This document shows, in pieces, positions 1 through 64,000 of a stretch of 64,000 nucleotides of DNA. A program made the translations under genes and the position numbers. Under the pieces are notes generated by a model. That model was not told where the DNA came from. It made no database searches and was given only the letters and a program-made list of their open reading frames with translations. The DNA is from Fodinibius roseus (GTDB taxonomy: Bacteria; Bacteroidota; Rhodothermia; Balneolales; Balneolaceae). The DNA lies in NCBI RefSeq assembly GCF_900129315.1, contig NZ_FQUS01000009.1, positions 62,001 to 126,000 of the forward strand, read 5' to 3'. Each line of letters begins with the position of its first letter. Position 1 is the stretch's first letter.

Positions 1-403
1 ACTGAACCGTTGCTTTTACCTTGTCCCCATCTTCCAAAAAACCGCGGGCGTGCCGCGTCTTGAAATTGAGATCGTGGTCGTCCGTATTGGGACGAAAACG
101 AAGCTCTTTAACCTGAACGGTATGTTGTTTCTTTTTGGCCTCTTTTTCTTTCTTTTTCTTTTTGTACATGTATTTCCCGAAGTCAAGCACTTTACATACC
201 GGAGGCTCGGCATTGGGTGCTACTTCGACAAGGTCCATTCCATAGGATTCAGCTATTTCCAATGCACGGTCGATAGGGACAACTTCATGTTCCTTTTCAA
301 CCTTTTCAGGGTGTATAACCCTTACTTTGGATGCTCTGATTTCCTCATTAGCACTGGGACGGTCGTCATTGCCCCGTGGTCGTCGTCGTTTGCGTCTTGC
401 GAT
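1..403 (-). CDS. infC: Translation initiation factor IF-3, 3' end outside window
   Basis: IF-3 binds the 30S subunit, checks start-codon pairing and prevents premature 50S joining. The 134 visible codons cover the whole N-terminal domain, the lysine-rich linker and the beginning of the C-terminal domain; the family blocks IDRALEIAESYGMDLVEV, PPVCKVLDFGKY and VKELRFRPN are all readable. The open frame has no ATG, GTG or TTG before conserved sequence: an in-frame TAG lies four codons upstream and the first ATG is codon 56. The best start is therefore ATC at 403, preceded by AGAGG with a 6-nt spacer. It lies 31 bp downstream of thrS, the usual thrS-infC-rpmI-rplT order, so rpmI and rplT probably continue off the left edge. 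Gene identity is certain; the start codon is inferred. Confidence 0.95.
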   Translation of the reverse strand, partial: MARRKRRRPRGNDDRPSANEEIRASKVRVIHPEKVEKEHEVVPIDRALEIAESYGMDLVEVAPNAEPPVCKVLDFGKYMYKKKKKEKEAKKKQHTVQVKELRFRPNTDDHDLNFKTRHARGFLEDGDKVKATVQ

Positions 404-414
404 AAGTAACCTCT
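401..414 (-). promoter_or_regulatory. infC: Ribosome-binding site and ATC start codon of infC
   Basis: On the minus strand AGAGG (414-410) is followed by six bases and ATC (403-401), which opens the IF-3 frame. Non-AUG starts of the AUU/AUC/AUA class are the known autoregulatory device of infC, because IF-3 itself discriminates against them. The Shine-Dalgarno match and the in-frame stop just upstream make this the only sensible start, but it is inferred from sequence alone. Confidence 0.6.
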
Positions 415-434
415 ACTGTTTTATTAAAATTTAA

Positions 435-2375
435 TTAATGTGGCGGTAGCTCTTTGTTATTGATCTCAGCAGTGAGATTAGAAATAAATTCGGAAAAATC
501 AAAAGTCCCGATGTCACCTTTTTTATGCCGGCGAACGGAAACGGTTCCGCTGGATTCTTCCTCACTGCCTACTATTAACATATATGGGATCTTGCTCGTT
601 TCAGCATCGCGGATTTTTCCCCCGACCTGTTCACTTCGGGTATCCACCTCGACGCGAACATCCTTCTCTTTTAGTCGGGAGGCGCATTTAAAGGCATAGT
701 CATTAAAGTCATCGGATATCGGTATGACCTGTACCTGCCTGGGGGCGAGCCATACCGGGAAATCCCCGGCAAAGTGTTCAATCAGGATGCTGGCAAAGCG
801 TTCCATGGAGCCGAAAGGAGCCCGGTGGATGATGACGGGACGGTGCCGGTCGTTGTCGGAGCCCACATAAGTCAAGTCAAAGCGCTCAGGCATCACATAA
901 TCGACTTGTATGGTCCCCAGCTGCCATTTTCGTCCAATAGCATCCCGGATGATAAAATCAATCTTGGGTCCGTAGAAACTCGCCTCCCCGCGCCCGATGG
1001 TATAGTCAAGCTGTTCCTGATCGGCCACTTCTTTTATTTCCTGCTCGGCCCGGTCCCAGAATTCCGTTTTGCCGCCATATTTCTCTTCGTTGTCGTCGCG
1101 GAAGGAGAGACGGATATCCACCGGCATGTCAAAGGTACCGAAGACCAGCTCCGTAAGATCAATACAGCGCTTTATTTCATCTTTCAGCTGGTCGTGCGTG
1201 CAGTAGATGTGAGCGTCATCCTGGGTAAAGCCCCGTACCCTGGACATGCCGCTGAGTTCTCCGGATTGTTCAAAGCGATACACGGTACCGAATTCAGCCA
1301 GCCGCAGGGGAAGGTCGCGATAGCTGTGCAGGGTGTTGGAATAGATCCGGTGGTGGTGGGGACAGTTCATCGGTTTAAGCAGGTATTCTTCATCCTCCAC
1401 CTGGATGGGATTGTACTGCGACTCCCGGTAATAGGGGTAATGTCCGGACGTACGGTAAAGCTCGAGGTTGCCAATATGAGGGGTGATGACTTCCCGGTAG
1501 CCTCTTTTCTTTTGCTCCTCGCGCAGGAAAGCTTCCAGTTCTCTCCGGATGATTGTCCCGTTGGGCAGCCATACGGGCAATCCCTGGCCGATCATTGAAT
1601 CGATCATGTAGAGTTCAAGCTCTTTCCCCAGTTTCTTGTGGTCGCGCTTTTTGGCTTCCTCTACCTGTTTGATGTACTGGCTGAGCAATTTCTGTTTGGG
1701 AAAGGTAATGCCGTAAATACGAGTCAGCTGCTTGCTCTCAACATCCCCGCGCCAGTAGGCGCCGGCCAGGCTCGTCAATTTAACGGCTTTGATGCGGCCG
1801 GTATGCGGTATATGAGGCCCCCGGCAGAGATCCGTGAAGCCGCCCTGCCGGTAGAAGGTGATGGTACCATCTTCGAGGTCTTCTATCAGGTCTATTTTAT
1901 ATTCATTATCTCGTTTTTTATAGAAGTCGAGCGCTTCCTTCTTGGATACCGGTTTTCGTTCAAATTCATTCTTGTTCCGGGCCAGTTCAATAATTTTATC
2001 CTCAATTTCATCTAAATCATCCTGGCTTACGGTCTGATCACCGAAATCTATGTCGTAGTAAAAGCCGTTTTCTATTGGGGGGCCAATGCCGAATTTGGCC
2101 TGCGGGTACAATTCCTGCACCGCTTCGGCCAGTACGTGAGCGGAGGAATGCCAGAACGTATATTTCCCGTCCTCGCTGTCCCAGGTATTAATGGTAATAG
2201 CACCGCTTTCTTCAATAGGGCGGCTGAGGTCCACAATCTCATCATCCAGGGTAATGCTCAGCGCCTCCCGGGCGAGACCCATCGAAATGGATTCAGCAAT
2301 TTCACGTCCGGTGATTCCTTTCGGAAATTTTTTTTCGGTTCCGTCCGGAAAGGTGATCGTAATTTGTTCAGGCAT
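435..2375 (-). CDS. thrS: Threonine--tRNA ligase
   Basis: Charges tRNA-Thr with threonine in the cytoplasm. The 646-aa protein has the full class II ThrRS layout: an N-terminal TGS domain (about residues 1-62), the editing/SAD domain with HSSAH (H76, H80) and TDLCRGPHIP, the catalytic core with the zinc-ligand block MNCPHHH and the later IIHRAPFGSMERF, and a C-terminal anticodon-binding domain (about 545-640). Length is normal for the family. It is followed after 31 bp by infC, so the two are probably cotranscribed. Repeat A1 lies 58 bp upstream of its ATG. No T-box-like leader is evident, as expected outside Firmicutes. Confidence 0.98.
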   Translation of the reverse strand: MPEQITITFPDGTEKKFPKGITGREIAESISMGLAREALSITLDDEIVDLSRPIEESGAITINTWDSEDGKYTFWHSSAHVLAEAVQELYPQAKFGIGPPIENGFYYDIDFGDQTVSQDDLDEIEDKIIELARNKNEFERKPVSKKEALDFYKKRDNEYKIDLIEDLEDGTITFYRQGGFTDLCRGPHIPHTGRIKAVKLTSLAGAYWRGDVESKQLTRIYGITFPKQKLLSQYIKQVEEAKKRDHKKLGKELELYMIDSMIGQGLPVWLPNGTIIRRELEAFLREEQKKRGYREVITPHIGNLELYRTSGHYPYYRESQYNPIQVEDEEYLLKPMNCPHHHRIYSNTLHSYRDLPLRLAEFGTVYRFEQSGELSGMSRVRGFTQDDAHIYCTHDQLKDEIKRCIDLTELVFGTFDMPVDIRLSFRDDNEEKYGGKTEFWDRAEQEIKEVADQEQLDYTIGRGEASFYGPKIDFIIRDAIGRKWQLGTIQVDYVMPERFDLTYVGSDNDRHRPVIIHRAPFGSMERFASILIEHFAGDFPVWLAPRQVQVIPISDDFNDYAFKCASRLKEKDVRVEVDTRSEQVGGKIRDAETSKIPYMLIVGSEEESSGTVSVRRHKKGDIGTFDFSEFISNLTAEINNKELPPH

Positions 2376-2501
2376 TCAGTAGTAAATATACTTTTGTAAA
2401 GATAGTTTTTGTAATTGGAGCTCCAAGAGTTTGCCGGACTTAGCAAAATCTATTGCGAGTTCGTCGGGTTTGGCTCTCCGCTCGTCCTCTAATTCAGACA
2501 T
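2376..2501 (-). CDS. Possible 41-codon upstream ORF abutting thrS
   Basis: An ORF starting MSELEDERRAKPDELAIDF has AAGGG three bases before its ATG and ends in TGA immediately before the thrS ATG (TGAATG), the spacing expected for translational coupling. Against it, most of the ORF is repeat A1, and the two related repeats in the window carry stops or frameshifts in the matching frame, although they keep a readable L-A-(I/V)-D-(F/C)-A-K-S segment. It may be a leader peptide, the relic of an element-encoded peptide, or chance. No function is assigned. Confidence 0.25.
   Translation of the reverse strand: MSELEDERRAKPDELAIDFAKSGKLLELQLQKLSLQKYIYY
2433..2499 (-). repeat. Dispersed repeat family A, copy A1 (internally deleted)
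   Basis: The plus-strand left end GCCGGACTTAGCAAAATC and right end CCTCTAATTCAGAC match the two ends of copy A2 (17703-17847), but about 78 bp of the middle is missing. The element lies 58 bp upstream of the thrS start and has the same orientation to its downstream gene as A2 (bshB1) and A3 (crtY). Confidence 0.6.
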
Positions 2502-2584
2502 ACCCTTAAAGATATAAAAATTAAAAAAGAGGCACAGCCGTTTTTCTTTGTAAATTGACGCCGGGCGGTGTACCTGCACATCGG

Positions 2585-5308
2585 CTACTGCTCGCTATTC
2601 AACAGTTCTTCAATTTCATTCATTTTTTCTCCGAAGAGCGACCAGTTCCCATCCTGCATGGCATCGTTTGCTTCTTCCCAAAGCCCGCGGAGTTGGGAAA
2701 GTTCTGTGTTCGAAGCGTCGGCCGGTACATTCACCGGAGGAACAGCCGCTGCAGCGGTATCCGATGGGGCGGCGATTCGTTGGGACCGTTTGCCGTGCAG
2801 GGCCTCGATAGATTGCCAGAGGGTAGGCTGCATGGCAATTTTTTCGCCGGATGTGGCAATGACCCGCTGAAGTTGCGGGATATCGACGCCTTCGGCAATC
2901 AGGAACACGGGCTCCACATAAATAAATGAATCTTCGATGGGGATGATCATCAGGTTGCCGCGAATAACCCTCGACCCGCGCTGGTCCCACAACGCCAGCT
3001 GCCTGGATATTTCGGTATCCTGGTCGATGCGGGCTTCGATCTGGGCGGGACCCAGTATCAGGCGATCTTTGGGCAGCTCGAAAACCGAGACCTCTCCATA
3101 GTTGGGAAAGTCGGAGTTGGCGGCCATCCAGCCGATCATATTATCTCGGTTATTGGGGGTGAGGGGACTGATCAAGAGATATTGAAGCTCCTCCTGGCCG
3201 GGCAGTTTTGTGAGCACATAGTATGGCTCCATTTTAATCGACCGCCCGCCATAGGTTTCGTTGGGACGCGTCCAGAGATCTTCGTTATTGTAGAATACCT
3301 GCGGATCGGTCATATGATACTTGTTGTACTTGTCCATTTGGGCTTCGAACATATGAATGGGGTAACGCAGGTGGGAGCGGAGTCCGCCGGGCATTTCATC
3401 CAGCGATTGAAACATACCGGGAAAAATATCGCGGTAGACATCCAGCACAGGATCATCTTCGTCAGAGACATAGAAGTTGGTCGTCCCGTTATAGGCATCA
3501 ACCACCACTTTTACGGAGTTGCGAATATAGTTGTATTCGTTGTTAAAGGGAGCAGAATAGGGATAGTCGGGCGAGGTCGTGTACGCATCCTGTATCCAGT
3601 ACAACTTTCCTTCATTTAGCACCAGGTAGGGGTCGTCTGCCAGCCTGAGGAAGGGCGCTATGCGCTTCACCCGTTCTTCAATGCGTTTCCAGTAGAGAAT
3701 TTTGCTGTCCTGGTTAATATAATCGGTCAATAAAATATTGATATCGCCAAACTGCCAGGAAAAGAGCAGTTGTTCGAACAAACTGTTGATGGATACCCCC
3801 GTGCTGCCCTGATAATTGGTATAGACGTTTTTGTCCCCCCGCGGGTAATCCAGCTCCCTGATATCCGTATCAACAATTTTGTAGTCGGAGTTATGTTCCC
3901 CGAAGTAGAGGGCGGGTTCTTCGACCTGAAGGTCAATTTCGCTTGTGGGGGGGATATCCTTGATAACCATGCGGGGGTCTCCCTGCGACCCTTCCTGGGC
4001 AACGGGACTCATAACCATCCCGTAGCCGTGGGTGTATTGAAGCCGGCGGTTCACCCATGTATCCGACTGTTCGGGCATCTCTTCGGACAGCTCCCGGGCT
4101 GCCACCATCATCTGCAGGTAGCCTTCATTGGTGTGATAGCGGTCGACATCCACGTTATAAAACTGGTAATAGAGGCGGATTTCCTGCAGCTGCCGGTAGG
4201 TCTGGATAAGCAGCCGGGGATCCCACAGGCGGATATTTTCAATCGTTTCTTCGTTTTTATCGATGGTTTCCCATGTCATTTCCTCGGCCGGCTGGGCACT
4301 GTAGGGCTGGACCTTCATTTTATCCAGGGCATAGGCCTTCCGGGTCTGCTCTATACTGTTTTCTATATAAGGCGTTTCCAGCTGGAGCTCGCTCGGGTTA
4401 ACGGTAAAGCTTTGGACAAGGCCGGGCAAGACGTTGAGTCCTATTCCGCCAATGAGCAGCGTTGAAACAGCGGCTGTTAACAACCATTTCAGACGATTTT
4501 TATATAGCTGGTAAAATGAAAGCAGTGCGAGAATGAGACAGAGAATGCATACGATCCAGAGCACCGGCAGCTTTACATTGATATCTACGTAGTTGGCACC
4601 ATAGACCGTCCCGCTGGCGTTGTAGAGCAGATTGTAGCGTTCCAGGTAGTATCCCCAGGAAAGCAACAGGAACCAGAGTCCCAGATTAAGTCCGATCTGT
4701 TTTTTGACCTTGTCCGGGAGGCTGATGTTATTTTTTGAGCGGATGGAGATGGCTCCGGAATAGACATACAGAATGATGGTAATGATGGTCACAAAGAAGA
4801 CCAGGGAGGTCAGGCTGTTCTGTATGAGTTCGATAAACGGCAGCCGGAACATATAAAAACCGATATCATTCCCGAAAATGGGGTCCAGCTGGCCGAATAC
4901 TTCGTCCCAGTGAAATTTGAGGTAGGTATCCCAGCGCATAAAAAAAGCCAGGGAAAAAAAGAGGCTGAAAACAGCCCCGATCCCTAAAAAAACAGTGCGA
5001 ATCTTTTTGGTGCTGATCAGGTGGAGGTTTAACTGGGACAGGGGAGAGTTCCCGAAGTTCATGGTCGCGAACCGCTTGGCGAGCGCATTCATATTGGGCA
5101 ATACATATGCCAAAGCTACGATCAGCGCTCCTATAAATAGCAGGACCTGGGTGGTTCGGATAGTCCAGAACACCTGTTCGTATCCCAGGTCGTCAAGCCA
5201 GAGCCATTCCACAATCCAGTCGGAGGATATGCCCAGAATGAGAAGGGCTCCGAAAATGAGGAAAATTATACTGAAAAAGGTTTTTGAAGAACTGAAATTG
5301 CGATTCAT
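2585..5308 (-). CDS. UPF0182 family membrane protein
   Basis: A 907-aa protein matching the UPF0182 (COG1615) family, whose function is unknown. The first 300 residues hold about seven hydrophobic segments (near residues 10-30, 50-70, 100-120, 160-185, 205-225, 248-265 and 280-298). A long soluble, probably extracytoplasmic, region follows, carrying family-typical blocks such as MVMSPVAQEGSQGDPR and NRDNMIGWMAANSD. A low-complexity Ala/Pro stretch (about 840-865) links to a C-terminal helical tail. It stands alone between thrS and the satD region. Family membership is clear; no biochemical role can be given. Confidence 0.9.
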   Translation of the reverse strand: MNRNFSSSKTFFSIIFLIFGALLILGISSDWIVEWLWLDDLGYEQVFWTIRTTQVLLFIGALIVALAYVLPNMNALAKRFATMNFGNSPLSQLNLHLISTKKIRTVFLGIGAVFSLFFSLAFFMRWDTYLKFHWDEVFGQLDPIFGNDIGFYMFRLPFIELIQNSLTSLVFFVTIITIILYVYSGAISIRSKNNISLPDKVKKQIGLNLGLWFLLLSWGYYLERYNLLYNASGTVYGANYVDINVKLPVLWIVCILCLILALLSFYQLYKNRLKWLLTAAVSTLLIGGIGLNVLPGLVQSFTVNPSELQLETPYIENSIEQTRKAYALDKMKVQPYSAQPAEEMTWETIDKNEETIENIRLWDPRLLIQTYRQLQEIRLYYQFYNVDVDRYHTNEGYLQMMVAARELSEEMPEQSDTWVNRRLQYTHGYGMVMSPVAQEGSQGDPRMVIKDIPPTSEIDLQVEEPALYFGEHNSDYKIVDTDIRELDYPRGDKNVYTNYQGSTGVSINSLFEQLLFSWQFGDINILLTDYINQDSKILYWKRIEERVKRIAPFLRLADDPYLVLNEGKLYWIQDAYTTSPDYPYSAPFNNEYNYIRNSVKVVVDAYNGTTNFYVSDEDDPVLDVYRDIFPGMFQSLDEMPGGLRSHLRYPIHMFEAQMDKYNKYHMTDPQVFYNNEDLWTRPNETYGGRSIKMEPYYVLTKLPGQEELQYLLISPLTPNNRDNMIGWMAANSDFPNYGEVSVFELPKDRLILGPAQIEARIDQDTEISRQLALWDQRGSRVIRGNLMIIPIEDSFIYVEPVFLIAEGVDIPQLQRVIATSGEKIAMQPTLWQSIEALHGKRSQRIAAPSDTAAAAVPPVNVPADASNTELSQLRGLWEEANDAMQDGNWSLFGEKMNEIEELLNSEQ

Positions 5309-5674
5309 ATATAATGATGATATCAGATATATTTAGGTATTGGCGTTTTGCCAATCGTACATTCGACTATAAGATAGCAAGCTTTTTACAGAATGCAGAA
5401 TATAAGCATTTTTGATCAGGACTCCTGCCAGTTCCGGTGTTCTTATTCTTTCCGGGCGGCCTGGAAATGTAGTCTGCTTCTGATTTTAAGACTGTAGCGG
5501 GATTACGGTTTGTTTGCGTTTTATAAGAGGATTCCCTTTTTGCTTCGGAAGATATGGTAATTTTATTGAGGAGATGGAATCATGGTGATTTAGCTATACT
5601 GTTGTCACCTGAGAGCATCTGCTCTGTCGCAACCGGGCGCCTTTATGAATAGCCATATTGGTTTAAAGTACTAT

Positions 5675-5697
5675 TTTTTAACTTTAGTGGTTAAAAA
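5675..5697. promoter_or_regulatory. Palindrome upstream of satD
   Basis: TTTTTAAC (5675-5682) and GTTAAAAA (5690-5697) are perfect inverted 8-mers with a 7-bp spacer, 48 bp before the satD ATG. The placement suits a repressor operator. The sequence is AT-rich and could have arisen by chance. Confidence 0.3.
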
Positions 5698-5708
5698 TTG
5701 ATTTTTTA

Positions 5709-5721
5709 AACTATTATAGTT
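5709..5721. promoter_or_regulatory. Perfect palindrome AACTATTATAGTT before satD
   Basis: A 13-bp palindrome ending 23 bp before the satD start codon. Its half-site AACTAT resembles AACTATT...AATAGTT at 21881-21899 in front of the tolC-like gene. The two may be sites for one regulator; no regulator gene lies nearby, so this is inference. Confidence 0.3.
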
Positions 5722-5744
5722 ATATATGGAAAAAATGAAAAAGC

Positions 5745-6386
5745 ATGCAGCGATTGATCGTACTTATAGCGGACATTGAGTCCTCAAAAGAGATTAAAGA
5801 GGATCAGCGGGAGGCCTTGCAGGCGTCACTGCAGCAGGAGCTGGACCACTTGAATCAGGCGAAGTATGGGCCGGTTTCTCCCTATACCATCACGCTGGGC
5901 GACGAATTCCAGGCGGTATTTGAGGAGGCGGACAGGTTGTTTGTTCACCTCTTCCGGATTTTAGCAAAGCTGCATCCGGTAAGGGTGCGTTTTTCGCTGG
6001 GAGTGGGGAGCATTGCTACGCCCCTTAACAGGGAGCAGGCCATAGGCATGGATGGCCCGGCTTTTCACGAGGCCCGGAGAGGAATGGAACAATTGAAGAA
6101 GAGCGGATTTTTGTTTCGTCTGCATGTTGAAGAAGAGGATAATACTGCGTTAAAGCTTATCAATAACAGCCTGGAGCTTCTTTCGCATGAGGTACAGACG
6201 TGGAATCGAAACCGGCTCTCTATTTTCTATTTGACAAAAGAGGGATACGACTATAAAAAAATTGTCGACCAGCTGGATATTTCACCCCCGGCTTTTTACA
6301 AAAATAAGGAAGCGGGGGCACTGGATGTTGTCAGCCAGTTACTGGATAATATATCGGAACTCATAAACCAACAATTAGCGGGATGA
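5745..6386 (+). CDS. SatD family protein
   Basis: A 213-aa protein of the SatD type, a poorly understood bacterial family. The N-terminal part, with LIVLIADIESSKEI and TLGDEFQAVF, recalls nucleotide-cyclase-fold proteins; the C-terminal 70 residues (WNRNRLSIFYLTKEGYDYKK through SPPAFYKNKEAGAL) look like a helix-turn-helix. The next gene overlaps its stop by 4 bp (ATGA), so the two are translationally coupled. The start was chosen because the protein begins at its conserved MQRLIVLIADIE strand and no upstream in-frame start exists. Role unknown; the HTH suggests nucleic-acid binding or regulation. Confidence 0.8.
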   Translation: MQRLIVLIADIESSKEIKEDQREALQASLQQELDHLNQAKYGPVSPYTITLGDEFQAVFEEADRLFVHLFRILAKLHPVRVRFSLGVGSIATPLNREQAIGMDGPAFHEARRGMEQLKKSGFLFRLHVEEEDNTALKLINNSLELLSHEVQTWNRNRLSIFYLTKEGYDYKKIVDQLDISPPAFYKNKEAGALDVVSQLLDNISELINQQLAG

Positions 6387-7126
6387 ATTACGCTATTTTT
6401 CTGAGCATACTGAATCTGGTACTATTAGCGCGCCTTCGGCTTATCTTCCGCGACGAGGGGGCAACAGCTAAAGACCTGGCGATCATAGGCATAGTTCCGT
6501 TAGTGGTGCTTCCTTTTGTACAGCTAAGCTGGGGATGGGGAATATTGGCCCTCCATCTGGCAAGCTATCCGTTTGTGATGAAACTTGCGGAGCATAGCAG
6601 GGATAAGTTGAATCGAAACAGGGCGCTTACGCTCCTGTATCACCTGATTATTACGGGCATTATCTGCAGTCCCCTGTTTGAGGTGAACGGGGGGGTTCTC
6701 GCTGAGAAGACGATAGGATTTTTAGGGTGGATGACCCTGCCGGAAGGGGACCTGGCGGTGGATACGGTGACCACTACGCAGGTGGTGTCAGCGGGCATGC
6801 TGCTGGTCATCAATGAGATGAATATCGTGCTTCGATATGTCCTGAAAATAATGGGAATTGAGTCGTTGGGTATGCAGGAAGACAAGGTACGCGATGAAGA
6901 ATACAGCATGGGCCGGCTTATCGGTCTGCTGGAACGGATTTTTATTTTCATTTTTGTGTTACTGAATCAATACAGTGCCATTGGATTTATTCTGGCCGCC
7001 AAAGGAGTTACCCGGTTTAATAACTTTAAGGATGACCGGCCCTTTGCTGAATACGTTTTGATCGGGACACTGCTCTCTACGCTCCTGGCTTTGATCATAG
7101 GAGGGGGCGTTAAGATCCTGCTCTGA
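6383..7126 (+). CDS. DUF3307-like integral membrane protein
   Basis: A 247-aa protein with about six hydrophobic segments. Its C-terminal half, with GRLIGLLERIFIFIFVLLNQ followed by AIGFILAAKG, is the block I associate with DUF3307 membrane proteins that accompany SatD. It starts inside the satD stop codon, so the two products are probably made together and may interact at the membrane. Function unknown. The stop codon lies within the first unit of a 22-bp tandem repeat. Confidence 0.75.
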   Translation: MNYAIFLSILNLVLLARLRLIFRDEGATAKDLAIIGIVPLVVLPFVQLSWGWGILALHLASYPFVMKLAEHSRDKLNRNRALTLLYHLIITGIICSPLFEVNGGVLAEKTIGFLGWMTLPEGDLAVDTVTTTQVVSAGMLLVINEMNIVLRYVLKIMGIESLGMQEDKVRDEEYSMGRLIGLLERIFIFIFVLLNQYSAIGFILAAKGVTRFNNFKDDRPFAEYVLIGTLLSTLLALIIGGGVKILL

Positions 7127-7164
7127 CTTGGTATTTTATTTTCTCTGACCCGGTATTTTATTTT
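7121..7164 (+). repeat. Two-unit 22-bp tandem repeat
   Basis: Two adjacent 22-bp units (7121-7142 and 7143-7164) share 20 of 22 positions and differ only at CTTGG versus CCCGG in the middle. The repeat begins inside the last codons of the DUF3307-like gene, whose stop TGA is at 7124-7126. A simple local duplication is the likeliest origin. Confidence 0.8.
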
Positions 7165-7315
7165 TCAGCCCGAATGTTATGACGTTGTCAGGGGGCAGGC
7201 GAGTTTGACACTATTAATTTTCCGATAAAAATATGGCTCTGAGCTATATAACTTTTATATTCAAACGCAGTTTTGATCAACATCATAACTTAACTTAACG
7301 CAAAAAAAACGACTC

Positions 7316-7840
7316 ATGAATGACATAAGCAGACTGATTGCCAACTCAATACTTGTAGTCCTGTTGATGGGCGTAGCAGCGTGTGGCGGAAATGAAAGCG
7401 GGGAACAGGAAGAAGCGCAGCAGAACACAGAGACCAGCGCCGAACCAACGATAACAGCTGCGGCTCCCGAAACGAAGATGAATATTAATACCGCATCGGA
7501 AGAAAAGTTCAGAACCATTCCGAATGTAGGAGATAAGATGGTGCACGAATTTGAAGAGTACCGGCCTTATGTCAGTATTGAGCAGTTTCGCAAAGAGATT
7601 GGCAAATATGTTGATGAAGACCGGGTGGCTGCTTATGAACAGTATATATTTGTTCCGGTGGACGTGAATAACAGCGATGCCGCTACCCTGCAACAGCTGC
7701 CCGGAGTCAATGCTGAGATTGCAAAGGATCTTATTGACGGGCGGCCGTACGACTCCAATAACGCTTTCACTGAAGCCCTTGCCTCGCATGTCAGTGAGGA
7801 ACAGCTTCAAACGGCTGAAAAGTACCTGAAATCACAATAG
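7316..7840 (+). CDS. Lipoprotein with two helix-hairpin-helix domains (ComEA-like)
   Basis: A 174-aa protein with a lipoprotein signal peptide (hydrophobic stretch 9-22, lipobox GVAAC, Cys23), an acidic/Gln/Thr-rich linker (24-52) and two ComEA-type helix-hairpin-helix repeats: MNINTASEEKF...IPNVGDK (about 55-100) and VDVNNSDAATLQQLPGVNAE (about 115-160). HhH repeats of this kind bind DNA without sequence preference, and ComEA holds incoming DNA in the periplasm. Tethering such a domain to a membrane lipid would suit DNA capture, but a protein-protein role is equally possible. It is followed after 3 bp by a small membrane protein in an apparent two-gene operon. Confidence 0.8.
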   Translation: MNDISRLIANSILVVLLMGVAACGGNESGEQEEAQQNTETSAEPTITAAAPETKMNINTASEEKFRTIPNVGDKMVHEFEEYRPYVSIEQFRKEIGKYVDEDRVAAYEQYIFVPVDVNNSDAATLQQLPGVNAEIAKDLIDGRPYDSNNAFTEALASHVSEEQLQTAEKYLKSQ

Positions 7841-7843
7841 GCT

Positions 7844-8299
7844 GTGACTGTGAGTATTTCATCTGCGGAGCAGCAACTTCGTTCATTTTTGTTCGGAGTT
7901 GCCGCTTTTATATTTATTGGGACGGTTGCAGAGCTCTACCTTCTGGAACATTTCGAGGAAACCCGGCAATGGATCCCGATCATTTTATCAGTAGCAGGAT
8001 CCACCCTGTGTACAGCGGCCTGGTGGAAACCCAATCGCACATTGTATTGGGGGATTCGCTGGTTAATGGGCCTCATCGCCCTGGCAAGTTTGTACGGTAT
8101 GTACCTCCATTTTATGGGTAACTATGAATTTACCCTGGAGATTAACCCTTCCTTTTCTGCCACAGAGGCGATCTGGCCGGCCATCAAGGGGTCGTACCCG
8201 CTTCTTGCTCCGGGCATCCTTTTTTTGGGGGCTATTCTTGCCCTGGCGGCCACCTACAGGCACCCGGTTATGAAAAGACAGGAAATTCCCGGCGACTAA
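7844..8299 (+). CDS. Small integral membrane protein, unknown function
   Basis: A 151-aa protein with four predicted transmembrane helices (near residues 13-33, 45-62, 70-90 and 118-138). It starts at GTG 7844, three bases after the stop of the HhH lipoprotein; a second GTG two codons later is an alternative. I do not recognise the family. Tight spacing suggests cotranscription and perhaps joint function with the HhH lipoprotein. Confidence 0.65.
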   Translation: MTVSISSAEQQLRSFLFGVAAFIFIGTVAELYLLEHFEETRQWIPIILSVAGSTLCTAAWWKPNRTLYWGIRWLMGLIALASLYGMYLHFMGNYEFTLEINPSFSATEAIWPAIKGSYPLLAPGILFLGAILALAATYRHPVMKRQEIPGD

Positions 8300-8350
8300 T
8301 GGAATACCGGAAGGTGTTGGAGATCTGGGGCTATCCCGATTCCGGCTATC

Positions 8351-8547
8351 GTGAGATTCTTTGCAAAACCCTCCATGTAATAATCTAAGTTGGAGATATC
8401 GGATTGTAGAACCCTTCGCAAAACCGCTCTTTTGCCAATGTCGGCGTTATCGGCCGGGTGAAATCCTCATATATGAGGGATATGCTGCGGGGGCACCTTT
8501 TCCGGAGCCTTGACCTTGACCAAAATCCCTAATTTTTCAAAGGCTGC
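8351..8547 (-). repeat. Dispersed repeat family B, copy B1, with a partial end beside it
   Basis: Copy B1 runs from AGAACCCTTCGCAAAACCG (8408-8426) to the inverse end TTTTTCAAAGGCTG (8532-8545). Read on the minus strand its interior holds GGGATTTTGGTCAAGGTCAA and GATAACGCCGACATTGGC, shared with B4 at 50177-50314. A second isolated end, GAGATTCTTTGCAAAACC, lies at 8353-8370 and suggests a nested or partly deleted copy. The rest of the 447-bp gap (8300-8746) holds no gene that I can support. Confidence 0.65.
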
Positions 8548-8746
8548 CTATACGGAAAAGCGGGATTGTTTTAAGCAAGCGTACATGCATGAAACAACAT
8601 AATTGTGAAGAGCGCGGGCGCTTCTTATAACAGTTTGCAGGGCTTTTTTCTTTTACCGGGCTCACGTTAAAATATGTTTGTAATATTGGTTTTTGATTGA
8701 GTAATTGAGGATAGTCAATCAAATAACTATTAACCTTAGGCGAAGA

Positions 8747-9913
8747 ATGAATTATAAAGGGATTTTGGAGAGTACGATCGGCATCCCGTTTTCGTCAGGC
8801 AATGCCATCCGGGTACTGAAAAACGGCAAAGAAATTTTTCCGGCCATGCTGGATGCTATCAGTGGGGCCCGGCACGAAATTGATTTCCTCACTTTTGTAT
8901 ACTGGAAGGGAGACATTGCCGGACGTTTTGCCCGGCTGCTTGGAAAAAAGGCAAAAGAAGGTGTGGGAGTGCGGGTTATTTTGGATTGTTTCGGTGCCGC
9001 TTTCATGCCCCGGGAGCTCGTTGAGCATATGGAGAAATGTGGGGTGGAGGTCGAATGGATTCGTCCTGTGAAACGATGGAAGATCTGGAAAAGTGATAAT
9101 CGCACCCATCGCAAAGTATTGATATGCGACGGTAATATTGCCTTTACCGGCGGTGTGGGGATAGCGGAAGAGTGGGAGGGGGATGCCCGTAATCCCTCCG
9201 AGTGGCGAGAAACCCATTTCAGGGTCGAAGGTCCCGCCGTAAGGGGACTGCAATCCGCTTTTCTTGAAAATTGGATTGAGACAGGTCACCAGCTTCACGA
9301 GGGACTTCCCTGGCAGGAGGATGACGGAGAGGTCCGGCTCCCCGATGAACAATCGATAAAAGAGATCCCTATCCAGGTAGTGCGAACCTCCGCTTCGGTG
9401 CTCTGGAGTGATATTATGATTCTCTACCGTACTCTTGTAGGCATGGCCCAGGAAAGCATACGAATCACAACGGCCTATTTTAATCCCAATGAGGCGATGG
9501 TCACGCTGTTATGCGAAGCCGCCGAACGCGGCGTGGAGGTTCACATTATGATACCCGGCGAACATATCGATAAACGGGTGGCTAATATTGCCGGGGGGGA
9601 CCGGTTCCAACCTTTACTCAAGGCGGGCGTCAACCTGTGGTTTTACCAAAAAACGATGCTTCACGCCAAATCCATTGTGATAGATGACTACGTTTCTTGC
9701 ATAGGATCGGCGAATTTTAATCACCGTTCGATGTTGAAAGATGATGAAGTCAATATGATAGCTCTTAGCGCAGAACTGGCAGAATTGCTGGTTAATCACT
9801 TTCAGGAAGATTTAACCTATTGTGACAAAATTAAGCAAGACCAATGGGAACAGCGAAGCCTGATGCAGCGGGGACTGGAGGTAGTGAGTAAATTTTTTAA
9901 ACAGCAAATTTAG
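8747..9913 (+). CDS. Cardiolipin-synthase-like phospholipase D family protein
   Basis: A 388-aa PLD-superfamily enzyme with two HKD motifs: HRKVLICDGNIAFTGG (H121, K123, D128) and HAKSIVIDDYVSCIGSANFN (H306, K308, D313). Two such motifs in a protein of this size fit the ClsB/ClsA catalytic region, which makes cardiolipin from phosphatidylglycerol or phosphatidylethanolamine. There is no N-terminal transmembrane pair, so it resembles ClsB more than ClsA. The start is ATG 8747, preceded by AGGCGA; the frame is also open from TTG 8705. It is monocistronic. A general phosphodiesterase role cannot be excluded. Confidence 0.85.
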   Translation: MNYKGILESTIGIPFSSGNAIRVLKNGKEIFPAMLDAISGARHEIDFLTFVYWKGDIAGRFARLLGKKAKEGVGVRVILDCFGAAFMPRELVEHMEKCGVEVEWIRPVKRWKIWKSDNRTHRKVLICDGNIAFTGGVGIAEEWEGDARNPSEWRETHFRVEGPAVRGLQSAFLENWIETGHQLHEGLPWQEDDGEVRLPDEQSIKEIPIQVVRTSASVLWSDIMILYRTLVGMAQESIRITTAYFNPNEAMVTLLCEAAERGVEVHIMIPGEHIDKRVANIAGGDRFQPLLKAGVNLWFYQKTMLHAKSIVIDDYVSCIGSANFNHRSMLKDDEVNMIALSAELAELLVNHFQEDLTYCDKIKQDQWEQRSLMQRGLEVVSKFFKQQI

Positions 9914-10006
9914 GGTTATTCTCTGCTGAACAGTCACTTACTAAAAATACCCCTGAAAGGTTTATATCCATAATTACTACATATTTTTGACCCATAAACA
10001 TTCATA

Positions 10007-10960
10007 ATGAACCCCCTTGGCATGAGCAAAAAACTAACAAAACTATGTATTATCCTCGGCAGTATCGTTGCCGTATCAGGGATGCTTCCGCAACATGAGG
10101 CCTTCGCACAGGAGAAGGAAAGCAGAATTGATAGCCTTACTCTCAGCCTATGGCCCGAGGGAGCGCCGGAGGCGCAGGGAGACAGCGATCTCGACACGCC
10201 TACGCTTACGGTATATCTGCCGGAAAAAGCAGCTACATCCCAAACAGGAGTAGTGATATTCCCGGGGGGCGGTTATGCTCATTTGGCAATGGATCACGAA
10301 GGCCGGCAGGTGGCAGAATGGCTCAATAGTCTGGGGATAGCTGCGTTTGTGGTAAAATACCGGCTGGGTACCCGTTATCATCATCCATCCCAGCTGAAGG
10401 ATGCCCAGCGGGCGATACGGTTGGTACGGGCCAATGCCGGGCGGTGGAATATCAGCACCAGTCATATTGGGGTGCTTGGTTTTTCGGCAGGGGGACACCT
10501 TGCCTCGACGGCGGGTACCCATTTTGAAGGGGATTATGGGAGTACCGGTACTGCAGGCGATCCCCTGGAGGAAATAGAACCCCGTCCCGATTTTATGATC
10601 CTGATTTATCCGGTAATTACCATGAAACCGGATTATACGCACCGGGGCTCGCGCAATCACCTGCTGGGAGAGAACCCCGACGAAGAGATGGTGCAGTTTC
10701 TCTCCAACGAAAGCCGGGTAACCGAAAATACGCCACCGGCATTCCTGGTGCACGGGTCCAACGACAGGTCTGTACCCGTACAAAACAGCCTGCAATTCTA
10801 TGAAGCGCTTTTGAAACACGGCGTGCCTGCGGAGATGCACCTGTTTGAAGATGGTCCGCATGGTTTCGGCTTAGCGCCCGAAGATGAGGAGCTTTCGCAG
10901 TGGCCTGATCTATGTGAGCGTTGGATGAAGAGCCGGGGATTGTTGTCCGGCAAGCAGTAA
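10007..10960 (+). CDS. Secreted alpha/beta-hydrolase (acetyl-esterase-like)
   Basis: A 317-aa protein with a cleavable signal peptide (residues 1-35, ending EAFAQ). The domain has the oxyanion-hole motif FPGGGY (85-90), the nucleophile elbow GFSAGGH (Ser160), an acid in VHGSNDRSVP (about Asp253) and the catalytic His in DGPHGFG (about His286). This pattern is typical of acetylxylan-esterase and BD-FAE-like enzymes that act on acylated sugars. It is probably periplasmic or extracellular. No polysaccharide-utilisation genes are nearby, so the substrate is open. It converges on the VOC gene with 11 bp between stops. Confidence 0.8.
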   Translation: MNPLGMSKKLTKLCIILGSIVAVSGMLPQHEAFAQEKESRIDSLTLSLWPEGAPEAQGDSDLDTPTLTVYLPEKAATSQTGVVIFPGGGYAHLAMDHEGRQVAEWLNSLGIAAFVVKYRLGTRYHHPSQLKDAQRAIRLVRANAGRWNISTSHIGVLGFSAGGHLASTAGTHFEGDYGSTGTAGDPLEEIEPRPDFMILIYPVITMKPDYTHRGSRNHLLGENPDEEMVQFLSNESRVTENTPPAFLVHGSNDRSVPVQNSLQFYEALLKHGVPAEMHLFEDGPHGFGLAPEDEELSQWPDLCERWMKSRGLLSGKQ

Positions 10961-10971
10961 AGAAAGTGCCT

Positions 10972-11421
10972 TCACTGTTGGTCAGCAACATCATTCACTT
11001 CGATCCAATAGCCGTCCGGATCCTGAAAATAAATTTGGCGGATCCCGTCAGGCCGGGTATTGAAGGTGTACGGCTTGCCGTAGGCACTGGCGTAGTAGAT
11101 ATCGTTTGCCTCTAAATTTTTCAAAAGGCTGTCCAGGTCGGAGGTTTTCAGTGCCAGGTGGATACGCTGGATCATATGGATCTTCGTGGTGTCTCCTTCA
11201 ATAAGATGAAGTTCCATATGCGGCCCCATACTGAACCATCGGATGGTTTCTTTTTGAGTTTTATTTTCAATTTCCGGAAGTGAAAGTACCTCTCCGTAAA
11301 AAGCGGCACTGCTGTCCAGGTCCTCGACGGTAATGGAGTAGTGGTCGAAGGTGAGGCCGGGATTCTTTATGGCAGCCAGTGATACCATTGTGACAGAGAA
11401 GCAGAGAAGAAGTAACAGCAT
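10972..11421 (-). CDS. Exported VOC (glyoxalase/bleomycin-resistance fold) protein
   Basis: A 149-aa protein. A hydrophobic N-terminus (residues 1-17) is followed by one vicinal-oxygen-chelate domain: FDHYSITVEDLDSSAAFYGE opens the first beta-alpha module and IYFQDPDGYWIEVND closes the second. His27, His92 and Glu142 are likely metal ligands. Enzymes of this fold include glyoxalase I, dioxygenases and antibiotic-binding proteins. The signal-like start is unusual for the family and suggests a periplasmic location. Substrate unknown. Confidence 0.75.
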   Translation of the reverse strand: MLLLLLCFSVTMVSLAAIKNPGLTFDHYSITVEDLDSSAAFYGEVLSLPEIENKTQKETIRWFSMGPHMELHLIEGDTTKIHMIQRIHLALKTSDLDSLLKNLEANDIYYASAYGKPYTFNTRPDGIRQIYFQDPDGYWIEVNDVADQQ

Positions 11422-11482
11422 ATCGCTAAAAGTTTATTTGGTTTCGTTCGGGTCCACCGAAGTGATCTATATTTATGTCAAA

Positions 11483-11520
11483 GTATAAATTGTTATCTAT
11501 TGATATATAACAATTTATAC
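11483..11520. promoter_or_regulatory. Perfect 14-bp inverted repeat
   Basis: GTATAAATTGTTAT (11483-11496) and its exact reverse complement ATAACAATTTATAC (11507-11520) flank a 10-bp loop. The site lies 62 bp upstream of the minus-strand VOC gene and downstream of the SGNH hydrolase. It could be an operator for the VOC gene or an AT-rich hairpin at the SGNH transcript end. Neither orientation has a clean U-tract, so terminator function is doubtful. Confidence 0.5.
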
Positions 11521-11686
11521 GCTTCATCCATAAAATATATAGATATATAGAGTTGTTTTGTCCCGTTTGATGTAAATGATTCCGAGGCAGCGCCCTTGGG
11601 ATCATAATACGGCTTTGCTTTGCATATTTTGATCGATTTTTTTCCAACCCCGGGAGCCGGAGAATCAGACTGCCCGTATATTTGGA

Positions 11687-12379
11687 CTATGGGACCATTT
11701 TATGGAGTACGGGACGAATGGCTTCATTCCATTTTTCATACCCTTGCTTGTTGAGATGCAGCTGATCGTCAAGGAACAGGCTGTCGTCGGGTTTGCCATC
11801 GGCCTTTAATATGGGCGTGGCCAGGTCGACGTAATGCAGTTGTTCATAGCTGCTGTTATAATCTTTAACCAACTGGTTTAGCTTGCTCATTTCTGGCCAG
11901 TAATCCCACCGGCTGCTGCTCGGTTTTACCGGGATATATAGAAAATCAACACCGGGCTGATCGTTGAGAATCCGTTCTACCAGTTGCCGGTAATCATGGA
12001 ATACCTGTTCAACCGGTTTGTCAGCGGCAATGTCGTTGTCGCCCTCATAGAATACAATGAGTGCTGGATCATATTTCCCGATGACGGCTTCATAATAATG
12101 TTGAACGTCGGACGTCTGTGACCCGCCGAATCCACGGTTGATAACGGGCAGGTCGGGGAAGGCAGCAGCCGTCTCCCAGAGCCGTATGCTGGAGCTTCCC
12201 ACAAAAAGAATTGCATCAGAGGGAAAACTGTTTCGCTTGTCCCACGATTCAAATTGTTCTATCTGTTCTTCAAAACGCAGGGGATCCGGATCATCAACCG
12301 TATCGTGCTGGGCTGAAGCGGTAAAGCAGCTTACGCAAAGGATAAGTAAAAGTACGAGCAGGGATGGTCTGTGCGGCAT
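11687..12379 (-). CDS. Secreted SGNH/GDSL-family hydrolase
   Basis: A 230-aa protein with a signal peptide (1-23, ending TASAQ). SGNH blocks are visible: FVGSSSIRLW holds the nucleophile serine (about Ser63), NRGFGGSQ the Gly of block II, YEGDNDIA the Asn of block III, and LDDQLHLN the Asp and His (about 208-211). The family comprises esterases and lipases that include carbohydrate de-acetylases and lysophospholipases. Probably periplasmic or surface-exposed; substrate unknown. Monocistronic. Confidence 0.85.
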   Translation of the reverse strand: MPHRPSLLVLLLILCVSCFTASAQHDTVDDPDPLRFEEQIEQFESWDKRNSFPSDAILFVGSSSIRLWETAAAFPDLPVINRGFGGSQTSDVQHYYEAVIGKYDPALIVFYEGDNDIAADKPVEQVFHDYRQLVERILNDQPGVDFLYIPVKPSSSRWDYWPEMSKLNQLVKDYNSSYEQLHYVDLATPILKADGKPDDSLFLDDQLHLNKQGYEKWNEAIRPVLHKMVP

Positions 12380-12540
12380 TATGTTTGAGTAAAGTTATTG
12401 AAATTGCAGCCTAAGTTGTTGGAAATGATATCTGATTTACTGTTCTTTTCCAACTTTTGTTGTGGAACATCCTTTTGTTGCGCTACGCCCGGATTGGAAT
12501 AGCGGGGCCGGAGTGAAGGCAGCGGATGGTACCAGCGACA

Positions 12541-12575
12541 TTAAAAATGGTGACACCCTGCTTGGATGTCACCAT
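12541..12575 (-). terminator. Rho-independent terminator of sucD
   Basis: On the minus strand ATGGTGACA pairs exactly with TGTCACCAT across an 11-nt loop and is followed by TTTTTAA. It begins 29 bp after the sucD stop codon. Confidence 0.85.
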
Positions 12576-12604
12576 CAAAAAATTCGTAGGTATCCAGAAA
12601 GTAA

Positions 12605-13480
12605 TCAGGCGGTTTCCAGCAGTTCCTTGAGCGTTGTGCCGATCTCGGCGGGACTGTCAACCACGGTGACACCAGCATCACGGAGCGCTTTCTTCTTGTC
12701 GTCGGCTCCCCCTTGTCCCCCGGAAATAATGGCACCGGCGTGTCCCATACGCCGGCCGGGAGGGGCGGTACTGCCGGCAATAAAGGCGACGACCGGTTTA
12801 CTGACATTGTCCTCAATATAGGCCGCGGCCTCTTCCTCCGCTGATCCGCCGATTTCACCGATAAGTACAATAGCTTCGGTATCGGGGTCATCCTGAAAAA
12901 GCTTGACGGCGTCGGTGTGCGTCGTCCCGATCACCGGATCGCCGCCGATTCCGATCGCGGTACTTTGTCCCATTCCGGCTTTCGTCAGCTGGTCGACGGC
13001 TTCATAGGTCAGCGTTCCGGAGCGGGAAATAAGTCCCACTGTGCCCGGCGTAAAAATATTTCCGGGCATAATGCCTATTTTGGCTTCGCCGGGCGTAATA
13101 ACACCGGGACAGTTGGGCCCGATGAGCGTAGCCCCGTGGCTTTTTACAATTTGTTTGGCGGTGATCATATCCTTGACGGGAATGCCTTCCGTAATGCAGA
13201 TAATGACCTCTATACCGGCGAAAGCGGCTTCAGAGATCGCATCTCCCGCAAAGGCCGGGGGGACAAATATGACGGAGGTGTTCGCCTGTTCTTTGGACAC
13301 CGCATCGGCCACCGTATTATACACAGGCAGTTCGAGGTGTTTCTGTCCCCCTTTCCCGGGCGTTACGCCGGCGACCACATTGGTTCCGTATTCTATCATC
13401 TGTTCGGTGTGGAAGCCGCCTTCGCTCCCCGTAATTCCCTGTACGACTAAACGAGTATCATTACCAACAAGTACGCTCAT
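12605..13480 (-). CDS. sucD: Succinate--CoA ligase, alpha subunit
   Basis: The alpha subunit binds CoA and carries the phosphohistidine that relays phosphate between succinyl-CoA and ADP/GDP in the TCA cycle. The 291-aa protein has the CoA-binding Rossmann domain ([21 protein letters not shown]), the [10 protein letters not shown] block and the catalytic GHAGAI with His247. Length is standard. The beta subunit sucC is not adjacent; the gene stands alone with its own terminator, as in many FCB-group genomes. Confidence 0.97.
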
Positions 13481-13693
13481 GAACTTTTTTTGTTAAGTTA
13501 AACGGTTTGAATGAATCGGTCGAAATATACCCACAACATTATGAATTGGCAAAGAGGGACCGAGGATTAATTGATTTCGCTTATTAACCTGCAACCTGCA
13601 TTTAATGGGTAATCCCCAATTCCACATTTTTAAATCCCAATTTCCAAAATACAGGGTGAAAATCATCGGAATAACTGTTATCATTTCGTTGCT

Positions 13694-15721
13694 ATGGCAA
13701 TAATGATTCCGGATGAAAAGAAAGAAGAGGTTCGCGGTGCGGCGGACATCGTGGAAGTGGTCGAAGACTACGTAAAGCTGAAACGATCGGGCCGCAGCTG
13801 GAAAGGACTGTGTCCCTTTCACGACGAGCGTACGGCGTCCTTTCACGTAACGCCGGACCTGGGTATTTATAAATGTTTCGGATGCGGGGCCTCCGGGGAT
13901 GTGTTTAATTTTGTGATGGAGATGGAGGGCGTGGGATTCGTCGAGGCCATGCGCTCGCTGGCAGACCGCTACGGTGTGTCGCTGCCGGAAGAGGAAGACG
14001 CGGAATTTGACGAAGACCATCACCTCCGCGAAGGCATTTATCACGCGCTGAAATATGCGGGGGTCTTTTTTTATCGTCACCTTATGGAGACCGGAGAAGC
14101 ACAGAAGGCGCGCGACTATCTCAAAAAAAGGGGCTATAATCGTACCATTATCAAGCGGTACGGACTCGGTTACGCGCCCGGCGGAGGAGACAAACTCTAT
14201 CGCACCGCACTGGATTCCGGGTTGAACGAGGAGTACCTGCTGGAAGCGGGACTTATTAAGCCGAGTAATCGCGGGGATGGGTTTTATGATGCGTTCCGGG
14301 AACGCCTGATGTTTCCCATTTTCAATCCGTCCGGCAAAGTGATTGCTTATGCGGGACGCGTGCTGGGCAATGAGAAGACGGCGAAATATATCAATTCTCC
14401 GCAAACCCGGGTATACAATAAGAGCAAGGTGCTCTATGGTATTAACTTTGCCAAAAATGAGATTCGCAAATCGGATGAAGTGATCTTGGTGGAAGGATAT
14501 ACGGATGTCATTTCCCTCCAGCAATACGGCGTTAAAAATGTAGTGGCATCCAGCGGCACCTCGCTAACGCCCGATCAGATGAAGCTCCTGCACCGGTATG
14601 GTGAGACCATTACCATGATTTATGACTCTGATTCAGCCGGCCAGCGAGCCATGAAGCGCGGTATCAATATCGCACTGCGGGAGGGGATGGATGTCCGCCT
14701 GCTCGAGCTGCCGGAAGGGGAAGACCCGGACTCCTTTGTTCGGCAGTTTGGCAGGGATTCATTCCTGGAGATGAAGCAGGAGGAAGAGGAGGATTTTCTG
14801 GCCTACCAGATTCACAAGTCGAGGGACGAAGGACGGTGGGAGCGTCCCGCTGAAAAAAAGAAGGTGGTCAACGAGATCCTGGAAAGCATTGCACACATGC
14901 CCGACCCGGTTTCCAGGGAAACCTACGTGCAGCACCTGAACAGCAAAGCCAGGATAGGCGACCGGGCCCTTTTTGACGAGTTGGGCAAAATTCGCAAAGA
15001 ACTGAAAGAAGAGCGGATCCGGGCCCGGAAACGCCGGCAGCGACGCCAGGAGCGGGAACAACGAGATTCAGCGGCTTCTTCCGAAGCCCCGGCTCCCCAT
15101 TCGGTTGGTTTTCAAAAGCAGGTGGATGAGGCGGGCTCCAAAAAAACAACAACTCCTCCCCGGAAAAGGCCTAATTTTGAGAAGGAGTTGATTCGCCTGA
15201 TGCTGATGTACGGACGTGATATGATTGATTATATCGGCTCCTACTGTTCGGGCAAGCATTTTGAGGACGAGCAGCTCCGTGACTTCTACGAGGATATCAT
15301 TAAACGGTATAAAGCCGAAGAGGAGGTGAGCGTTGAAAAGTATGCAAGCCGCGAACATCCGTATCCGGAACTGGTCGGGGAAATTGTGCTGGAAAAGTAT
15401 TCCGTGAGTGAACGTCATCACGAAAAGATAGGCGTACAGTATAAAAAAGATAAGAACCCCTATCGTACGGCCAAAGGGGCGCTAAAGGCATTGAAAGTAC
15501 ATTTTATTAACCGGTTGCAAACAGAACTCTATGAGCAATATAATGACGCTGAGGGAGAGGAGCGCAAAAAAGTAATGCGGCTTATGAAAGAAGCCGGGCG
15601 ACGGCGTACACAGATACAGCAATCGCCGATCGACGAACTTTTTCCGGATCCCGATACCAATGCCGCAAAAAGTGTTTCCGAAAAAATATTCGAATACAAG
15701 ATGAAGGATCCTGACGAGTGA
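13694..15721 (+). CDS. dnaG: DNA primase
   Basis: Makes RNA primers at the replication fork. The 675-aa protein has the CHC2 zinc finger (Cys40, His43, Cys61, Cys64), the catalytic domain with the TOPRIM motifs VILVEGYTDV and YDSDSAG, and a long C-terminal region (about 430-675) that should bind DnaB helicase. A charged, low-complexity Arg/Glu/Gln segment (about 435-470) links the core to the C-terminal domain. The start is ATG 13694. No rpoD or rpsU lies next to it, unlike the enteric macromolecular-synthesis operon. Confidence 0.97.
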   Translation: MAIMIPDEKKEEVRGAADIVEVVEDYVKLKRSGRSWKGLCPFHDERTASFHVTPDLGIYKCFGCGASGDVFNFVMEMEGVGFVEAMRSLADRYGVSLPEEEDAEFDEDHHLREGIYHALKYAGVFFYRHLMETGEAQKARDYLKKRGYNRTIIKRYGLGYAPGGGDKLYRTALDSGLNEEYLLEAGLIKPSNRGDGFYDAFRERLMFPIFNPSGKVIAYAGRVLGNEKTAKYINSPQTRVYNKSKVLYGINFAKNEIRKSDEVILVEGYTDVISLQQYGVKNVVASSGTSLTPDQMKLLHRYGETITMIYDSDSAGQRAMKRGINIALREGMDVRLLELPEGEDPDSFVRQFGRDSFLEMKQEEEEDFLAYQIHKSRDEGRWERPAEKKKVVNEILESIAHMPDPVSRETYVQHLNSKARIGDRALFDELGKIRKELKEERIRARKRRQRRQEREQRDSAASSEAPAPHSVGFQKQVDEAGSKKTTTPPRKRPNFEKELIRLMLMYGRDMIDYIGSYCSGKHFEDEQLRDFYEDIIKRYKAEEEVSVEKYASREHPYPELVGEIVLEKYSVSERHHEKIGVQYKKDKNPYRTAKGALKALKVHFINRLQTELYEQYNDAEGEERKKVMRLMKEAGRRRTQIQQSPIDELFPDPDTNAAKSVSEKIFEYKMKDPDE

Positions 15722-15849
15722 TAAATCGTGAGCCGGGGGGAACCGATTTGGTGTATCGCACCCCGTTCACAGGTTCTTTCTTTTGGTTATTTTTACGGTT
15801 TGAAAAGTTCTCAGTTAAATAAACAGCAAATGTAAATTATTAAAAGAGA

Positions 15850-16668
15850 ATGTCAGATTACACTATTGAGTTAAATGTCGCCCGTAAAGCGGCCGATGCC
15901 GCTGCCGAAATTATCCGGGAATTCCAGTCGGCCAGCAGCTTTTCAGTCAGCTATAAAGGCAAAAATGATATTGTTACGGATGCGGATTTAAAATCGGAGC
16001 AGCAAATTTTGTCCATTATACAGAAGGAGTTCCCGGAAGATCGCATACTGGCCGAAGAGTCGTCCGAAGATATAACGCTTCCCGAAGGGCGAATATGGCT
16101 TATTGATCCCATTGACGGGACGACAAATTTTGCTCACGGTTTCCCGGTATACTGCGTCTCCATTGCGTTGTGGGAACACCGTCAGCCTAAAATGGGACTG
16201 GTACTGGAGGTTTCGCGCAACGAGCGTTTTTCAGCCCTGGCGGGTAGTGGAGCCTATTTAAACGGAAATCCTATTTCGGTATCCAGGCTGGAGGATTCCC
16301 AAAACGCTTTGGTCGGCACCGGATTTCCGTACAATGATCTGAGCCTGGTCGATAATTATCTGAAGTTTTTCCGTATGCTGATACACCAGATCCAGGGAGT
16401 GAGACGGGCTGGTGCTGCCGCCTATGATTTGTGTTGTGTGGCTTGCGGGCGGTTTGACGGATTCTATGAATATTCGCTGAATCCCTGGGATGTAGGCGCT
16501 GCCTCGCTTATTGTCAGGGAGGCGGGGGGAGAGGTATCCGATTGGGAAGGCGGGGACAACTGGCTGCTTGGCAAGCGAATTGTGGCCGGGAATCCTTCCA
16601 TCCACCAATTCTTGCTGGAAGAAATTCAAAAGCAGTTTACGGAGGAAGAAGTGCTGGGGGAGAAGTGA
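15850..16668 (+). CDS. suhB: Inositol monophosphatase family protein (SuhB-like)
   Basis: A 272-aa Mg-dependent phosphatase with the family's metal-binding motifs: AEESSED (Glu70), DPIDGTTNFAHG (Asp86, Asp89, Gly90, Thr91) and WDVGAASLIVREAGG near residue 213. Members dephosphorylate myo-inositol-1-phosphate and related sugar phosphates; E. coli SuhB also binds rRNA transcription complexes. It lies 128 bp after dnaG and has its own probable promoter region. Confidence 0.9.
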   Translation: MSDYTIELNVARKAADAAAEIIREFQSASSFSVSYKGKNDIVTDADLKSEQQILSIIQKEFPEDRILAEESSEDITLPEGRIWLIDPIDGTTNFAHGFPVYCVSIALWEHRQPKMGLVLEVSRNERFSALAGSGAYLNGNPISVSRLEDSQNALVGTGFPYNDLSLVDNYLKFFRMLIHQIQGVRRAGAAAYDLCCVACGRFDGFYEYSLNPWDVGAASLIVREAGGEVSDWEGGDNWLLGKRIVAGNPSIHQFLLEEIQKQFTEEEVLGEK

Positions 16669-16899
16669 AAAAAATATATAGGCGTCTACGAGACAGGCAG
16701 TCCACAACGGTTAATAAAATTCGCATGATGTACACCGTATTTATTTTTAAGTAACAGGATTTTAAATAAATACCTGTCACCGGTATTCAAAATAACAGTT
16801 TGCAAATTACAGGTAATGAAAAACAACACTAATCCTTGACAAGAGAAGGCTGGGTTCCACAGTAGATTTAACTGAACCCTTAACAGCGACCTTAAGCTA

Positions 16900-17643
16900 C
16901 TATCTAAAAGGGTTGGTTTCGAAAAAAGCCTCAAAGGATTGCATGGGCAGGGGACCGTTATAGTATTTGAAGGGTTCCCCGTAGGTGGCGCCGATCAAAT
17001 GTCCATAGTGCCGGGCACGGGCTTCGATGCCTTTGAAGAATTGAGTATTCGAAATATACGTTTCCGGTTCATCCTCCGACGTTTCTGCATTAAACTGGGT
17101 TTCAAAAGCCAGAATAGCTTCTATCTTTGTGTCAAAGGTTTCTGTGATATCAAAAACCATATCCGGTTCAAAAGGTCGATCCTGCATATAGTGAAGGATG
17201 TGCGACGGTCTCCAGCGCTCCTGCGGACGATCCTGCTCATCAACGGTTTTAATCTTGGCTAATCCGCTGTAAAAGAGTGCATCCAGCGCCAGCCTGGTAC
17301 CCTGCCCGTGGTCCGGATGGCGGTCCGACGGTGCGCCCACCAGGCAGATATGGGGCTGGAATTCCCGGATCTTTTGAATGACCCTGAGCTGGTTGTCCCG
17401 GTCGTTCCGGATGTCCGTATCCGCAATACCGAGGTTTTTCCGTACCTTCAGTCCCACAATATCCGCTGCGGATGACGCTTCCTTCAGTCGTTCTTCAGGG
17501 GTGCCGCGGGTGCCCATTTCGCCCCGCGTGAAGTCAATGACCCCCACCTTCTTGCCCTGTTTGGCCAGTGCTGTGAGCGTGCCTCCGCAGCAGAGCTCGG
17601 TATCATCCGGGTGAGCCGCCAACGCTAAAATATCCAGTTTCAT
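16900..17643 (-). CDS. bshB1: Bacillithiol biosynthesis deacetylase BshB1
   Basis: Removes the acetyl group from GlcNAc-malate, the second step of bacillithiol synthesis. The 247-aa protein has the PIG-L/LmbE zinc motif AHPDDTE (9-15), the distal RHPDHGQ (about 108-114) and the BshB1-typical TRGEMGTRGTPEERLKEA and FFKGIEARARHYG blocks. bshA and bshC are not in the window. Repeat A2 begins 59 bp upstream of its start codon. The assignment to BshB1 rather than a generic PIG-L deacetylase rests on full-length similarity to the pattern I know. Confidence 0.9.
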   Translation of the reverse strand: MKLDILALAAHPDDTELCCGGTLTALAKQGKKVGVIDFTRGEMGTRGTPEERLKEASSAADIVGLKVRKNLGIADTDIRNDRDNQLRVIQKIREFQPHICLVGAPSDRHPDHGQGTRLALDALFYSGLAKIKTVDEQDRPQERWRPSHILHYMQDRPFEPDMVFDITETFDTKIEAILAFETQFNAETSEDEPETYISNTQFFKGIEARARHYGHLIGATYGEPFKYYNGPLPMQSFEAFFETNPFR

Positions 17644-17702
17644 AGTTATGATATATATTTAATTGTATATGTTACAGATCATTTCTTTAATTACAGGAAC
17701 CG

Positions 17703-17847
17703 GTCGGACTTAGCACAATCTATTGCAAGTCCATCGCCATTGGCCGGATTACGAGTTCTTTTTGTTAATCAGGCCCGCTATTCGACTCAAAAGACCACAA
17801 AATGGGACTCAAATCGCCTGACTCTCCCTGCCTCCTCTAAATCCGAC
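17703..17847 (-). repeat. Dispersed repeat family A, copy A2 (fullest copy)
   Basis: A 145-bp element whose ends are 11-bp inverted repeats: plus-strand GTCGGACTTAG (17703-17713) and CTAAATCCGAC (17837-17847), which pair with one mismatch (a G-U pair in RNA). It shares its left part with A1 and A3 and its right part with A1. It lies upstream of bshB1 in bshB1 orientation. No target-site duplication is evident. The remainder of the 306-bp gap 17644-17949 holds no gene; the permease operon starts at 17950. Confidence 0.7.
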
Positions 17848-17949
17848 AGACTCCCGTGCACGTAAAATGACATCAAATTGATTCAGATGCAACGATTTGC
17901 CCCGGTTTCCGTAAAACAACTTTTAGATCTGCAATAAATTCAAAGCATT

Positions 17950-19185
17950 TTGATAACGCGATTGCTAACCAGTACATGGGAAGGATTTAAGATTTCGCTG
18001 CGTGCGCTGTGGATCAATAAGACGCGCTCTATCCTTACCACCCTGTGCATTATTATCGGTATTGTCATGGTAACGCTCATGAATGCGGTGAGCAACGGCA
18101 TGGATGCCGAGTTTGACAAGAGTATGGCGATGATGGGACAAAATGTGGTGTATGTGGAAAAGCAGCCGTGGGGCGGGGGACCCAATTACGAGTGGTGGAA
18201 GTACCGCAACCGACGGGAAATGAAGCTCCGTTATGTAGACCGGCTCCGGGAGTCGAGTCGACTGGCCTCGGATATTTCAGCCGTGGCCGCCCGAAGTACC
18301 ACGCTCCGCTACGACGATAAAAGTTCTGATGATGTTTTTATGGCGGGCGCCACAGAAAAATATTTTGAAACCGCGGGACTGGATATCGCCACTGGACGGG
18401 TTTTTACCGCAGAAGAAGTACGCAGGGGAGTAAAAGTGGTCGTACTGGGAGCAACCCTGGTTGAAACATTTTTCGAACAGGAGGACCCGATCGGCAAGGA
18501 TATCCGGGTGGGGGGACAGAGATTCCGGGTTATCGGGGTATTGGAGAAACAGGGCAAGTTCCTTGGACTCTCGGATATGGATCGGCGGGCCATCACTCCC
18601 ATCACCGCCTATGGACAGATATTTACCCTGCGCAGCGGTATCCAGATTGCGGTGAAATTTCCGGACGAGATAAGTGCCGGGGAGGGAGAATATGAAATAG
18701 AAGGCATCATGCGGCGGATTCGCCAGCTGGAAGCCACCGAGCAAAATGATTTTTCCATTAACAAGCCGGAGGCGTTCCGGCAGCAGCTCGAATCCTTTAA
18801 GGCAGGACTCTACATGGTCGGCGGGGGACTGACTTTTCTCTCGCTGATCATCGGGGGCATCGGGGTAATGAATATTATGTTTGTGTCTGTCCGGGAGCGA
18901 ACCAAGGAAATAGGTATCCGGAAGGCCGTGGGGGCCCGGTCCTGGGAAATTCTCTATCAATTCCTGATTGAAGCCATTCTGATGTGTCTGATGGGCGGCC
19001 TCGCCGGCTTAGGGTTAGCCTACCCGCTGAGCCTGCTGTTGAATCAGATTTTTATTGCTTCGATCGACCTCAGCGTTGTCTTCGGTGCCTTCCTGCTGTG
19101 CTCCCTGGTAGGTCTGGTATTTGGATTTATTCCGGCCTATAAAGCTGCTCATTCCGATCCCATAGAATCTCTCAGATACGAATAA
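17950..19185 (+). CDS. MacB/FtsX-type ABC transporter permease 1
   Basis: A 411-aa permease with one N-terminal transmembrane helix (about 25-45), a large periplasmic MacB-PCD domain (about 50-275) and three C-terminal helices of the FtsX fold (about 288, 340 and 370-400). It ends in the family signature PAYKAAHSDPIESLRYE. There is no ATPase domain; the ATPase is probably the one at 24687. The frame opens at TTG 17950; a stop lies five codons upstream and there is no early ATG. The next permease starts one base after its stop. Confidence 0.9.
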   Translation: MITRLLTSTWEGFKISLRALWINKTRSILTTLCIIIGIVMVTLMNAVSNGMDAEFDKSMAMMGQNVVYVEKQPWGGGPNYEWWKYRNRREMKLRYVDRLRESSRLASDISAVAARSTTLRYDDKSSDDVFMAGATEKYFETAGLDIATGRVFTAEEVRRGVKVVVLGATLVETFFEQEDPIGKDIRVGGQRFRVIGVLEKQGKFLGLSDMDRRAITPITAYGQIFTLRSGIQIAVKFPDEISAGEGEYEIEGIMRRIRQLEATEQNDFSINKPEAFRQQLESFKAGLYMVGGGLTFLSLIIGGIGVMNIMFVSVRERTKEIGIRKAVGARSWEILYQFLIEAILMCLMGGLAGLGLAYPLSLLLNQIFIASIDLSVVFGAFLLCSLVGLVFGFIPAYKAAHSDPIESLRYE

Positions 19186-19186
19186 T

Positions 19187-20410
19187 ATGCATATTAAGGA
19201 AACATTCATGCAGGCTTTCGATTCGCTATGGGCGAATAAATTGCGTTCTTCCTTAACGCTCCTGGCCCTTGTGGTAGGGGTCTTCTCAGTGATCGTATCC
19301 ACTACAGCCGTGGCGGTACTGGACAACTTTTTTACGAATACGATGAGCGTGATGGGGGGCGATGTGATCAATGTGTCACGCAATCCATCGATACAGATCG
19401 GCGACGGGGGACGCAGTGATCGCAACCGGAAGGATATTTCATTTGCTACCATGGAAGAGCTGCAGGAGCGGCTTCGGCTGGCCGGGGATGTGAGTCCCGA
19501 TGAGATGTTCGACCGGACAAAAGTTAGCTATGGTGATAAGGAGACCGATCCTACGGTTCAGGTCCGGGGGAGTAATGAGCACTATTTAAACAATAATGCG
19601 TATGAGTTACGGGACGGGAGGAATTTTATCCCGGAAGATATTCAATACGCCCGGAAGTATGCAATCATCGGTAGCGAAGTGCAGGCGGAACTTTTTGGAA
19701 ATGAATACCCGATGGGTAAAGAGATCCGGATAAAGGGACAGCGGTATCGTATAATAGGACTGTTGGAGCAGAAAGGAAGCATCTTCGGACAGTCATTGGA
19801 TGAATTTGTGCTCATTCCCTATACCACGGCGCTGATGGTATATGGAGGCAACCGGAATATTGATATACAAGTCAAAGCCCCCAAAATGGAACTGATTCAA
19901 GCTGCAATGGATGAGGTTACCGGCATTCTGCGGGTCATTCGGAATGTGGCGCCGGGAACGGAGAATGATTTTGAAATTGAAACAAACGATTCGCTTGCGG
20001 GTACGTTCGATCAGTTTACGTTCATCCTCTATGCGGTAGGTTTTGTGATCGGCGGAATCACCCTCTTCGGGGCCGGTATCGGGGTAATGAACATTATGCT
20101 GGTATCGGTAACCGAGCGTACAAGAGAGATCGGCATTCGAAAAGCAGTGGGAGCCACGCGAAAAGCGATTGTATCACAATTCCTGGCCGAGGCAATTTTT
20201 ATTTGTCAGCTGGGCGGATTTATCGGTATTGCGCTGGGTATCCTGGCCGGCAACGGAATGGCTCTATGGATTGAAACAGATCCTGTCATTCCCGTCTGGG
20301 CGGTTCTGATGGGATTTTTCGGAATGTTTGTTATCGGTATGCTCTTTGGGGTATATCCTGCCTATAAAGCTGCACAGCTGGATCCCATCGACAGCCTGAG
20401 ATATGAGTGA
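19187..20410 (+). CDS. MacB/FtsX-type ABC transporter permease 2
   Basis: A 407-aa paralogue of the preceding permease with the same layout: a helix at about 20-40, a periplasmic MacB-PCD domain to about residue 270, three FtsX helices, and the C-terminal signature PAYKAAQLDPIDSLRYE. GVMNIMLVSVTERTREIGIRKA is the cytoplasmic coupling region that docks on the ATPase. The two permeases probably form a heterodimer with the shared ATPase at 24687. Confidence 0.9.
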   Translation: MHIKETFMQAFDSLWANKLRSSLTLLALVVGVFSVIVSTTAVAVLDNFFTNTMSVMGGDVINVSRNPSIQIGDGGRSDRNRKDISFATMEELQERLRLAGDVSPDEMFDRTKVSYGDKETDPTVQVRGSNEHYLNNNAYELRDGRNFIPEDIQYARKYAIIGSEVQAELFGNEYPMGKEIRIKGQRYRIIGLLEQKGSIFGQSLDEFVLIPYTTALMVYGGNRNIDIQVKAPKMELIQAAMDEVTGILRVIRNVAPGTENDFEIETNDSLAGTFDQFTFILYAVGFVIGGITLFGAGIGVMNIMLVSVTERTREIGIRKAVGATRKAIVSQFLAEAIFICQLGGFIGIALGILAGNGMALWIETDPVIPVWAVLMGFFGMFVIGMLFGVYPAYKAAQLDPIDSLRYE

Positions 20411-20501
20411 AAGCATTTAATAATACATCACTTTACTAAGAATTTCATTAAATTAAGGGTAGAAGAGCAAAGAAGAACCCGGAACCTAAATCTTGATTGT
20501 T

Positions 20502-20714
20502 ATGAATGAAGAGATCCTCGAAAATCTAAACCGGCGTCTGGATGACGCCCTTGATCACGGGCGGCGCCTGGTAGAAAATGACGAGTTGCCCAAACAGGCG
20601 GAAGAACTTAAAAATCGAACAGAAACACTTATTCGCAAACATCCTATAAAAAGCGTGGCGGCAGGACTGTTTGCCGGCTATGTGTTAGGAAAAATATTAA
20701 GTTCCGGCGACTAA
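20502..20714 (+). CDS. Small YqjD/ElaB-like membrane-anchored protein
   Basis: A 70-aa protein with an amphipathic N-terminal helix (about 1-50) and a C-terminal glycine-containing membrane segment in KHPIKSVAAGLFAGYVLGK. This architecture matches DUF883-type proteins such as YqjD and ElaB, which bind ribosomes at the membrane in stationary-phase E. coli. ATG 20502 was chosen over an in-frame TTG at 20493. Two further genes of similar style follow at once, resembling the yqjD-yqjE arrangement. Confidence 0.65.
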   Translation: MNEEILENLNRRLDDALDHGRRLVENDELPKQAEELKNRTETLIRKHPIKSVAAGLFAGYVLGKILSSGD

Positions 20715-20716
20715 TC

Positions 20717-21154
20717 ATGAAATCAAACAAAACCACAGATCCGGTGGGACAGAGGCTTCGCAGTATCACGGCAGATCTCAAGCGGTATGCTGAAAAACGT
20801 ATTGAGCTGGTCATGCTGGGTTTGGGAGAATCTTTTTCCAACTGGATAGCCATATCCGTCCAGCGTACGGCAGGAGCTGTTTTAATGCTTGTCGGCGTCT
20901 GTTTTTTATTTGTTGCTTTGGCCATCTACCTGGATGATTTGCTGAACACCCCGGGCCTGGGTTTTGCGATTGTTTCCGTTCCGCTATTTATTCTGGGTAC
21001 ATTATTTGTTTATTTAAAACCTGATCGATTATTTGAAGGGCTGCAGGAACTCTTTGAAAATGAAGTCATAGAGGCGATTGAACAGAATGGCAAAGATCAA
21101 CCCGCGCAAATCGAGGCTCCTGAAACTGAACAATCACTGAATAAGGACGCATAA
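20717..21154 (+). CDS. YqjE-like phage-holin-superfamily membrane protein
   Basis: A 145-aa protein with a basic N-terminal region, two transmembrane helices (near residues 52-73 and 82-103) and an acidic C-terminal tail. The order short helix, two TM segments, cytoplasmic tail matches YqjE/Holin_X (PF07332-like) proteins. It starts 2 bp after the YqjD-like gene and ends 6 bp before the next, so the three form one operon. Function in the envelope is unknown. Confidence 0.65.
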   Translation: MKSNKTTDPVGQRLRSITADLKRYAEKRIELVMLGLGESFSNWIAISVQRTAGAVLMLVGVCFLFVALAIYLDDLLNTPGLGFAIVSVPLFILGTLFVYLKPDRLFEGLQELFENEVIEAIEQNGKDQPAQIEAPETEQSLNKDA

Positions 21155-21160
21155 AATATT

Positions 21161-21562
21161 ATGGCAAAGGATAAAAAAGATAAACTGGAACAGAAGAAGA
21201 AAGAACTGGAGGCAGAACTCACCCATATCCAGGATGAACTGGATGATTCGATCGATCGCGTTCGTAGCGAGGTATCGGATAAGCTGGATCCCAAGTCTTT
21301 TATCCGGGATCACCCGCTGCCGGTGGTGGGGGGAGCGGTGCTACTTGGTTTTTTGTTGGGACATAATGACCGCCATTCGCCCGGCTCATCTACCTCTTCC
21401 GCTTCGGATGGTAAGTTTACCAGTACGCTGGTGTATGAGTTAAAACGCCTGGCAACCAAGAAAGCGCTTTCCTATGTAACTGACTTTATGGAACAGAAAA
21501 TTGATGAAAAAGCGGGCCGGCATTTCGGAAGCTCCAACGGTACCACAGAAGAACAGCAGTAG
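21161..21562 (+). CDS. Coiled-coil membrane-anchored protein, YqjD-like
   Basis: A 133-aa protein. Residues 1-45 are highly charged and predicted coiled coil, and a short glycine-rich membrane segment follows at about 52-68 (HPLPVVGGAVLLGFLLGH). A Ser-rich linker and an amphipathic C-terminal helix complete it. It is the third gene of the small envelope-protein operon at 20502-21562, which sits between the export permeases and TolC. No function known. Confidence 0.6.
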   Translation: MAKDKKDKLEQKKKELEAELTHIQDELDDSIDRVRSEVSDKLDPKSFIRDHPLPVVGGAVLLGFLLGHNDRHSPGSSTSSASDGKFTSTLVYELKRLATKKALSYVTDFMEQKIDEKAGRHFGSSNGTTEEQQ

Positions 21563-21880
21563 GGTTTGCCCAGTCTGAAAGGCTCCTTAGAGCGAGAAAT
21601 AAAAAAATTCGATGAGAGCATTAATAATACGAGTTGAAGTTGGGGACAAGGCCCAGGGTCAAGGGGCACAGAAAGAAATAAAGATTTGGAATACTGGTTG
21701 ACTGGAGGGCTTTGAAAACGAGGAATTCTATTCAAGGTCAGCGGAAAGTTGTAATCGTATCGGTCTGCCGGCGATTTCTCACGATAATGGTTTTTATTAG
21801 TTAATGAAAAAGCCCACCTTTTCTATTAAGCGGTCAAGATATTTTTGATTTTTTTACATAAAAAGATCTTTTCGCAGTGT
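21563..21880 (+). repeat. Gap with degenerate family B copy (B2)
   Basis: The clearest repeat remnant is 21706-21744, AGGGCTTTGAAAACGAGG followed by ATTCTATTCAAGGTCA, which matches the left end of B3 and B4. A short GCGATTTC further on (21770-21777) also occurs in B3. The right inverted end is absent, so B2 is a partial copy. No gene was found in 21563-21936. Confidence 0.45.
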
Positions 21881-21899
21881 AACTATTTTTATAATAGTT
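21881..21899. promoter_or_regulatory. Palindromic operator-like site before the tolC-like gene
   Basis: AACTATT-TTTAT-AATAGTT is a perfect 7-bp inverted repeat ending 37 bp before the start codon, in an AT-rich promoter region. The position suits repression of the TolC-adaptor-ATPase operon by a dimeric regulator. It resembles AACTATTATAGTT before satD. Confidence 0.4.
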
Positions 21900-21936
21900 C
21901 GTGTAATTACAAGGAATAAAAACCAATTAATTTGCT

Positions 21937-23292
21937 ATGAATATGCGTAAAGGGATTCTCTTACTCCTCATCGGCTTTAGCCTGTCGACTGCTTTGCAAG
22001 CTCAAAATACTCAAGATATCAGGAATATTTCCCTCGAGGATGCCATCGATATCGCTCTGGAAAACAACAGCCAGTTAAAAATAGCAGAGAACGATGTTGA
22101 ACTTGCCGAAAACCAGATGCGCAGTGAAAAAGCTGATTATATTCCATCCCTGAACGCAACTTTATCAGGTAACAGAAGTATCGGCCGCAGTTTTAACCAG
22201 GATGTAGGCGAAATCGTTACGGAGACCACAAATTCCTTTTTCAGCAGAGCAAATGCCGATCTCCCGATTTTCAGCGGCTTTGAGAATTTACATTCACTCA
22301 GGAGCAGCAGGTACGACAAACAATCTATGGAAGAGAATCTCCAGCGCGTGCGTGAAAATGTCATTTTTAATACCGCCAGCAACTATCTGCAGTATATCTT
22401 GGATCAGCATTTTTTGGAAATTGATCGGGAGAATCTGGAGGCTTCCCGGCAAACACTACAGCAGGTACGTGCGCAGGTGGAGGTGGGATCACGTCCCCGG
22501 GTAGATCTCTACAACCAGGAAGCTACAGTGGCCAATAACGAGCTGTCAGTTGTCAATTCGGAAAATGCCGTACAGTCCAGCCGCCTGCAGTTAATCCAGA
22601 CGCTCCAGATCGATCCCCGAAAAGACTATGAGTTTTCCACCCCGGAAATTAACGAACAGACGGTAGCAGCAGCCGATTATAATCTCGATCAGCTGGTAGA
22701 CACGGCGCTCGAAAATCGGTCTGACCTGCAAAGGGAAGAACTGAATATTTTGTCGCTGGAACATCAGATGAAAGCGACACGTGGGAGCCTGTACCCGTCA
22801 CTGAGCTTAAGTGCAAGCCTTCAGAGCCGGTACTCCGATGGAATTCAGCTCGATTTTCAGGACCAGTTTTTTGACCAGAATATCAACCGCTCTGTGGGAC
22901 TATCCCTTAATATACCTATTTTCGGCAACCTGGACAGAAGAACCAATGTGCAGGCGCAGCAGATTAATTATAAAAATGCGCGCCTGGCTTTGCAGGAAAC
23001 GCAGCTGCAGGTTGTACAAGAGGTAAACCAGGCCTATAACGACTATACCTCATATATTAAACAACTCGAATCATCGGAGAAAGCCCTCCAGGCTGCCGAG
23101 CGATCCTATTTGACTCAAAAAGAACGGTACGAAGTCGGCGCCGGTACGCTCATTGAATTAAGTGACGCCAATGCGCAGTATGTGGAGGCCCAGGCAAGCA
23201 GGGCACAGGCGCTGTTTCGCGTGATCTTTCAGCAAAAACTGCTTGATTATTACATAGGAAGGTTAGATGAAAATGTATCGTTTGGGTTATAA
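21937..23292 (+). CDS. tolC: TolC-family outer-membrane efflux protein
   Basis: A 451-aa protein with a signal peptide (1-22, ending LQAQ) and two OEP repeats: LEDAIDIALENNSQLKIAEN begins the first and the second begins near YNLDQLVDTALENRSDLQRE (about residue 248). It forms the outer-membrane channel of tripartite pumps. The following adaptor and ATPase genes (17- and 7-bp gaps) and the two permeases upstream complete a MacAB-TolC-like exporter. The symbol denotes the family, not proven orthology. Confidence 0.9.
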   Translation: MNMRKGILLLLIGFSLSTALQAQNTQDIRNISLEDAIDIALENNSQLKIAENDVELAENQMRSEKADYIPSLNATLSGNRSIGRSFNQDVGEIVTETTNSFFSRANADLPIFSGFENLHSLRSSRYDKQSMEENLQRVRENVIFNTASNYLQYILDQHFLEIDRENLEASRQTLQQVRAQVEVGSRPRVDLYNQEATVANNELSVVNSENAVQSSRLQLIQTLQIDPRKDYEFSTPEINEQTVAAADYNLDQLVDTALENRSDLQREELNILSLEHQMKATRGSLYPSLSLSASLQSRYSDGIQLDFQDQFFDQNINRSVGLSLNIPIFGNLDRRTNVQAQQINYKNARLALQETQLQVVQEVNQAYNDYTSYIKQLESSEKALQAAERSYLTQKERYEVGAGTLIELSDANAQYVEAQASRAQALFRVIFQQKLLDYYIGRLDENVSFGL

Positions 23293-23308
23293 ACCATGAG
23301 GTGACACT

Positions 23309-24679
23309 ATGACTCGCAAAACGAAATCGCCCACTCGAAGACTGCTTTATATCAGTGCAGCCTTCATCACAGTGCTCATACTGGGTGGTTTTACAGCCCG
23401 TTATATGGGCTGGCTTGGCGGAGGGGAGGAGGCTTTCGAGGTTGAAACCGCGGAAGCCGCCCAAAGGAATATCACCCAGATTGTATCTGCTTCCGGTAAA
23501 ATACAACCGGAGGTAGAAGTGGTGATGCGCCCGGAGGTATCCGGGGAAATTATTGAGCTGCCGGTCAAGGAAGGCGATTATGTAGCAAAAGGCGATCTGC
23601 TGGTTCGTATTAAACCGGATATTTACCAGGCCCGTATCGATGAAATAAATGCCTCTCTTTTGACCCAGAAAGCACGACGGGAGCAGGCAAGGGCCAGCCT
23701 GTTGGAGGCGGAGTCGGTGTATAAACAAAATAAGCAGCTGTTTGAGCGAGAGGCTATTTCGGAGACCGAATTTATTCAGTCACAATCAAACTATGAATCT
23801 CAACAGGCCAATTTCCAGGCAGCTAAGTACCAGGTACAAAGCATCCAGGCCCAGCTGGAACAGGCCGAAGAAGAGTTGCAAAAGACGATCATACGATCGC
23901 CACGGGAGGGAACAGTCAGTAAACTTGCGGTCGAAGTGGGGGAGCGCGTACTGGGGAATACGCAGTCGATCGGGACCGAAATGCTGCGCATTGCCATGAT
24001 GGATCAGCTGGAAGTTCAGGTAGAGGTTAATGAAAATGATATTGTAAATGTAGCAGTTGATGACACGGCCAATATTATGGTCGACGCCTACCCGGACCGG
24101 ACGTTCGAAGGCGTCGTGACGGAAATCGCCAACTCTGCAGAGGTCACCGCCGAGGGAACCAGCGAAGAGGTTACGAATTATGAAGTTAAAATAAGGATTA
24201 CCACCCCACATAACCTCGAAATGGCCGGGAACGAGAGCATGGTGCAAATAACATCGGAAGAAGAAATGTCCGGGGATCATTTTACGCCTACCTTCAAGCC
24301 GGGGATGTCTGCCACCGTGGACGTTGAGACAGAAACAGCGCATGATGTGGTGGCTGTACCGATACAGGCGGTAACCGTCCGTGACTTTGCGGAGGAAGGA
24401 GAGGGACCTGCTGGCTCGCTGAAAGCAGATACTTCTTCCAGCGAACAGAGAACGATTATCCCCGATGAGGATTTGCGGAAAGTAGTCTTTGTCGTGGAAG
24501 GGGGGAAAGCCTACCGGCGTCGGGTGAAAACCGGCATCAGCGATAATACGCATATCCAGATTGTGTCGGGTATTGACGAGGAGGAGGATATCGTGATCGG
24601 CAGCTATCGGATTCTGTCCAGGGATCTGTCTGACGGGGACAATATCAACATAAATAATCGTAAATTTACCAGCAGGTAA
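23309..24679 (+). CDS. Periplasmic adaptor (HlyD/MacA family)
   Basis: A 456-aa membrane-fusion protein: N-terminal anchor (about 12-30), a first biotinyl-lipoyl half ([19 protein letters not shown]), a long alpha-helical hairpin (about 110-200), the second lipoyl half ([20 protein letters not shown]) and C-terminal barrel and MP domains. Acidic insertions (about 290-315 and 365-390) make it longer than MacA, which has about 370 residues. It bridges the FtsX-type permeases and TolC. Confidence 0.9.
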
Positions 24680-24686
24680 GAATATC

Positions 24687-25421
24687 ATGGCAGAACCACT
24701 TATTAAAATTCGGGACCTGATGAAGATTTATCAGATGGGAAACCAGGAAGTCAGGGCGCTCGACGGGGTATCTTTCGACGTCCAGGAAAATGAATATATT
24801 GCCATAATGGGTCCCTCGGGCTCCGGCAAATCAACGATGATGAACCTTATCGGCTGCCTCGATACGCCGACGCACGGAACGTATATATTAAACAACCAGG
24901 ACGTGAGTGAACTGGAAGACGCTGAGCTTGCGGAAGTTCGCAACCGGGAGATCGGTTTTGTCTTCCAGACCTTTAACCTGTTACCCCGGACCGATTGCCT
25001 GTCAAACGTTGAGCTGCCTCTTATCTATTCCGGCATTAAAACAGCCGAACGCCACAAGCGGGCTGCTAAAACACTTGAACGGGTGGGACTCGGTGATCGT
25101 ATGGACCATAAACCAAACGAGCTTTCCGGGGGACAGCGTCAGCGTGTTGCTATCGCCCGCGCGCTGGTGAACAATCCGTCTATCCTGCTGGCGGATGAAC
25201 CGACCGGAAACCTGGACACCCAGACAGGGAAAGAAATCATGATGCTTTTTGAAGAACTCTACCGGATGGGCAATACCATTCTGTTGGTCACACACGAAGA
25301 TGAGATTGCCGACCATGCCCGCCGGACTATACGCCTGCGCGACGGGAGGATAGAAAGTGATACGAAAGTAGAGAACCCGGCGCTTGAGCATCTGGATATT
25401 TCGATACCGGCCGCGGGCTAA
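24687..25421 (+). CDS. MacB/LolD-type ABC transporter ATP-binding protein
   Basis: A 244-aa ATPase with Walker [10 protein letters not shown] (about 45-53), Q-loop [11 protein letters not shown], signature [15 protein letters not shown], Walker [13 protein letters not shown] and H-loop VTHE. The motif set is that of MacB/LolD ATPases, which energise FtsX-fold permeases. It closes the operon, 7 bp after the adaptor, and most likely powers the permease pair at 17950-20410. Confidence 0.93.
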
Positions 25422-25543
25422 ATACGAGTCATGATCCGATTTTCCGAACTCTGATTCGGGATCAGTGAATATTTATTGGGGGTAAAAGGTTAGGTGTTTT
25501 TCATAGAATGAGCGTTAGGGTCGTTTATCCGGGAGGGAGATAT

Positions 25544-26371
25544 TCAGGAAATGTCAAGCTCTATACGGGGCGTACCGTTTCTGAAATACAGCTCCAGCGG
25601 ATGATCATAAACGCTGCTTAGTTTGTCTGAAGTGAGAACCTCCTTCTTCGGACCGGAAAAAGCAGCGCGTCCCTCTTTTAGCAAAATTACATTGGTAACT
25701 TCCGGGAAGACTTCCTCAAGGTGATGAGTAACGATGAGCACGGTCGTACCCTGCCGGGCAATATTGCGAATATGTTGCAGGCACCTTTCCCGTGCTACAA
25801 GATCAAGTGCTGTGGTGGGCTCATCCAGAACCAGCACTTCCGGTGAAGTAACCAGTGCCCGTGCGATGAGCACACGCCGCGCCTCGCCGGCGGACATCCG
25901 GTTGAACCTGCGGTCTTTCAGATGAGCCGCATCGATAGAGGCAAGGGTGCGGGACGCTTTATGTTTCATTGCATCGGTGATGCGATGATGTCCGAAGAGT
26001 TGCATACTCGAAAAGAAGCCGGTGAGCACCACTTCGCTGCCACTGAGCCGGCCGTGGTTCAGGTTATGCCTGATTTCGCTTTCCAGGTCGGAGGAGATGA
26101 TACCGATACGTTTTCGCAGCTCGCTGACTATCCAGCGGTCTTTTCCAAAAACGCGGATAGGAGGCGTATCGCCTTCGGGAGCCAGCGGGTGCAACTGATG
26201 GGTCAGCAGCTGAATAAAGGTGGACTTGCCCGAGCCGTTGGGCCCCACTATAGCCGTATGCTCGCGCGGGTTGATAGTCATCGAAAATTGATCCATGACT
26301 TTTGTATCGTTGCGATAGGCCGTAACATCGTGAAACTGCAATACAGGGGGTTGCTGGTCCCGGTTATCCAT
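25544..26371 (-). CDS. ABC transporter ATP-binding protein (ModF/YlmA-like)
   Basis: A 275-aa stand-alone ATPase: Walker A GPNGSGKST (about 39-47), Q-loop GIISSDLESEIR, signature MSAGEARRVLIARAL (a variant of LSGGQ), Walker B VLVLDEPTTALD and H-loop VTHHLEEVFPEVTNV. The variant signature and C-terminal stretch recall YlmA/ModF-type proteins. No permease gene adjoins it, so the transported substrate, if any, is unknown. Confidence 0.8.
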   Translation of the reverse strand: MDNRDQQPPVLQFHDVTAYRNDTKVMDQFSMTINPREHTAIVGPNGSGKSTFIQLLTHQLHPLAPEGDTPPIRVFGKDRWIVSELRKRIGIISSDLESEIRHNLNHGRLSGSEVVLTGFFSSMQLFGHHRITDAMKHKASRTLASIDAAHLKDRRFNRMSAGEARRVLIARALVTSPEVLVLDEPTTALDLVARERCLQHIRNIARQGTTVLIVTHHLEEVFPEVTNVILLKEGRAAFSGPKKEVLTSDKLSSVYDHPLELYFRNGTPRIELDIS

Positions 26372-26475
26372 ATAATCAGTAACTATACTTATCTTTCGCT
26401 GGTTTGTTCATTTCCACTGTTTTAGGAGACAGTGGTTGTGGATTATAAAGGGTCTATTAAAAAAATCATCACATT

Positions 26476-28734
26476 CTAATTGCCGATTCTGCTGTTTATC
26501 ATTTGCAGCAGCCGACGGAATCGATCATTATTGGGCTGCAGTTCCGTTAGCTTTTTTGCATGCGGACGGGCATCACGGTATTGCTCCTGCTGTATGTAAA
26601 GGGTACTGATGCCGTAATGATAATCCGGATTCTCCGGGTCCAGCGCTATCGCTTGCCGGTAAGCCTCTTCAGCCTGCTGTGGCCGCCCGAGTTGTTGCAG
26701 GCTGATGGCCCAGTTATAGCGTGTGCGAGCATTTTGCGGCATCAGTTCGGCTGCTTTTTTGAAATGGGGGACCGCTTCCGCAAGCTGCTTTTCCTCTGCC
26801 AACAGCAGGGCTAAAGAATAATAGACCGGACCATAATCCGGTTCCTGTTCGATTACTTTTTTCAAGAGCTTCTCAGCCTCTGCATTGTTCCCCCTGCGAT
26901 TGTACAAGTACGCCAGGTTGATGCGGGCAGGATTGAAATAGGGATCCTTTTCCAGGGCTTTCCGGTAAGCCGCTATGGCCCGATCCGGCTGACCCTGTTT
27001 CTCGAAAAACTGTCCGCGGTTCATCTGTCCCTGTGGAAAATACTGGCTGACTTCGAGATATCGTTTATACTCTTCAAGGGCATCGTTGAAATGCTGCTTC
27101 ATATTAAAGGATATATCTGCTGCTGAGAATTCAGCCAATCCTTCGGCTGCAGCGATCCGTACCGCTCGGAGGGAGTCGTCCAGAGCTTCCTGTAGCGCCG
27201 GATTTTTCAGGTTTTCCGGAAAAGATGCCAGCGCTCGCGCCGTACTGTTCCGTACGAGGGGGCTCTCGTCTTTCAGCGATCCTTCCAACAGCTCCAGGCT
27301 TTGACGGCTGGGAAACTGTCCGGCATACCAGACAGCGGTCGCACGAGCGATATCGGGCTGCAAAGTGTCGGCGATGAGCTCTTTTAGAGCCGGCAGAGCG
27401 TCCGCTCCCGTTTCATTGGCCTTTAGCAGTATTTCAGAGAAGTGATCCGGCCGCTCCGGACCGTACCACTCTTCTATAGCACGGGCAGCCCATTCCGGAG
27501 AGCGCTGGTCGTGACAATCATTACAGGCATTGGGGGTATCAAATTCGGCACTCAAATCCGGCCGGGGCACGCGGAAGCTGTGATCACGACGGAAATCCAC
27601 TTCCATATAATAGCGTCCGGTCATGTGACAATTGATACACTGTGAGGCTTCGGTGTTTACCCGGTGTTTATAATGCTCAACCGTATTATAACGGGGCTCG
27701 TGACACTGCATGCAGAGCGTGTTGTCAGTGACATTCGCTTTCAGTTCCAGGCTGTGGGGATCATGGCAGTCGTTGCATTTTACGCCTTCTCCAAACATTT
27801 TACTTTGCAGGAAGGAACCGTACACATAGACCTCCTCTTTAATCTGTCCGTCTGCAAAGTATGATTCGGGATGGGGAAGGGTAGGATTATAATGGTCAAG
27901 AAAATTCCCCGTATGCGCATAATCATCGGTCATATCTTCCCTCAGGGCATGACACTGGGCACACTGGTCTATCTGCTCAGTCTGAGGCGTATTTTGGGTA
28001 AGCTCCAGGTCTTCACGGATGCGTTCTATGGTTGCCCCTTCCACCTCTTCAGACTGCACGAAATCCACGTGTTTTTTGCCGGGACCGTGGCAGGATTCGC
28101 AGCTCACATTGATGCTGGACCAGGTCGTATGAAAAGAATCCGCCTCGGCGATATAGTTTTGCTGCAGGTTGGTAGAGTGACAGTCGGCGCACATCGTATT
28201 CCAGTTCATAGCTCCGCCCGTCCAGTGCAGCCAATCGCCGTGTTGAATCTCTTCCTCCGGATTCATGGCAAACCACTCCTCTTTTTCCGTATCCCAGGCA
28301 ATATTCAGGGCCTGTAGTTTCCCTTTGCCAAAATCAAGCAAATACTGCTGGAGGGGAGCCCATCCAAAGGTGTGTGTGACCTGATAGTGGACGGATCCCC
28401 CATCCGGTCCCGGGGCCTCAACCATAAACAGCGAATCTTCTCTGAAGAAACGATACGTTTCTTCCTGATGGGTAAAGGTCGTATTATCAAAATCACCCCG
28501 CACGGTTCGCTCCGAGGCCTCCTTCATGGCATAATCGTGATGCGATCCTTCCCAGGAAGCCATTTGGCTGCTGTGACAGGAGGCGCATGATTCATCCCCC
28601 ACAAATTGACGATCGATCGTATGTTCTTTTGAGGAGGTATCGGGGGACTGATGGTCCGATTGGGTGCAGCTGAATATGATACCGGTTCCCAGAGAAATAC
28701 CAATGATGAATAACAAAAGCAGGCTTCGGTTCAT
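26476..28734 (-). CDS. Octahaem cytochrome c lipoprotein with HEAT and TPR regions
   Basis: A 752-aa protein. The N-terminus is a lipoprotein signal ending in SC (Cys23). The next 400 residues hold eight CXXCH haem sites: CASCH, CADCH, CESCH, CAQCH, CNDCH, CMQCH, CINCH and CNDCH. Then comes a HEAT-like segment (about 430-545, with SPLVRNSTARALASFPENL) and four to five TPR units (about 560-750). Such proteins are periplasmic or surface electron carriers; the TPR tail should bind partner proteins. No other electron-transfer gene lies nearby, so the donor and acceptor are unknown. Confidence 0.85.
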   Translation of the reverse strand: MNRSLLLLFIIGISLGTGIIFSCTQSDHQSPDTSSKEHTIDRQFVGDESCASCHSSQMASWEGSHHDYAMKEASERTVRGDFDNTTFTHQEETYRFFREDSLFMVEAPGPDGGSVHYQVTHTFGWAPLQQYLLDFGKGKLQALNIAWDTEKEEWFAMNPEEEIQHGDWLHWTGGAMNWNTMCADCHSTNLQQNYIAEADSFHTTWSSINVSCESCHGPGKKHVDFVQSEEVEGATIERIREDLELTQNTPQTEQIDQCAQCHALREDMTDDYAHTGNFLDHYNPTLPHPESYFADGQIKEEVYVYGSFLQSKMFGEGVKCNDCHDPHSLELKANVTDNTLCMQCHEPRYNTVEHYKHRVNTEASQCINCHMTGRYYMEVDFRRDHSFRVPRPDLSAEFDTPNACNDCHDQRSPEWAARAIEEWYGPERPDHFSEILLKANETGADALPALKELIADTLQPDIARATAVWYAGQFPSRQSLELLEGSLKDESPLVRNSTARALASFPENLKNPALQEALDDSLRAVRIAAAEGLAEFSAADISFNMKQHFNDALEEYKRYLEVSQYFPQGQMNRGQFFEKQGQPDRAIAAYRKALEKDPYFNPARINLAYLYNRRGNNAEAEKLLKKVIEQEPDYGPVYYSLALLLAEEKQLAEAVPHFKKAAELMPQNARTRYNWAISLQQLGRPQQAEEAYRQAIALDPENPDYHYGISTLYIQQEQYRDARPHAKKLTELQPNNDRFRRLLQMINSRIGN

Positions 28735-28815
28735 TGCTTGACAAGTAGGCTGGATAGTTGTTTCTCAAACGCAGGGTTAATATATAAAAAAAGAAAGTAT
28801 GTTATATGACCGTGC

Positions 28816-29457
28816 TCACTCGTATGTTTTCAGCAGTTCAACAACCTCCGTATGATTGTTATTTCGGGCAAAATCGAGAGCGGTCTCTTCATCCTTGTCC
28901 GTAAGGGACGGGTCGGCTCCCTGTTCCAGCAGCACCTGCACAACATTGGCATTGCCCTCTGCAGCGGCAAACATCAGGGCAGACCAGCCGTCAACCCCGT
29001 CTGTGGCATCCGGGTCGGCTCCCTGTTCCAGCAGTAGCGCAACGGTATTGGGGAAGGGACCGCTGGCGGCGAATATAAGAGGGGTTCTGCCATCGGCATT
29101 TCGGTCATCAATACGGGCGCCCTCCTCCAGCAGAAGCTGGACGATATCCGTATGTCCATTGAAAGAGGCGAGCATAAGCGGGGTACGTCCCCCTTCGCCC
29201 GAGGCGTTCACGTCAACTCCCTGTTCAACCATCTGCCGGACGTCGCTCAATTGTCCCTGCAGAGCTGCATTCCTGAGATCTTGATCCGTGAACTGAGCAG
29301 CAGTCTCCTGCTGCCGGGGTTCCTGATTGCTGTCGGACTGGTTTTCCCCATTTCCGCAGGAGCTCAAAAAGAGCAAGCCCGTTATTAAAAGACCGGTGAT
29401 TATAAAAAAATGAGTATGAGAAGAAAATGGGGCTGTACTACTTCGGGATGTCAGCAT
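28816..29457 (-). CDS. Ankyrin-repeat lipoprotein
   Basis: A 213-aa protein with a hydrophobic signal segment ending in a lipobox (LFLSSC, Cys33), a Gln/Asn/Ser-rich spacer and five ankyrin repeats. Recurrent blocks are DGRTPLMLASFNGHTDIVQL-type, such as GRTPLIFAA and WSALMFAAAEGNANVVQVLL. ATG 29457 was chosen because it places the signal peptide at the N-terminus; the frame is open to 29607, but that stretch is AT-rich and basic. Probably a periplasmic or outer-membrane protein-binding module. Confidence 0.8.
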   Translation of the reverse strand: MLTSRSSTAPFSSHTHFFIITGLLITGLLFLSSCGNGENQSDSNQEPRQQETAAQFTDQDLRNAALQGQLSDVRQMVEQGVDVNASGEGGRTPLMLASFNGHTDIVQLLLEEGARIDDRNADGRTPLIFAASGPFPNTVALLLEQGADPDATDGVDGWSALMFAAAEGNANVVQVLLEQGADPSLTDKDEETALDFARNNNHTEVVELLKTYE

Positions 29458-29643
29458 AACATGCACAGATAGTTTTTGCTGTTTCAGTTTTTTTGTTATC
29501 CAGTCCTTACTTAAAAAATATACCTTGATTCTACAACTATTTTTCTCAAGTTTTTTATTGCTCCGGCGGTTGAATCTTAATATCCTTGATATAATTTGCT
29601 TGGTCACGCTATATAATTCACTCGATCACGAAATAATATCCAT

Positions 29644-30354
29644 ATGAAAATTCTGTATGTTTTCCCTCATCCCGATGATGAATCTTTTGGTCCGGCTCCG
29701 GCTATGGCCGCCCAGCTTCGACAGGGAGAGGAGGTATACCTGCTGACGCTGACGAGGGGAGAAGCGACCAAGCAACGATTCCGGCTGGGGGTCGATAAAA
29801 AGGAAATGGGACAAATCCGCTTTCAGGAGATGCAATGCGTAAAAGAAGTGCTGGGGCTGAGCGGCATGGAGGTGTGTGATCTGCCCGACAGCGGGCTTAA
29901 AGAGCTGGACCCGAAACAGATTGAAACCATTATTGATGAGCATATAGAGGCCATTCAGCCGGATATTCTGGTTACTTATGCCGTGCATGGCATAAGCGGC
30001 TTTGAGGATCACCTCGTGAGTCACGCTGTAGTTAAAAGCGTTTACTGCGACAGGAAAAGAAAAGGAAAAAGCTGTCCCCGGCGGCTGGCCTTTTTTACCC
30101 ATTATAATGAAATGGAGGGAGAAGGAACGTTCCGGTTAACTTCATCAAAAATGGAAGATATCGACTGCTGGATAGAAGCCAGTGATGAAGACTATCAGAA
30201 ATTCTATGATGCGCTGGATTGTTACAAAACGTATCAGCAGGTTATTGAGAAGAGTAATGTTAAGAACGAAGTCGGTAAACGGGTACCGTTTGAAATCTTT
30301 CAGGAAAATTTTGATCCGCCGCTTCAGGATCTCGCCGAAGCATTGGATTCATAG
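29644..30354 (+). CDS. PIG-L/LmbE family deacetylase
   Basis: A 236-aa zinc-dependent deacetylase-like protein with the motif PHPDDESFG (8-16) and the distal HGISGFEDHLVSH (about 117-129). The family removes acetyl groups from GlcNAc-linked molecules. BshB1, of the same fold, is at 16900; this second protein might be a BshB2-like enzyme or a mycothiol-S-conjugate-amidase-like detoxifier, but the sequence alone does not decide. Repeat B3 begins at its stop codon. Confidence 0.8.
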   Translation: MKILYVFPHPDDESFGPAPAMAAQLRQGEEVYLLTLTRGEATKQRFRLGVDKKEMGQIRFQEMQCVKEVLGLSGMEVCDLPDSGLKELDPKQIETIIDEHIEAIQPDILVTYAVHGISGFEDHLVSHAVVKSVYCDRKRKGKSCPRRLAFFTHYNEMEGEGTFRLTSSKMEDIDCWIEASDEDYQKFYDALDCYKTYQQVIEKSNVKNEVGKRVPFEIFQENFDPPLQDLAEALDS

Positions 30355-30494
30355 AAGGCTTTGAATAACCGGGGACTTTTGTTCAACAGCAACCCCTGAG
30401 CGATTTCAAAAAGGCCGTGTTTACACAAAACATGAGGATGGTGAAATCGCGAAAATCCAGAGATTGGGCAAAACAACGGTTTTACAAAGGTTTC
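30353..30494 (+). repeat. Dispersed repeat family B, copy B3
   Basis: A 142-bp element bounded by AGAAGGCTTTGAATAACCG (30353-30371) and the inverse end CGGTTTTACAAAGGTTTCT (30476-30494). An inner inverted pair GCGATTTC / GAAATCGC (about 30400 and 30443) suggests a nested stem. It begins in the stop codon of the PIG-L gene and ends 34 bp before the AI-2E-type gene. Confidence 0.65.
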
Positions 30495-30527
30495 TCATAG
30501 TTAATTTATTATTTATCGGATGATGAT

Positions 30528-31577
30528 ATGAGCAAAAAATACCCTTTCTGGTTAAAGTGGACCACGATTCTATTAGGAATGGTCCTTCTCTTTATTGTAC
30601 TCTCTTACGGTCAGTTTATTTTAATGCCGCTGGCTTTTGCCGGACTTATCGCCATGCTGCTGGAGCCGCTTTGCCAGCAGCTGGAGCGCGTAAAACTGAA
30701 TCGCATGTTAGCGATTATTGTCAGTATGCTGCTGCTGTTCTTCATCCTGGGAGGAATTATCTCCCTGTTGTCGATGCAGCTCGTACAGTTTACCGATCGC
30801 CTGCCGGAGGCCAACCAGAAAATCCAGGCTGTAAGCAATGATCTGCGGCAGTTCATGGAGACAAAGTTTAATATATCGCCCAGCATGCAGCTGGAATATT
30901 TGGAACGGGGGCTGTCCGCTGTCGTTAATAAAAGCGGGCAGTATATGAGTACTGCACTTGGTGCAACGACCAGTGTATTCACGACGCTGGGATTGCTGCC
31001 CTTTTTTATTTTCTTTATGATGTATTACAAAGAGCGGTACCGCACCTTTCTATACAAGCTTTGGCAGGGTGAGGATGAGGTTGTCAATGAGGTTGTTGAC
31101 GGCATACAGAGCGTAACCCAGAACTATATTATCGGGATGGCTGCGGTTATTACACTGCTGGCTATCCTGAATGCTATCGGCCTGTGGATCATAGGTATTG
31201 AACATGTGCTGTTTTTTGCCGTATTTGCCGCTATACTGGCTATTATTCCTTATATTGGCATTATTATCGGCAGCCTTCCCGCTGTTATATTTGCCCTGCT
31301 GTTTACCGACTCTCTTCTGAATCCACTGGGTGTAATCGCCGTTTTTGCGGTCGTCCAGTTTTTGGAAGGCAATTTTATTACCCCGAATATCGTAGGTTCC
31401 CGCGTCAGTATTAACCCCATGGTAGCATTGGTAGCCCTCTTGATAGGGGGTGAGCTCTGGGGTGTTTCGGGGATGATTCTGTTTGTGCCGATCGTTGGTA
31501 TTTTAAAGCATATTTTTGACCGCATTGACGCCCTGAAACCTGTCGGATATCTCTTCGGCGATTCGGAGAGTGAATAA
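30528..31577 (+). CDS. AI-2E transporter family (TqsA/YdiK-like) membrane protein
   Basis: A 349-aa protein of the PF01594 family with about eight transmembrane helices, a mid-protein hydrophilic segment (about 75-135) and the C-terminal block FLEGNFITPNIVGSRVSINP followed by the final helices. Members include the putative AI-2 exporter TqsA and Na/H antiporters; most have no known substrate. It is flanked by repeat B3 and lies opposite crtY. Monocistronic. Confidence 0.88.
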   Translation: MSKKYPFWLKWTTILLGMVLLFIVLSYGQFILMPLAFAGLIAMLLEPLCQQLERVKLNRMLAIIVSMLLLFFILGGIISLLSMQLVQFTDRLPEANQKIQAVSNDLRQFMETKFNISPSMQLEYLERGLSAVVNKSGQYMSTALGATTSVFTTLGLLPFFIFFMMYYKERYRTFLYKLWQGEDEVVNEVVDGIQSVTQNYIIGMAAVITLLAILNAIGLWIIGIEHVLFFAVFAAILAIIPYIGIIIGSLPAVIFALLFTDSLLNPLGVIAVFAVVQFLEGNFITPNIVGSRVSINPMVALVALLIGGELWGVSGMILFVPIVGILKHIFDRIDALKPVGYLFGDSESE

Positions 31578-31750
31578 TTTCGGGGGTGTTGCATTTTTGG
31601 TACATTTGAGTTCCCGTGCCTGAAGCAAAATCGACGCCTGGGGTGAAAAGAAGAACCGATTGGCTAAAGGTTACTTTTTCCTTCCCTTCCTGGTACCTGG
31701 ATACCTTCAATGAGGAAACAAGTACCCGGACAACTCCAGGTCTGTTCATG

Positions 31751-32959
31751 CTACCGGGGAAAGCGGTCAGAGGGAGTATAAGCAAGCTGCAGTTCTCTCA
31801 GGCGCCTCCGGCTTTTCCAAATGGCCCTGAAGAAGGGACGATAAGGCACACTACTCATGATTTTCAAGTCTTCTGCGAGCGTTGAATCTTCGTTTAAAAA
31901 ACGAAAAATGTCATCCATGGCATTATTTCTAAAAAGATGATAAAAGATATCCAGCGCCTCCCGGGGTTCGGTATGTAATATGTGCAACAACCAGAGATCA
32001 TAGGCTCTGAAACGGAGTTTTGAAGGCGGGGAAACATGTGGGATACCTTCGGAAAGCAATCCTTCGATAATGTTCCGAACCTGATCCTGTATACGGATAA
32101 AGGTATAGCCGGTGGAGGGTTTGGTAAGCCCGCCCCGGGTACCGATATTCATACTGCGAGAGTTATACCAGGGGATAAAGGGACGATCCTGCATCGGAAT
32201 AACGCCACGTTCCTCGCGCGAGACCAGATAATCAGTGCGTTGCAGACCAAACCGGTTATGCAGATAGAGGGCTATTTTTTCTTGATAGGCCTCGCTTCTG
32301 AGAAGCCGGTCGGAAAAAACAGTGTACTCCAACAGTCCGGATGTGGCATCCCAGGGCAACAGGTACATAAAAGCAACCCCTTCCGTGAAGGTCTCGTCAA
32401 AATCCATGAGCACACAGGCAGAAGGATCAAAGACTTCCCGGTTAGCCGTCAGTTCCCATCCCATAAAATGCTGTTTCAGCGGGTAACGGATATCAGCTTC
32501 CTCAAGCCCGGACGGTTTAAAACAGCTTTGAAAAATATACGAAGCCTGAAACACTTGGTCTGGAGTATGCAGTATGGCCGACTGTTCTGAAGGATGGACT
32601 GTTATATCCGTGACAGCATTTTCCAGGAGATCAAAGCGGTCATGTGCTTTTAAAGCTTGCAGGACTTTTTGCTGAAAATCGATGCTCCTCAGTCCATAGT
32701 AGAGGTATTCGTCGACCCGTTGCGAAAAGTGCTCTTCCGGGGTTCTGACTTCGACCGTTGACCATCTCTTGTGAATGACGTCTGAAAAGGGGGGTATACC
32801 GGCGTGCCAAAAGCACCAGGTCTTGTCATTTTTGGGCGTCAGGTCGGCGTCGACAATCAGCACATTTTTATCCGCCAGCGGTGACTGAAGCATTCCCCAG
32901 GCGAGGGAAAGTCCCGCCGCCCCCGCTCCCGCGATAATATAATCGTATTCCTGGTCCAC
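31751..32959 (-). CDS. crtY: Lycopene beta-cyclase (CrtY type)
   Basis: Cyclises the ends of lycopene to beta-rings in carotenoid synthesis. The 402-aa protein has the N-terminal dinucleotide-binding motif YDYIIAGAGAAGLSLA (5-20), the DKTWCFW block and the GTRGGLTKPSTGYTF motif typical of CrtY. Length fits the family. No other crt gene is present, so the pathway is encoded elsewhere. Repeat A3 lies upstream, 45 bp from its start codon. Confidence 0.9.
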   Translation of the reverse strand: MDQEYDYIIAGAGAAGLSLAWGMLQSPLADKNVLIVDADLTPKNDKTWCFWHAGIPPFSDVIHKRWSTVEVRTPEEHFSQRVDEYLYYGLRSIDFQQKVLQALKAHDRFDLLENAVTDITVHPSEQSAILHTPDQVFQASYIFQSCFKPSGLEEADIRYPLKQHFMGWELTANREVFDPSACVLMDFDETFTEGVAFMYLLPWDATSGLLEYTVFSDRLLRSEAYQEKIALYLHNRFGLQRTDYLVSREERGVIPMQDRPFIPWYNSRSMNIGTRGGLTKPSTGYTFIRIQDQVRNIIEGLLSEGIPHVSPPSKLRFRAYDLWLLHILHTEPREALDIFYHLFRNNAMDDIFRFLNEDSTLAEDLKIMSSVPYRPFFRAIWKSRRRLRELQLAYTPSDRFPR

Positions 32960-33003
32960 TTCAGCCTATTCCTCTGGTTGATATTCATTCGGTCCGCCAA
33001 TCG

Positions 33004-33134
33004 GTCAGACTTAGCAAAATCTACTGCGAGTCAGCCAAACTTGGCCAGAATCATATTCATATTCGTTAAAAAGGCGCCACTATTCGGTTCAAAAAATCTC
33101 CACCTGAATCGTCTGGCTCTTGTAACAATCCGAC
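33004..33134 (-). repeat. Dispersed repeat family A, copy A3
   Basis: A 131-bp element. The plus-strand left end GTCAGACTTAGCAAAATCT matches A1 and A2, and the right end is AATCCGAC. The middle aligns with A2 through short blocks such as CTATTCG and CTGGCTCT. It sits in the 259-bp gap between crtY and the BamA-like gene, in crtY orientation. Nothing else is evident in the gap. Confidence 0.65.
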
Positions 33135-33218
33135 AGAATCCGGGATAGAAATTACAAAAAGCGATCCTGAAATGTTAGCAATGCCGCTTTGGCTTCTCTT
33201 GACTCAGTATTGTTAATC

Positions 33219-35657
33219 TTAGAAGGAGTGCCCGATACCAAAGCTAAAGTATAGTTTCTTGTTATTAAACCAGCCCTCCTGCAGGTCATGGACCCGAAAT
33301 GCAAAGTCAAACCGTACAATAATATACTCCCAGTCTATACGGAAGCCCGCTCCTGATCCCACGGCAATCTGCTTATAAAACTGATCGTACTTAAATTTTC
33401 CCTGATCCAAAAGCCGTTGTTGATTTTCTATGGTTTGCTGAGAGCTTTCAGAAGATGATGGAAATGTTGTGCGGGGGCCATACCAGATATTGCCGGCATC
33501 CGCAAACCACGCCGCAATCCAGTTAGAGGAGAGAAAATTACTGATAAAGCGCTGCCGGACCTCCGTCTGGGCAAGCAGCTTGATTTCGCCGCCGCTTATG
33601 GTAACCTCATCCAGCGGAATGCTTCCCGGACCCAGACTGTAAATATTCCACCCGCGAATATCATTGGTACCCCCGGCATAGAAACGCTGGTTCAGGGGCA
33701 GGGAACTGCTTTGGCCATAGGGGGTAGCCAGTCCCAGGAATCCCCGGTAGGAAAAGACTCCGTTATTTGAGATTGGAATATAGCGCCGGTAATCAACGGT
33801 TCCTTTCAAAAACCTGCTGTAAGCGAGACTGTTTCGGCTCGAAGGGATAATGGGAGGGAGATTACCTTCCAGCGTATCGGGCGTAACAAAAAACCGGTCA
33901 GCCAGATAGGGGATATTTCCTCCAATAGCTGCAGAATACTCGCTAAAATATCCATAATTGCGTTTAATTAGGTCTGTTCGCTTACTTTGAAAGGTATAGC
34001 GCAAAATGGATGAAACCTGGGGACGGAAGTCTTCCAGGATCCGCTGGTACTCAAAGGAATCCTCACCAAATTCCTCCTGCAGGGACTGGCGGAACTGGGA
34101 AGAGGGCGTTGTGTCGAGCAGGTCCAGTTCGATCAGGTCGAGATAGCTCGAAAACCGGTTGCTGTGTTCCACTTCGTACCGCAGATTGAAACGGATATCC
34201 GAGTTAATATCAAATAGAAGCTGATCGGATTGGGTGAAAGACAGTCCGTAACGGGTTCGTGCATTGGAAAAAGAAACCCTGTCGTCCAGAAAGGCGAAAG
34301 GGAAGTTAAGCCGCGGCAGGGTATATTCGATACGGGCATCAAAATTTTGGAAAAAGCCTCCATCGACGGATTGGGAAGAAGAGTCGGGCGAGATGTCTCG
34401 AATGGTCTCCGAATTCACGTATTCAAAGCTGCCATTGAGACTCAGCTGCAGATTTTCTGCCCTGCCAAACAGGTTATTGTTCGTATACGTAAGTCCCGCT
34501 CCCGAACCATAACCGTAGCGTCGCATTCCAAAAACGTTTACATTCACCGAATGCTTGGGAAGGGAACGTAGCGAAAACATGACGGGCAGCTCCTCATCGG
34601 AATAGTCGGGCAGGGATCCATCTTCACTCAATCCGAACTGCTGTATGGTCAACATCCCCAGGTTTTGGAACTCATTTACCGTTCGGATGTAGAGCGACTG
34701 ATCGAACGCCTCGCCCGGCTTAAAGAGTACCTGGTCGGTAAGCAGGCTGAATTTCGTTTGTGCCGAGGGATCCTTTCGAAGGTACATCCTCTTGTCGCCT
34801 GAGGTGAGGCCCGGACGCTGGACAGTGTCTTGCTCGGTGTACCCCTCAGATCCGCCCGGTCCCGCCAGACTGATACTCAGATCCCCGAAGGTGTATTTGT
34901 GTCCCGGATTAATCGTGAAAAGCGCATCCATTTGATGCCGGTTTTCCGGGTCACGTTTCATCAACACCGATATGGAATCGTTTTGAACGGCGGCATAGCC
35001 GTTGTTTTTAAGAAAAGTGATGAGGCGGCTTCGTTCCTCCGTCAGGGCATTTTCAGAATAGCGGCGGTGGTGGGCATACGTAGTGTCATTGATTCGTTCC
35101 CGGGTCAGGGGACTGTCTTCATAAAATTCAGGGACCCGTGTGGTATCCCCAAAAGCGGGCATACCCGTATATGATACCGTATTGATGGTAGAAGGAGCTC
35201 CTTCGTCGATCAGGAAAGAAACCTCCACACGATTATCTTTGAATTCAACGATATTGGTATCCACCCTGGCTTCGAGAAAACCTATGGTTTGGTAGTATCG
35301 TTGAATTCGTTCTATATCGTTAGCTACCGTTTCGCGGTTCAGAAAAGTGGGAGGCTCGCCAAATTTATTAGTTAGCTGCCAGATAAAATACCAGGGTGTA
35401 AAGCGGGGAATTCCTAAAAATTCACGGTTTGTTTGCGTACGGATTAATGCTTCGAGGGTGTTGTCATTGACGTTATCATTCCCGACAAACCGGATAACGC
35501 GGACAACATGATCGGTGGTATCACTGTCCGCCTCGCTATTTTGAGCTATTGCCGTGCCTCTTGCCGCAAGGAATAGTGATACGCCGAATATCCCTGAGAA
35601 TAAATAGAGGAAAAGTCTGCTTACCGCATTATTCTTATTCAAGAGAATATGGAACAT
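33219..35657 (-). CDS. BamA/TamA-like Omp85 outer-membrane protein
   Basis: An 812-aa Omp85-superfamily protein with a signal sequence (about 1-39, ending TAIAQ), POTRA-like domains (about 48-430) and a C-terminal 16-strand beta-barrel ending in phenylalanine (FSFGIGHSF). The loop-6 motif appears as GTNDIRGW, a form of the (V/I)RGF motif. Two or three POTRAs and the divergent loop fit TamA-like translocation proteins more than the essential BamA. It transports or inserts outer-membrane proteins. No TamB partner is adjacent. Confidence 0.85.
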   Translation of the reverse strand: MFHILLNKNNAVSRLFLYLFSGIFGVSLFLAARGTAIAQNSEADSDTTDHVVRVIRFVGNDNVNDNTLEALIRTQTNREFLGIPRFTPWYFIWQLTNKFGEPPTFLNRETVANDIERIQRYYQTIGFLEARVDTNIVEFKDNRVEVSFLIDEGAPSTINTVSYTGMPAFGDTTRVPEFYEDSPLTRERINDTTYAHHRRYSENALTEERSRLITFLKNNGYAAVQNDSISVLMKRDPENRHQMDALFTINPGHKYTFGDLSISLAGPGGSEGYTEQDTVQRPGLTSGDKRMYLRKDPSAQTKFSLLTDQVLFKPGEAFDQSLYIRTVNEFQNLGMLTIQQFGLSEDGSLPDYSDEELPVMFSLRSLPKHSVNVNVFGMRRYGYGSGAGLTYTNNNLFGRAENLQLSLNGSFEYVNSETIRDISPDSSSQSVDGGFFQNFDARIEYTLPRLNFPFAFLDDRVSFSNARTRYGLSFTQSDQLLFDINSDIRFNLRYEVEHSNRFSSYLDLIELDLLDTTPSSQFRQSLQEEFGEDSFEYQRILEDFRPQVSSILRYTFQSKRTDLIKRNYGYFSEYSAAIGGNIPYLADRFFVTPDTLEGNLPPIIPSSRNSLAYSRFLKGTVDYRRYIPISNNGVFSYRGFLGLATPYGQSSSLPLNQRFYAGGTNDIRGWNIYSLGPGSIPLDEVTISGGEIKLLAQTEVRQRFISNFLSSNWIAAWFADAGNIWYGPRTTFPSSSESSQQTIENQQRLLDQGKFKYDQFYKQIAVGSGAGFRIDWEYIIVRFDFAFRVHDLQEGWFNNKKLYFSFGIGHSF

Positions 35658-35668
35658 TAAAGATTCAT

Positions 35669-35706
35669 AAAAAACGGCTGCACGAACCCATCATGCAACC
35701 GTTTTT
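35669..35706 (-). terminator. Terminator after the DUF2795 gene
   Basis: AAAAACGG-c-TGCA pairs with TGCA-a-CCGTTTTT across an 11-nt loop, with A/U tracts on both sides. On the minus strand it lies just past the DUF2795 stop and just before the BamA-like gene. The symmetry would let it work in either direction. Confidence 0.75.
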
Positions 35707-35741
35707 ATTAAGTGTTAGATCTTGTACTGATAAAAGGATTT

Positions 35742-35996
35742 TTAAACGTCGTCGTAGTCAAATCCTTCATCCTGTTCATTGTGAAAAAAATCTTCTTTCC
35801 CGATATAATCGGGCCAGATATCTTCCATGTCTTCATATACAACATCTTCACCTTCTTCAATTTCTTCCAAATCGTACAGGTTATCGAGCACCTGTTGGGG
35901 CGCGCCATTACGCTCTGCCCACTCGATGAGCTCTTCTCTGGTTGCAGGGAAGGGGGCATCATCTAATGTTGCGGCTAATTCTACTGTCCAAATCAT
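35742..35996 (-). CDS. DUF2795 domain protein
   Basis: An 84-aa, strongly acidic protein matching the DUF2795 family common in Bacteroidota: MIWTVELAATLDDAPFPATR, a tryptophan-containing helix, RNGAPQQVLDNLYDLEEIEE, then a DDV-type acidic tail. Function unknown. It is expressed alone with a terminator right after it. The promoter region carries a tandem direct repeat. Confidence 0.85.
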   Translation of the reverse strand: MIWTVELAATLDDAPFPATREELIEWAERNGAPQQVLDNLYDLEEIEEGEDVVYEDMEDIWPDYIGKEDFFHNEQDEGFDYDDV

Positions 35997-36016
35997 AAAT
36001 ACTATTGCTTTTTTAA

Positions 36017-36036
36017 AATTTCTTAGAATTTCTTAG
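36017..36036. promoter_or_regulatory. Tandem 10-bp direct repeat upstream of the DUF2795 gene
   Basis: AATTTCTTAG occurs twice back to back (36017-36026, 36027-36036), 21 bp upstream of the DUF2795 start and 157 bp from tatA. A period of one helical turn suits binding of a response-regulator-like dimer on one DNA face, but it may be a chance duplication. Confidence 0.35.
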
Positions 36037-36192
36037 AACCTTAACAAAGGTCTTACCTATTAAATTCAACTCATTTTTATCGAAAATGCAATTTTTTTTT
36101 CGAACTATAACTGAAAGATCTACAAAATAATTCTTATCTTACCTTTTCTTAACCAAGTAAACTAATAAACTAAATACAACGAGGAATATTAT

Positions 36193-36447
36193 ATGGGAAG
36201 TTTCGGCGGAATGGAAATACTTATCGTCCTGATGGTTATTTTACTTTTCTTTGGAGCTAAACGCATTCCCGAATTAGCACGTGGCATCGGCCAGGGAATG
36301 AATGAGTTCCGCAAGGCCTCCGACCAGATCAAGCAAGAGCTTGAACAAGGGGAAAAGGAAGGTCTGAAGTCAGATTCCAAGACAAAGGCTAAGACCAAAA
36401 CCAAGGCTAACACAAACAAGGAAAGCGAAGAAAGTAAAGTTAACTAA
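36193..36447 (+). CDS. tatA: Twin-arginine translocase subunit TatA/TatE
   Basis: An 84-aa component of the Tat system that forms the pore for folded proteins. The N-terminal helix MEILIVLMVILLFFGAKRIP has the family's FG turn, followed by the amphipathic helix ARGIGQGMNEFRKA and a Lys/Glu/Thr-rich tail. A good GAGGA ribosome-binding site lies upstream. gatA follows after 14 bp, so the two are probably cotranscribed. tatC is not in the window. Confidence 0.93.
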   Translation: MGSFGGMEILIVLMVILLFFGAKRIPELARGIGQGMNEFRKASDQIKQELEQGEKEGLKSDSKTKAKTKTKANTNKESEESKVN

Positions 36448-36461
36448 ACTATAGAATATCG

Positions 36462-37997
36462 TTGAGTTTTTCAGATTTTAGCCGGATCCGTACTTCTTTG
36501 GAAACCGGAGAACTATCCGTTACCGACATTGTACAGAACTATATTCATAATATCGAGCAGCGCAATGACGAGATCAATGCCGTCGTAAGCCTTGATAAGG
36601 ATGCTGCTCTTCAGAGAGCCGGTGCAGTCCAGGATCGAATGGATGAGGGTACGGCCGGTAAACTGGCGGGTATGGTTGTGGGAATTAAAGATCTGATCTG
36701 CGAAAAGGGCAAACAGGCCACCTGTGCATCGAATATCCTGGCGAACTTTGAAAGTGTCTATGATGCCACCGTAATAGAACGGTTAAGAGATGAAGATGCT
36801 ATTTTATTGGGACGCTTGAACATGGATGAGTTTGCCATGGGATCCTCGACTGAGAATACTATTTATGAACCCACCCATAATCCGGTGGATATTACCAAAG
36901 TTCCGGGCGGATCATCCGGCGGAAGCGCAGCTGCGGTAGCCGCTGATTTTTGTACGGCCTCCCTGGGGACAGACACAGGAGGGTCCATTCGCCAGCCGGC
37001 CTCTTATTGCGGAGTGGTAGGCCTGAAACCAACATACGGGCGGGTATCGCGGCATGGATTGATTGCCTTTGCGTCCTCCTTCGATTGCATTGGCCCCCTG
37101 ACCCATACGGTAAAAGATGCAGCTATCCTGCTTGAGACGCTGGCGGGCTTTGACGAGAATGACAATACCTCCTCCAGCCGGGCCGTACCCAACTACCGGC
37201 AGTTTACAGAATCCCCGGATGCCAATATCCGGATAGGCGTACCGGAGGAATATTTCGGGGAGGGACTGGATGATGAAATTCGGGAAGGCATCCGCTCCCA
37301 GCTGGCTGAATTGGAGGAGTCGGGGGCTGAGCTGGTACCCATTCACCTGCCGCACATGAAATACGGCATCGCCACTTATTATATTTTGGCTACGGCGGAG
37401 GCGTCCAGTAATCTCGCACGATACGACGGCGTTCGTTATGGTCACCGTGCGGATATCAAGGAAGTGGAGGCTGACCTGAAGAAAGAGGAAGAAGCCCTTA
37501 AAGAACAGATTAAGCTTGCTGAAGGCGAGGAAAAAGTAAAACTTGGGGCTCAACTTGAGGATATGGACTCCCCGCTCATCCGGCTTTATAAAAAGAGTCG
37601 CACTGAAGGATTCGGTACCGAGGTTAAGCGCCGGATCATGCTGGGAACGTACGTACTGAGTGCCGGTTATTATGATGCCTATTACGGGAAGGCCCAAAAA
37701 GTGCGCCGCCTAATAAAACGGGACTTTACCAAAGCTTTTGAGGAGGTCGATGTTATTGTCTCACCAACCGCTCCTACAACGGCTTTTGATATAGGGGCGA
37801 ATATTGAGAATCCCGTGCAGATGTATCTTAATGATATCTATACCATTTCAGCCAATTTAGCCGGGATATGCGGCATTAATATTCCCGCTGGGACCCACTC
37901 CAATGGCATGCCGTACGGCATGCAGTTTATGGCCGATACCTTCGAAGAGGGGAAACTGTTCAATGCCGCACGCCTGGTGGAGCAGCTCAGTGAATGA
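36462..37997 (+). CDS. gatA: Asp/Glu-tRNA(Asn/Gln) amidotransferase, subunit A
   Basis: Hydrolyses glutamine to supply ammonia for amidation of misacylated Glu-tRNA(Gln) or Asp-tRNA(Asn). The 511-aa protein has the amidase-signature triad: Lys76 in GIKDLICEKG, cis-Ser151 in PGGSSGGSAA and nucleophile Ser175 in TDTGGSIRQP. There is a Glu/Lys-rich insertion at about 330-365. The frame opens at TTG 36462 with a stop just upstream and no ATG near the conserved start. gatB and gatC are elsewhere. Confidence 0.95.
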   Translation: MSFSDFSRIRTSLETGELSVTDIVQNYIHNIEQRNDEINAVVSLDKDAALQRAGAVQDRMDEGTAGKLAGMVVGIKDLICEKGKQATCASNILANFESVYDATVIERLRDEDAILLGRLNMDEFAMGSSTENTIYEPTHNPVDITKVPGGSSGGSAAAVAADFCTASLGTDTGGSIRQPASYCGVVGLKPTYGRVSRHGLIAFASSFDCIGPLTHTVKDAAILLETLAGFDENDNTSSSRAVPNYRQFTESPDANIRIGVPEEYFGEGLDDEIREGIRSQLAELEESGAELVPIHLPHMKYGIATYYILATAEASSNLARYDGVRYGHRADIKEVEADLKKEEEALKEQIKLAEGEEKVKLGAQLEDMDSPLIRLYKKSRTEGFGTEVKRRIMLGTYVLSAGYYDAYYGKAQKVRRLIKRDFTKAFEEVDVIVSPTAPTTAFDIGANIENPVQMYLNDIYTISANLAGICGINIPAGTHSNGMPYGMQFMADTFEEGKLFNAARLVEQLSE

Positions 37998-38161
37998 ATC
38001 GCCTTACAGATTGGGTTGGTTAGGTTAAATGGTGTGTTCGGTGTTGAGCATACATAATGAACCTGCCGGATCCTATGGATGCAAGCCGTTCCTTTTTCAC
38101 TCACAGGGTTTTATTTTAGGTATGAATGTTAAATCGAACGACAAAACCGATATTAGCAACC

Positions 38162-38932
38162 ATGAAGAACAGACTTGCCAATAAATGGGGAATTATCACC
38201 GGGGCGACATCCGGCATAGGAAAAGCCACCGCCTATGCGTTTGGGGCCTCGGAATGCAACCTTGTACTAACAGGACGCCGGCAAGAGCGTTTGAAGGAGG
38301 TTGCCGGGGAATTGCAGTCGGATTATGCCATCGAAGTTGAGACGGCAGCGTTTGATATCAGGGACACCGGGGCCTGCCGGGAACTGGTGGAAGGGCTTTC
38401 TCATCCTGTTGATATCCTGGTGAATAACGCCGGACTGGCGAAAGGCGTGGACGGCGTGGACGAGGCTGACCTTGACGACTGGAATCAGATGATTGATACC
38501 AATATCAAGGGCCTGATGACCATGACCCGGCTCATTGCTCCTAAAATGAGGGAGAGAGACCGGGGACATATTATTAATGTGGGGTCAATTGCGGGACATG
38601 AGAGCTATACGGGGGGATCTATTTACTGTGCGACGAAACATGCTGTCAAGGCTTTTACTGAAGCTACAAAGAAGGACCTGCACGATACAAACATACGAGT
38701 CAGTATGGTCTCTCCCGGGTTGGTGGAAACCGAGTTCAGTGAGGTTCGATATGACGGCGATAAAGATAAAGCGGATCAGGTGTATGAAGGCATCCGGCCC
38801 CTGGTTGCCGGGGATATTGCCGAGGTTATTCATTTTACGGCCAATCGTCCCCCGCATGTGAATATTATGGATACCATTATTTTTACTGTTGACCAGTCTT
38901 CCGCGACCATGGTACACCGGGGTGATGATTAA
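38162..38932 (+). CDS. SDR-family NAD(P)-dependent oxidoreductase
   Basis: A 256-aa short-chain dehydrogenase with the cofactor motif TGATSGIG (13-20), NNAG (88-91), and the catalytic Ser142, Tyr155 and Lys159 in YCATK. The sequence resembles YdfG/3-hydroxy-acid dehydrogenases. ATG 38162 gives the usual short N-terminus; ATG 38126, with AGG four bases before it, would add 12 residues. The M28 lipoprotein gene overlaps its end by 8 bp. Confidence 0.85.
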   Translation: MKNRLANKWGIITGATSGIGKATAYAFGASECNLVLTGRRQERLKEVAGELQSDYAIEVETAAFDIRDTGACRELVEGLSHPVDILVNNAGLAKGVDGVDEADLDDWNQMIDTNIKGLMTMTRLIAPKMRERDRGHIINVGSIAGHESYTGGSIYCATKHAVKAFTEATKKDLHDTNIRVSMVSPGLVETEFSEVRYDGDKDKADQVYEGIRPLVAGDIAEVIHFTANRPPHVNIMDTIIFTVDQSSATMVHRGDD

Positions 38933-39899
38933 CCGTATCCTGTACCTGCCTTTATTAGTAATCCTTTTTTCTGGATGCGATGGCCCCGACGAGCGGCAAC
39001 AGCGCCTGAACTTTGAAAAAAAAGGGAGGGAGGTGCCGGCCTTTTCCGCCGACAGTGCTTACCGGTTCGTTAAGGAACAGGTTAACGTTGGTCCGCGCAA
39101 TCCCGGTTCAGAGGGACACCGGCAGACCAGGAAATATCTCCTGCGCAAGTTTCAATCCTATGCGGGGGCGAAGCGTGTTTTTTCACAGGAGTTTACAGCG
39201 GAAGGGTATAACGGCGACACGCTGCAGCTTACCAATATTATTGCCGCTTTTAATCCCCGGCAAGCCGACCGTATTATGCTTTGCGCACACTGGGATACGC
39301 GTCCCCGTGCCGACAAGGATTCCGTCAACACTGCCCGGCCGATCCCCGGTGCGGATGACGGGGCCAGCGGAGCAGGGGTTCTTTTGGAGCTGGCCCGCCT
39401 TTTCCGGGATAACCCGCCGCCCATCGGGGTGGATCTCATCCTTTTTGACGGGGAGGATTACGGCCGGGAGGGCGATACCGGTCACTACTTCCTCGGTTCC
39501 CGCCACTGGTCCCAAAACCCGCCGGTCCGGGGTTATGCTCCCCGGTTTGGCATCCTGCTGGATATGGTGGGGGGAGAGGGGGCGCTGTTTCCCAAGGAGC
39601 AGTACTCCATGGAATATGCGCCCGCCCTGGTCAATGAGTTATGGTCCATTGCCGAAGAGGAAGGATATGGTGCTATGTTTGTAAACCGCGAAGGGAATGC
39701 CATCTCGGACGATCATGTTGTTATCAACCGCATACTGGGGATTCCGACCATCGATGTTATCCGCCACAGTCCCGACCGTCCGGGCATGGGATTTGCTCCC
39801 TATTGGCATACGCACAACGATAACCTGGCGATCATCGATAAAAAAACACTGGAAGCTGTGGGAGAAATTTTGACGGAATTGGTGTATAACAGATTATAG
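38925..39899 (+). CDS. M28-family lipoprotein, glutaminyl-peptide-cyclotransferase-like
   Basis: A 324-aa protein. Lipobox ILFSGC predicts membrane lipidation (Cys14). Zinc-site motifs are AHWDTRPRAD (His), GADDGASG (Asp), FDGEDYG (Glu) and the C-terminal YWHTHNDN (His). This pattern marks M28 aminopeptidases and bacterial/animal-type glutaminyl cyclases, which form N-terminal pyroglutamate. The start lies inside the end of the SDR gene. It probably acts in the periplasm. Confidence 0.85.
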   Translation: MINRILYLPLLVILFSGCDGPDERQQRLNFEKKGREVPAFSADSAYRFVKEQVNVGPRNPGSEGHRQTRKYLLRKFQSYAGAKRVFSQEFTAEGYNGDTLQLTNIIAAFNPRQADRIMLCAHWDTRPRADKDSVNTARPIPGADDGASGAGVLLELARLFRDNPPPIGVDLILFDGEDYGREGDTGHYFLGSRHWSQNPPVRGYAPRFGILLDMVGGEGALFPKEQYSMEYAPALVNELWSIAEEEGYGAMFVNREGNAISDDHVVINRILGIPTIDVIRHSPDRPGMGFAPYWHTHNDNLAIIDKKTLEAVGEILTELVYNRL

Positions 39900-39921
39900 A
39901 AGGGGGAAGCGTGCCCGTATT

Positions 39922-40761
39922 ATGACATATATTAAGCTTGAGATAGCTCTTCCTGATGAATACCATGAGCCGCTTATCGCGGAACTTTCGGAGATGGGTT
40001 TCGACGGTTTTGAACAGCGGGACCATCAGGTTATTACCTATATTGAAAAAGGGAATTTAGCGATCGCGGATCGAGAGCAGATCGAACAGCTGCTGGCGGG
40101 TTTCCCCGGCCATTGCTTTATCGAAAAGGAGGAAGTGGTGGAGGATCAAAACTGGAATGAGCAGTGGGAGCAGACCGTAGGGGCCCGGGAGATCGGCCGC
40201 TTTTTTGTGAAACCCACCTGGTCGACAGATCCGGTGCCCGGGGACAAAATCCTGCTTGAAATTGATCCCAAAATGTCCTTCGGCACGGGTTATCATGAGA
40301 CGACCCGTCTGATCCTAAAGCTCCTGCCGGGGATGGTCCGCCGGGATGATACCGTCATCGATGCCGGCACAGGTACGGCTATTTTATCCATTGCCGCCGT
40401 CAAGCTCGGAGCGTCGCGCGTGCTGGCCTTCGACACTGATGAGTGGAGCATTAAAAATGCGCGAGAGAATATTCTGCTCAACGGAGTGGATACCCGGATT
40501 ACGGTTGTAAAAGGTTCGACGGAGGTCGTTCCCGCAACGATGAAGGCCGATCTTCTGCTGGCAAATATACAGCGGAATGTAATCCTGGAACTGCTTCCCG
40601 ATTTTATTAAATCTCTCAAGAAAGGCGGAAATATGGTATTATCCGGCCTGGTAGAAAGCGACCGGGCCGACATCAGAAGGCGGTTGTCCCAGGACGCCCG
40701 GGTGATCGATATCCAACAAGAAAATGAATGGATTGCCATTCATGCACAGGCCAAAAAATGA
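39922..40761 (+). CDS. prmA: Ribosomal protein L11 methyltransferase
   Basis: SAM-dependent trimethylation of ribosomal protein L11. The 279-aa protein has the PrmA N-terminal domain (1-110) and the methyltransferase fold with motif I IDAGTGTAILSIAA, acidic LAFDTDEWSIKNA and the LLANIQRNV catalytic block, where PrmA has N-I-L or N-I-x. KMSFGTGYHETTR is a family signature. The stop overlaps the ppx start (ATGA), so the genes are coupled. Confidence 0.93.
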   Translation: MTYIKLEIALPDEYHEPLIAELSEMGFDGFEQRDHQVITYIEKGNLAIADREQIEQLLAGFPGHCFIEKEEVVEDQNWNEQWEQTVGAREIGRFFVKPTWSTDPVPGDKILLEIDPKMSFGTGYHETTRLILKLLPGMVRRDDTVIDAGTGTAILSIAAVKLGASRVLAFDTDEWSIKNARENILLNGVDTRITVVKGSTEVVPATMKADLLLANIQRNVILELLPDFIKSLKKGGNMVLSGLVESDRADIRRRLSQDARVIDIQQENEWIAIHAQAKK

Positions 40762-41699
40762 TGAAATCAGCTATTGACATAGGAACGAATACGGTACTTT
40801 TATTAGTCGCAGAAAAAGAACAGGGAGATATCCGGGTGATAGAGGAGCAGCAGCGGGTTCCGAGGCTGGGACGGAATGTGGATGAGCAGCGCAATCTTCC
40901 GGATGAAGCGATGGGACGTGTGATTGATATATTAAAAGAATATCAGCATATAATTGACCGAAAATACCCGGACGCCGGCCCGCCGGTTGTGACGGCTACC
41001 AGTGCGGTGCGCGACGCTAATAACCGGGACGAGTTTATCGACCGGGTTGAGGAACAAACCGGCCTCCGGGTAACCATCCTGAGCGGACTGGAAGAAGCAG
41101 CCTGCACGTTTTTGGGGGCCCAAAGTGTGCTTCCCGGTGTACCCCGGGACCAGCTGAAGATCGTGCTCGATATCGGTGGTGGCAGCACTGAAATAGCCCT
41201 GGGCAAAGAGGCGGAAATTATGGATCGCTATTCGTTCGACATGGGATGCGTGCGGTTTACCGAACGGTATCTGAAAGACATCCCTGCCACTCCCGGACAA
41301 ATCAATGACTGCAAAAAAGCGATACGAGAGGTACTGGCAGAGTATCCTTACGATTTAGAAGATGACATCCGCTTGGTGGGCGTGTCGGGTACCGTTACTT
41401 CTCTTGTTTACATAGACCGGGATTTGACAGCATACGACAACGATGGCATTAATGGCTGCCGGTTATCTGCCGGTGCGATCCGGGACTATATTTCTATTTT
41501 CCGTTCAGCTACTCCCGATGAACTTACGAGGCGTTATCCGGTTGTAATGGAGGGAAGAGCTGATATTTTTTTGGCCGGACTATTAATCCTCGAAGGCGTA
41601 ATGGATCTGTATGGATTCGGCTCACTCATTGCGTCCACGGGCGGCATTCGTCACGGAGCGGTTCTTCTCGAAGGATCACTGAATAAAAAAAGCCCCTGA
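40758..41699 (+). CDS. ppx: Exopolyphosphatase / pppGpp phosphatase family
   Basis: A 313-aa Ppx/GppA protein of the actin-like ATPase fold: KSAIDIGTNTVLLLV is the first phosphate loop, and VLDIGGGSTEIALG and GVSGTVTSL are the second and third. Members degrade polyphosphate or pppGpp. The short length (E. coli Ppx has 513) matches the single-module form of many bacteria. ATG 40758 and ATG 40761 are both possible starts. A bidirectional terminator begins within its last codons. Confidence 0.9.
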   Translation: MMKSAIDIGTNTVLLLVAEKEQGDIRVIEEQQRVPRLGRNVDEQRNLPDEAMGRVIDILKEYQHIIDRKYPDAGPPVVTATSAVRDANNRDEFIDRVEEQTGLRVTILSGLEEAACTFLGAQSVLPGVPRDQLKIVLDIGGGSTEIALGKEAEIMDRYSFDMGCVRFTERYLKDIPATPGQINDCKKAIREVLAEYPYDLEDDIRLVGVSGTVTSLVYIDRDLTAYDNDGINGCRLSAGAIRDYISIFRSATPDELTRRYPVVMEGRADIFLAGLLILEGVMDLYGFGSLIASTGGIRHGAVLLEGSLNKKSP

Positions 41700-41727
41700 A
41701 TAATTAATATCAGGGGCCTTGTTTTTT
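41692..41727. terminator. Bidirectional terminator between ppx and the outer-membrane barrel gene
   Basis: GCCCCTGA (41692-41699) pairs with TCAGGGGC (41710-41717) across a 10-nt loop. The minus strand is followed by TTTTTTTATTC and the plus strand by CTTGTTTTTT, so both converging genes can use it. Confidence 0.9.
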
Positions 41728-41753
41728 CGTCTGTTGTCAGATATATCTTATGT

Positions 41754-42239
41754 TTATATACCGAATCGCAAACCGGCAGAGATGCCTAACTGATCAGTGC
41801 TGCCAAGAACATATTTCAGCTCAGTATAGATGTCGGCGAAGTCCATTGCGAACTCAGCACCACCCCCGATATTCAGACCCACTTCGGAATCCGATGCAGA
41901 GCCAAGTGAACCCATGTCATACGACAAGGTAGCATAGTTCAGGCCGGCTAAGCCGTAAACCCTGGTTCCTTCTTCCGCATAGAAATGGTAGTGGCCGTTT
42001 GCGTTAATTTCCCACCAGTCAATGACATCAGGGAAGAAGTAGGTAAAATCTGCAGCCCCGCTTATTTCAGGAGTAAAGGCATATTTAGCACCTATCTGAA
42101 CTCCTATGGCCTCAGCTTCCGTACCATATGCTATTCCCCCACCGATTTTAACGTCGGAAGACTCCTGCGCGTAACTTGTGGTATTGAAAGCCAACGCTAA
42201 ACCGAAAAGCAGACAACTTGTAAGTATTATTTTTTTCAT
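41754..42239 (-). CDS. Small outer-membrane beta-barrel protein
   Basis: A 161-aa protein with a signal peptide (1-24, ending TSYAQ) and an OmpA/OmpW-like eight-strand barrel: alternating aromatic strands such as IGVQIGAKYAF and GLNYATLSYDM, glycine-rich turns, ending LGISAGLRFGI. It is a likely abundant outer-membrane protein, but the ligand is unknown. Confidence 0.8.
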   Translation of the reverse strand: MKKIILTSCLLFGLALAFNTTSYAQESSDVKIGGGIAYGTEAEAIGVQIGAKYAFTPEISGAADFTYFFPDVIDWWEINANGHYHFYAEEGTRVYGLAGLNYATLSYDMGSLGSASDSEVGLNIGGGAEFAMDFADIYTELKYVLGSTDQLGISAGLRFGI

Positions 42240-42291
42240 TATTCTATGTGATTAATTTACTTTAATGATTATTTGTTTAAAAATTACCTCG

Positions 42292-42326
42292 CCTGTAAGA
42301 CCCTTTCAGCGACAAACTCTTACAGG
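42292..42326. promoter_or_regulatory. Perfect 9-bp inverted repeat between divergent genes
   Basis: CCTGTAAGA (42292-42300) and TCTTACAGG (42318-42326), 17-bp loop, lie 53 bp upstream of the barrel-protein gene and 145 bp upstream of the sigma-factor gene. It is a candidate operator for either divergent gene. The tail TTTCC is too short for a terminator. Confidence 0.4.
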
Positions 42327-42470
42327 TTTCCGATTTCACTTTTATATACGCACCCGGAGGGAAAATCAGATCATTTTTAACAAAAAAAATTAGAATGGGA
42401 ATAAAGCGACACTTTCAGTAAGTTTTAGGCTGATAGAAATAGCAATAAATAGTTTCCGCCCGGTTAAGGC

Positions 42471-43109
42471 ATGTCAGATACCAAAGGGAGTCATACAAAA
42501 GTATCGCAGTCCTCACGCGAAAATGCTTCGGAGAGTAGTCTCGAAGATGACGTCTTGGTAAAAGAGGCGATGGGGGGTAATGAGCGCTCATATAAAAAGC
42601 TGGTCAACAAATATCAGCGTGCGTTGCATTTCCACATCCGCAAGATGGTAAAGGACCATGAGCAGATTGAAGATCTGGTTCAGGAGACGTTTGTCAAGGC
42701 TTTTGATAACCTGAGCAGATATAATACCGATTACGCTTTTTCGACATGGCTGTATCGCATCGCAACCAATCATACGATAGATTACCTGCGTAAAAAAAAG
42801 CTGCAGACGCTCTCCATTGACGAGCCGGTGAAAACCAAGAGTGGCGAAATGGAGATGCAGCTGCCGGACGAATCGGCCCGGACGGACCGGGACATTATAC
42901 GCAAGCAGCGCCGGCATATGGTGCGGGAGGCGATAAAGGGACTACCTGAGAAATACAGGAGAGTCATTCAGCTCCGGCATATGGAAGAGAAGAGTTACCA
43001 GGAAATTTCAGAAGTGCTGGACAAGCCGCTTGGGACGGTCAAAGCCCATATTTTCCGGGCAAGGGAGATGCTGTACAAGGAACTGAAGGATAAGCGGGAT
43101 CGGTTTTAA
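42471..43109 (+). CDS. ECF-type RNA polymerase sigma factor
   Basis: A 212-aa sigma-70-family protein with region 2 (about 42-110: KYQRALHFHIRKM, IEDLVQETFVKAF and FSTWLYRIATNHTIDYLR) and region 4 (about 150-205: LPEKYRRVIQLRHMEEKSYQ, then EVLDKPLGTVKAHIFRAR). There is no region 1.1 or 3, as expected for an ECF factor. The first 30 residues are polar and low-complexity. No anti-sigma gene adjoins it, so control is probably by another route. Confidence 0.9.
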   Translation: MSDTKGSHTKVSQSSRENASESSLEDDVLVKEAMGGNERSYKKLVNKYQRALHFHIRKMVKDHEQIEDLVQETFVKAFDNLSRYNTDYAFSTWLYRIATNHTIDYLRKKKLQTLSIDEPVKTKSGEMEMQLPDESARTDRDIIRKQRRHMVREAIKGLPEKYRRVIQLRHMEEKSYQEISEVLDKPLGTVKAHIFRAREMLYKELKDKRDRF

Positions 43110-43356
43110 CCCGCATTAATTAAGGGATTACTATTATACAGATCTTAACAGCCTGACAATAAGCTAAACTTTTGTAAGAATCTCAAGGTACCGTAATAGA
43201 TGAAAGCTGCTAAATTGGCCGCTGTGGTGGACTGCTAAATGGTTGTCAACGTCATGAATAACGTATCGCACCCGGAGTTTGCTTTCATACAGTCCCTTGC
43301 CTGACGAGAAATACGGTAAGCCATCCGCAGAAAAGGGAAGGCATTAAGATCCGGGA

Positions 43357-44301
43357 TTATCTATTCAAATTTTCTGCCACAGCCGCCACGTTATCTTTAT
43401 ATTTCTCAAATTTAGCCCGTCGCATGGCACTGCCTTCAAATAGAGCGTCGTATTGCTCGTTATCGAGTTCTTTCCAGAAATTAATATCATGATCCAGGAT
43501 TTTGTCGCGGGGGTAGAGGTCTTCCATCTGCGTATAGCCGGCGTCGCGGTTCCAGGGACAGACATCCTGGCAGATATCGCAGCCGTACATCCACTCGCCA
43601 AGGCGGTCACGGTATTCTTCTGGAATCCGCTCTTTCAGCTCAATGGTGTGGTAGGAGATGCATTTACTTCCGTCGACCCGGTACGGCTCATGAATGGCGT
43701 TGGTGGGACAGGCGTCGATGCAGCGGGTACAGCTCCCGCAGTGGTCCGTAACCTGTGTACTGTACAGAAATTCAGCGTCAATAATCATCTCACCGATAAA
43801 GCAGAAAGATCCGGTATCCCTGTTAAGAAGATTTGAGTTTTTTCCGATCCAGCCCAGTCCGCCCCGCACCGCCCAGGCCTTGTCCAATACCGGGGCCGAA
43901 TCGACAAACACCCGGCCATTGAGTCCCCCGAGCAGCTCTTCGGTAAAGGCGAAGAGTTTTTTCAGTTTCTTTTTATAGACTTTGTGGTAATCCCGTCCCT
44001 GTGCGTATTTGGCGATTTTAGGCTGTCCAACTTGTTGTTGCTGGCGTTCGTGATCGGGGTGGAAGTAACTGCCGATGACCGAAACAACCGATTTCGAGCC
44101 GGGCACGAGCTTGGTGGGATCCACGCGTTTGTCAAAATGATTTTCCATCCAGCTCATCGAGCCGTGGCGTCCCTGGTTTAGCCACTCTTCAAGCCGCCGT
44201 TCTTCGGTCTCCAGTCGCCCCGCTTTGGCAAAACCACAGGCATCGAAACCGAGTCGGAGGGCCTCTTCACGTACTCGTTTTGTGCGTTTAGCGAGATTCA
44301 T
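43357..44301 (-). CDS. queG: Epoxyqueuosine reductase
   Basis: Last step of queuosine synthesis: reduces epoxyqueuosine in tRNA to queuosine using cobalamin and two [4Fe-4S] clusters. The 314-aa protein has CGSCTRCIDACPTNAI and CDICQDVCPWN as cluster motifs and the N-terminal DACGFAKAG block. Normal length. The other queuosine genes are not nearby. It points away from the ftsE operon. Confidence 0.93.
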   Translation of the reverse strand: MNLAKRTKRVREEALRLGFDACGFAKAGRLETEERRLEEWLNQGRHGSMSWMENHFDKRVDPTKLVPGSKSVVSVIGSYFHPDHERQQQQVGQPKIAKYAQGRDYHKVYKKKLKKLFAFTEELLGGLNGRVFVDSAPVLDKAWAVRGGLGWIGKNSNLLNRDTGSFCFIGEMIIDAEFLYSTQVTDHCGSCTRCIDACPTNAIHEPYRVDGSKCISYHTIELKERIPEEYRDRLGEWMYGCDICQDVCPWNRDAGYTQMEDLYPRDKILDHDINFWKELDNEQYDALFEGSAMRRAKFEKYKDNVAAVAENLNR

Positions 44302-44427
44302 TTTTTTGACCAGCCATATTCGTTTATTGGGAATTGGTTAACCTATATGCGTATGCTATGTGCCCGGGATTGGATAATAAAAAGGAAAAACAGAGGGTAA
44401 AGGTTTGAATACCCCCCGGGCCGGCAG

Positions 44428-45120
44428 TTAATTTCTGCCGAGTTTCTGGGGGTCGACCTCCGATATGTTGCCGTTTTCGAGCCGGAGGGTTCGGTATGGA
44501 TACTGCTTAACCGTATCATAGTCGTGGGTGACCATCAGCACCGCCATGCCCCGATTATTTATTTTCTCTAACAGTTCCATAATGGAAGCGGAGGCTTTGG
44601 GATCAAGGTTACCGGTCGGCTCATCGGCCAGCATGATGCGGGGCTCATTGGCCAGCGACCGGGCGATAACTACGCGCTGCTGCTCACCGCCGGAAAGATC
44701 CTCCGGCATGCTTTTGCGCTTGTGGCTCAGGCCAACCATGCCCAGCACTTCGAGCACACGCTGCTTAATATAGCTTTTTTTGGTGCCGGTAACTTTTAAG
44801 GAGAAGGCTACATTTTCGTAGACTGTTCGATCCGGCAGAAGCTGAAAATCCTGAAATACGATGCCCAGTCTGCGCCGCAGGTAGGGAATCTCTTTCCTTG
44901 AAATGGAGGTAACATCGAAGTCAGCTACCCGCACCGAGCCGGCATCGGGAATAAGATCGCGATAGATGAGGCGCAGGAAAGAGCTCTTGCCGGCACCCGT
45001 TTCACCGATAAGGTACATAAACTCACCGTTGGCAAGCGAAAAATTGATCTCATTGAGGACAGGTCGATAATCGTAAGTGACCGAAACATCGGTAAATTCT
45101 ATAACTGACTGCTGGGTCAT
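44428..45120 (-). CDS. ftsE: Cell-division ATP-binding protein FtsE
   Basis: ATPase of the FtsEX complex that couples septum formation to peptidoglycan hydrolysis. The 230-aa protein has Walker A GETGAGKSS (39-47), Q-loop FQDFQLLPDRTVYENVAF, signature LSGGEQQRVVIARSL and Walker [13 protein letters not shown]. The GETGAGKS and DRTVYENV blocks are FtsE-typical. It is the last gene of a four-gene operon with overlapping stops and starts; its usual partner ftsX is 16 kb away on the other strand. Confidence 0.9.
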   Translation of the reverse strand: MTQQSVIEFTDVSVTYDYRPVLNEINFSLANGEFMYLIGETGAGKSSFLRLIYRDLIPDAGSVRVADFDVTSISRKEIPYLRRRLGIVFQDFQLLPDRTVYENVAFSLKVTGTKKSYIKQRVLEVLGMVGLSHKRKSMPEDLSGGEQQRVVIARSLANEPRIMLADEPTGNLDPKASASIMELLEKINNRGMAVLMVTHDYDTVKQYPYRTLRLENGNISEVDPQKLGRN

Positions 45121-45893
45121 TGCAATACCATTGTTATTCTTAAACTTTCATCATCTGCTTCTTCAAATTCGAAGTCGCTGTATTTTGCACATATGTTATA
45201 CGCTGTTTTATCGATAATATCAAGCATTTGCTGCAGGGAATATATTTTTTGACGGTGGACTTCCACAAATTCGTCCAGAACGGTGGACCGGTCGGACGTC
45301 AATTGCTGTATCCGGAACGTATTGGTGTGGATCTGCTCTTCTGCATCGTACGTACTGGTCCTGAAGAACCGGTAATTATTGTCGGTGACTCCCTCTTCAT
45401 TGTGAAGATAGTTGATCGCCTCCTTCGAATTGCTCGGAGTTGTGAAGTCAAAAATGAGAAGGCCGTGGGACGTGAGAAGCTTTTGGCACTGGTTTAGAAA
45501 CCGGGTAATCTGACGGGGTTCATGCAGGTAATTGATGCTGTCAAACACGCAGAATACGACATCATAGGTTCGGTTCTGTGGAATATCCAGAAAATCCATG
45601 ACCGAAAACTCCACCGAACACATTCGTTTCCGGTTCTTCTCACGTGCGCGGGCAATCATATCTGGAGACTTGTCGGTGCCCCAAATGTCATAGCATTCAA
45701 GCTCATCCAGAGACAGGGCAAGGGATCCGGTGCCGCAGGCCAGCTCCATAACTGTATTGGGATCCGGGTGGTGGTCGAGCATGAGCGCATCGATATAGTC
45801 AGCCCAGAGGTCGTAATCCACTTCATCCATAACGGCGTCGTATATTTCGGCTAACTTGGTATAGGCCGGTTTTCTGACTGGCGACGAATTCAT
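45117..45893 (-). CDS. Class I SAM-dependent methyltransferase
   Basis: A 258-aa protein with the SAM-binding motif I VMELACGTGSLALSL (about 43-57), the acidic GTDKSPDMI and the FCVFDSINYL post-motif. The substrate cannot be told. The gene overlaps pdxA upstream and ftsE downstream by 4 bp each, so all three are translated as a coupled unit. Confidence 0.85.
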   Translation of the reverse strand: MNSSPVRKPAYTKLAEIYDAVMDEVDYDLWADYIDALMLDHHPDPNTVMELACGTGSLALSLDELECYDIWGTDKSPDMIARAREKNRKRMCSVEFSVMDFLDIPQNRTYDVVFCVFDSINYLHEPRQITRFLNQCQKLLTSHGLLIFDFTTPSNSKEAINYLHNEEGVTDNNYRFFRTSTYDAEEQIHTNTFRIQQLTSDRSTVLDEFVEVHRQKIYSLQQMLDIIDKTAYNICAKYSDFEFEEADDESLRITMVLQ

Positions 45894-46888
45894 ACTGATT
45901 CCTTTTTTCTATTGGCTGAAAGCTGCACTGCCAGCTGAAAAGCGTGTTTAAAAGAAGAAGGGTCTGCGTTGCCCTTACCGGCAATATCAAAGGCGGTTCC
46001 GTGATCGGGAGAGGTCCGCACGATAGGAAGTCCCGCCGTGAAATTAACGCCGGCTCCAAAGGAGAGGGCCTTGAAGGGAATGAGTCCCTGGTCGTGATAC
46101 ATCGCTAAAACACCGTCGCAGTTCTTATATGTTCGATTGCCAAAAAAGCCGTCAGCCGGATGAGGCCCGGAAGCTTCAATACCGGTATCTCGAATCTTTT
46201 GAAGGGCGGGCGTTATGATTTCCATTTCTTCTTTGCCGATAATTCCTCCATCCCCGGCATGGGGATTAAGTCCCAATACGGCTATCCGGGGACGTGCGAT
46301 GCCAAAGTCTTCTTTTAAGCTCTGATGCATGGTTCGGGCATGACTGATAATCGCATGTTCCGTCACCGCCCCCGGCACCTCCGCCACAGGAATGTGAACA
46401 CTGACCAGCCCGACGCGCAGGCTGTCGTTGACCAGCATCATCAAAAAGTCATCTGTCCCGGTATGTTCGGCCAGGAATTCCGTATGTCCCGGTATGTAAT
46501 AGCCCGCCCGGTTTACCGCTTCCTTGGAGATAGGGGCTGTCACCAGGGCATCGGCTTCGCCGGTGGTACAGAGGGTAAGACCGGTTTCAACAGCTTGCAT
46601 GGCACAGCGTCCGGCTTGCCGGCTGAGCGTCCCCGGTGCTATGGAGACGGTCTCATCATCATAGCATTCCAGGACATTGACGGTACCGGATTGTGCTTCA
46701 TCTGTCGACTCAATAGTGTGGCAGGGGAGAGTTATATTGAATTTTGAACGATAATAGTCAACGACTTGCCGTGAAGAGAGGATGGTAGCGGTATTATTTC
46801 CGAGATCGACCTCCCTGAGCGTCTTCAGAATAATCTCCGGTCCGATGCCGTTGAAATCTCCGCTGCTGATGACGATATGTTGTGCCAT
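45890..46888 (-). CDS. pdxA: 4-Hydroxythreonine-4-phosphate dehydrogenase
   Basis: NAD-dependent step of pyridoxal-phosphate synthesis. The 332-aa protein has the family blocks GDFNGIGPEI, APISKEAVN, HTEFLAEHTGTDDFLMML and the metal/NAD site MYHDQGLIPFKAL near residue 265. Length is normal. It starts 23 bp after the GWxTD gene and is coupled to the methyltransferase by an ATGA overlap. Confidence 0.96.
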   Translation of the reverse strand: MAQHIVISSGDFNGIGPEIILKTLREVDLGNNTATILSSRQVVDYYRSKFNITLPCHTIESTDEAQSGTVNVLECYDDETVSIAPGTLSRQAGRCAMQAVETGLTLCTTGEADALVTAPISKEAVNRAGYYIPGHTEFLAEHTGTDDFLMMLVNDSLRVGLVSVHIPVAEVPGAVTEHAIISHARTMHQSLKEDFGIARPRIAVLGLNPHAGDGGIIGKEEMEIITPALQKIRDTGIEASGPHPADGFFGNRTYKNCDGVLAMYHDQGLIPFKALSFGAGVNFTAGLPIVRTSPDHGTAFDIAGKGNADPSSFKHAFQLAVQLSANRKKESV

Positions 46889-46911
46889 AAAATAATTTGT
46901 ACTGCTTGCAG

Positions 46912-48381
46912 TTATTCAGAAACCAATCTGAAATCGCCAAAACCGGACGTTGCCCTGAATATAAATTCCCGGTTGGGATAGCTCCATATTTCAACCGTCG
47001 AACCGTTGGGTGGAAATTTGCGCTCGATATTTTGCGGGGGACCAAATTTAATATAAATTTCTCCCTGGTCGCTCTCGTAGCCAATCCTGTTGCTGGTAGA
47101 AAAATTTTGATAAGCGTAGTCAATGCGCCGGTAGTATTCGGCCATCAGCTCATTGTATTCGGTATCGGGCGTAGGATCTTTCTTTTTCCAAAATGCTCTG
47201 AATTTGCGTTCCCGTTCGTCCTGTGATCCTTCGGAAAGAGAATCAAGGGTTTCTTCATCGACAATATACCGCAGCATGTCGATGGCCATATCCAGGCTGA
47301 GCAGGCTCCGGGGCATATCAATCCACATCGAACGATAGGTCGTCCTGGAAACCGTTGTATCATTTTGATCCCGGATTGTCAGCTGATAAGAGGCATTCGG
47401 AAACGTGCTGTTGGGAACCTCAATCAAGGCATAGGTAAAGCCATCCGCTTCCCGGGCCAGCCGAAGCCTGTTTTCGTTTTCGCCGCTTGAAACCAGCTGC
47501 GGTCTCAGATTCGCCTGTATTTTACTGTTATCAAGCTTTTCAACAAAAACTTCTTTCCCTTTACTGGTATCTTTACCGGAAATGTTGAGTTCTCTTATGT
47601 TTACGGTATAGGAATCGCTCGGATCGTAGCCCGGGATATAAGCCAGTGCACGAAAGTCACTGCCATATTTCACATTGTCCCCCATACTCATTAATGTCAG
47701 CTGCTTTTCCCCCCGCTGATCCGTATACAGCTCTTCACCCAGTATCACATTCCCCACTTCCATGTCTCGGTAGGAATCAAGGCGCACCGTGCGCGTTCTC
47801 GAATTTCGGGGATCACTGCGCTCACCGCGCTTCATTTGCAAGACATAGGTATATATGCCGGGCTTCAGTTCCATCCCGATATGTCCGTGCAGGAACATTG
47901 ATTCGGTCTGCGTTTGTTCATAGGTTTCAGCATATGCCGTATCTTCCCAAAAAGAACGTTCCGCCGGCTCAAGACGCTCGACCGAAATATCGCTGTCTCT
48001 TTTTTTGAGTTGTGCCTCACTGGAGTTAAAGACTTCCATACTTAGATTTACCGGACTGAAAAAAGCTTTTTTATTATTGTTTTTTGCAGCACCGTCTTGT
48101 TTCAGCTTTTTAAACGGGAGGTAGCGATACGAGAAGCTGTAAACCGAGGCAAAGGTAACGGTTTCATCTGTGTTGCCGGGCAATACCAGGAAGTCAAAAA
48201 ATTGAGAAGGGCGTTGATCGGCCAGGCTTAACTTCTGATATTTGGCACTGCGTTGCGCTTGCAGTTCAGGTGCTAAACATAATACCAACCCAACCACCAG
48301 TGCGACCGTCGTAAGATAATTTATCTGTTTCACAGCATTTTTTTGTTTATTAAAACAGCCTTTGAACTCGTTTCCCTCCAA
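46912..48381 (-). CDS. GWxTD-domain protein
   Basis: A 489-aa secreted protein with a signal peptide (about 15-43, ending LQAQ). The C-terminal 130 residues are the GWxTD domain known from FCB-group proteins: FRAFWKKKDPTPDTEYNE and YIKFGPPQNIERK. The N-terminal part is beta-rich (about 45-350) and probably periplasmic. Function unknown. It leads the operon GWxTD-pdxA-methyltransferase-ftsE. Confidence 0.85.
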   Translation of the reverse strand: MEGNEFKGCFNKQKNAVKQINYLTTVALVVGLVLCLAPELQAQRSAKYQKLSLADQRPSQFFDFLVLPGNTDETVTFASVYSFSYRYLPFKKLKQDGAAKNNNKKAFFSPVNLSMEVFNSSEAQLKKRDSDISVERLEPAERSFWEDTAYAETYEQTQTESMFLHGHIGMELKPGIYTYVLQMKRGERSDPRNSRTRTVRLDSYRDMEVGNVILGEELYTDQRGEKQLTLMSMGDNVKYGSDFRALAYIPGYDPSDSYTVNIRELNISGKDTSKGKEVFVEKLDNSKIQANLRPQLVSSGENENRLRLAREADGFTYALIEVPNSTFPNASYQLTIRDQNDTTVSRTTYRSMWIDMPRSLLSLDMAIDMLRYIVDEETLDSLSEGSQDERERKFRAFWKKKDPTPDTEYNELMAEYYRRIDYAYQNFSTSNRIGYESDQGEIYIKFGPPQNIERKFPPNGSTVEIWSYPNREFIFRATSGFGDFRLVSE

Positions 48382-48483
48382 GGTAATAAACTTAGACGGA
48401 AATAACCCAATAAGCCCTTTCGAGATTGCTAAAAATCGTTATTTTGGAAACGTTAAACAGCACCCAATATTATTCACCCCTTT

Positions 48484-50118
48484 ATGAATCCATCTGATTC
48501 TAAACAGTCCCACGCGGACGGCGTAAAAGCGCTGATTAAAGAGATCAATAAACAGGAAGCCGTAATAAAGAAGGGCGGGGGAGAGAAACGGATCAAAAAG
48601 CAGCATGACAAAGGAAAGCTGACGGCACGCGAGCGGATAGATCTCCTCCTGGATGAAGATTGCCGGTTTCATGAACTGGGGTTGTGGGCCGGTTATGAAA
48701 TGTATGAAGAGGAGGGAGGGTGTCCCGCCGGCGGCGTTGTGACCGGTATTGGCCGTGTATCGGGACGCGATTGCGTGATTGTTGCCAATGATGCCACGGT
48801 GAAGGCCGGGGCCTGGTTCCCGATCACTGCTAAAAAGAACCTGCGAGCCCAGGAAATTGCGATTGAAAACCATCTTCCGATTCTTTATCTCGTAGATTCC
48901 GCGGGCGTATACCTGCCCATGCAGGATAAAATTTTTCCCGACAAAGATCATTTCGGACGTATTTTCCGAAACAATGCTGTTATCAGTGCCCGGGGCATCC
49001 CCCAGATTGCCGCTATTATGGGCAGCTGTGTGGCCGGGGGGGCCTACCTGCCGATTATGAGTGATGAGGCGCTGATTGTAGACGGTACCGGCAGCGTCTT
49101 CCTGGCCGGCAGCTATCTGGTCAAGGCGGCTATTGGCGAAGAAGTGGACAATGAGACGCTGGGCGGCGCAACGACGCATACGGAAATCAGCGGGGTTACT
49201 GATTATAAAATGAAGGATGATGAGGAATGTCTCCATACCGTCCGCGATCTGGTGGATAAACTTGGGCCTTTTGATACCGCGGGATTCAACCGCAAAGAAC
49301 CGGTGGCTCCCTCCCGCGATGTGACCGAAATACTGGATGCATTCCCGGACGACCGCACCAAACCCTATGATATGACCAACGTACTGGAGTGTATCGTGGA
49401 TAAGGGGTCCTTTACCGAATTTAAGAAGGGGTACGGGCAGACACTTATTACAGGCTATGCGCGGGTGGATGGCTGGAGTGTGGGCCTCGTGGCCAATCAG
49501 CGTAAAATTACCAGGACAAAACAGGGAGAGATGCAGGTTGGCGGGGTTATCTACTCCGACTCGGCCGACAAAGCGGCCCGTTTTATCATGAATTGCAACC
49601 AAAAAAAGATTCCGATTGTTTTTTTGCAGGATGTTACCGGCTTCATGATTGGCAAGCGAAGCGAACACGGGGGCATTATCAAGGATGGGGCCAAGATGGT
49701 CAATGCGGTCTCCAACAGCACCGTGCCCAAGATTACGATTGTCGTGGGCAACAGCTACGGGGCCGGGAACTACGCGATGTGCGGGCGGGCGTATGATCCG
49801 CGGTTTATGTATGCCTGGCCTTCAGCACGGATTGCGGTAATGGGCGGCTCCCAGGCCGCCAAAGTGTTGACGCAGATCCGGGTATCCTCCCTCGAAAAAC
49901 AGGGAGAAGAGATCACCGAAGAGGAGGAGCAGGAGATTATGAAAGAGATCAGTGAGCGATATGAGCACCAGACGGATGTGCGTTATGCCGCTGCCCGGAT
50001 GTGGGTGGATCGCATCATTAATCCCATTAAGACCCGCGATCATATTTCCCGCGCGATCCGGTACGCCAACCATAACCCGGATATGGACGAATTTAAGACG
50101 GGTGTGATACAGGTTTGA
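48484..50118 (+). CDS. Acyl-CoA carboxylase carboxyltransferase (beta) subunit
   Basis: A 544-aa carboxyltransferase that moves CO2 from biotin to an acyl-CoA. Two crotonase-like domains carry the oxyanion-hole glycines: MGSCVAGGAYLPIMSDEALI and VGNSYGAGNYAMCGRAY. The blocks VYLPMQDKIFPDKDHFGRIF and FLQDVTGFMIGKRSEHGGII are shared by methylcrotonyl-CoA and propionyl-CoA carboxylases; I lean to methylcrotonyl-CoA. The biotin-carrying alpha subunit is not adjacent. Confidence 0.9.
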   Translation: MNPSDSKQSHADGVKALIKEINKQEAVIKKGGGEKRIKKQHDKGKLTARERIDLLLDEDCRFHELGLWAGYEMYEEEGGCPAGGVVTGIGRVSGRDCVIVANDATVKAGAWFPITAKKNLRAQEIAIENHLPILYLVDSAGVYLPMQDKIFPDKDHFGRIFRNNAVISARGIPQIAAIMGSCVAGGAYLPIMSDEALIVDGTGSVFLAGSYLVKAAIGEEVDNETLGGATTHTEISGVTDYKMKDDEECLHTVRDLVDKLGPFDTAGFNRKEPVAPSRDVTEILDAFPDDRTKPYDMTNVLECIVDKGSFTEFKKGYGQTLITGYARVDGWSVGLVANQRKITRTKQGEMQVGGVIYSDSADKAARFIMNCNQKKIPIVFLQDVTGFMIGKRSEHGGIIKDGAKMVNAVSNSTVPKITIVVGNSYGAGNYAMCGRAYDPRFMYAWPSARIAVMGGSQAAKVLTQIRVSSLEKQGEEITEEEEQEIMKEISERYEHQTDVRYAAARMWVDRIINPIKTRDHISRAIRYANHNPDMDEFKTGVIQV

Positions 50119-50176
50119 CAGCAATTATTATGAAAACTACTTTAGTATTCTGCAATTTGTCTCTGATAGTTAATGT

Positions 50177-50314
50177 AAAAAGTCTTCGAAAAACCAGGAA
50201 TTTTGTTCAAGGTCAAAGCCAGGGGGGCAGTCGCTGTATATCGTCCATATGCGGGGATACCAATTGACTGATAACGCTGACATGGGCCGGAAAAACGGTT
50301 TTGTAAAGCCTTCT
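50177..50314 (+). repeat. Dispersed repeat family B, copy B4
   Basis: A 138-bp element with ends AAAAAGTCTTCGAAAAACC and CGGTTTTGTAAAGCCTTCT (50295-50313). The interior shares TTTTGTTCAAGGTCAAAGCC and GATAACGCTGACATGGGC with B1. It lies in the gap between the carboxylase gene and the first amidohydrolase gene. Confidence 0.65.
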
Positions 50315-50340
50315 GTAATAATCTTATTTTCAAATCATTC

Positions 50341-51687
50341 ATGAAATCAGTACGAATATTTACTTTTTGTTTCCTCTTTTTGATGGCGGCGTCACTGCAG
50401 GGGTGGTCTCAGCCAGCGGAGGCTTTTGAGAATGTCATTATTCATACGGCAGATGGCGAGGTCGTCGACGGGGGTACGATCGTATGGAGGGACGGTATCA
50501 TCCGTTCGGTGGGTCCGGAGGAAGAGGTGACCATTCCCTTTGATGCCTATGTGAGAGACGGGGGCGACAGCCTGCATGTCTACCCGGGCTTTATTGACGG
50601 GATGGCCTTGTGGGGGAGTCCCGATACCGATGGCCCGGGCGGCACTCCTGACGAGCCCGGCAATCCGGGATATAAGCGGGCGGGTATTCAGCCCCAGCGG
50701 TATCCCTCGGAGCATCTTAAGGCCAATGACCAGGCGCTGGAAAAAGCAGCTGAAATGGGTTTTACGACGGCTGCATTGGGACTCAAGGGACAGATGCTTC
50801 CAGGGCAGGTCGATCTCTTTTTCATCAGGGGCAAGCAAACCCCGGATAACCTGCTGGAGGAGGGAGTGGGCGTGCTGGCGCAGTTTAAGGAAGCAAAGGG
50901 CCCGGCCTATCCCTCTACGACGATGGGCCTGATGGCTCAGTTTCGGCAGCTGTTTTATGATGCGGAAGCCCTGCATCGGCAGCAGGAGTATTTCGCCTCG
51001 GTTTCATCCAGCTATCCCGCCCCGCAAAAGGAGAAGGAACTGGAAGCCCTATACCCGGTGATGAAGCAGAAGCAGCCGTTCTTTTTTGTTGCGGATTCCA
51101 AAGAGAATATAGAGCGAGTGTTATGGCTGCAGGATGAACTCGGGTTTGATATGGTCCTTGTCTCCGGTAAAGAAGCCTATACGAAGGCGCAGGAACTGCG
51201 CCGGCGGGAGATCCCGGTGTTGGCCGGTATTGATCTTCCGGAAAAGCCGGACTGGATGTCAACCGATGATGATGGTAAGGATGAAAAGGACAGGGACACG
51301 CAACCAGCGGAGGTGACCGAAGAGATGCAACACTTCCGGGAACGGCAGCAACAGGCGTACAAAGAGCGTATAAACAATATCAATACCCTGAGGGAGTCTG
51401 GGGTCAGGGTCGGATACAGCTCAAACGGATTCAATACCTCCGCTATACGAAAGAACTTGCTTATCCTGAAGGAGGAATCAGGTATGAATGAGTCGCAGCT
51501 ATTAAATATACTTACCCAGTCGACTGCGGATATCCTGGGCTATGGTCAGCGGCTCGGTGATTTGGAAGAGGGACGTTTGGCCAATTTTACGGTCTTTGAC
51601 AACCCCTTTACCGAAGAGAAGGCCAAAGGACTTTTTTCCGTATCCAACGGGGAAGTCACAGAGCTTGATTCAGAATCTTCTAATTAG
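50341..51687 (+). CDS. Secreted amidohydrolase-fold protein lacking the HxH metal motif
   Basis: A 448-aa protein with a signal peptide (1-23) and an amidohydrolase-superfamily barrel: GGTIVWRDGIIRSVG is the beta-sandwich strand, YPGFIDGMALWG is the position of the PGFIDxHxH motif, and ILGYGQRLGDLEEGRLANF the closing strand. Where active enzymes have H-x-H it reads Gly-Met-Ala (87-89). The later catalytic His/Asp sites are not evident either. It is probably not a classical metal hydrolase. First of three tandem paralogues. Confidence 0.75.
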   Translation: MKSVRIFTFCFLFLMAASLQGWSQPAEAFENVIIHTADGEVVDGGTIVWRDGIIRSVGPEEEVTIPFDAYVRDGGDSLHVYPGFIDGMALWGSPDTDGPGGTPDEPGNPGYKRAGIQPQRYPSEHLKANDQALEKAAEMGFTTAALGLKGQMLPGQVDLFFIRGKQTPDNLLEEGVGVLAQFKEAKGPAYPSTTMGLMAQFRQLFYDAEALHRQQEYFASVSSSYPAPQKEKELEALYPVMKQKQPFFFVADSKENIERVLWLQDELGFDMVLVSGKEAYTKAQELRRREIPVLAGIDLPEKPDWMSTDDDGKDEKDRDTQPAEVTEEMQHFRERQQQAYKERINNINTLRESGVRVGYSSNGFNTSAIRKNLLILKEESGMNESQLLNILTQSTADILGYGQRLGDLEEGRLANFTVFDNPFTEEKAKGLFSVSNGEVTELDSESSN

Positions 51688-51733
51688 CTCTTGAGTGTAG
51701 AGTAGAATTAAAATAGATGAAGATGATAATTAT

Positions 51734-53140
51734 ATGAAGAAGATTGTACTACTGTTTTTCGCACTTTTGTTGAGTCCGGCCGGTTACGCGCAGGAAAAGG
51801 GATCGGTACTCATCAGCGGGGGGACACTCATAACGATCACCGACGGGAATAAAGAAAATACCGATCTGCTTATAGAAGACGGGGTAATCACCGAAATCGG
51901 CCGGGATCTTTCGGCCCCGGACGGGGTGGAGACCATTGATGCCTCCGGCAAGTATGTGATGCCGGGCATTGTTGACGCGCACTCCCATATTGCGGCCGTG
52001 GACGTCAACGAGTGGACGCATCCGGTGACGGCTGAAGTCACCATGGAGGAGTCGATCGATCCCAATGACATCAATATGTACTGGGCGCTGGCCGGCGGGG
52101 TTACGAGCATTCACCTGATGCACGGATCGGCAAATGTGATCGGGGGACAAAATGAAACGCTGAAACTGCGATACGGGGGAGATATGGACGAGCTGCGGTT
52201 TGAAGGCGCTCCCCGAACGATCAAGTTTGCGTTGGGTGAGAATCCCACGCGGGTACACGGACAGCGGTTTAATGTACAGCCCCGCACCCGGATGGGGGTT
52301 GAGCAGATTGTTCGCGATCATTTTGATGCCGCCTTCGACTATCAGCGTAATCGCCGTGAATACCTGGAAGCCAGGGAGGCGTACGAAGAGGGAGCGCGCG
52401 GGGAGGCCCCGGTACCGGTAGCCAAAAATGCGCGTATGGAAGTACTGGTTGATATCCTGGAAGGGGATATCCGGGTGCATTGTCATTCGTACCGGGCCGA
52501 TGAAATTATGATGCTCATGCGGGTATTCGACGATTACGGTATTGAAAATTACACCTTCCAGCATGCCAACGAAGCATTTAAGGTTGCTCCCGAACTCCGC
52601 AAAAACGGCGCTTATACCTCCGTCTTTTCGGATTGGTGGGCGTATAAGTTTGAAGTGTATTATTCAACAGCATTCAATGCTTCTATCCTCAATGCCAATG
52701 GCGTCATCAACAGCATCAATTCCGACAGCGGAGAGCTTATTCGTCACCTGAATCACGAAGCCGCCAAGACGGTTCATTACGGCGGTACGTCGAAACAGGA
52801 TGCCCTCAGAATGATTACGATTAACCCCGCCATGCAGCTCGGGATCGATGACAAGGTGGGGAGTATCGAGGAAGGAAAGCACGGTGACATAGCTATCTGG
52901 AGCGGTCACCCGCTGAGTATCTACAGCATGGCAGAAGCGACATTTGTAGACGGGAAAAAATATTTTGACCGGGACAAGGATGCGGACGATATGAGGCTGG
53001 AGGTTAACCCGGAAGAGGATTTTGAGCATGCAGGCCGGCGCTGGTATGAAGAGCATGGCCGCCGCGGGGGGACCTGTTTGCGGGGCGCCGAAGTCCGTTT
53101 TAACGAACAGGGAATGCATTTTCGACACCAAACGAGGTAA
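51734..53140 (+). CDS. Secreted amidohydrolase (imidazolonepropionase-like), metal site intact
   Basis: A 468-aa protein with a signal peptide (1-19, ending GYAQ) and the amidohydrolase metal site: PGIVDAHSHIAA (His83, His85), VHCHSYRADE (about His246), FQHANE (about His277) and the Asp in NSDSGE. The C-terminal NPAMQLGIDDKVGSIEEGK is the closing strand. It probably hydrolyses a cyclic amide or peptide-like bond in the periplasm. It is 47 bp after the HxH-less paralogue and 22 bp before the next one, so the three should be one operon. Confidence 0.85.
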   Translation: MKKIVLLFFALLLSPAGYAQEKGSVLISGGTLITITDGNKENTDLLIEDGVITEIGRDLSAPDGVETIDASGKYVMPGIVDAHSHIAAVDVNEWTHPVTAEVTMEESIDPNDINMYWALAGGVTSIHLMHGSANVIGGQNETLKLRYGGDMDELRFEGAPRTIKFALGENPTRVHGQRFNVQPRTRMGVEQIVRDHFDAAFDYQRNRREYLEAREAYEEGARGEAPVPVAKNARMEVLVDILEGDIRVHCHSYRADEIMMLMRVFDDYGIENYTFQHANEAFKVAPELRKNGAYTSVFSDWWAYKFEVYYSTAFNASILNANGVINSINSDSGELIRHLNHEAAKTVHYGGTSKQDALRMITINPAMQLGIDDKVGSIEEGKHGDIAIWSGHPLSIYSMAEATFVDGKKYFDRDKDADDMRLEVNPEEDFEHAGRRWYEEHGRRGGTCLRGAEVRFNEQGMHFRHQTR

Positions 53141-53162
53141 GCAATATCAGAAAAGATTTAAT

Positions 53163-54485
53163 ATGATGAGAACGTTTTTGAAATTCTTTATTTCAGGATT
53201 CCTGCTGGTTGTTATTGTGGTAACGGCGGGAGTCGCACAATTTACCGAGAAGGCTGAGTTCGGCAAGTTTGCTATTACCAATGCGACCATACACACGGTA
53301 TCGGACGGTGTTATTGAACATGGCGTGGTGCTTATTAACGGGGAAACGATTGAGTTTGTCGGTAAAAACGCCAAAATTACCTCCGACTACCATCGTATCA
53401 ATGCCGCCGGGAAACACCTGTACCCGGGATTTATGGACGCCGGCACCCAGCTGGGACTCCAGGAGATCGGGGCCGTAGCCGTAACGAAAGACCAGGCCGA
53501 GCTGGGGGAGTTTAATCCGCATGTCCGGGCCTTTACGGCCATTAACCCCAGCAGCGTAAGCATACCCGTTACGCGCGTGAACGGCGTAACGCATGTCGTT
53601 TCCCTGCCGGTATCGGGACGCCTGTCGGGAAAGGCGACGCTTATTGATCTCTACGGTTATTCGCCCGATTCCATGGCCGTATCACCCAATGCAGCGCTCC
53701 ACTTGAACTGGCCGACCGCCCAAAAGGGAGGGGCGGGCGATCAGCGCAGCGAGGAAGAGGTGGAAAAGGCTTATAAAAAGAATCTGAAGGAGCTGAATGA
53801 GTTTTGGGACCGGGCCGTCTTCTATGATGATATGATGATGTCCTATGAGGAAGGATCCGCTGATAAAGAAGCACCGGACACCCATAAGAAATTAGAAGCC
53901 ATGCGCGAGGTCCTTAGCGGGGATATACCGGTCATGATTTCTGTGGACCGTAAACAGGATATCCTGAATGCTCTTGAATGGACCAAAAAGCATCCGGATG
54001 TTCATTTTATTTTAGCGGGGGTACAGGAAGGATGGCGTGTCGCCGATGAAATTGCAGAGGCGGGATTACCCTGTCTGGTGTCTACGCTTTTTACCCCGGA
54101 GCGGGCATATGACAATTACCAGCGGCCGTATCAAAATCCGGCTGAATTACATGAGGCGGGGGTGAAAGTAGCTATTGCCACCGGTGAGATCGAAAATGTT
54201 CGCAACGCTCCTTACCATGCGGGTTATGCAGCAGCTTACGGCCTGGGCAAAGAAGAGGCTTTAAAAGCCATTACCCTGAATGCTGCTGAAATTTTTGATG
54301 TAGCTGACAGGCTGGGCAGTATTGAAGAGGGAAAGCAGGCCAACCTGTTTCTATCAGATGGTGATCCATTCGAGCCCACCACTCACATTGATCAGGTTTT
54401 TATACGTGGATACAAAATTCCGATGGTAAGCCGCCACTCCCAACTCTATGAAAAATACCTCAACCGCGGGGCGGTCGAACATTAG
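53163..54485 (+). CDS. Secreted amidohydrolase-fold protein lacking the HxH metal motif (second)
   Basis: A 440-aa paralogue. Signal anchor at about 3-25, ending AGVAQ. The PGFIDxHxH position reads PGFMDAGTQLGL (Ala93-Gly94-Thr95), again without histidines; the closing strand NAAEIFDVADRLGSIEEGKQ is kept. ATG 53163 (or 53166) was chosen; an open frame extends upstream into the previous gene but begins with non-conserved sequence. Third and last gene of the cluster. Confidence 0.75.
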   Translation: MMRTFLKFFISGFLLVVIVVTAGVAQFTEKAEFGKFAITNATIHTVSDGVIEHGVVLINGETIEFVGKNAKITSDYHRINAAGKHLYPGFMDAGTQLGLQEIGAVAVTKDQAELGEFNPHVRAFTAINPSSVSIPVTRVNGVTHVVSLPVSGRLSGKATLIDLYGYSPDSMAVSPNAALHLNWPTAQKGGAGDQRSEEEVEKAYKKNLKELNEFWDRAVFYDDMMMSYEEGSADKEAPDTHKKLEAMREVLSGDIPVMISVDRKQDILNALEWTKKHPDVHFILAGVQEGWRVADEIAEAGLPCLVSTLFTPERAYDNYQRPYQNPAELHEAGVKVAIATGEIENVRNAPYHAGYAAAYGLGKEEALKAITLNAAEIFDVADRLGSIEEGKQANLFLSDGDPFEPTTHIDQVFIRGYKIPMVSRHSQLYEKYLNRGAVEH

Positions 54486-54701
54486 GTGTCCTCTCCCGAA
54501 GGCTCAGAATCCAAAAGTGGATACTGGGAAGGCAGTATTGATATGATATTTTCCATTCTTAAGACGGTGGAATATCACCTACATAAATATTTTCTGTTTT
54601 TTCTAAAAAATTTGACCTGTTTTTGTGATGCTTCTCGTATACAATAATGCAAGAGAGAAAATAACAGGTTATAGTTATAAACAGAACAGAAGGGTATCAC
54701 A

Positions 54702-54776
54702 ATGAATACGGTTTATAAGATATCAACCGCAAGAATAGAGAATAAAAACAAAGACGACCGATCCGTTGGCGAATAG
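54702..54776 (+). CDS. Possible 24-aa microprotein with RBS and terminator
   Basis: The frame reads MNTVYKISTARIENKNKDDR and ends VGE. AGAAGG lies eight bases before its ATG, and a strong terminator begins 46 bp after its stop, which would make a compact transcript of roughly 200 nt. The peptide is polar, has no cysteine and no hydrophobic stretch, so it is not an obvious toxin, signal or RiPP precursor. The transcript could instead be a regulatory RNA with a chance ORF. I recognise no homologue. Confidence 0.4.
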   Translation: MNTVYKISTARIENKNKDDRSVGE

Positions 54777-54821
54777 TAGAGTTCTGTAGGGGGAATAACC
54801 AAATATTATATCTGATGACCT

Positions 54822-54854
54822 ACCCGCACCGGCGTGAAAACCGGTGTGGGTTTT
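54822..54854 (+). terminator. Strong rho-independent terminator
   Basis: ACCCGCACCGG (54822-54832) pairs with CCGGTGTGGGT (54841-54851) across an 8-nt loop with one G-U pair, followed by TTTTAT. No annotated gene ends just before it except the 24-codon ORF, which is why that ORF is listed. Confidence 0.9.
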
Positions 54855-55220
54855 ATAATAAATAGCGGCTTTCTACCATCAAAACCCTAACAACTCATTA
54901 CTCTCAACAAGCAGCAAGTAACGAAGATCGATATTGTATGCTGCTCATAGCATCGCTATATCAGATATTTCTTCTGATGAATCTCATCATTAATATCCAT
55001 ACCTTTCTCAAGACGTATAATCAGGTGTAAATAATAGAAGGGGCGGTAAAATTTTTAGGCCGCGGAATCTGAATACATGGCAGCAAAAGAATACGGACAG
55101 CAATCAACTCCCCGCTGGTATGCTGTCCCCCGTTTTGTTAGTCGATCTGCACTCTGGTATCATCATTTTAATCCGTATCAGTAACAGCAGGTTATAGTTC
55201 TAAATTAAATCTCACAAAGG

Positions 55221-56228
55221 ATGTTAAAATTACCATTCAGGGAAATAGAAGAAGTGCTGGCTGTCATTTTACGGAAATATAGTTTTGCCGATGAAAAAGC
55301 TCGACTTATTGCCAAGACACATACCCAGTCCAGCTGTGATGGTGTTTATTCACATGGACTGAACCGGTTTCCCCTGTTTATAGAATACATAGAACGGGGG
55401 TTAATTGACATAACGGCTGATCCCCAACGAGTTGCTTCTTTCGGAACGCTCGAACAGTGGGACGGCCGGCTGGGACCGGGTGTTACGAATGCTCATCAGT
55501 GCATGGATCGTGCGGTCGAACTTGCCCGAAAGCATACCATGGGCTGTGTTGCCCTGCGTAACACCAATCACTGGATGCGTGGAGGCACCTATGGGTGGCA
55601 GGCAGCTGACAGGGGAATGATAGCACTCTGCTTTACGAATACTCAACCCAATATGCCTCCCTGGGGAGGGAAAGAAAGCAGAATAGGTAATAACCCCTTT
55701 GTTATTGCCATTCCCCGTGAGGAGGGACATGTAGTACTTGACATGTCCATGTCGCAATTCTCATTCGGGAAAATCAATACCTATAAACTTAACGATGAGC
55801 AGCTGCCATTCTACGGGGGCTGGGATGAAGAGGGAAACCTGTCGAAAGACCCTGGAAAAATCCTTGACAAACAGCGGGGGTTGCCCATAGGCTATTGGAA
55901 GGGTTCCGCCTTGTCAATGGTCCTCGATATGCTGGCGGCATTTCTTTCGAATGGAAGGCACACCGCTCAAATCGGGGAGGAGGAGTATGAAACAGGCCTT
56001 TCCCAGGTTTTTATCTGTATTGACCCGGACCAGTTTTCGGACGGTACATTAAAAGATAATTTACTGAATGAAATTATTAATAACGTACATAATGTGTCCC
56101 CGATGGAACAGGGTCGAAGAACGTACTATCCCGGAGAACAAACAATGGCTACTCGCAGGGATCACCTCAAAAATGGCATCAGGGTCAGTGAAGAGGTGTG
56201 GGAGGCGATTACTGAGTTATCCAGGTAA
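55221..56228 (+). CDS. yiaK: 3-Dehydro-L-gulonate 2-dehydrogenase-like (YiaK family)
   Basis: A 335-aa NAD(P)-dependent reductase of the Ldh2/YiaK family. Readable family blocks are SCDGVYSHGLNRFPLF, WDGRLGPGVTNA, NTNHWMRGGTYGWQAADRG and GMIALCFTNTQPNMPPWGG, the last being typical of YiaK, which reduces 2,3-diketo-L-gulonate. Normal length. No sugar transporter or kinase gene is nearby, so the pathway is not encoded here. Confidence 0.88.
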   Translation: MLKLPFREIEEVLAVILRKYSFADEKARLIAKTHTQSSCDGVYSHGLNRFPLFIEYIERGLIDITADPQRVASFGTLEQWDGRLGPGVTNAHQCMDRAVELARKHTMGCVALRNTNHWMRGGTYGWQAADRGMIALCFTNTQPNMPPWGGKESRIGNNPFVIAIPREEGHVVLDMSMSQFSFGKINTYKLNDEQLPFYGGWDEEGNLSKDPGKILDKQRGLPIGYWKGSALSMVLDMLAAFLSNGRHTAQIGEEEYETGLSQVFICIDPDQFSDGTLKDNLLNEIINNVHNVSPMEQGRRTYYPGEQTMATRRDHLKNGIRVSEEVWEAITELSR

Positions 56229-56235
56229 GTTGGTT

Positions 56236-56307
56236 AATAGAGGCCATTACAAAACCGTTGTTATGCCCGGGCTCTACATATTAGCGATTTCAACATCCTC
56301 AAGTATA
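56236..56307 (-). repeat. Dispersed repeat family B, partial copy B6
   Basis: AGAGGCCATTACAAAACCG (56240-56258) with TTGTTATGCCC and GCGATTTCAACATCCTCA downstream matches the right half of B3 read on the opposite strand (GTAAAACCGTTGTTTTGCCC and GCGATTTCACCATCCTCA). It lies between the converging yiaK and pyrE stops and lacks the other end. Confidence 0.6.
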
Positions 56308-56313
56308 CAGCAA

Positions 56314-56955
56314 TTAATTCGGCCAGGTTTCCGGCTGCTCACGCCACTCGGCAAGCGTCTGCAAATCTTGCTCACTTACATAGCCGTTGTTACTGGCCAC
56401 CCTGATAAGTGTGGCGTAATCCGTTAGGGTATATATGGGAATATCCGCGTCTTCAAATCGCTGGATGGCCTTGTCAAATCCGTAGGTAAATATACTTAGC
56501 ACAGCCCGAACGTCCGCGCCGATAAATTTAAGGGCTTCAACCACTGAGATGGCCGAACCGCCCGTTGAAATAAGATCTTCAATAATAACCGTGGATTCTC
56601 CCTTTTGAATGCCTCCCTCAATTTGATTACCCAATCCGTATGCTTTTGCTTTAGCACGAACGTATGACATCGGCTTGTTAATGTTTTCGGCAACCCAGGC
56701 TGCGTGGGGAATGCCGGCGGTGGCCGTGCCCGTAATCACATCGATGTCGGCGTGTTCTTTATTGATAAACGAAACAAATCTCTTTGCAATTTTTTTGCGG
56801 ATTTTGGGGTACCGCATAGTAAGCCGATTGTCGCAATAAATAGGCGAATTCCAACCGGAGGCCCACGTAAAAGGATCATTCGGTCGAAGAATGACGGCGT
56901 TTATCCTGAGCAGGTCAAGTGCTATTTCTTCTGAAAATGGTGAATCAATAATCAT
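56314..56955 (-). CDS. pyrE: Orotate phosphoribosyltransferase
   Basis: Joins orotate to PRPP to give OMP in pyrimidine synthesis. The 213-aa protein has the family blocks GWNSPIYCDNRLTM, VITGTATAGIPHAAWVAE, RAKAKAYGLGNQIEGG and the PRPP-binding VIIEDLISTGGSA. Length is normal. Other pyr genes are elsewhere. It is 77 bp downstream of pgpA on the same strand. Confidence 0.95.
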   Translation of the reverse strand: MIIDSPFSEEIALDLLRINAVILRPNDPFTWASGWNSPIYCDNRLTMRYPKIRKKIAKRFVSFINKEHADIDVITGTATAGIPHAAWVAENINKPMSYVRAKAKAYGLGNQIEGGIQKGESTVIIEDLISTGGSAISVVEALKFIGADVRAVLSIFTYGFDKAIQRFEDADIPIYTLTDYATLIRVASNNGYVSEQDLQTLAEWREQPETWPN

Positions 56956-57032
56956 ACGAAAAGTGATTAACTACAGCCTGTAGGAATACACTAACGGCTG
57001 TATATGATGGTAATGTTAGTACAATACTGTTA

Positions 57033-57500
57033 TTATATTAAAAATAAAATGATTTTTAAGCATAAAAAGGCATAAAAACCTGCGAGCAGGTCGTCTATCA
57101 ATATTCCCAGTCCGCCCGGCAGTTGTTGCAGTTCATCAACGCCCAAAGGTTTTTTTATATCAAAAAAGCGGAAAATAAAAAAACCGGTTACCAGTAGCAT
57201 GATATCGTAACTGATAACTCCCGAAAAAGGGATGGCGATGAAAGCCATGCTTTGACCGGCAAATTCATCCATAACCAGGGGAGAGGGGTCGCCTCCCCAT
57301 ACGCGCTCACACTCTTCGGATACCCAGATGGTAATCAATGAACAAAGCAGCGCAAGGAGCGCCATCCCATACCAGGGAGCATAGACGCCTACAAAGTAAA
57401 TTGGGAAGAGAGCAAAAAAACTACCCCAGGTTCCCGGTGCATTTGGTAAGAATCCAGCATAGAAAAAACTACCTAATATCGGTTTTATTTTTTGTATCAT
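57033..57500 (-). CDS. pgpA: Phosphatidylglycerophosphatase A
   Basis: Dephosphorylates phosphatidylglycerol-phosphate in the inner membrane. The 155-aa protein has three or four hydrophobic segments and the PgpA blocks NAPGTWGSFFAL and VMDEFAGQSMAF, then PGGLGILIDDLLAGFYA at the end. It overlaps the upstream pgsA gene by 32 bp, so substrate synthesis and dephosphorylation are coupled at translation. Confidence 0.92.
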   Translation of the reverse strand: MIQKIKPILGSFFYAGFLPNAPGTWGSFFALFPIYFVGVYAPWYGMALLALLCSLITIWVSEECERVWGGDPSPLVMDEFAGQSMAFIAIPFSGVISYDIMLLVTGFFIFRFFDIKKPLGVDELQQLPGGLGILIDDLLAGFYAFLCLKIILFLI

Positions 57501-58077
57501 ATTTGGTAAAAATATTTTTATTTACGTAAATATATTCAATTCCGGAATACAAAGTAAGCACCACAATGACCATCATACCCCATCCCAGGACACCCGATTG
57601 CAGCAATTGGACGCAGTAGCTGCTAAGCCAGACATCCGTTGAAACAAAAACACCGACCAAGAGCACAAGATAAAGAAAAATCATCTGGCTCATAGTCTTT
57701 ATTTTGGCAGTCAGGCGTGTATTCATTTTGATGTCACGCCAGTCGGCCACGATCCGCATAGTCGTGACAACCACATCACGGAGAACAATGATGGCTATGG
57801 CCCACCAGGGAAACTGTGTGGCATCAATAAAGGGTAAACAGATAAAACCTGCAAAAGTTAAAAATTTATCAGCCAGCGGATCCAGAAAAACACCATATGA
57901 AGTCTGAGCTTCATACAAGCGTGCGATATAACCGTCGAAAAAATCCGTCACTACAGCAACAGCAAAAATGCCAACACTGAGTGCGCGCCATACCACCTCA
58001 TCCTGCACATACAACACAAGAAAAATGGGGGCCAGAATAATCCGAATAGTACTTAATATATTTGGAAGTCGATGCAC
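57469..58077 (-). CDS. pgsA: CDP-diacylglycerol--glycerol-3-phosphate 3-phosphatidyltransferase
   Basis: Makes phosphatidylglycerol-phosphate. The 202-aa membrane protein has the CDP-alcohol phosphotransferase motif D-G-x2-A-R-x8-G-x3-D-x3-D: DFFDGYIARLYEAQTSYGVF then LDPLADK. N-terminal NILSTIRIILAPIF is also typical. With pgpA it provides the two committed steps to phosphatidylglycerol, the substrate of the PLD enzyme at 8747. Confidence 0.94.
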   Translation of the reverse strand: MHRLPNILSTIRIILAPIFLVLYVQDEVVWRALSVGIFAVAVVTDFFDGYIARLYEAQTSYGVFLDPLADKFLTFAGFICLPFIDATQFPWWAIAIIVLRDVVVTTMRIVADWRDIKMNTRLTAKIKTMSQMIFLYLVLLVGVFVSTDVWLSSYCVQLLQSGVLGWGMMVIVVLTLYSGIEYIYVNKNIFTKYDTKNKTDIR

Positions 58078-58206
58078 GTATATTCAACTGCAGTCGTTAG
58101 TAGTCATTGCCATGAACATAAAGCATTTATAAAATGCTTCGAAAAGCTACCAAAGATTGATATTTTGGAATTCAATTTTACCTAAAATACGAATTTGAAT
58201 AACAGT

Positions 58207-59493
58207 ATGCAGTGCAGGATTATAAGTATAGGTGACGAGTTGCTTATAGGCGATACCGTGAACACCAACGCAAGCTGGATGGCGCAGACATTCACAGAAG
58301 CCGGTATAGAAGTCAGCCGTATAGACACTATCAAAGATGAACTTCCGGTTATAAAGGAAGTCACCCGAGAGGCCCTGGCGTCCGATAGTATTGTGATTAC
58401 TACCGGGGGACTGGGCCCCACCCATGACGATGTTACGAAACAGGCCGTCGCTGAGCTTTTTGATTCTGAACTGATTGTGCACGAAGAGACGCTTTCTTTT
58501 ATTAAAAAGATTTTCGCGAAACGTAATATCCCGTTCAGTGAATCGAACTATCGCCAGGCCGAAGTTCCGGCTGACTGTGAGGTATTGCTCAATACGCAGG
58601 GGACAGCCCCGGGTCTGTGGTTTGAACGGGACGGGAAGGTGCTTGCTGTGCTACCCGGCGTGCCGTATGAGATGAAGCATCTGGTCAATACATACATATT
58701 GCCAAGACTCAGGAAAACGCTGTTAGGTACTGAAGTTCGAAGGTCCTATTATCTGCTCACTTCCGGCATCGGAGAAAGTACGCTCAGTGATGAGGTCATC
58801 GGCGAGCTGGATTCTTATTTGAATACCGGTGTCAGTGTAGCATACCTGCCAGGTCCCGAGGGCACGCGAATCCGGATCCGCGGCCGCGCGCCCTCAGAAA
58901 GCGCACTGGAAGAGCGACTACAACCATTGATCGGGCATATCCGGGAAAAGGCGGGAGCCTATATTGTGGGCGAAGGGAAGGATCTCCGGCTTGCTGAAGC
59001 GGTCGGAACGGTGCTTCTTCAAGAGCAATTGACCATTGCCGTTGCTGAGAGCTGTACGGGCGGCTCTGTCGCCGATGCACTGACGGACATTCCGGGTAGC
59101 AGCCGGTATGTGAAGGGGGGCGTCATCGCTTATGACAATGAAGTAAAAATAGCACAGTTGGAGGTGAATGAAGATGTCCTGAAAGAGGTCGGCGCCGTCA
59201 GCAAGCAGGTGGCATTACAGATGGCCCGTGGCATAGCCCGAAGGCTGGGTACTGATATCGGTGTTTCAACGACGGGTATAGCCGGGCCGGGGGGCGGAAC
59301 AAAAGCGAAACCGGTTGGGTTGGTATGGATAGGTTTTTGGAATAAAGATCAGCATTTTGCGCTCCGGGCACAGTTTACCAAAGATCGGTTGGCAAACAAA
59401 AAGCGAACGACAGCCGTTGTTATGGAAATGACACGCCGGGTGACTTCAAATATCGAAGAAATGCCTTATGGACTTAAAAAACAGCCAGCTTGA
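58207..59493 (+). CDS. cinA: CinA-family protein (competence/damage-inducible)
   Basis: A 428-aa two-domain protein: N-terminal MoCF-like domain with GDELLIGDTVNTNASWM and TTGGLGPTHDDVTK, and C-terminal CinA/PncC amidase domain with VAESCTGGSVADALTD and GIAGPGGGTKAKPVG. Known members cleave NAD-related pyrophosphates or deamidate NMN. ATG 58207 was chosen over an in-frame TTG at 58195. The stop overlaps the next start by 4 bp (TTGA). Confidence 0.93.
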   Translation: MQCRIISIGDELLIGDTVNTNASWMAQTFTEAGIEVSRIDTIKDELPVIKEVTREALASDSIVITTGGLGPTHDDVTKQAVAELFDSELIVHEETLSFIKKIFAKRNIPFSESNYRQAEVPADCEVLLNTQGTAPGLWFERDGKVLAVLPGVPYEMKHLVNTYILPRLRKTLLGTEVRRSYYLLTSGIGESTLSDEVIGELDSYLNTGVSVAYLPGPEGTRIRIRGRAPSESALEERLQPLIGHIREKAGAYIVGEGKDLRLAEAVGTVLLQEQLTIAVAESCTGGSVADALTDIPGSSRYVKGGVIAYDNEVKIAQLEVNEDVLKEVGAVSKQVALQMARGIARRLGTDIGVSTTGIAGPGGGTKAKPVGLVWIGFWNKDQHFALRAQFTKDRLANKKRTTAVVMEMTRRVTSNIEEMPYGLKKQPA

Positions 59494-61550
59494 AATTATC
59501 TTTTCTGACATATGTTTTTATTCTTCTGTGGGTCGTTTCTCCGGGTGCCTGGGCACAGGTTGATCATACGTCAATAGATTCAGTAACGGTGGATACGACT
59601 ATTCTTAAACCGGTTACCTTTACAGAAGCATCCGGAGCAGCCGATACGCTTAGTCAGGAAGATCAAAAGCCGCTGATTAAAGTAGTTCCGTGGGAGTTTC
59701 ACGCTCCGCTGGGAGCAGAGGTTACCGCAACCGACAGCACGTTACGATGGAAGATATGGCCGGACTGGACCTACAAACTTAACCGGAAGCCAGGGGTTGT
59801 CAGCTACCGGATGGGGACCAGTATCCGGTCGAATGCCGTGCAGCGGTATGCCCATGAACCGCGTCACCAGGAACTGTATTGGGAGGGCATTCCCCTCAAT
59901 GACCCTGTTTCAGGCATGCTCAACTGGTCGCTTATCCCTCAGCATAAAATAAGTGACTTCTACGGAGAAGAACGGGGGACCCATTACCGTTCGACCTATT
60001 ACCTGAGACAGTATTATCTGAATGAACCTCTTTCGAGACTTATTTACAGTGAAAGCAAGTTTTCGAGCCGTAATCTGGAGTTTGAAGTCAGTCACAATTT
60101 ATCCCAAAAAACGAATATAGAACTCCGGTATTGGGACCGAAGGGAGGGGGGGGAATACAACAATTCTGAAGTCATAGGCCGTCAAATTTTTGCCAAAGCC
60201 AGCCACCATCTTGACAACCGGCATTATCTGAAGCTTAATTATGTCAACAACAAGATGGATATTGGCCGTCCTTTCGGCTATTCCCTTTCGGACATGTTAA
60301 GGTTTAATTTTGATCGGTATGATACGCAGGCCAACGAATCAAACGGAAATTCAACTGAAATTAACAACCTGCTTGCGCTAAACTTCTACCGGCGAAGTCC
60401 GGATTCAACACGTCAGCGGAAGTCGGAGTCTGATAACCTGCATGCCAGCCTGTATCGTAGAAGCACACAGCGAGCGGTACAGTATTCGGCCGACTCCACT
60501 ACCTATAATATCGGCTCTGTCGGCTTATCCGCCCGTAAATGGTGGACTAAGGGAATAGCGGAATTGGAAGGAGGCATCAATTACGAATATTTTTTAAACA
60601 AAGAACAAGCCAATCATGTATTAGCTACCGGTAACTGGGGACTTCTGGAAGTTGAAGGCAAGGCAAAGGTTCACCTCGCATCCTTTTTGAGCGTAAGAGG
60701 AGGGGGGACCGTCCGGTCGCGAAGTGACGGATTTCGATCCTATCGATTAAATGCTGCTGCGGACTTCAGGGCAGGTAAGCTGAGCCTTTCGCCAGGCTTG
60801 TCTGTCGGCTCACTGATGCCCACTCCCCAGCAGCTGTACTGGCGATCCGAAAATTTTGCCGGAGATCCAAACCTTTTGAATGAAGAGATGCAGGAAGCCC
60901 GGGCCAGGTTAACCTATGATATTACCTCAAATTCCCGCGTCGGCATCCGCCTTCAGCACAAAGATATTAACAACGGTTTGATGGTTGAGGAAATTGATAT
61001 ACTGACGAACCTGAACGGCTATAACAGCAACATGATTTTGGGTGCGAACAGATCGTATGCAAACAAGGACAGCTACGCTTCCCAGTCGGCTGCGTTCTTT
61101 TTTGACTGGGATGCCACCCATTTCGAGCTGGATGGTTCCGCCACGTTCCACCGATTTACAAACAGTACGGTTGAGCCCAACAACCCCATCCCTATGTCCG
61201 CCGAGGAACGCATATGGCTGAAAGGAGGGGCCTACTGGAAGGGCTATATGTTTGGACGAGCGACCTACGTAAAAGCGGGACTTTCCGGCATGATTGCTCC
61301 CTTTCGGTATCAGGCGGATCATTATAATCCGGAGCTGGATTACTGGCAGCCGGTAAGCAGTGATCAGGCTTTGCCGGCATTTAATCGCCTGGATCTTGAT
61401 ATCTCCGCGCGTGTTCGATCAATCGTTTTCGTCATGCGCTGGCAAAATATACTTGATGATGTAAGTCAGCTGGGCTACTTTGAGACGGCTGGATACCCCA
61501 TGTCGCAACGAAAATTCCTGTTTGGAGTTCGCGCCTTATTTAGGAACTAA
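59490..61550 (+). CDS. Putative outer-membrane beta-barrel porin/receptor
   Basis: A 686-aa secreted protein (signal peptide 1-22, ending AWAQ). Residues about 110-170 resemble a TonB-receptor plug-like region, with YWEGIPLNDPVSGMLNWSLIPQ. The rest is rich in alternating aromatic beta-strands, typical of a large barrel. The C-terminus MSQRKFLFGVRALFRN fits an outer-membrane insertion signal. No TonB box is clear, so it may be a non-TonB porin. It starts at TTG 59490, overlapping the cinA stop, and is 11 bp upstream of ftsX. Confidence 0.75.
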   Translation: MKLSFLTYVFILLWVVSPGAWAQVDHTSIDSVTVDTTILKPVTFTEASGAADTLSQEDQKPLIKVVPWEFHAPLGAEVTATDSTLRWKIWPDWTYKLNRKPGVVSYRMGTSIRSNAVQRYAHEPRHQELYWEGIPLNDPVSGMLNWSLIPQHKISDFYGEERGTHYRSTYYLRQYYLNEPLSRLIYSESKFSSRNLEFEVSHNLSQKTNIELRYWDRREGGEYNNSEVIGRQIFAKASHHLDNRHYLKLNYVNNKMDIGRPFGYSLSDMLRFNFDRYDTQANESNGNSTEINNLLALNFYRRSPDSTRQRKSESDNLHASLYRRSTQRAVQYSADSTTYNIGSVGLSARKWWTKGIAELEGGINYEYFLNKEQANHVLATGNWGLLEVEGKAKVHLASFLSVRGGGTVRSRSDGFRSYRLNAAADFRAGKLSLSPGLSVGSLMPTPQQLYWRSENFAGDPNLLNEEMQEARARLTYDITSNSRVGIRLQHKDINNGLMVEEIDILTNLNGYNSNMILGANRSYANKDSYASQSAAFFFDWDATHFELDGSATFHRFTNSTVEPNNPIPMSAEERIWLKGGAYWKGYMFGRATYVKAGLSGMIAPFRYQADHYNPELDYWQPVSSDQALPAFNRLDLDISARVRSIVFVMRWQNILDDVSQLGYFETAGYPMSQRKFLFGVRALFRN

Positions 61551-61561
61551 AAAAAATATTT

Positions 61562-62446
61562 ATGAGCTTAGGATATGTGATAAAAGAAGGTATAGCCGGT
61601 TTCAGACGCGCACGACTGGCTTCCTTTACCGCTATTTTTTCCCTGTTTGTTGCCATCCTGCTTCTGGGCGTCCTTGCGCGGGTCTCTTACAACGCTTATG
61701 AGGTTGCACAATCACTCAAACAGTCCATCGACATAGAAGTTTTTCTCAATGATCAGGACGAGAATTCGCTGCAGGATTTGAGGCAAAACCTGGAAGAACA
61801 GGAGATCATACAGGAGGTAACCTATATATCTCAGGACAGCGCCGCGGCCATTTTTAAAGAAGAATTCGGTACGGGAGCCGCTTCAATGGCCGATCTTAAT
61901 TTTTTACCGGCCTCATTCCGGCTGGTGGTTGCATCAAATACCGCCATAAACCGGGTTGACAGTCTTGTGACTGAAATAGAGAATCATGAAAATGTGGATG
62001 AGGTGCGATTCAATCAGCAACTGCTGCAGATGATGGAGCAGCGTTTTCGTACGGTAGCCATAGCGGGTGGGGGACTGGGTATCCTTATTTTATTAGCTTC
62101 ACTTATTCTGGTTTTCAACACCATCCGGCTTACCATCTATGCCAAGCGCGATCTTATCAAAGCGATGAAATTAGTGGGGGCAACAAACGGATTTATTCGC
62201 CGGCCCTTTGTAGTGGAAGGTATCATTCAAGGTTTCATTGCCGGAATATTGGCCGTAAGCGTTATGTTTGTGGTCTTTCGTTTTATACTCCCCGAATATA
62301 TTCCCCAGTTTGGCGTTTTGTCGTGGCCTTTCGGTCGTTGGTATTACCTGAGCGGGGCGATGGTGCTGTTATCCATTTTTATGGGATACTGGGGAAGCCA
62401 GTGGGCCGCCCGTAAATTTATAAAACAGACCTCCATTTCTGAATAG
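61562..62446 (+). CDS. ftsX: Cell-division permease-like protein FtsX
   Basis: Membrane partner of FtsE that activates septal peptidoglycan hydrolases. The 294-aa protein has an N-terminal helix (about 20-45), an extracytoplasmic domain (about 50-160) and three C-terminal helices of the FtsX fold, with the cytoplasmic block IRLTIYAKRDLIKAMKLVGA. It follows cinA and the barrel gene. ftsE is at 44428, on the other strand. Confidence 0.9.
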   Translation: MSLGYVIKEGIAGFRRARLASFTAIFSLFVAILLLGVLARVSYNAYEVAQSLKQSIDIEVFLNDQDENSLQDLRQNLEEQEIIQEVTYISQDSAAAIFKEEFGTGAASMADLNFLPASFRLVVASNTAINRVDSLVTEIENHENVDEVRFNQQLLQMMEQRFRTVAIAGGGLGILILLASLILVFNTIRLTIYAKRDLIKAMKLVGATNGFIRRPFVVEGIIQGFIAGILAVSVMFVVFRFILPEYIPQFGVLSWPFGRWYYLSGAMVLLSIFMGYWGSQWAARKFIKQTSISE

Positions 62447-62489
62447 TATGATTACCGTCAGCCGTGGATTGATTAGGAAATCCTCAATA

Positions 62490-62600
62490 AGAAGCCTTTG
62501 GAAACCGGGGATTTTAGTCAACATCAAGGCCCCGGGAAGGTTGCCCTCGCAGCATTTAACTCATATGTGAGGATTTCAGCCGACAGTGAAATAAACAGTT
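62490..62600 (+). repeat. Dispersed repeat family B, copy B5 (right end missing)
   Basis: AGAAGCCTTTGGAAACCGGG (62490-62509) starts the element. The interior GGATTTTAGTCAACATCAAG, CCTCGCAGCAT and CATATGTGAGGATTTCAGCC matches B1 read on the opposite strand. The right inverted end is not recognisable. It sits between the converging ftsX and NYN genes. Confidence 0.6.
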
Positions 62601-62627
62601 GAAATCCAACTTATGCTGGTATTCAGG

Positions 62628-63371
62628 CTATTTTCGTTTGTCTTTTACATAAACAGCGGCAGCATGACCCTGTCCCGTTGAACGTTCCTCAATTTCAAAA
62701 AGTTGAATGGCCTCTACCAGTTCGCCCAGTTTGCGGTAGCCGTAATTGCGCGGATCAAATTCCGGTGACTGCTTGGCAATATAACTGCCCACTTGTCCCA
62801 AGTGAGCCCAGCCGCTTTCGTCAGACGAGACCTCAATGGCGTTGCGTACCAGGTTTACAAGCTTGGTATCCTGTTTGAGCTCATTGGTCGACATGCGTCG
62901 GAAAGAAGACTCCGTATCCGGTTCCTCCTCACTGCGCAACACTTCGGTATAAATAAACTTGTCGCAGGCGGCGACAAAAGGATCTGGCGTCTTCTGTTCG
63001 CCAAATCCGTAGACCGTCAGTCCCGATTCACGAATGCGTGCCGCTAATTTGGTAAAGTCGCTATCGCTCGAGACAATACAAAAACCATCAAATCGATCGG
63101 TATAAAGCAGGTCCATGGCATCGATGATCATGGCACTGTCAGTGGCATTTTTACCACTGGTATAACCAAACTGCTGAATAGGCTGTATAGAGTACTGTAA
63201 CAAGTGCTCTTTCCAGCCTCTGAGCCTGTTGGAGGTCCAGTCTCCATAAATACGCTTGACATTAGCAGTACCGTATTTTGCGATCTCCGCGAGGAGTCCT
63301 TCGATAATGGACGGCTGAGCATTATCGGCATCAATAAGTACGGCTAATTTCGTGTTTGTATCTGCATCCAT
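62628..63371 (-). CDS. NYN-domain protein with C-terminal OST-HTH/LOTUS domain
   Basis: A 247-aa protein. Residues 1-150 are a LabA-like NYN (PIN-fold) domain with the acidic active-site motifs VLIDADNAQ (11-19) and VSSDSDFTKLA; members are thought to be RNases. Residues about 165-240 form an OST-HTH/LOTUS domain, with LGQVGSYIAKQSPEFDPRNY, that binds RNA. The same pairing occurs in many bacterial LabA/DUF88 proteins. It is probably an RNA-processing enzyme; the target is unknown. Confidence 0.88.
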   Translation of the reverse strand: MDADTNTKLAVLIDADNAQPSIIEGLLAEIAKYGTANVKRIYGDWTSNRLRGWKEHLLQYSIQPIQQFGYTSGKNATDSAMIIDAMDLLYTDRFDGFCIVSSDSDFTKLAARIRESGLTVYGFGEQKTPDPFVAACDKFIYTEVLRSEEEPDTESSFRRMSTNELKQDTKLVNLVRNAIEVSSDESGWAHLGQVGSYIAKQSPEFDPRNYGYRKLGELVEAIQLFEIEERSTGQGHAAAVYVKDKRK

Positions 63372-63792
63372 GTATTGGAAGTAAATAAAGGTGAGTTAGA
63401 TATATGAAACAAAGCTCTGTAAAGTAATACGTTCCTGCTATGCTTATCAGTATAATCCTTTAACTCAAACTCAGGTTAATGTTAATAGGCGGACGTTTCT
63501 ATATCCTGTGGGATAATGTACAAGAAAATGTCTACATTCTCAGCCAAAAGTTCGTCAAAATTATATAAGACCGGTTGAGAAGCGTTATTGGCATATTTTG
63601 CCACATTATTGTCCGCATAATAATCACATCCTTAATATTGAGTTAACAATCAACCTACCTTTACACCCCTAAAATGCCCTTAAAAGTATTTAAATGCCGA
63701 TTTAGTTGTTGATATTTATCGTTATTTTCCGTTACTTATGGTAGAAACGTTACTCAGTAACGACAATTAACTTTATAATTAACTATGTTGTT
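63372..63792 (+). other. AT-rich gap before the last gene
   Basis: 421 bp with no convincing ORF. Its composition is clearly more AT-rich than the core genes. The last 75 bp hold the CGTTAC array listed next, followed by a TATAAT-like stretch (63773-63778). This may be the edge of an accessory region that continues beyond the window. Confidence 0.5.
63720..63762 (+). promoter_or_regulatory. Operator-like array of CGTTAC sites
   Basis: CGTTAT (63720-63725), CGTTAC (63730-63735), CGTTAC (63748-63753) and the inverted GTAACG (63757-63762). The last two form a perfect 15-bp palindrome CGTTAC-TCA-GTAACG, 30 bp before the ATG of the final gene. Spacing of 10 and 18 bp, and the palindrome, suggest a repressor operator, perhaps for the final gene itself. 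Confidence 0.5.
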
Positions 63793-64000
63793 ATGACTAA
63801 TAAAATATTCAACGACCTTTTAGAAAGAGCGAAAAAAGCTAAAACGATGAAACAGTCTCTAAATATTGACAATGAGACTTGGGATTTATATGACAAAGAG
63901 AGAATTACGATAGAAGAACTCAATAAGATTACTAAAGTATTAGACACCAAGCTAACAGAAGTTCAAAAGAAACTTAATTCCGGTGATACTGACGATATCA
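63793..64000 (+). CDS. Unknown AT-rich gene, 3' end outside window
   Basis: 69 codons are visible, starting MTNKIFNDLLERAKKAKTMK. The sequence is strongly helical and charged and contains ETWDLYDKERITIEELNKIT, which reads as amphipathic helices. I do not recognise a family. AT-rich codon use unlike the neighbours and the palindromic operator in front suggest an accessory gene, for example a regulator or an antitoxin-like small protein, but nothing more can be said without the rest. Confidence 0.65.
   Translation, partial: MTNKIFNDLLERAKKAKTMKQSLNIDNETWDLYDKERITIEELNKITKVLDTKLTEVQKKLNSGDTDDI

Follow-up and report, generated by a model that had tools for sequence, protein, structure and literature searches.

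Results

Three amidohydrolase-fold genes at one locus

The window, a stretch of DNA of 64,000 nucleotides, contains three consecutive genes, designated A, B, and C (Table 1). The ATG at position 53,163, 22 bases after B, was taken as the start of C; the TTG at position 53,022 is a mechanical over-extension of the open reading frame (ORF). All three proteins scored above the gathering cut-off of 25 bits of the Pfam family Amidohydro_1 (A, 32 bits; B, 65 bits; C, 40 bits), and the N-terminus of each holds a hydrophobic segment. According to a crude hydropathy rule, such a segment is also present in the relatives of our first set (A, 35/35; B, 33/34; C, 33/33). These results agree with the first-pass annotation of the locus, which had described three exported-looking proteins with an amidohydrolase fold. 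A terminator-like hairpin lies 3' of C; the region holds five such hairpins versus a mean of 5.3 in shuffled sequences and thus no excess.

Table 1. Positions of the three genes, the metal-site residues, and the downstream hairpin in the window
Feature	Position	Strand	Remarks
Gene A (P0001)	50341..51687	+	448 aa; exported-looking amidohydrolase-fold paralogue without metal ligands
A, place of HxH: Met88-Ala-Leu90 (DGMAL)	50602..50610	+	alignment
Gene B (P0002)	51734..53140	+	468 aa; exported-looking amidohydrolase with full ligand set, predicted catalyst
B, His83-Ser-His85 = HxH, strand 1	51980..51988	+	alignment
B, Glu169, strand 4 ligand (GENP)	52238..52240	+	alignment
B, His251, strand 5 ligand (VHCHS)	52484..52486	+	alignment
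B, His277, strand 6 ligand (FQHAN)	52562..52564	+	alignment
B, Asp331, strand 8 ligand (NSD)	52724..52726	+	alignment
Gene C (P0003)	53163..54485	+	440 aa; exported-looking amidohydrolase-fold paralogue without metal ligands
C, place of HxH: Gly94-Thr-Gln96 (DAGTQ)	53442..53450	+	alignment
Terminator-like hairpin and T run, 3' of C	54822..54851	+	11 pairs

Amidohydrolase was the sole family label that the profile libraries provided, for the single genes and for fusions of approximately 1000 residues alike. The curated equivalog scores for Xaa-Pro dipeptidase (NCBIfam NF051886; B, 56.2; C, 46.5; A, 21.4 bits), N-acetylglucosamine-6-phosphate deacetylase (TIGR00221; B, 44.9; C, 41.2; A, 17 bits), and imidazolonepropionase (TIGR01224; B, 53.4; C, 41.2; A, 12.8 bits) were all far below the respective cut-offs of 500, 225.65, and 298.15 bits. 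The best solved relative of all three proteins is the chain of 3OOQ (E-values of 1.1e-10 for A, 1.6e-58 for B with phmmer, and 4.3e-33 for C), an amidohydrolase of Thermotoga maritima MSB8 whose PDB title names no function. It is closest to B in both sequence and fold, has the HxH, Glu, His, His, and Asp ligands in common with it, and adjoins B in the phylogenetic tree (support 94/88). However, 3OOQ is known here as one chain type, whereas the system in the window comprises three paralogues. The wider structural neighbours of B are isoaspartyl dipeptidases, prolidases, and carboxypeptidases. On this basis, a small peptide or another amide is our first guess for the substrate of B. A literature search of titles and abstract openings, covering few subscription papers, retrieved no description or biochemistry of such a trio. 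The bile-salt metallo-hydrolase was considered as a member of this family and rejected, as it is described as consisting of a single Amidohydro_3 domain followed by a C-terminal one (PMC13081902).

Metal ligands are complete in B only

B of the window carries six metal ligands, while A and C have lost the HxH motif and the other ligand positions as well. The first-pass annotation had correctly assigned metal ligands to B alone, naming HSH, VHCHS, and FQHAN, but had overlooked Glu169 and Asp331. It was likewise right that the outer proteins lack HxH; the replacements it gave, Gly-Met-Ala in A and Ala-Gly-Thr in C, are one residue out of register.

This pattern holds across relatives. We counted ligands in a first set and in a set of the 80 best named loci, which overlap in at least three loci (L073 = L159, L075 = L160, and L143 = L215). 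All six were complete in each of the 189 B domains (109/109 in the first set and 80/80 in the named set). More than two of the six were found in none of the 182 A domains (0/110 and 0/72) and in none of the 172 C domains (0/99, a count that includes one fragment, L087, and 0/73). The pattern therefore goes beyond chance. Outer members that keep HxH, which the first-pass annotation had named as evidence against its proposal, do occur, namely the fused A of L074 and L080 (2/182) and the C of L179 (1/172). As these domains are devoid of the other four ligands, they look more like stages in the decay of the site than like functioning enzymes.

Distribution, gene order, and natural fusions

The trio was found in loci labelled with twelve phyla, including Bacteroidota, Planctomycetota, Acidobacteriota, and Gemmatimonadota. 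We compared 60 Bacteroidota loci, picked among the best B matches listed at approximately one per genus, with the named set. B is preceded by a same-strand gene A in 60/60 Bacteroidota and 78/80 named loci, and in the remaining two the contig starts too near B. Gene C lies downstream of B in 51/60 and 74/80 loci, respectively. In every locus holding all of A, B, and C, order and strand are unchanged. Spacing can be wider, with C 3.9 kb off in L156 and an A–B gap of approximately 1 kb in L104. C was missing from the stretch examined in 9/60 and 6/80 loci, among them L189, which is cut by a contig end; C is thus dispensable in some lineages.

The genes occur separately, as an AB fusion followed by C, as A followed by a BC fusion, and as one ABC polypeptide. 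A and B share one ORF in 30/60 Bacteroidota and 68/80 named loci. A B–C fusion without A is present in four of the 80 named loci, and a single one, L226, encodes A, B, and C in one ORF of 1388 residues. The existence of separate, AB, BC, and ABC forms is a strong argument for a complex, although genes may also be fused for the sake of joint export or dosage instead of binding. With the same trio recurring in many phyla, often fused, the three proteins very probably work as one machine.

Clustering of 1159 flanking ORFs yielded no functional clue among the top 25 clusters, the largest of which spans 25 loci, with members on either strand and on either side of the trio. Two proteins recurred consistently upstream and on the same strand, namely a carboxyltransferase (15 loci) and a DUF3810 protein (nine loci), each local to some relatives.

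Phylogeny and structure models

In a tree of 70 sequences from across the phyla, A, B, and C each formed one side of a branch (support 100/100, 100/100, and 100/99). The A–B–C distances correlated with Spearman coefficients of 0.48–0.76, values uncorrected for species history. An alignment of B-only, C-only, and B–C fusion rows was left out because the C rows had apparently been placed on the B half. We also considered whether Cys250 of B forms a disulfide with a tail Cys; the odds ratio was 5.9 (184 rows, uncorrected for kinship), yet 15 and 37 rows break the pairing, and the candidate was discarded.

The AlphaFold model of the natural A–B fusion L159 reached a pLDDT of 87.8 and a pTM of 0.85 over 988 residues, and A is confidently predicted to pack on B in this fusion. 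The model of a natural B–C fusion, based on an alignment of 17 rows, had a pTM of 0.51 and gave no confident packing of C on B. The fold-match list for the L159 model was filled by its B domain, which matched 3OOQ with a Z-score of 44.7 (370 aligned residues, rmsd 2.2); the next match listed was an isoaspartyl dipeptidase with a Z-score of 24.3.

A related B'–C' pair

In ten loci from relatives at the genus, family, and order level (L088–L096 and L098), we found a second pair, B'–C', that resembles B–C. An active-looking amidohydrolase (B') precedes a degenerate paralogue (C') in 10/10 loci. Unlike B, B' has Thr at the strand-4 ligand position. No A-type gene was seen beside the pair in the stretches examined at these ten loci, and the pair was not detected in the genome of the window. 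A tandem pair in that genome (L097) was excluded as B' because its matches to B are weak (45 and 51 bits) and the later ligand positions show gaps. The tree suggested an independent second origin of the dead partner C'; this was not upheld, as a grouping of C and C' together was not rejected (p-AU 0.076).

Discussion

The annotation had suggested that the inactive subunits either bind substrate or regulate. A related reading casts A and C as exported proteins that act independently as binders or carriers; their old barrel pocket would hold the same ligand and hand it to B, with no lasting complex and with fusion securing only joint export. The barrels have indeed been kept, and both proteins have conserved loops, PSTxMG in A and GLxE and EGWR in C. 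However, conservation around the lost metal site does not exceed that of the remaining domain in A (0.446 vs. 0.462) or C (0.476 vs. 0.539), whereas the corresponding positions of B stand out (0.796 vs. 0.634). Substrate binding in the old pockets is therefore unsupported, and L226, which joins all three in one ORF, also speaks against separate carriers. We consider this reading unlikely.

Alternatively, A or C might itself be an enzyme that uses a rearranged metal site or works without metal. One or two ligands remain in some A and C domains, and the strand-5 position is occupied by Glu (34/45) or Asp (7/45) in fused A domains of the first set and by His in 28/73 C domains of the named set. 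In addition, two Glu in the loop that follows strand 1 of C are fixed (98% and 99%), as is an Arg (100%), and an Asp precedes the HxH place in 89% of A. Yet the 28 most conserved columns contain no His in either A or C and consist chiefly of structural positions such as Gly, Pro, and Ala, and a catalytic role of A or C seems quite improbable. The loss of ligands could also mean that the outer proteins are decaying, functionless duplicates. Against this stand intact reading frames and sequence conservation across loci labelled with the twelve phyla, and dN/dS ratios below 0.1 in four close pairs measured per gene (A, 0.062–0.095; B, 0.021–0.033; C, 0.034–0.040). Such low ratios indicate strong purifying selection on A and C, and we give decay practically no credence.

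Instead, we favour B as a metal hydrolase and the predicted sole catalyst, with A and C as its structural or gating partners. According to this model, to which we assign a probability of roughly three in four, a series of ancient duplications of one 3OOQ-like amidohydrolase gave rise to A, B, and C, which would assemble outside the cytoplasm as a stable exported complex in a 1:1:1 ratio or a multiple thereof. B alone would catalyse, at a site formed by HxH, Glu, His, His, and Asp. Having lost the metal site, A and C would act as obligate structural partners that assemble and stabilise B, and their conserved loops would probably gate the substrate entrance of B or complete it. The annotation had proposed a hetero-oligomeric complex in which two inactive subunits accompany an active enzyme; this part of its proposal receives indirect support from the conserved order and strand, the purifying selection on A and C, and the natural fusions.

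Dihydropyrimidinase-related proteins, which appeared as partial N-terminal matches of B, are the CRMPs, animal proteins of the amidohydrolase fold that are without enzyme activity and assemble with each other. Unlike the outer members of the trio, CRMPs are not known to share an operon or a fusion protein with an active enzyme.

A precedent for the proposed mechanism, in which a dead chain is needed by an active partner, is the aspartate transcarbamoylase–pseudo-dihydroorotase dodecamer of Pseudomonas aeruginosa. In this dodecamer, the inactive dihydroorotase homologue is required for the activity of its partner (PMC7053772). There, the active partner is a transcarbamoylase, whereas in the trio it is paralogous to both dead chains, and these are two different ones. 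The trio is thus not a member of this type, as all three proteins are amidohydrolase paralogues, but by analogy it may work alike.

Going further, and tentatively, the trio may represent an undescribed exported class spanning multiple phyla, in which one live and two dead paralogous barrels form an obligate asymmetric heterotrimer, with loops from the dead ones completing or gating the site of B. This class could have been fixed before the phyla or have spread as a unit, and its activity would be hidden from single-subunit or simple active-site assays.

The dead/active/dead trio observed in one genome is a general rule across relatives. With amidohydrolase as the sole available label, expression of just one of the genes may reveal nothing. 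Should the three proteins be one enzyme, they constitute a large uncharacterised family whose members must be produced as a set for substrate finding. The separate, doubly, and triply fused forms also make the trio a good test case for how an enzyme and its duplicates become a hetero-oligomer with one working site.

Three adjacent amidohydrolase genes, one with metal ligands

The products of genes A, B and C, three neighbouring paralogues, all passed the Pfam amidohydrolase cut-off, and PDB entry 3OOQ from Thermotoga maritima was their common best solved relative. Against NCBIfam equivalogs for obvious functions, all three scored far under the cut-offs. Ligand positions were assigned via alignment to B and 3OOQ. 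B carries H83, H85, E169, H251, H277 and D331; at these positions A has Met88, Leu90 and otherwise non-ligand residues, and C has Gly94, Gln96 and otherwise non-ligand residues. The ligand loss reported for the outer genes in the first-pass annotation thus stands, although the tripeptides given there were off by one residue.

Features of the trio and related loci (coordinates without a locus label refer to the window)
Feature	Coordinates	Strand	Remark
GWxTD-domain protein gene	46912-48381	opposite	two genes upstream of A
Carboxyltransferase gene	48484-50118		ends 222 bases upstream of A
Gene A	50341-51687	+	
Gene B	51734-53140	+	46 bases after A
C-terminus of B	53010-53140		
Gene C	53163-54485	+	22 bases after B
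Ldh_2 dehydrogenase gene	start 55221		past C
Two tandem amidohydrolase genes, other type	L097:3476-6107 (contig C52)		window's own genome; HxH in each
DUF3810 gene	L157:2000-3076		cluster representative

In a first census, 338 domains from fetched loci were aligned, 20 of them from B' and C', a second paralogue pair. All six ligands were present in 109/109 B domains, and more than two in none of the 110 A and 99 C domains. A second census of 80 named loci, with domains below 350 aa excluded, revealed a complete set in 80/80 B and more than two ligands in 0/72 A and 0/73 C. Across both locus sets, which share at least three loci, B was complete in 189/189 domains, and 0/182 A and 0/172 C had more than two of the six ligands; the loss is conserved across relatives. 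Outer members keeping HxH, named beforehand as evidence against this loss, do occur in 2/182 A (the fused A of L074 and L080) and 1/172 C (L179), but even these three retain at most two of the six ligands. Since such proteins never exceed this number, the alignments suggest that A and C lost their ligands stepwise. A lone ligand histidine was more frequent in A than HxH (first His in 23, second His in 24).

The tails of B and its relatives contain Cys in the last 45 residues in 136/185 B proteins with a free C-terminus (0.018 Cys per residue versus 0.0045 in the body), and some are His-rich. The B' gene, followed by a degenerate C', forms a tandem pair in ten loci of relatives (L088-L096, L098); B' bears HxH and a Thr at the strand-4 ligand. 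A search of the window's own genome did not detect this pair.

Distribution, gene order and fusion

A search with A gave a match at 1e-5 in 57/58 genomes, own genome included, some via paralogues only; all 11 genus-mates matched at 2.2e-178 or better. With a cut-off of E 1e-60, the B profile matched 226/392 Bacteroidota genomes; we regard those matches that lie near 1e-70 to 1e-95 as mostly B', an assignment checked in few genomes only. Linkage was counted in 60 Bacteroidota loci, a non-random sample picked from the listed best B matches at about one per genus; 49 loci (L039-L087) had been selected by A, which biases them, and were left out. In 60/60, A preceded B on its strand, as a separate gene in 30 and fused to B in 30 (ORFs of 991-1142 aa). 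In L104, about 1 kb separates A and B. C followed B in 51/60, in L156 at 3.9 kb. Members of the DUF3810 cluster lie upstream on the same strand in nine loci (median 79 bases) and may be co-transcribed there.

A scan of a species-genome collection yielded at least 593 stretches from at least 510 relatives, of which the best 80 loci were used. These bear names of twelve phyla, three loci being without a phylum name; some MAG labels may be wrong, as a Gammaproteobacteria MAG was nearly identical to Gemmatimonadota MAGs. An AB fusion preceded C in 59 loci and in two more where A was matched in two pieces. The remainder comprised AB (6), three separate genes (6, one with an additional weak match downstream), A followed by a BC fusion (4), a single ABC chain (1), and B followed by C (2, both truncated by the contig start). 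In both locus sets, all members kept the order A, B, C on one strand.

Phylogeny and selection

In an unrooted tree of 70 rows (67 distinct), A, B, B' and C' each occupied one side of a branch at 100/100, and C at 100/99; 3OOQ stood beside B (94/88), and a single clade of C and C' was not rejected. Given this branch support, the paralogues would have split before the sampled phyla, or crossed them together. dN/dS was measured on four pairs of closely related members of the genus. A gave 0.062-0.095, B 0.021-0.033 and C 0.034-0.040, rough values given a dS of 0.87-1.51; the window's own genes were too distant from all relatives. None of these values suggests decay of A or C.

Conservation around the former metal site

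A ligand pocket retained in A and C would be expected to show as conserved positions around the lost metal site. B scored 0.796 near its metal site, compared with 0.634 for the domain on average, a value that 0.9% of slid position sets reached. The corresponding values were 0.446 against 0.462 for A (reached by 62%) and 0.476 against 0.539 for C (87%). The proposal that the inactive subunits bind substrate in the old site was therefore not borne out. Conserved residues of A (YP and RQ around a PSTxMG loop) and C (G, E, E and G of loop one, plus several prolines and an Arg that never varies) lie away from it, in loops of less certain alignment, which favours contact surfaces rather than pockets, though other residues may still line a pocket.

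Predicted structures and proposed complex

The model of a natural A-B fusion (L159; 988 aa, 43 aligned sequences) reached a pLDDT of 87.8 and a pTM of 0.85. Because this high pTM spans two barrels, it points to a confident relative placement of A and B. The listed strand/helix order was equal in both barrels, and an extra beta-rich stretch (residues about 448-545) ends A; judged by length, the shorter A of the window is without it. Separate A proteins of at least 560 aa made up 23/30 in the wider Bacteroidota set versus 3/35 in the first set, and Pfam gave no match in the extra C-terminal stretch of four long A-bearing proteins scanned. A natural B-C fusion (L212; 893 aa, 17 sequences, B half four deep) gave a pLDDT of 77.8 and a pTM of 0.51. 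After 3OOQ, the fold most similar to the B domain was that of isoaspartyl dipeptidase, closely followed by prolidase-like and carboxypeptidase-like enzymes.

A, B and C are linked paralogues, under constraint and found fused, and A and C have lost the ligands; A is predicted to pack on B. We infer, as the best reading, that one catalytic barrel (B) and two structural barrels (A, C) assemble into an exported complex. B would also contact C, the dead barrels may gate the substrate entrance of B, and the single-chain ABC form argues for a 1:1:1 ratio. A precedent for a dead chain needed by its active partner is the P. aeruginosa ATCase-pseudo-DHO dodecamer, in which, according to PMC7053772, a dihydroorotase-like dead chain is essential. 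A literature search for such an amidohydrolase trio, judged on titles and abstract openings, found no description. The proposed complex would be a form of a kind already known, the enzyme/pseudoenzyme hetero-oligomers.
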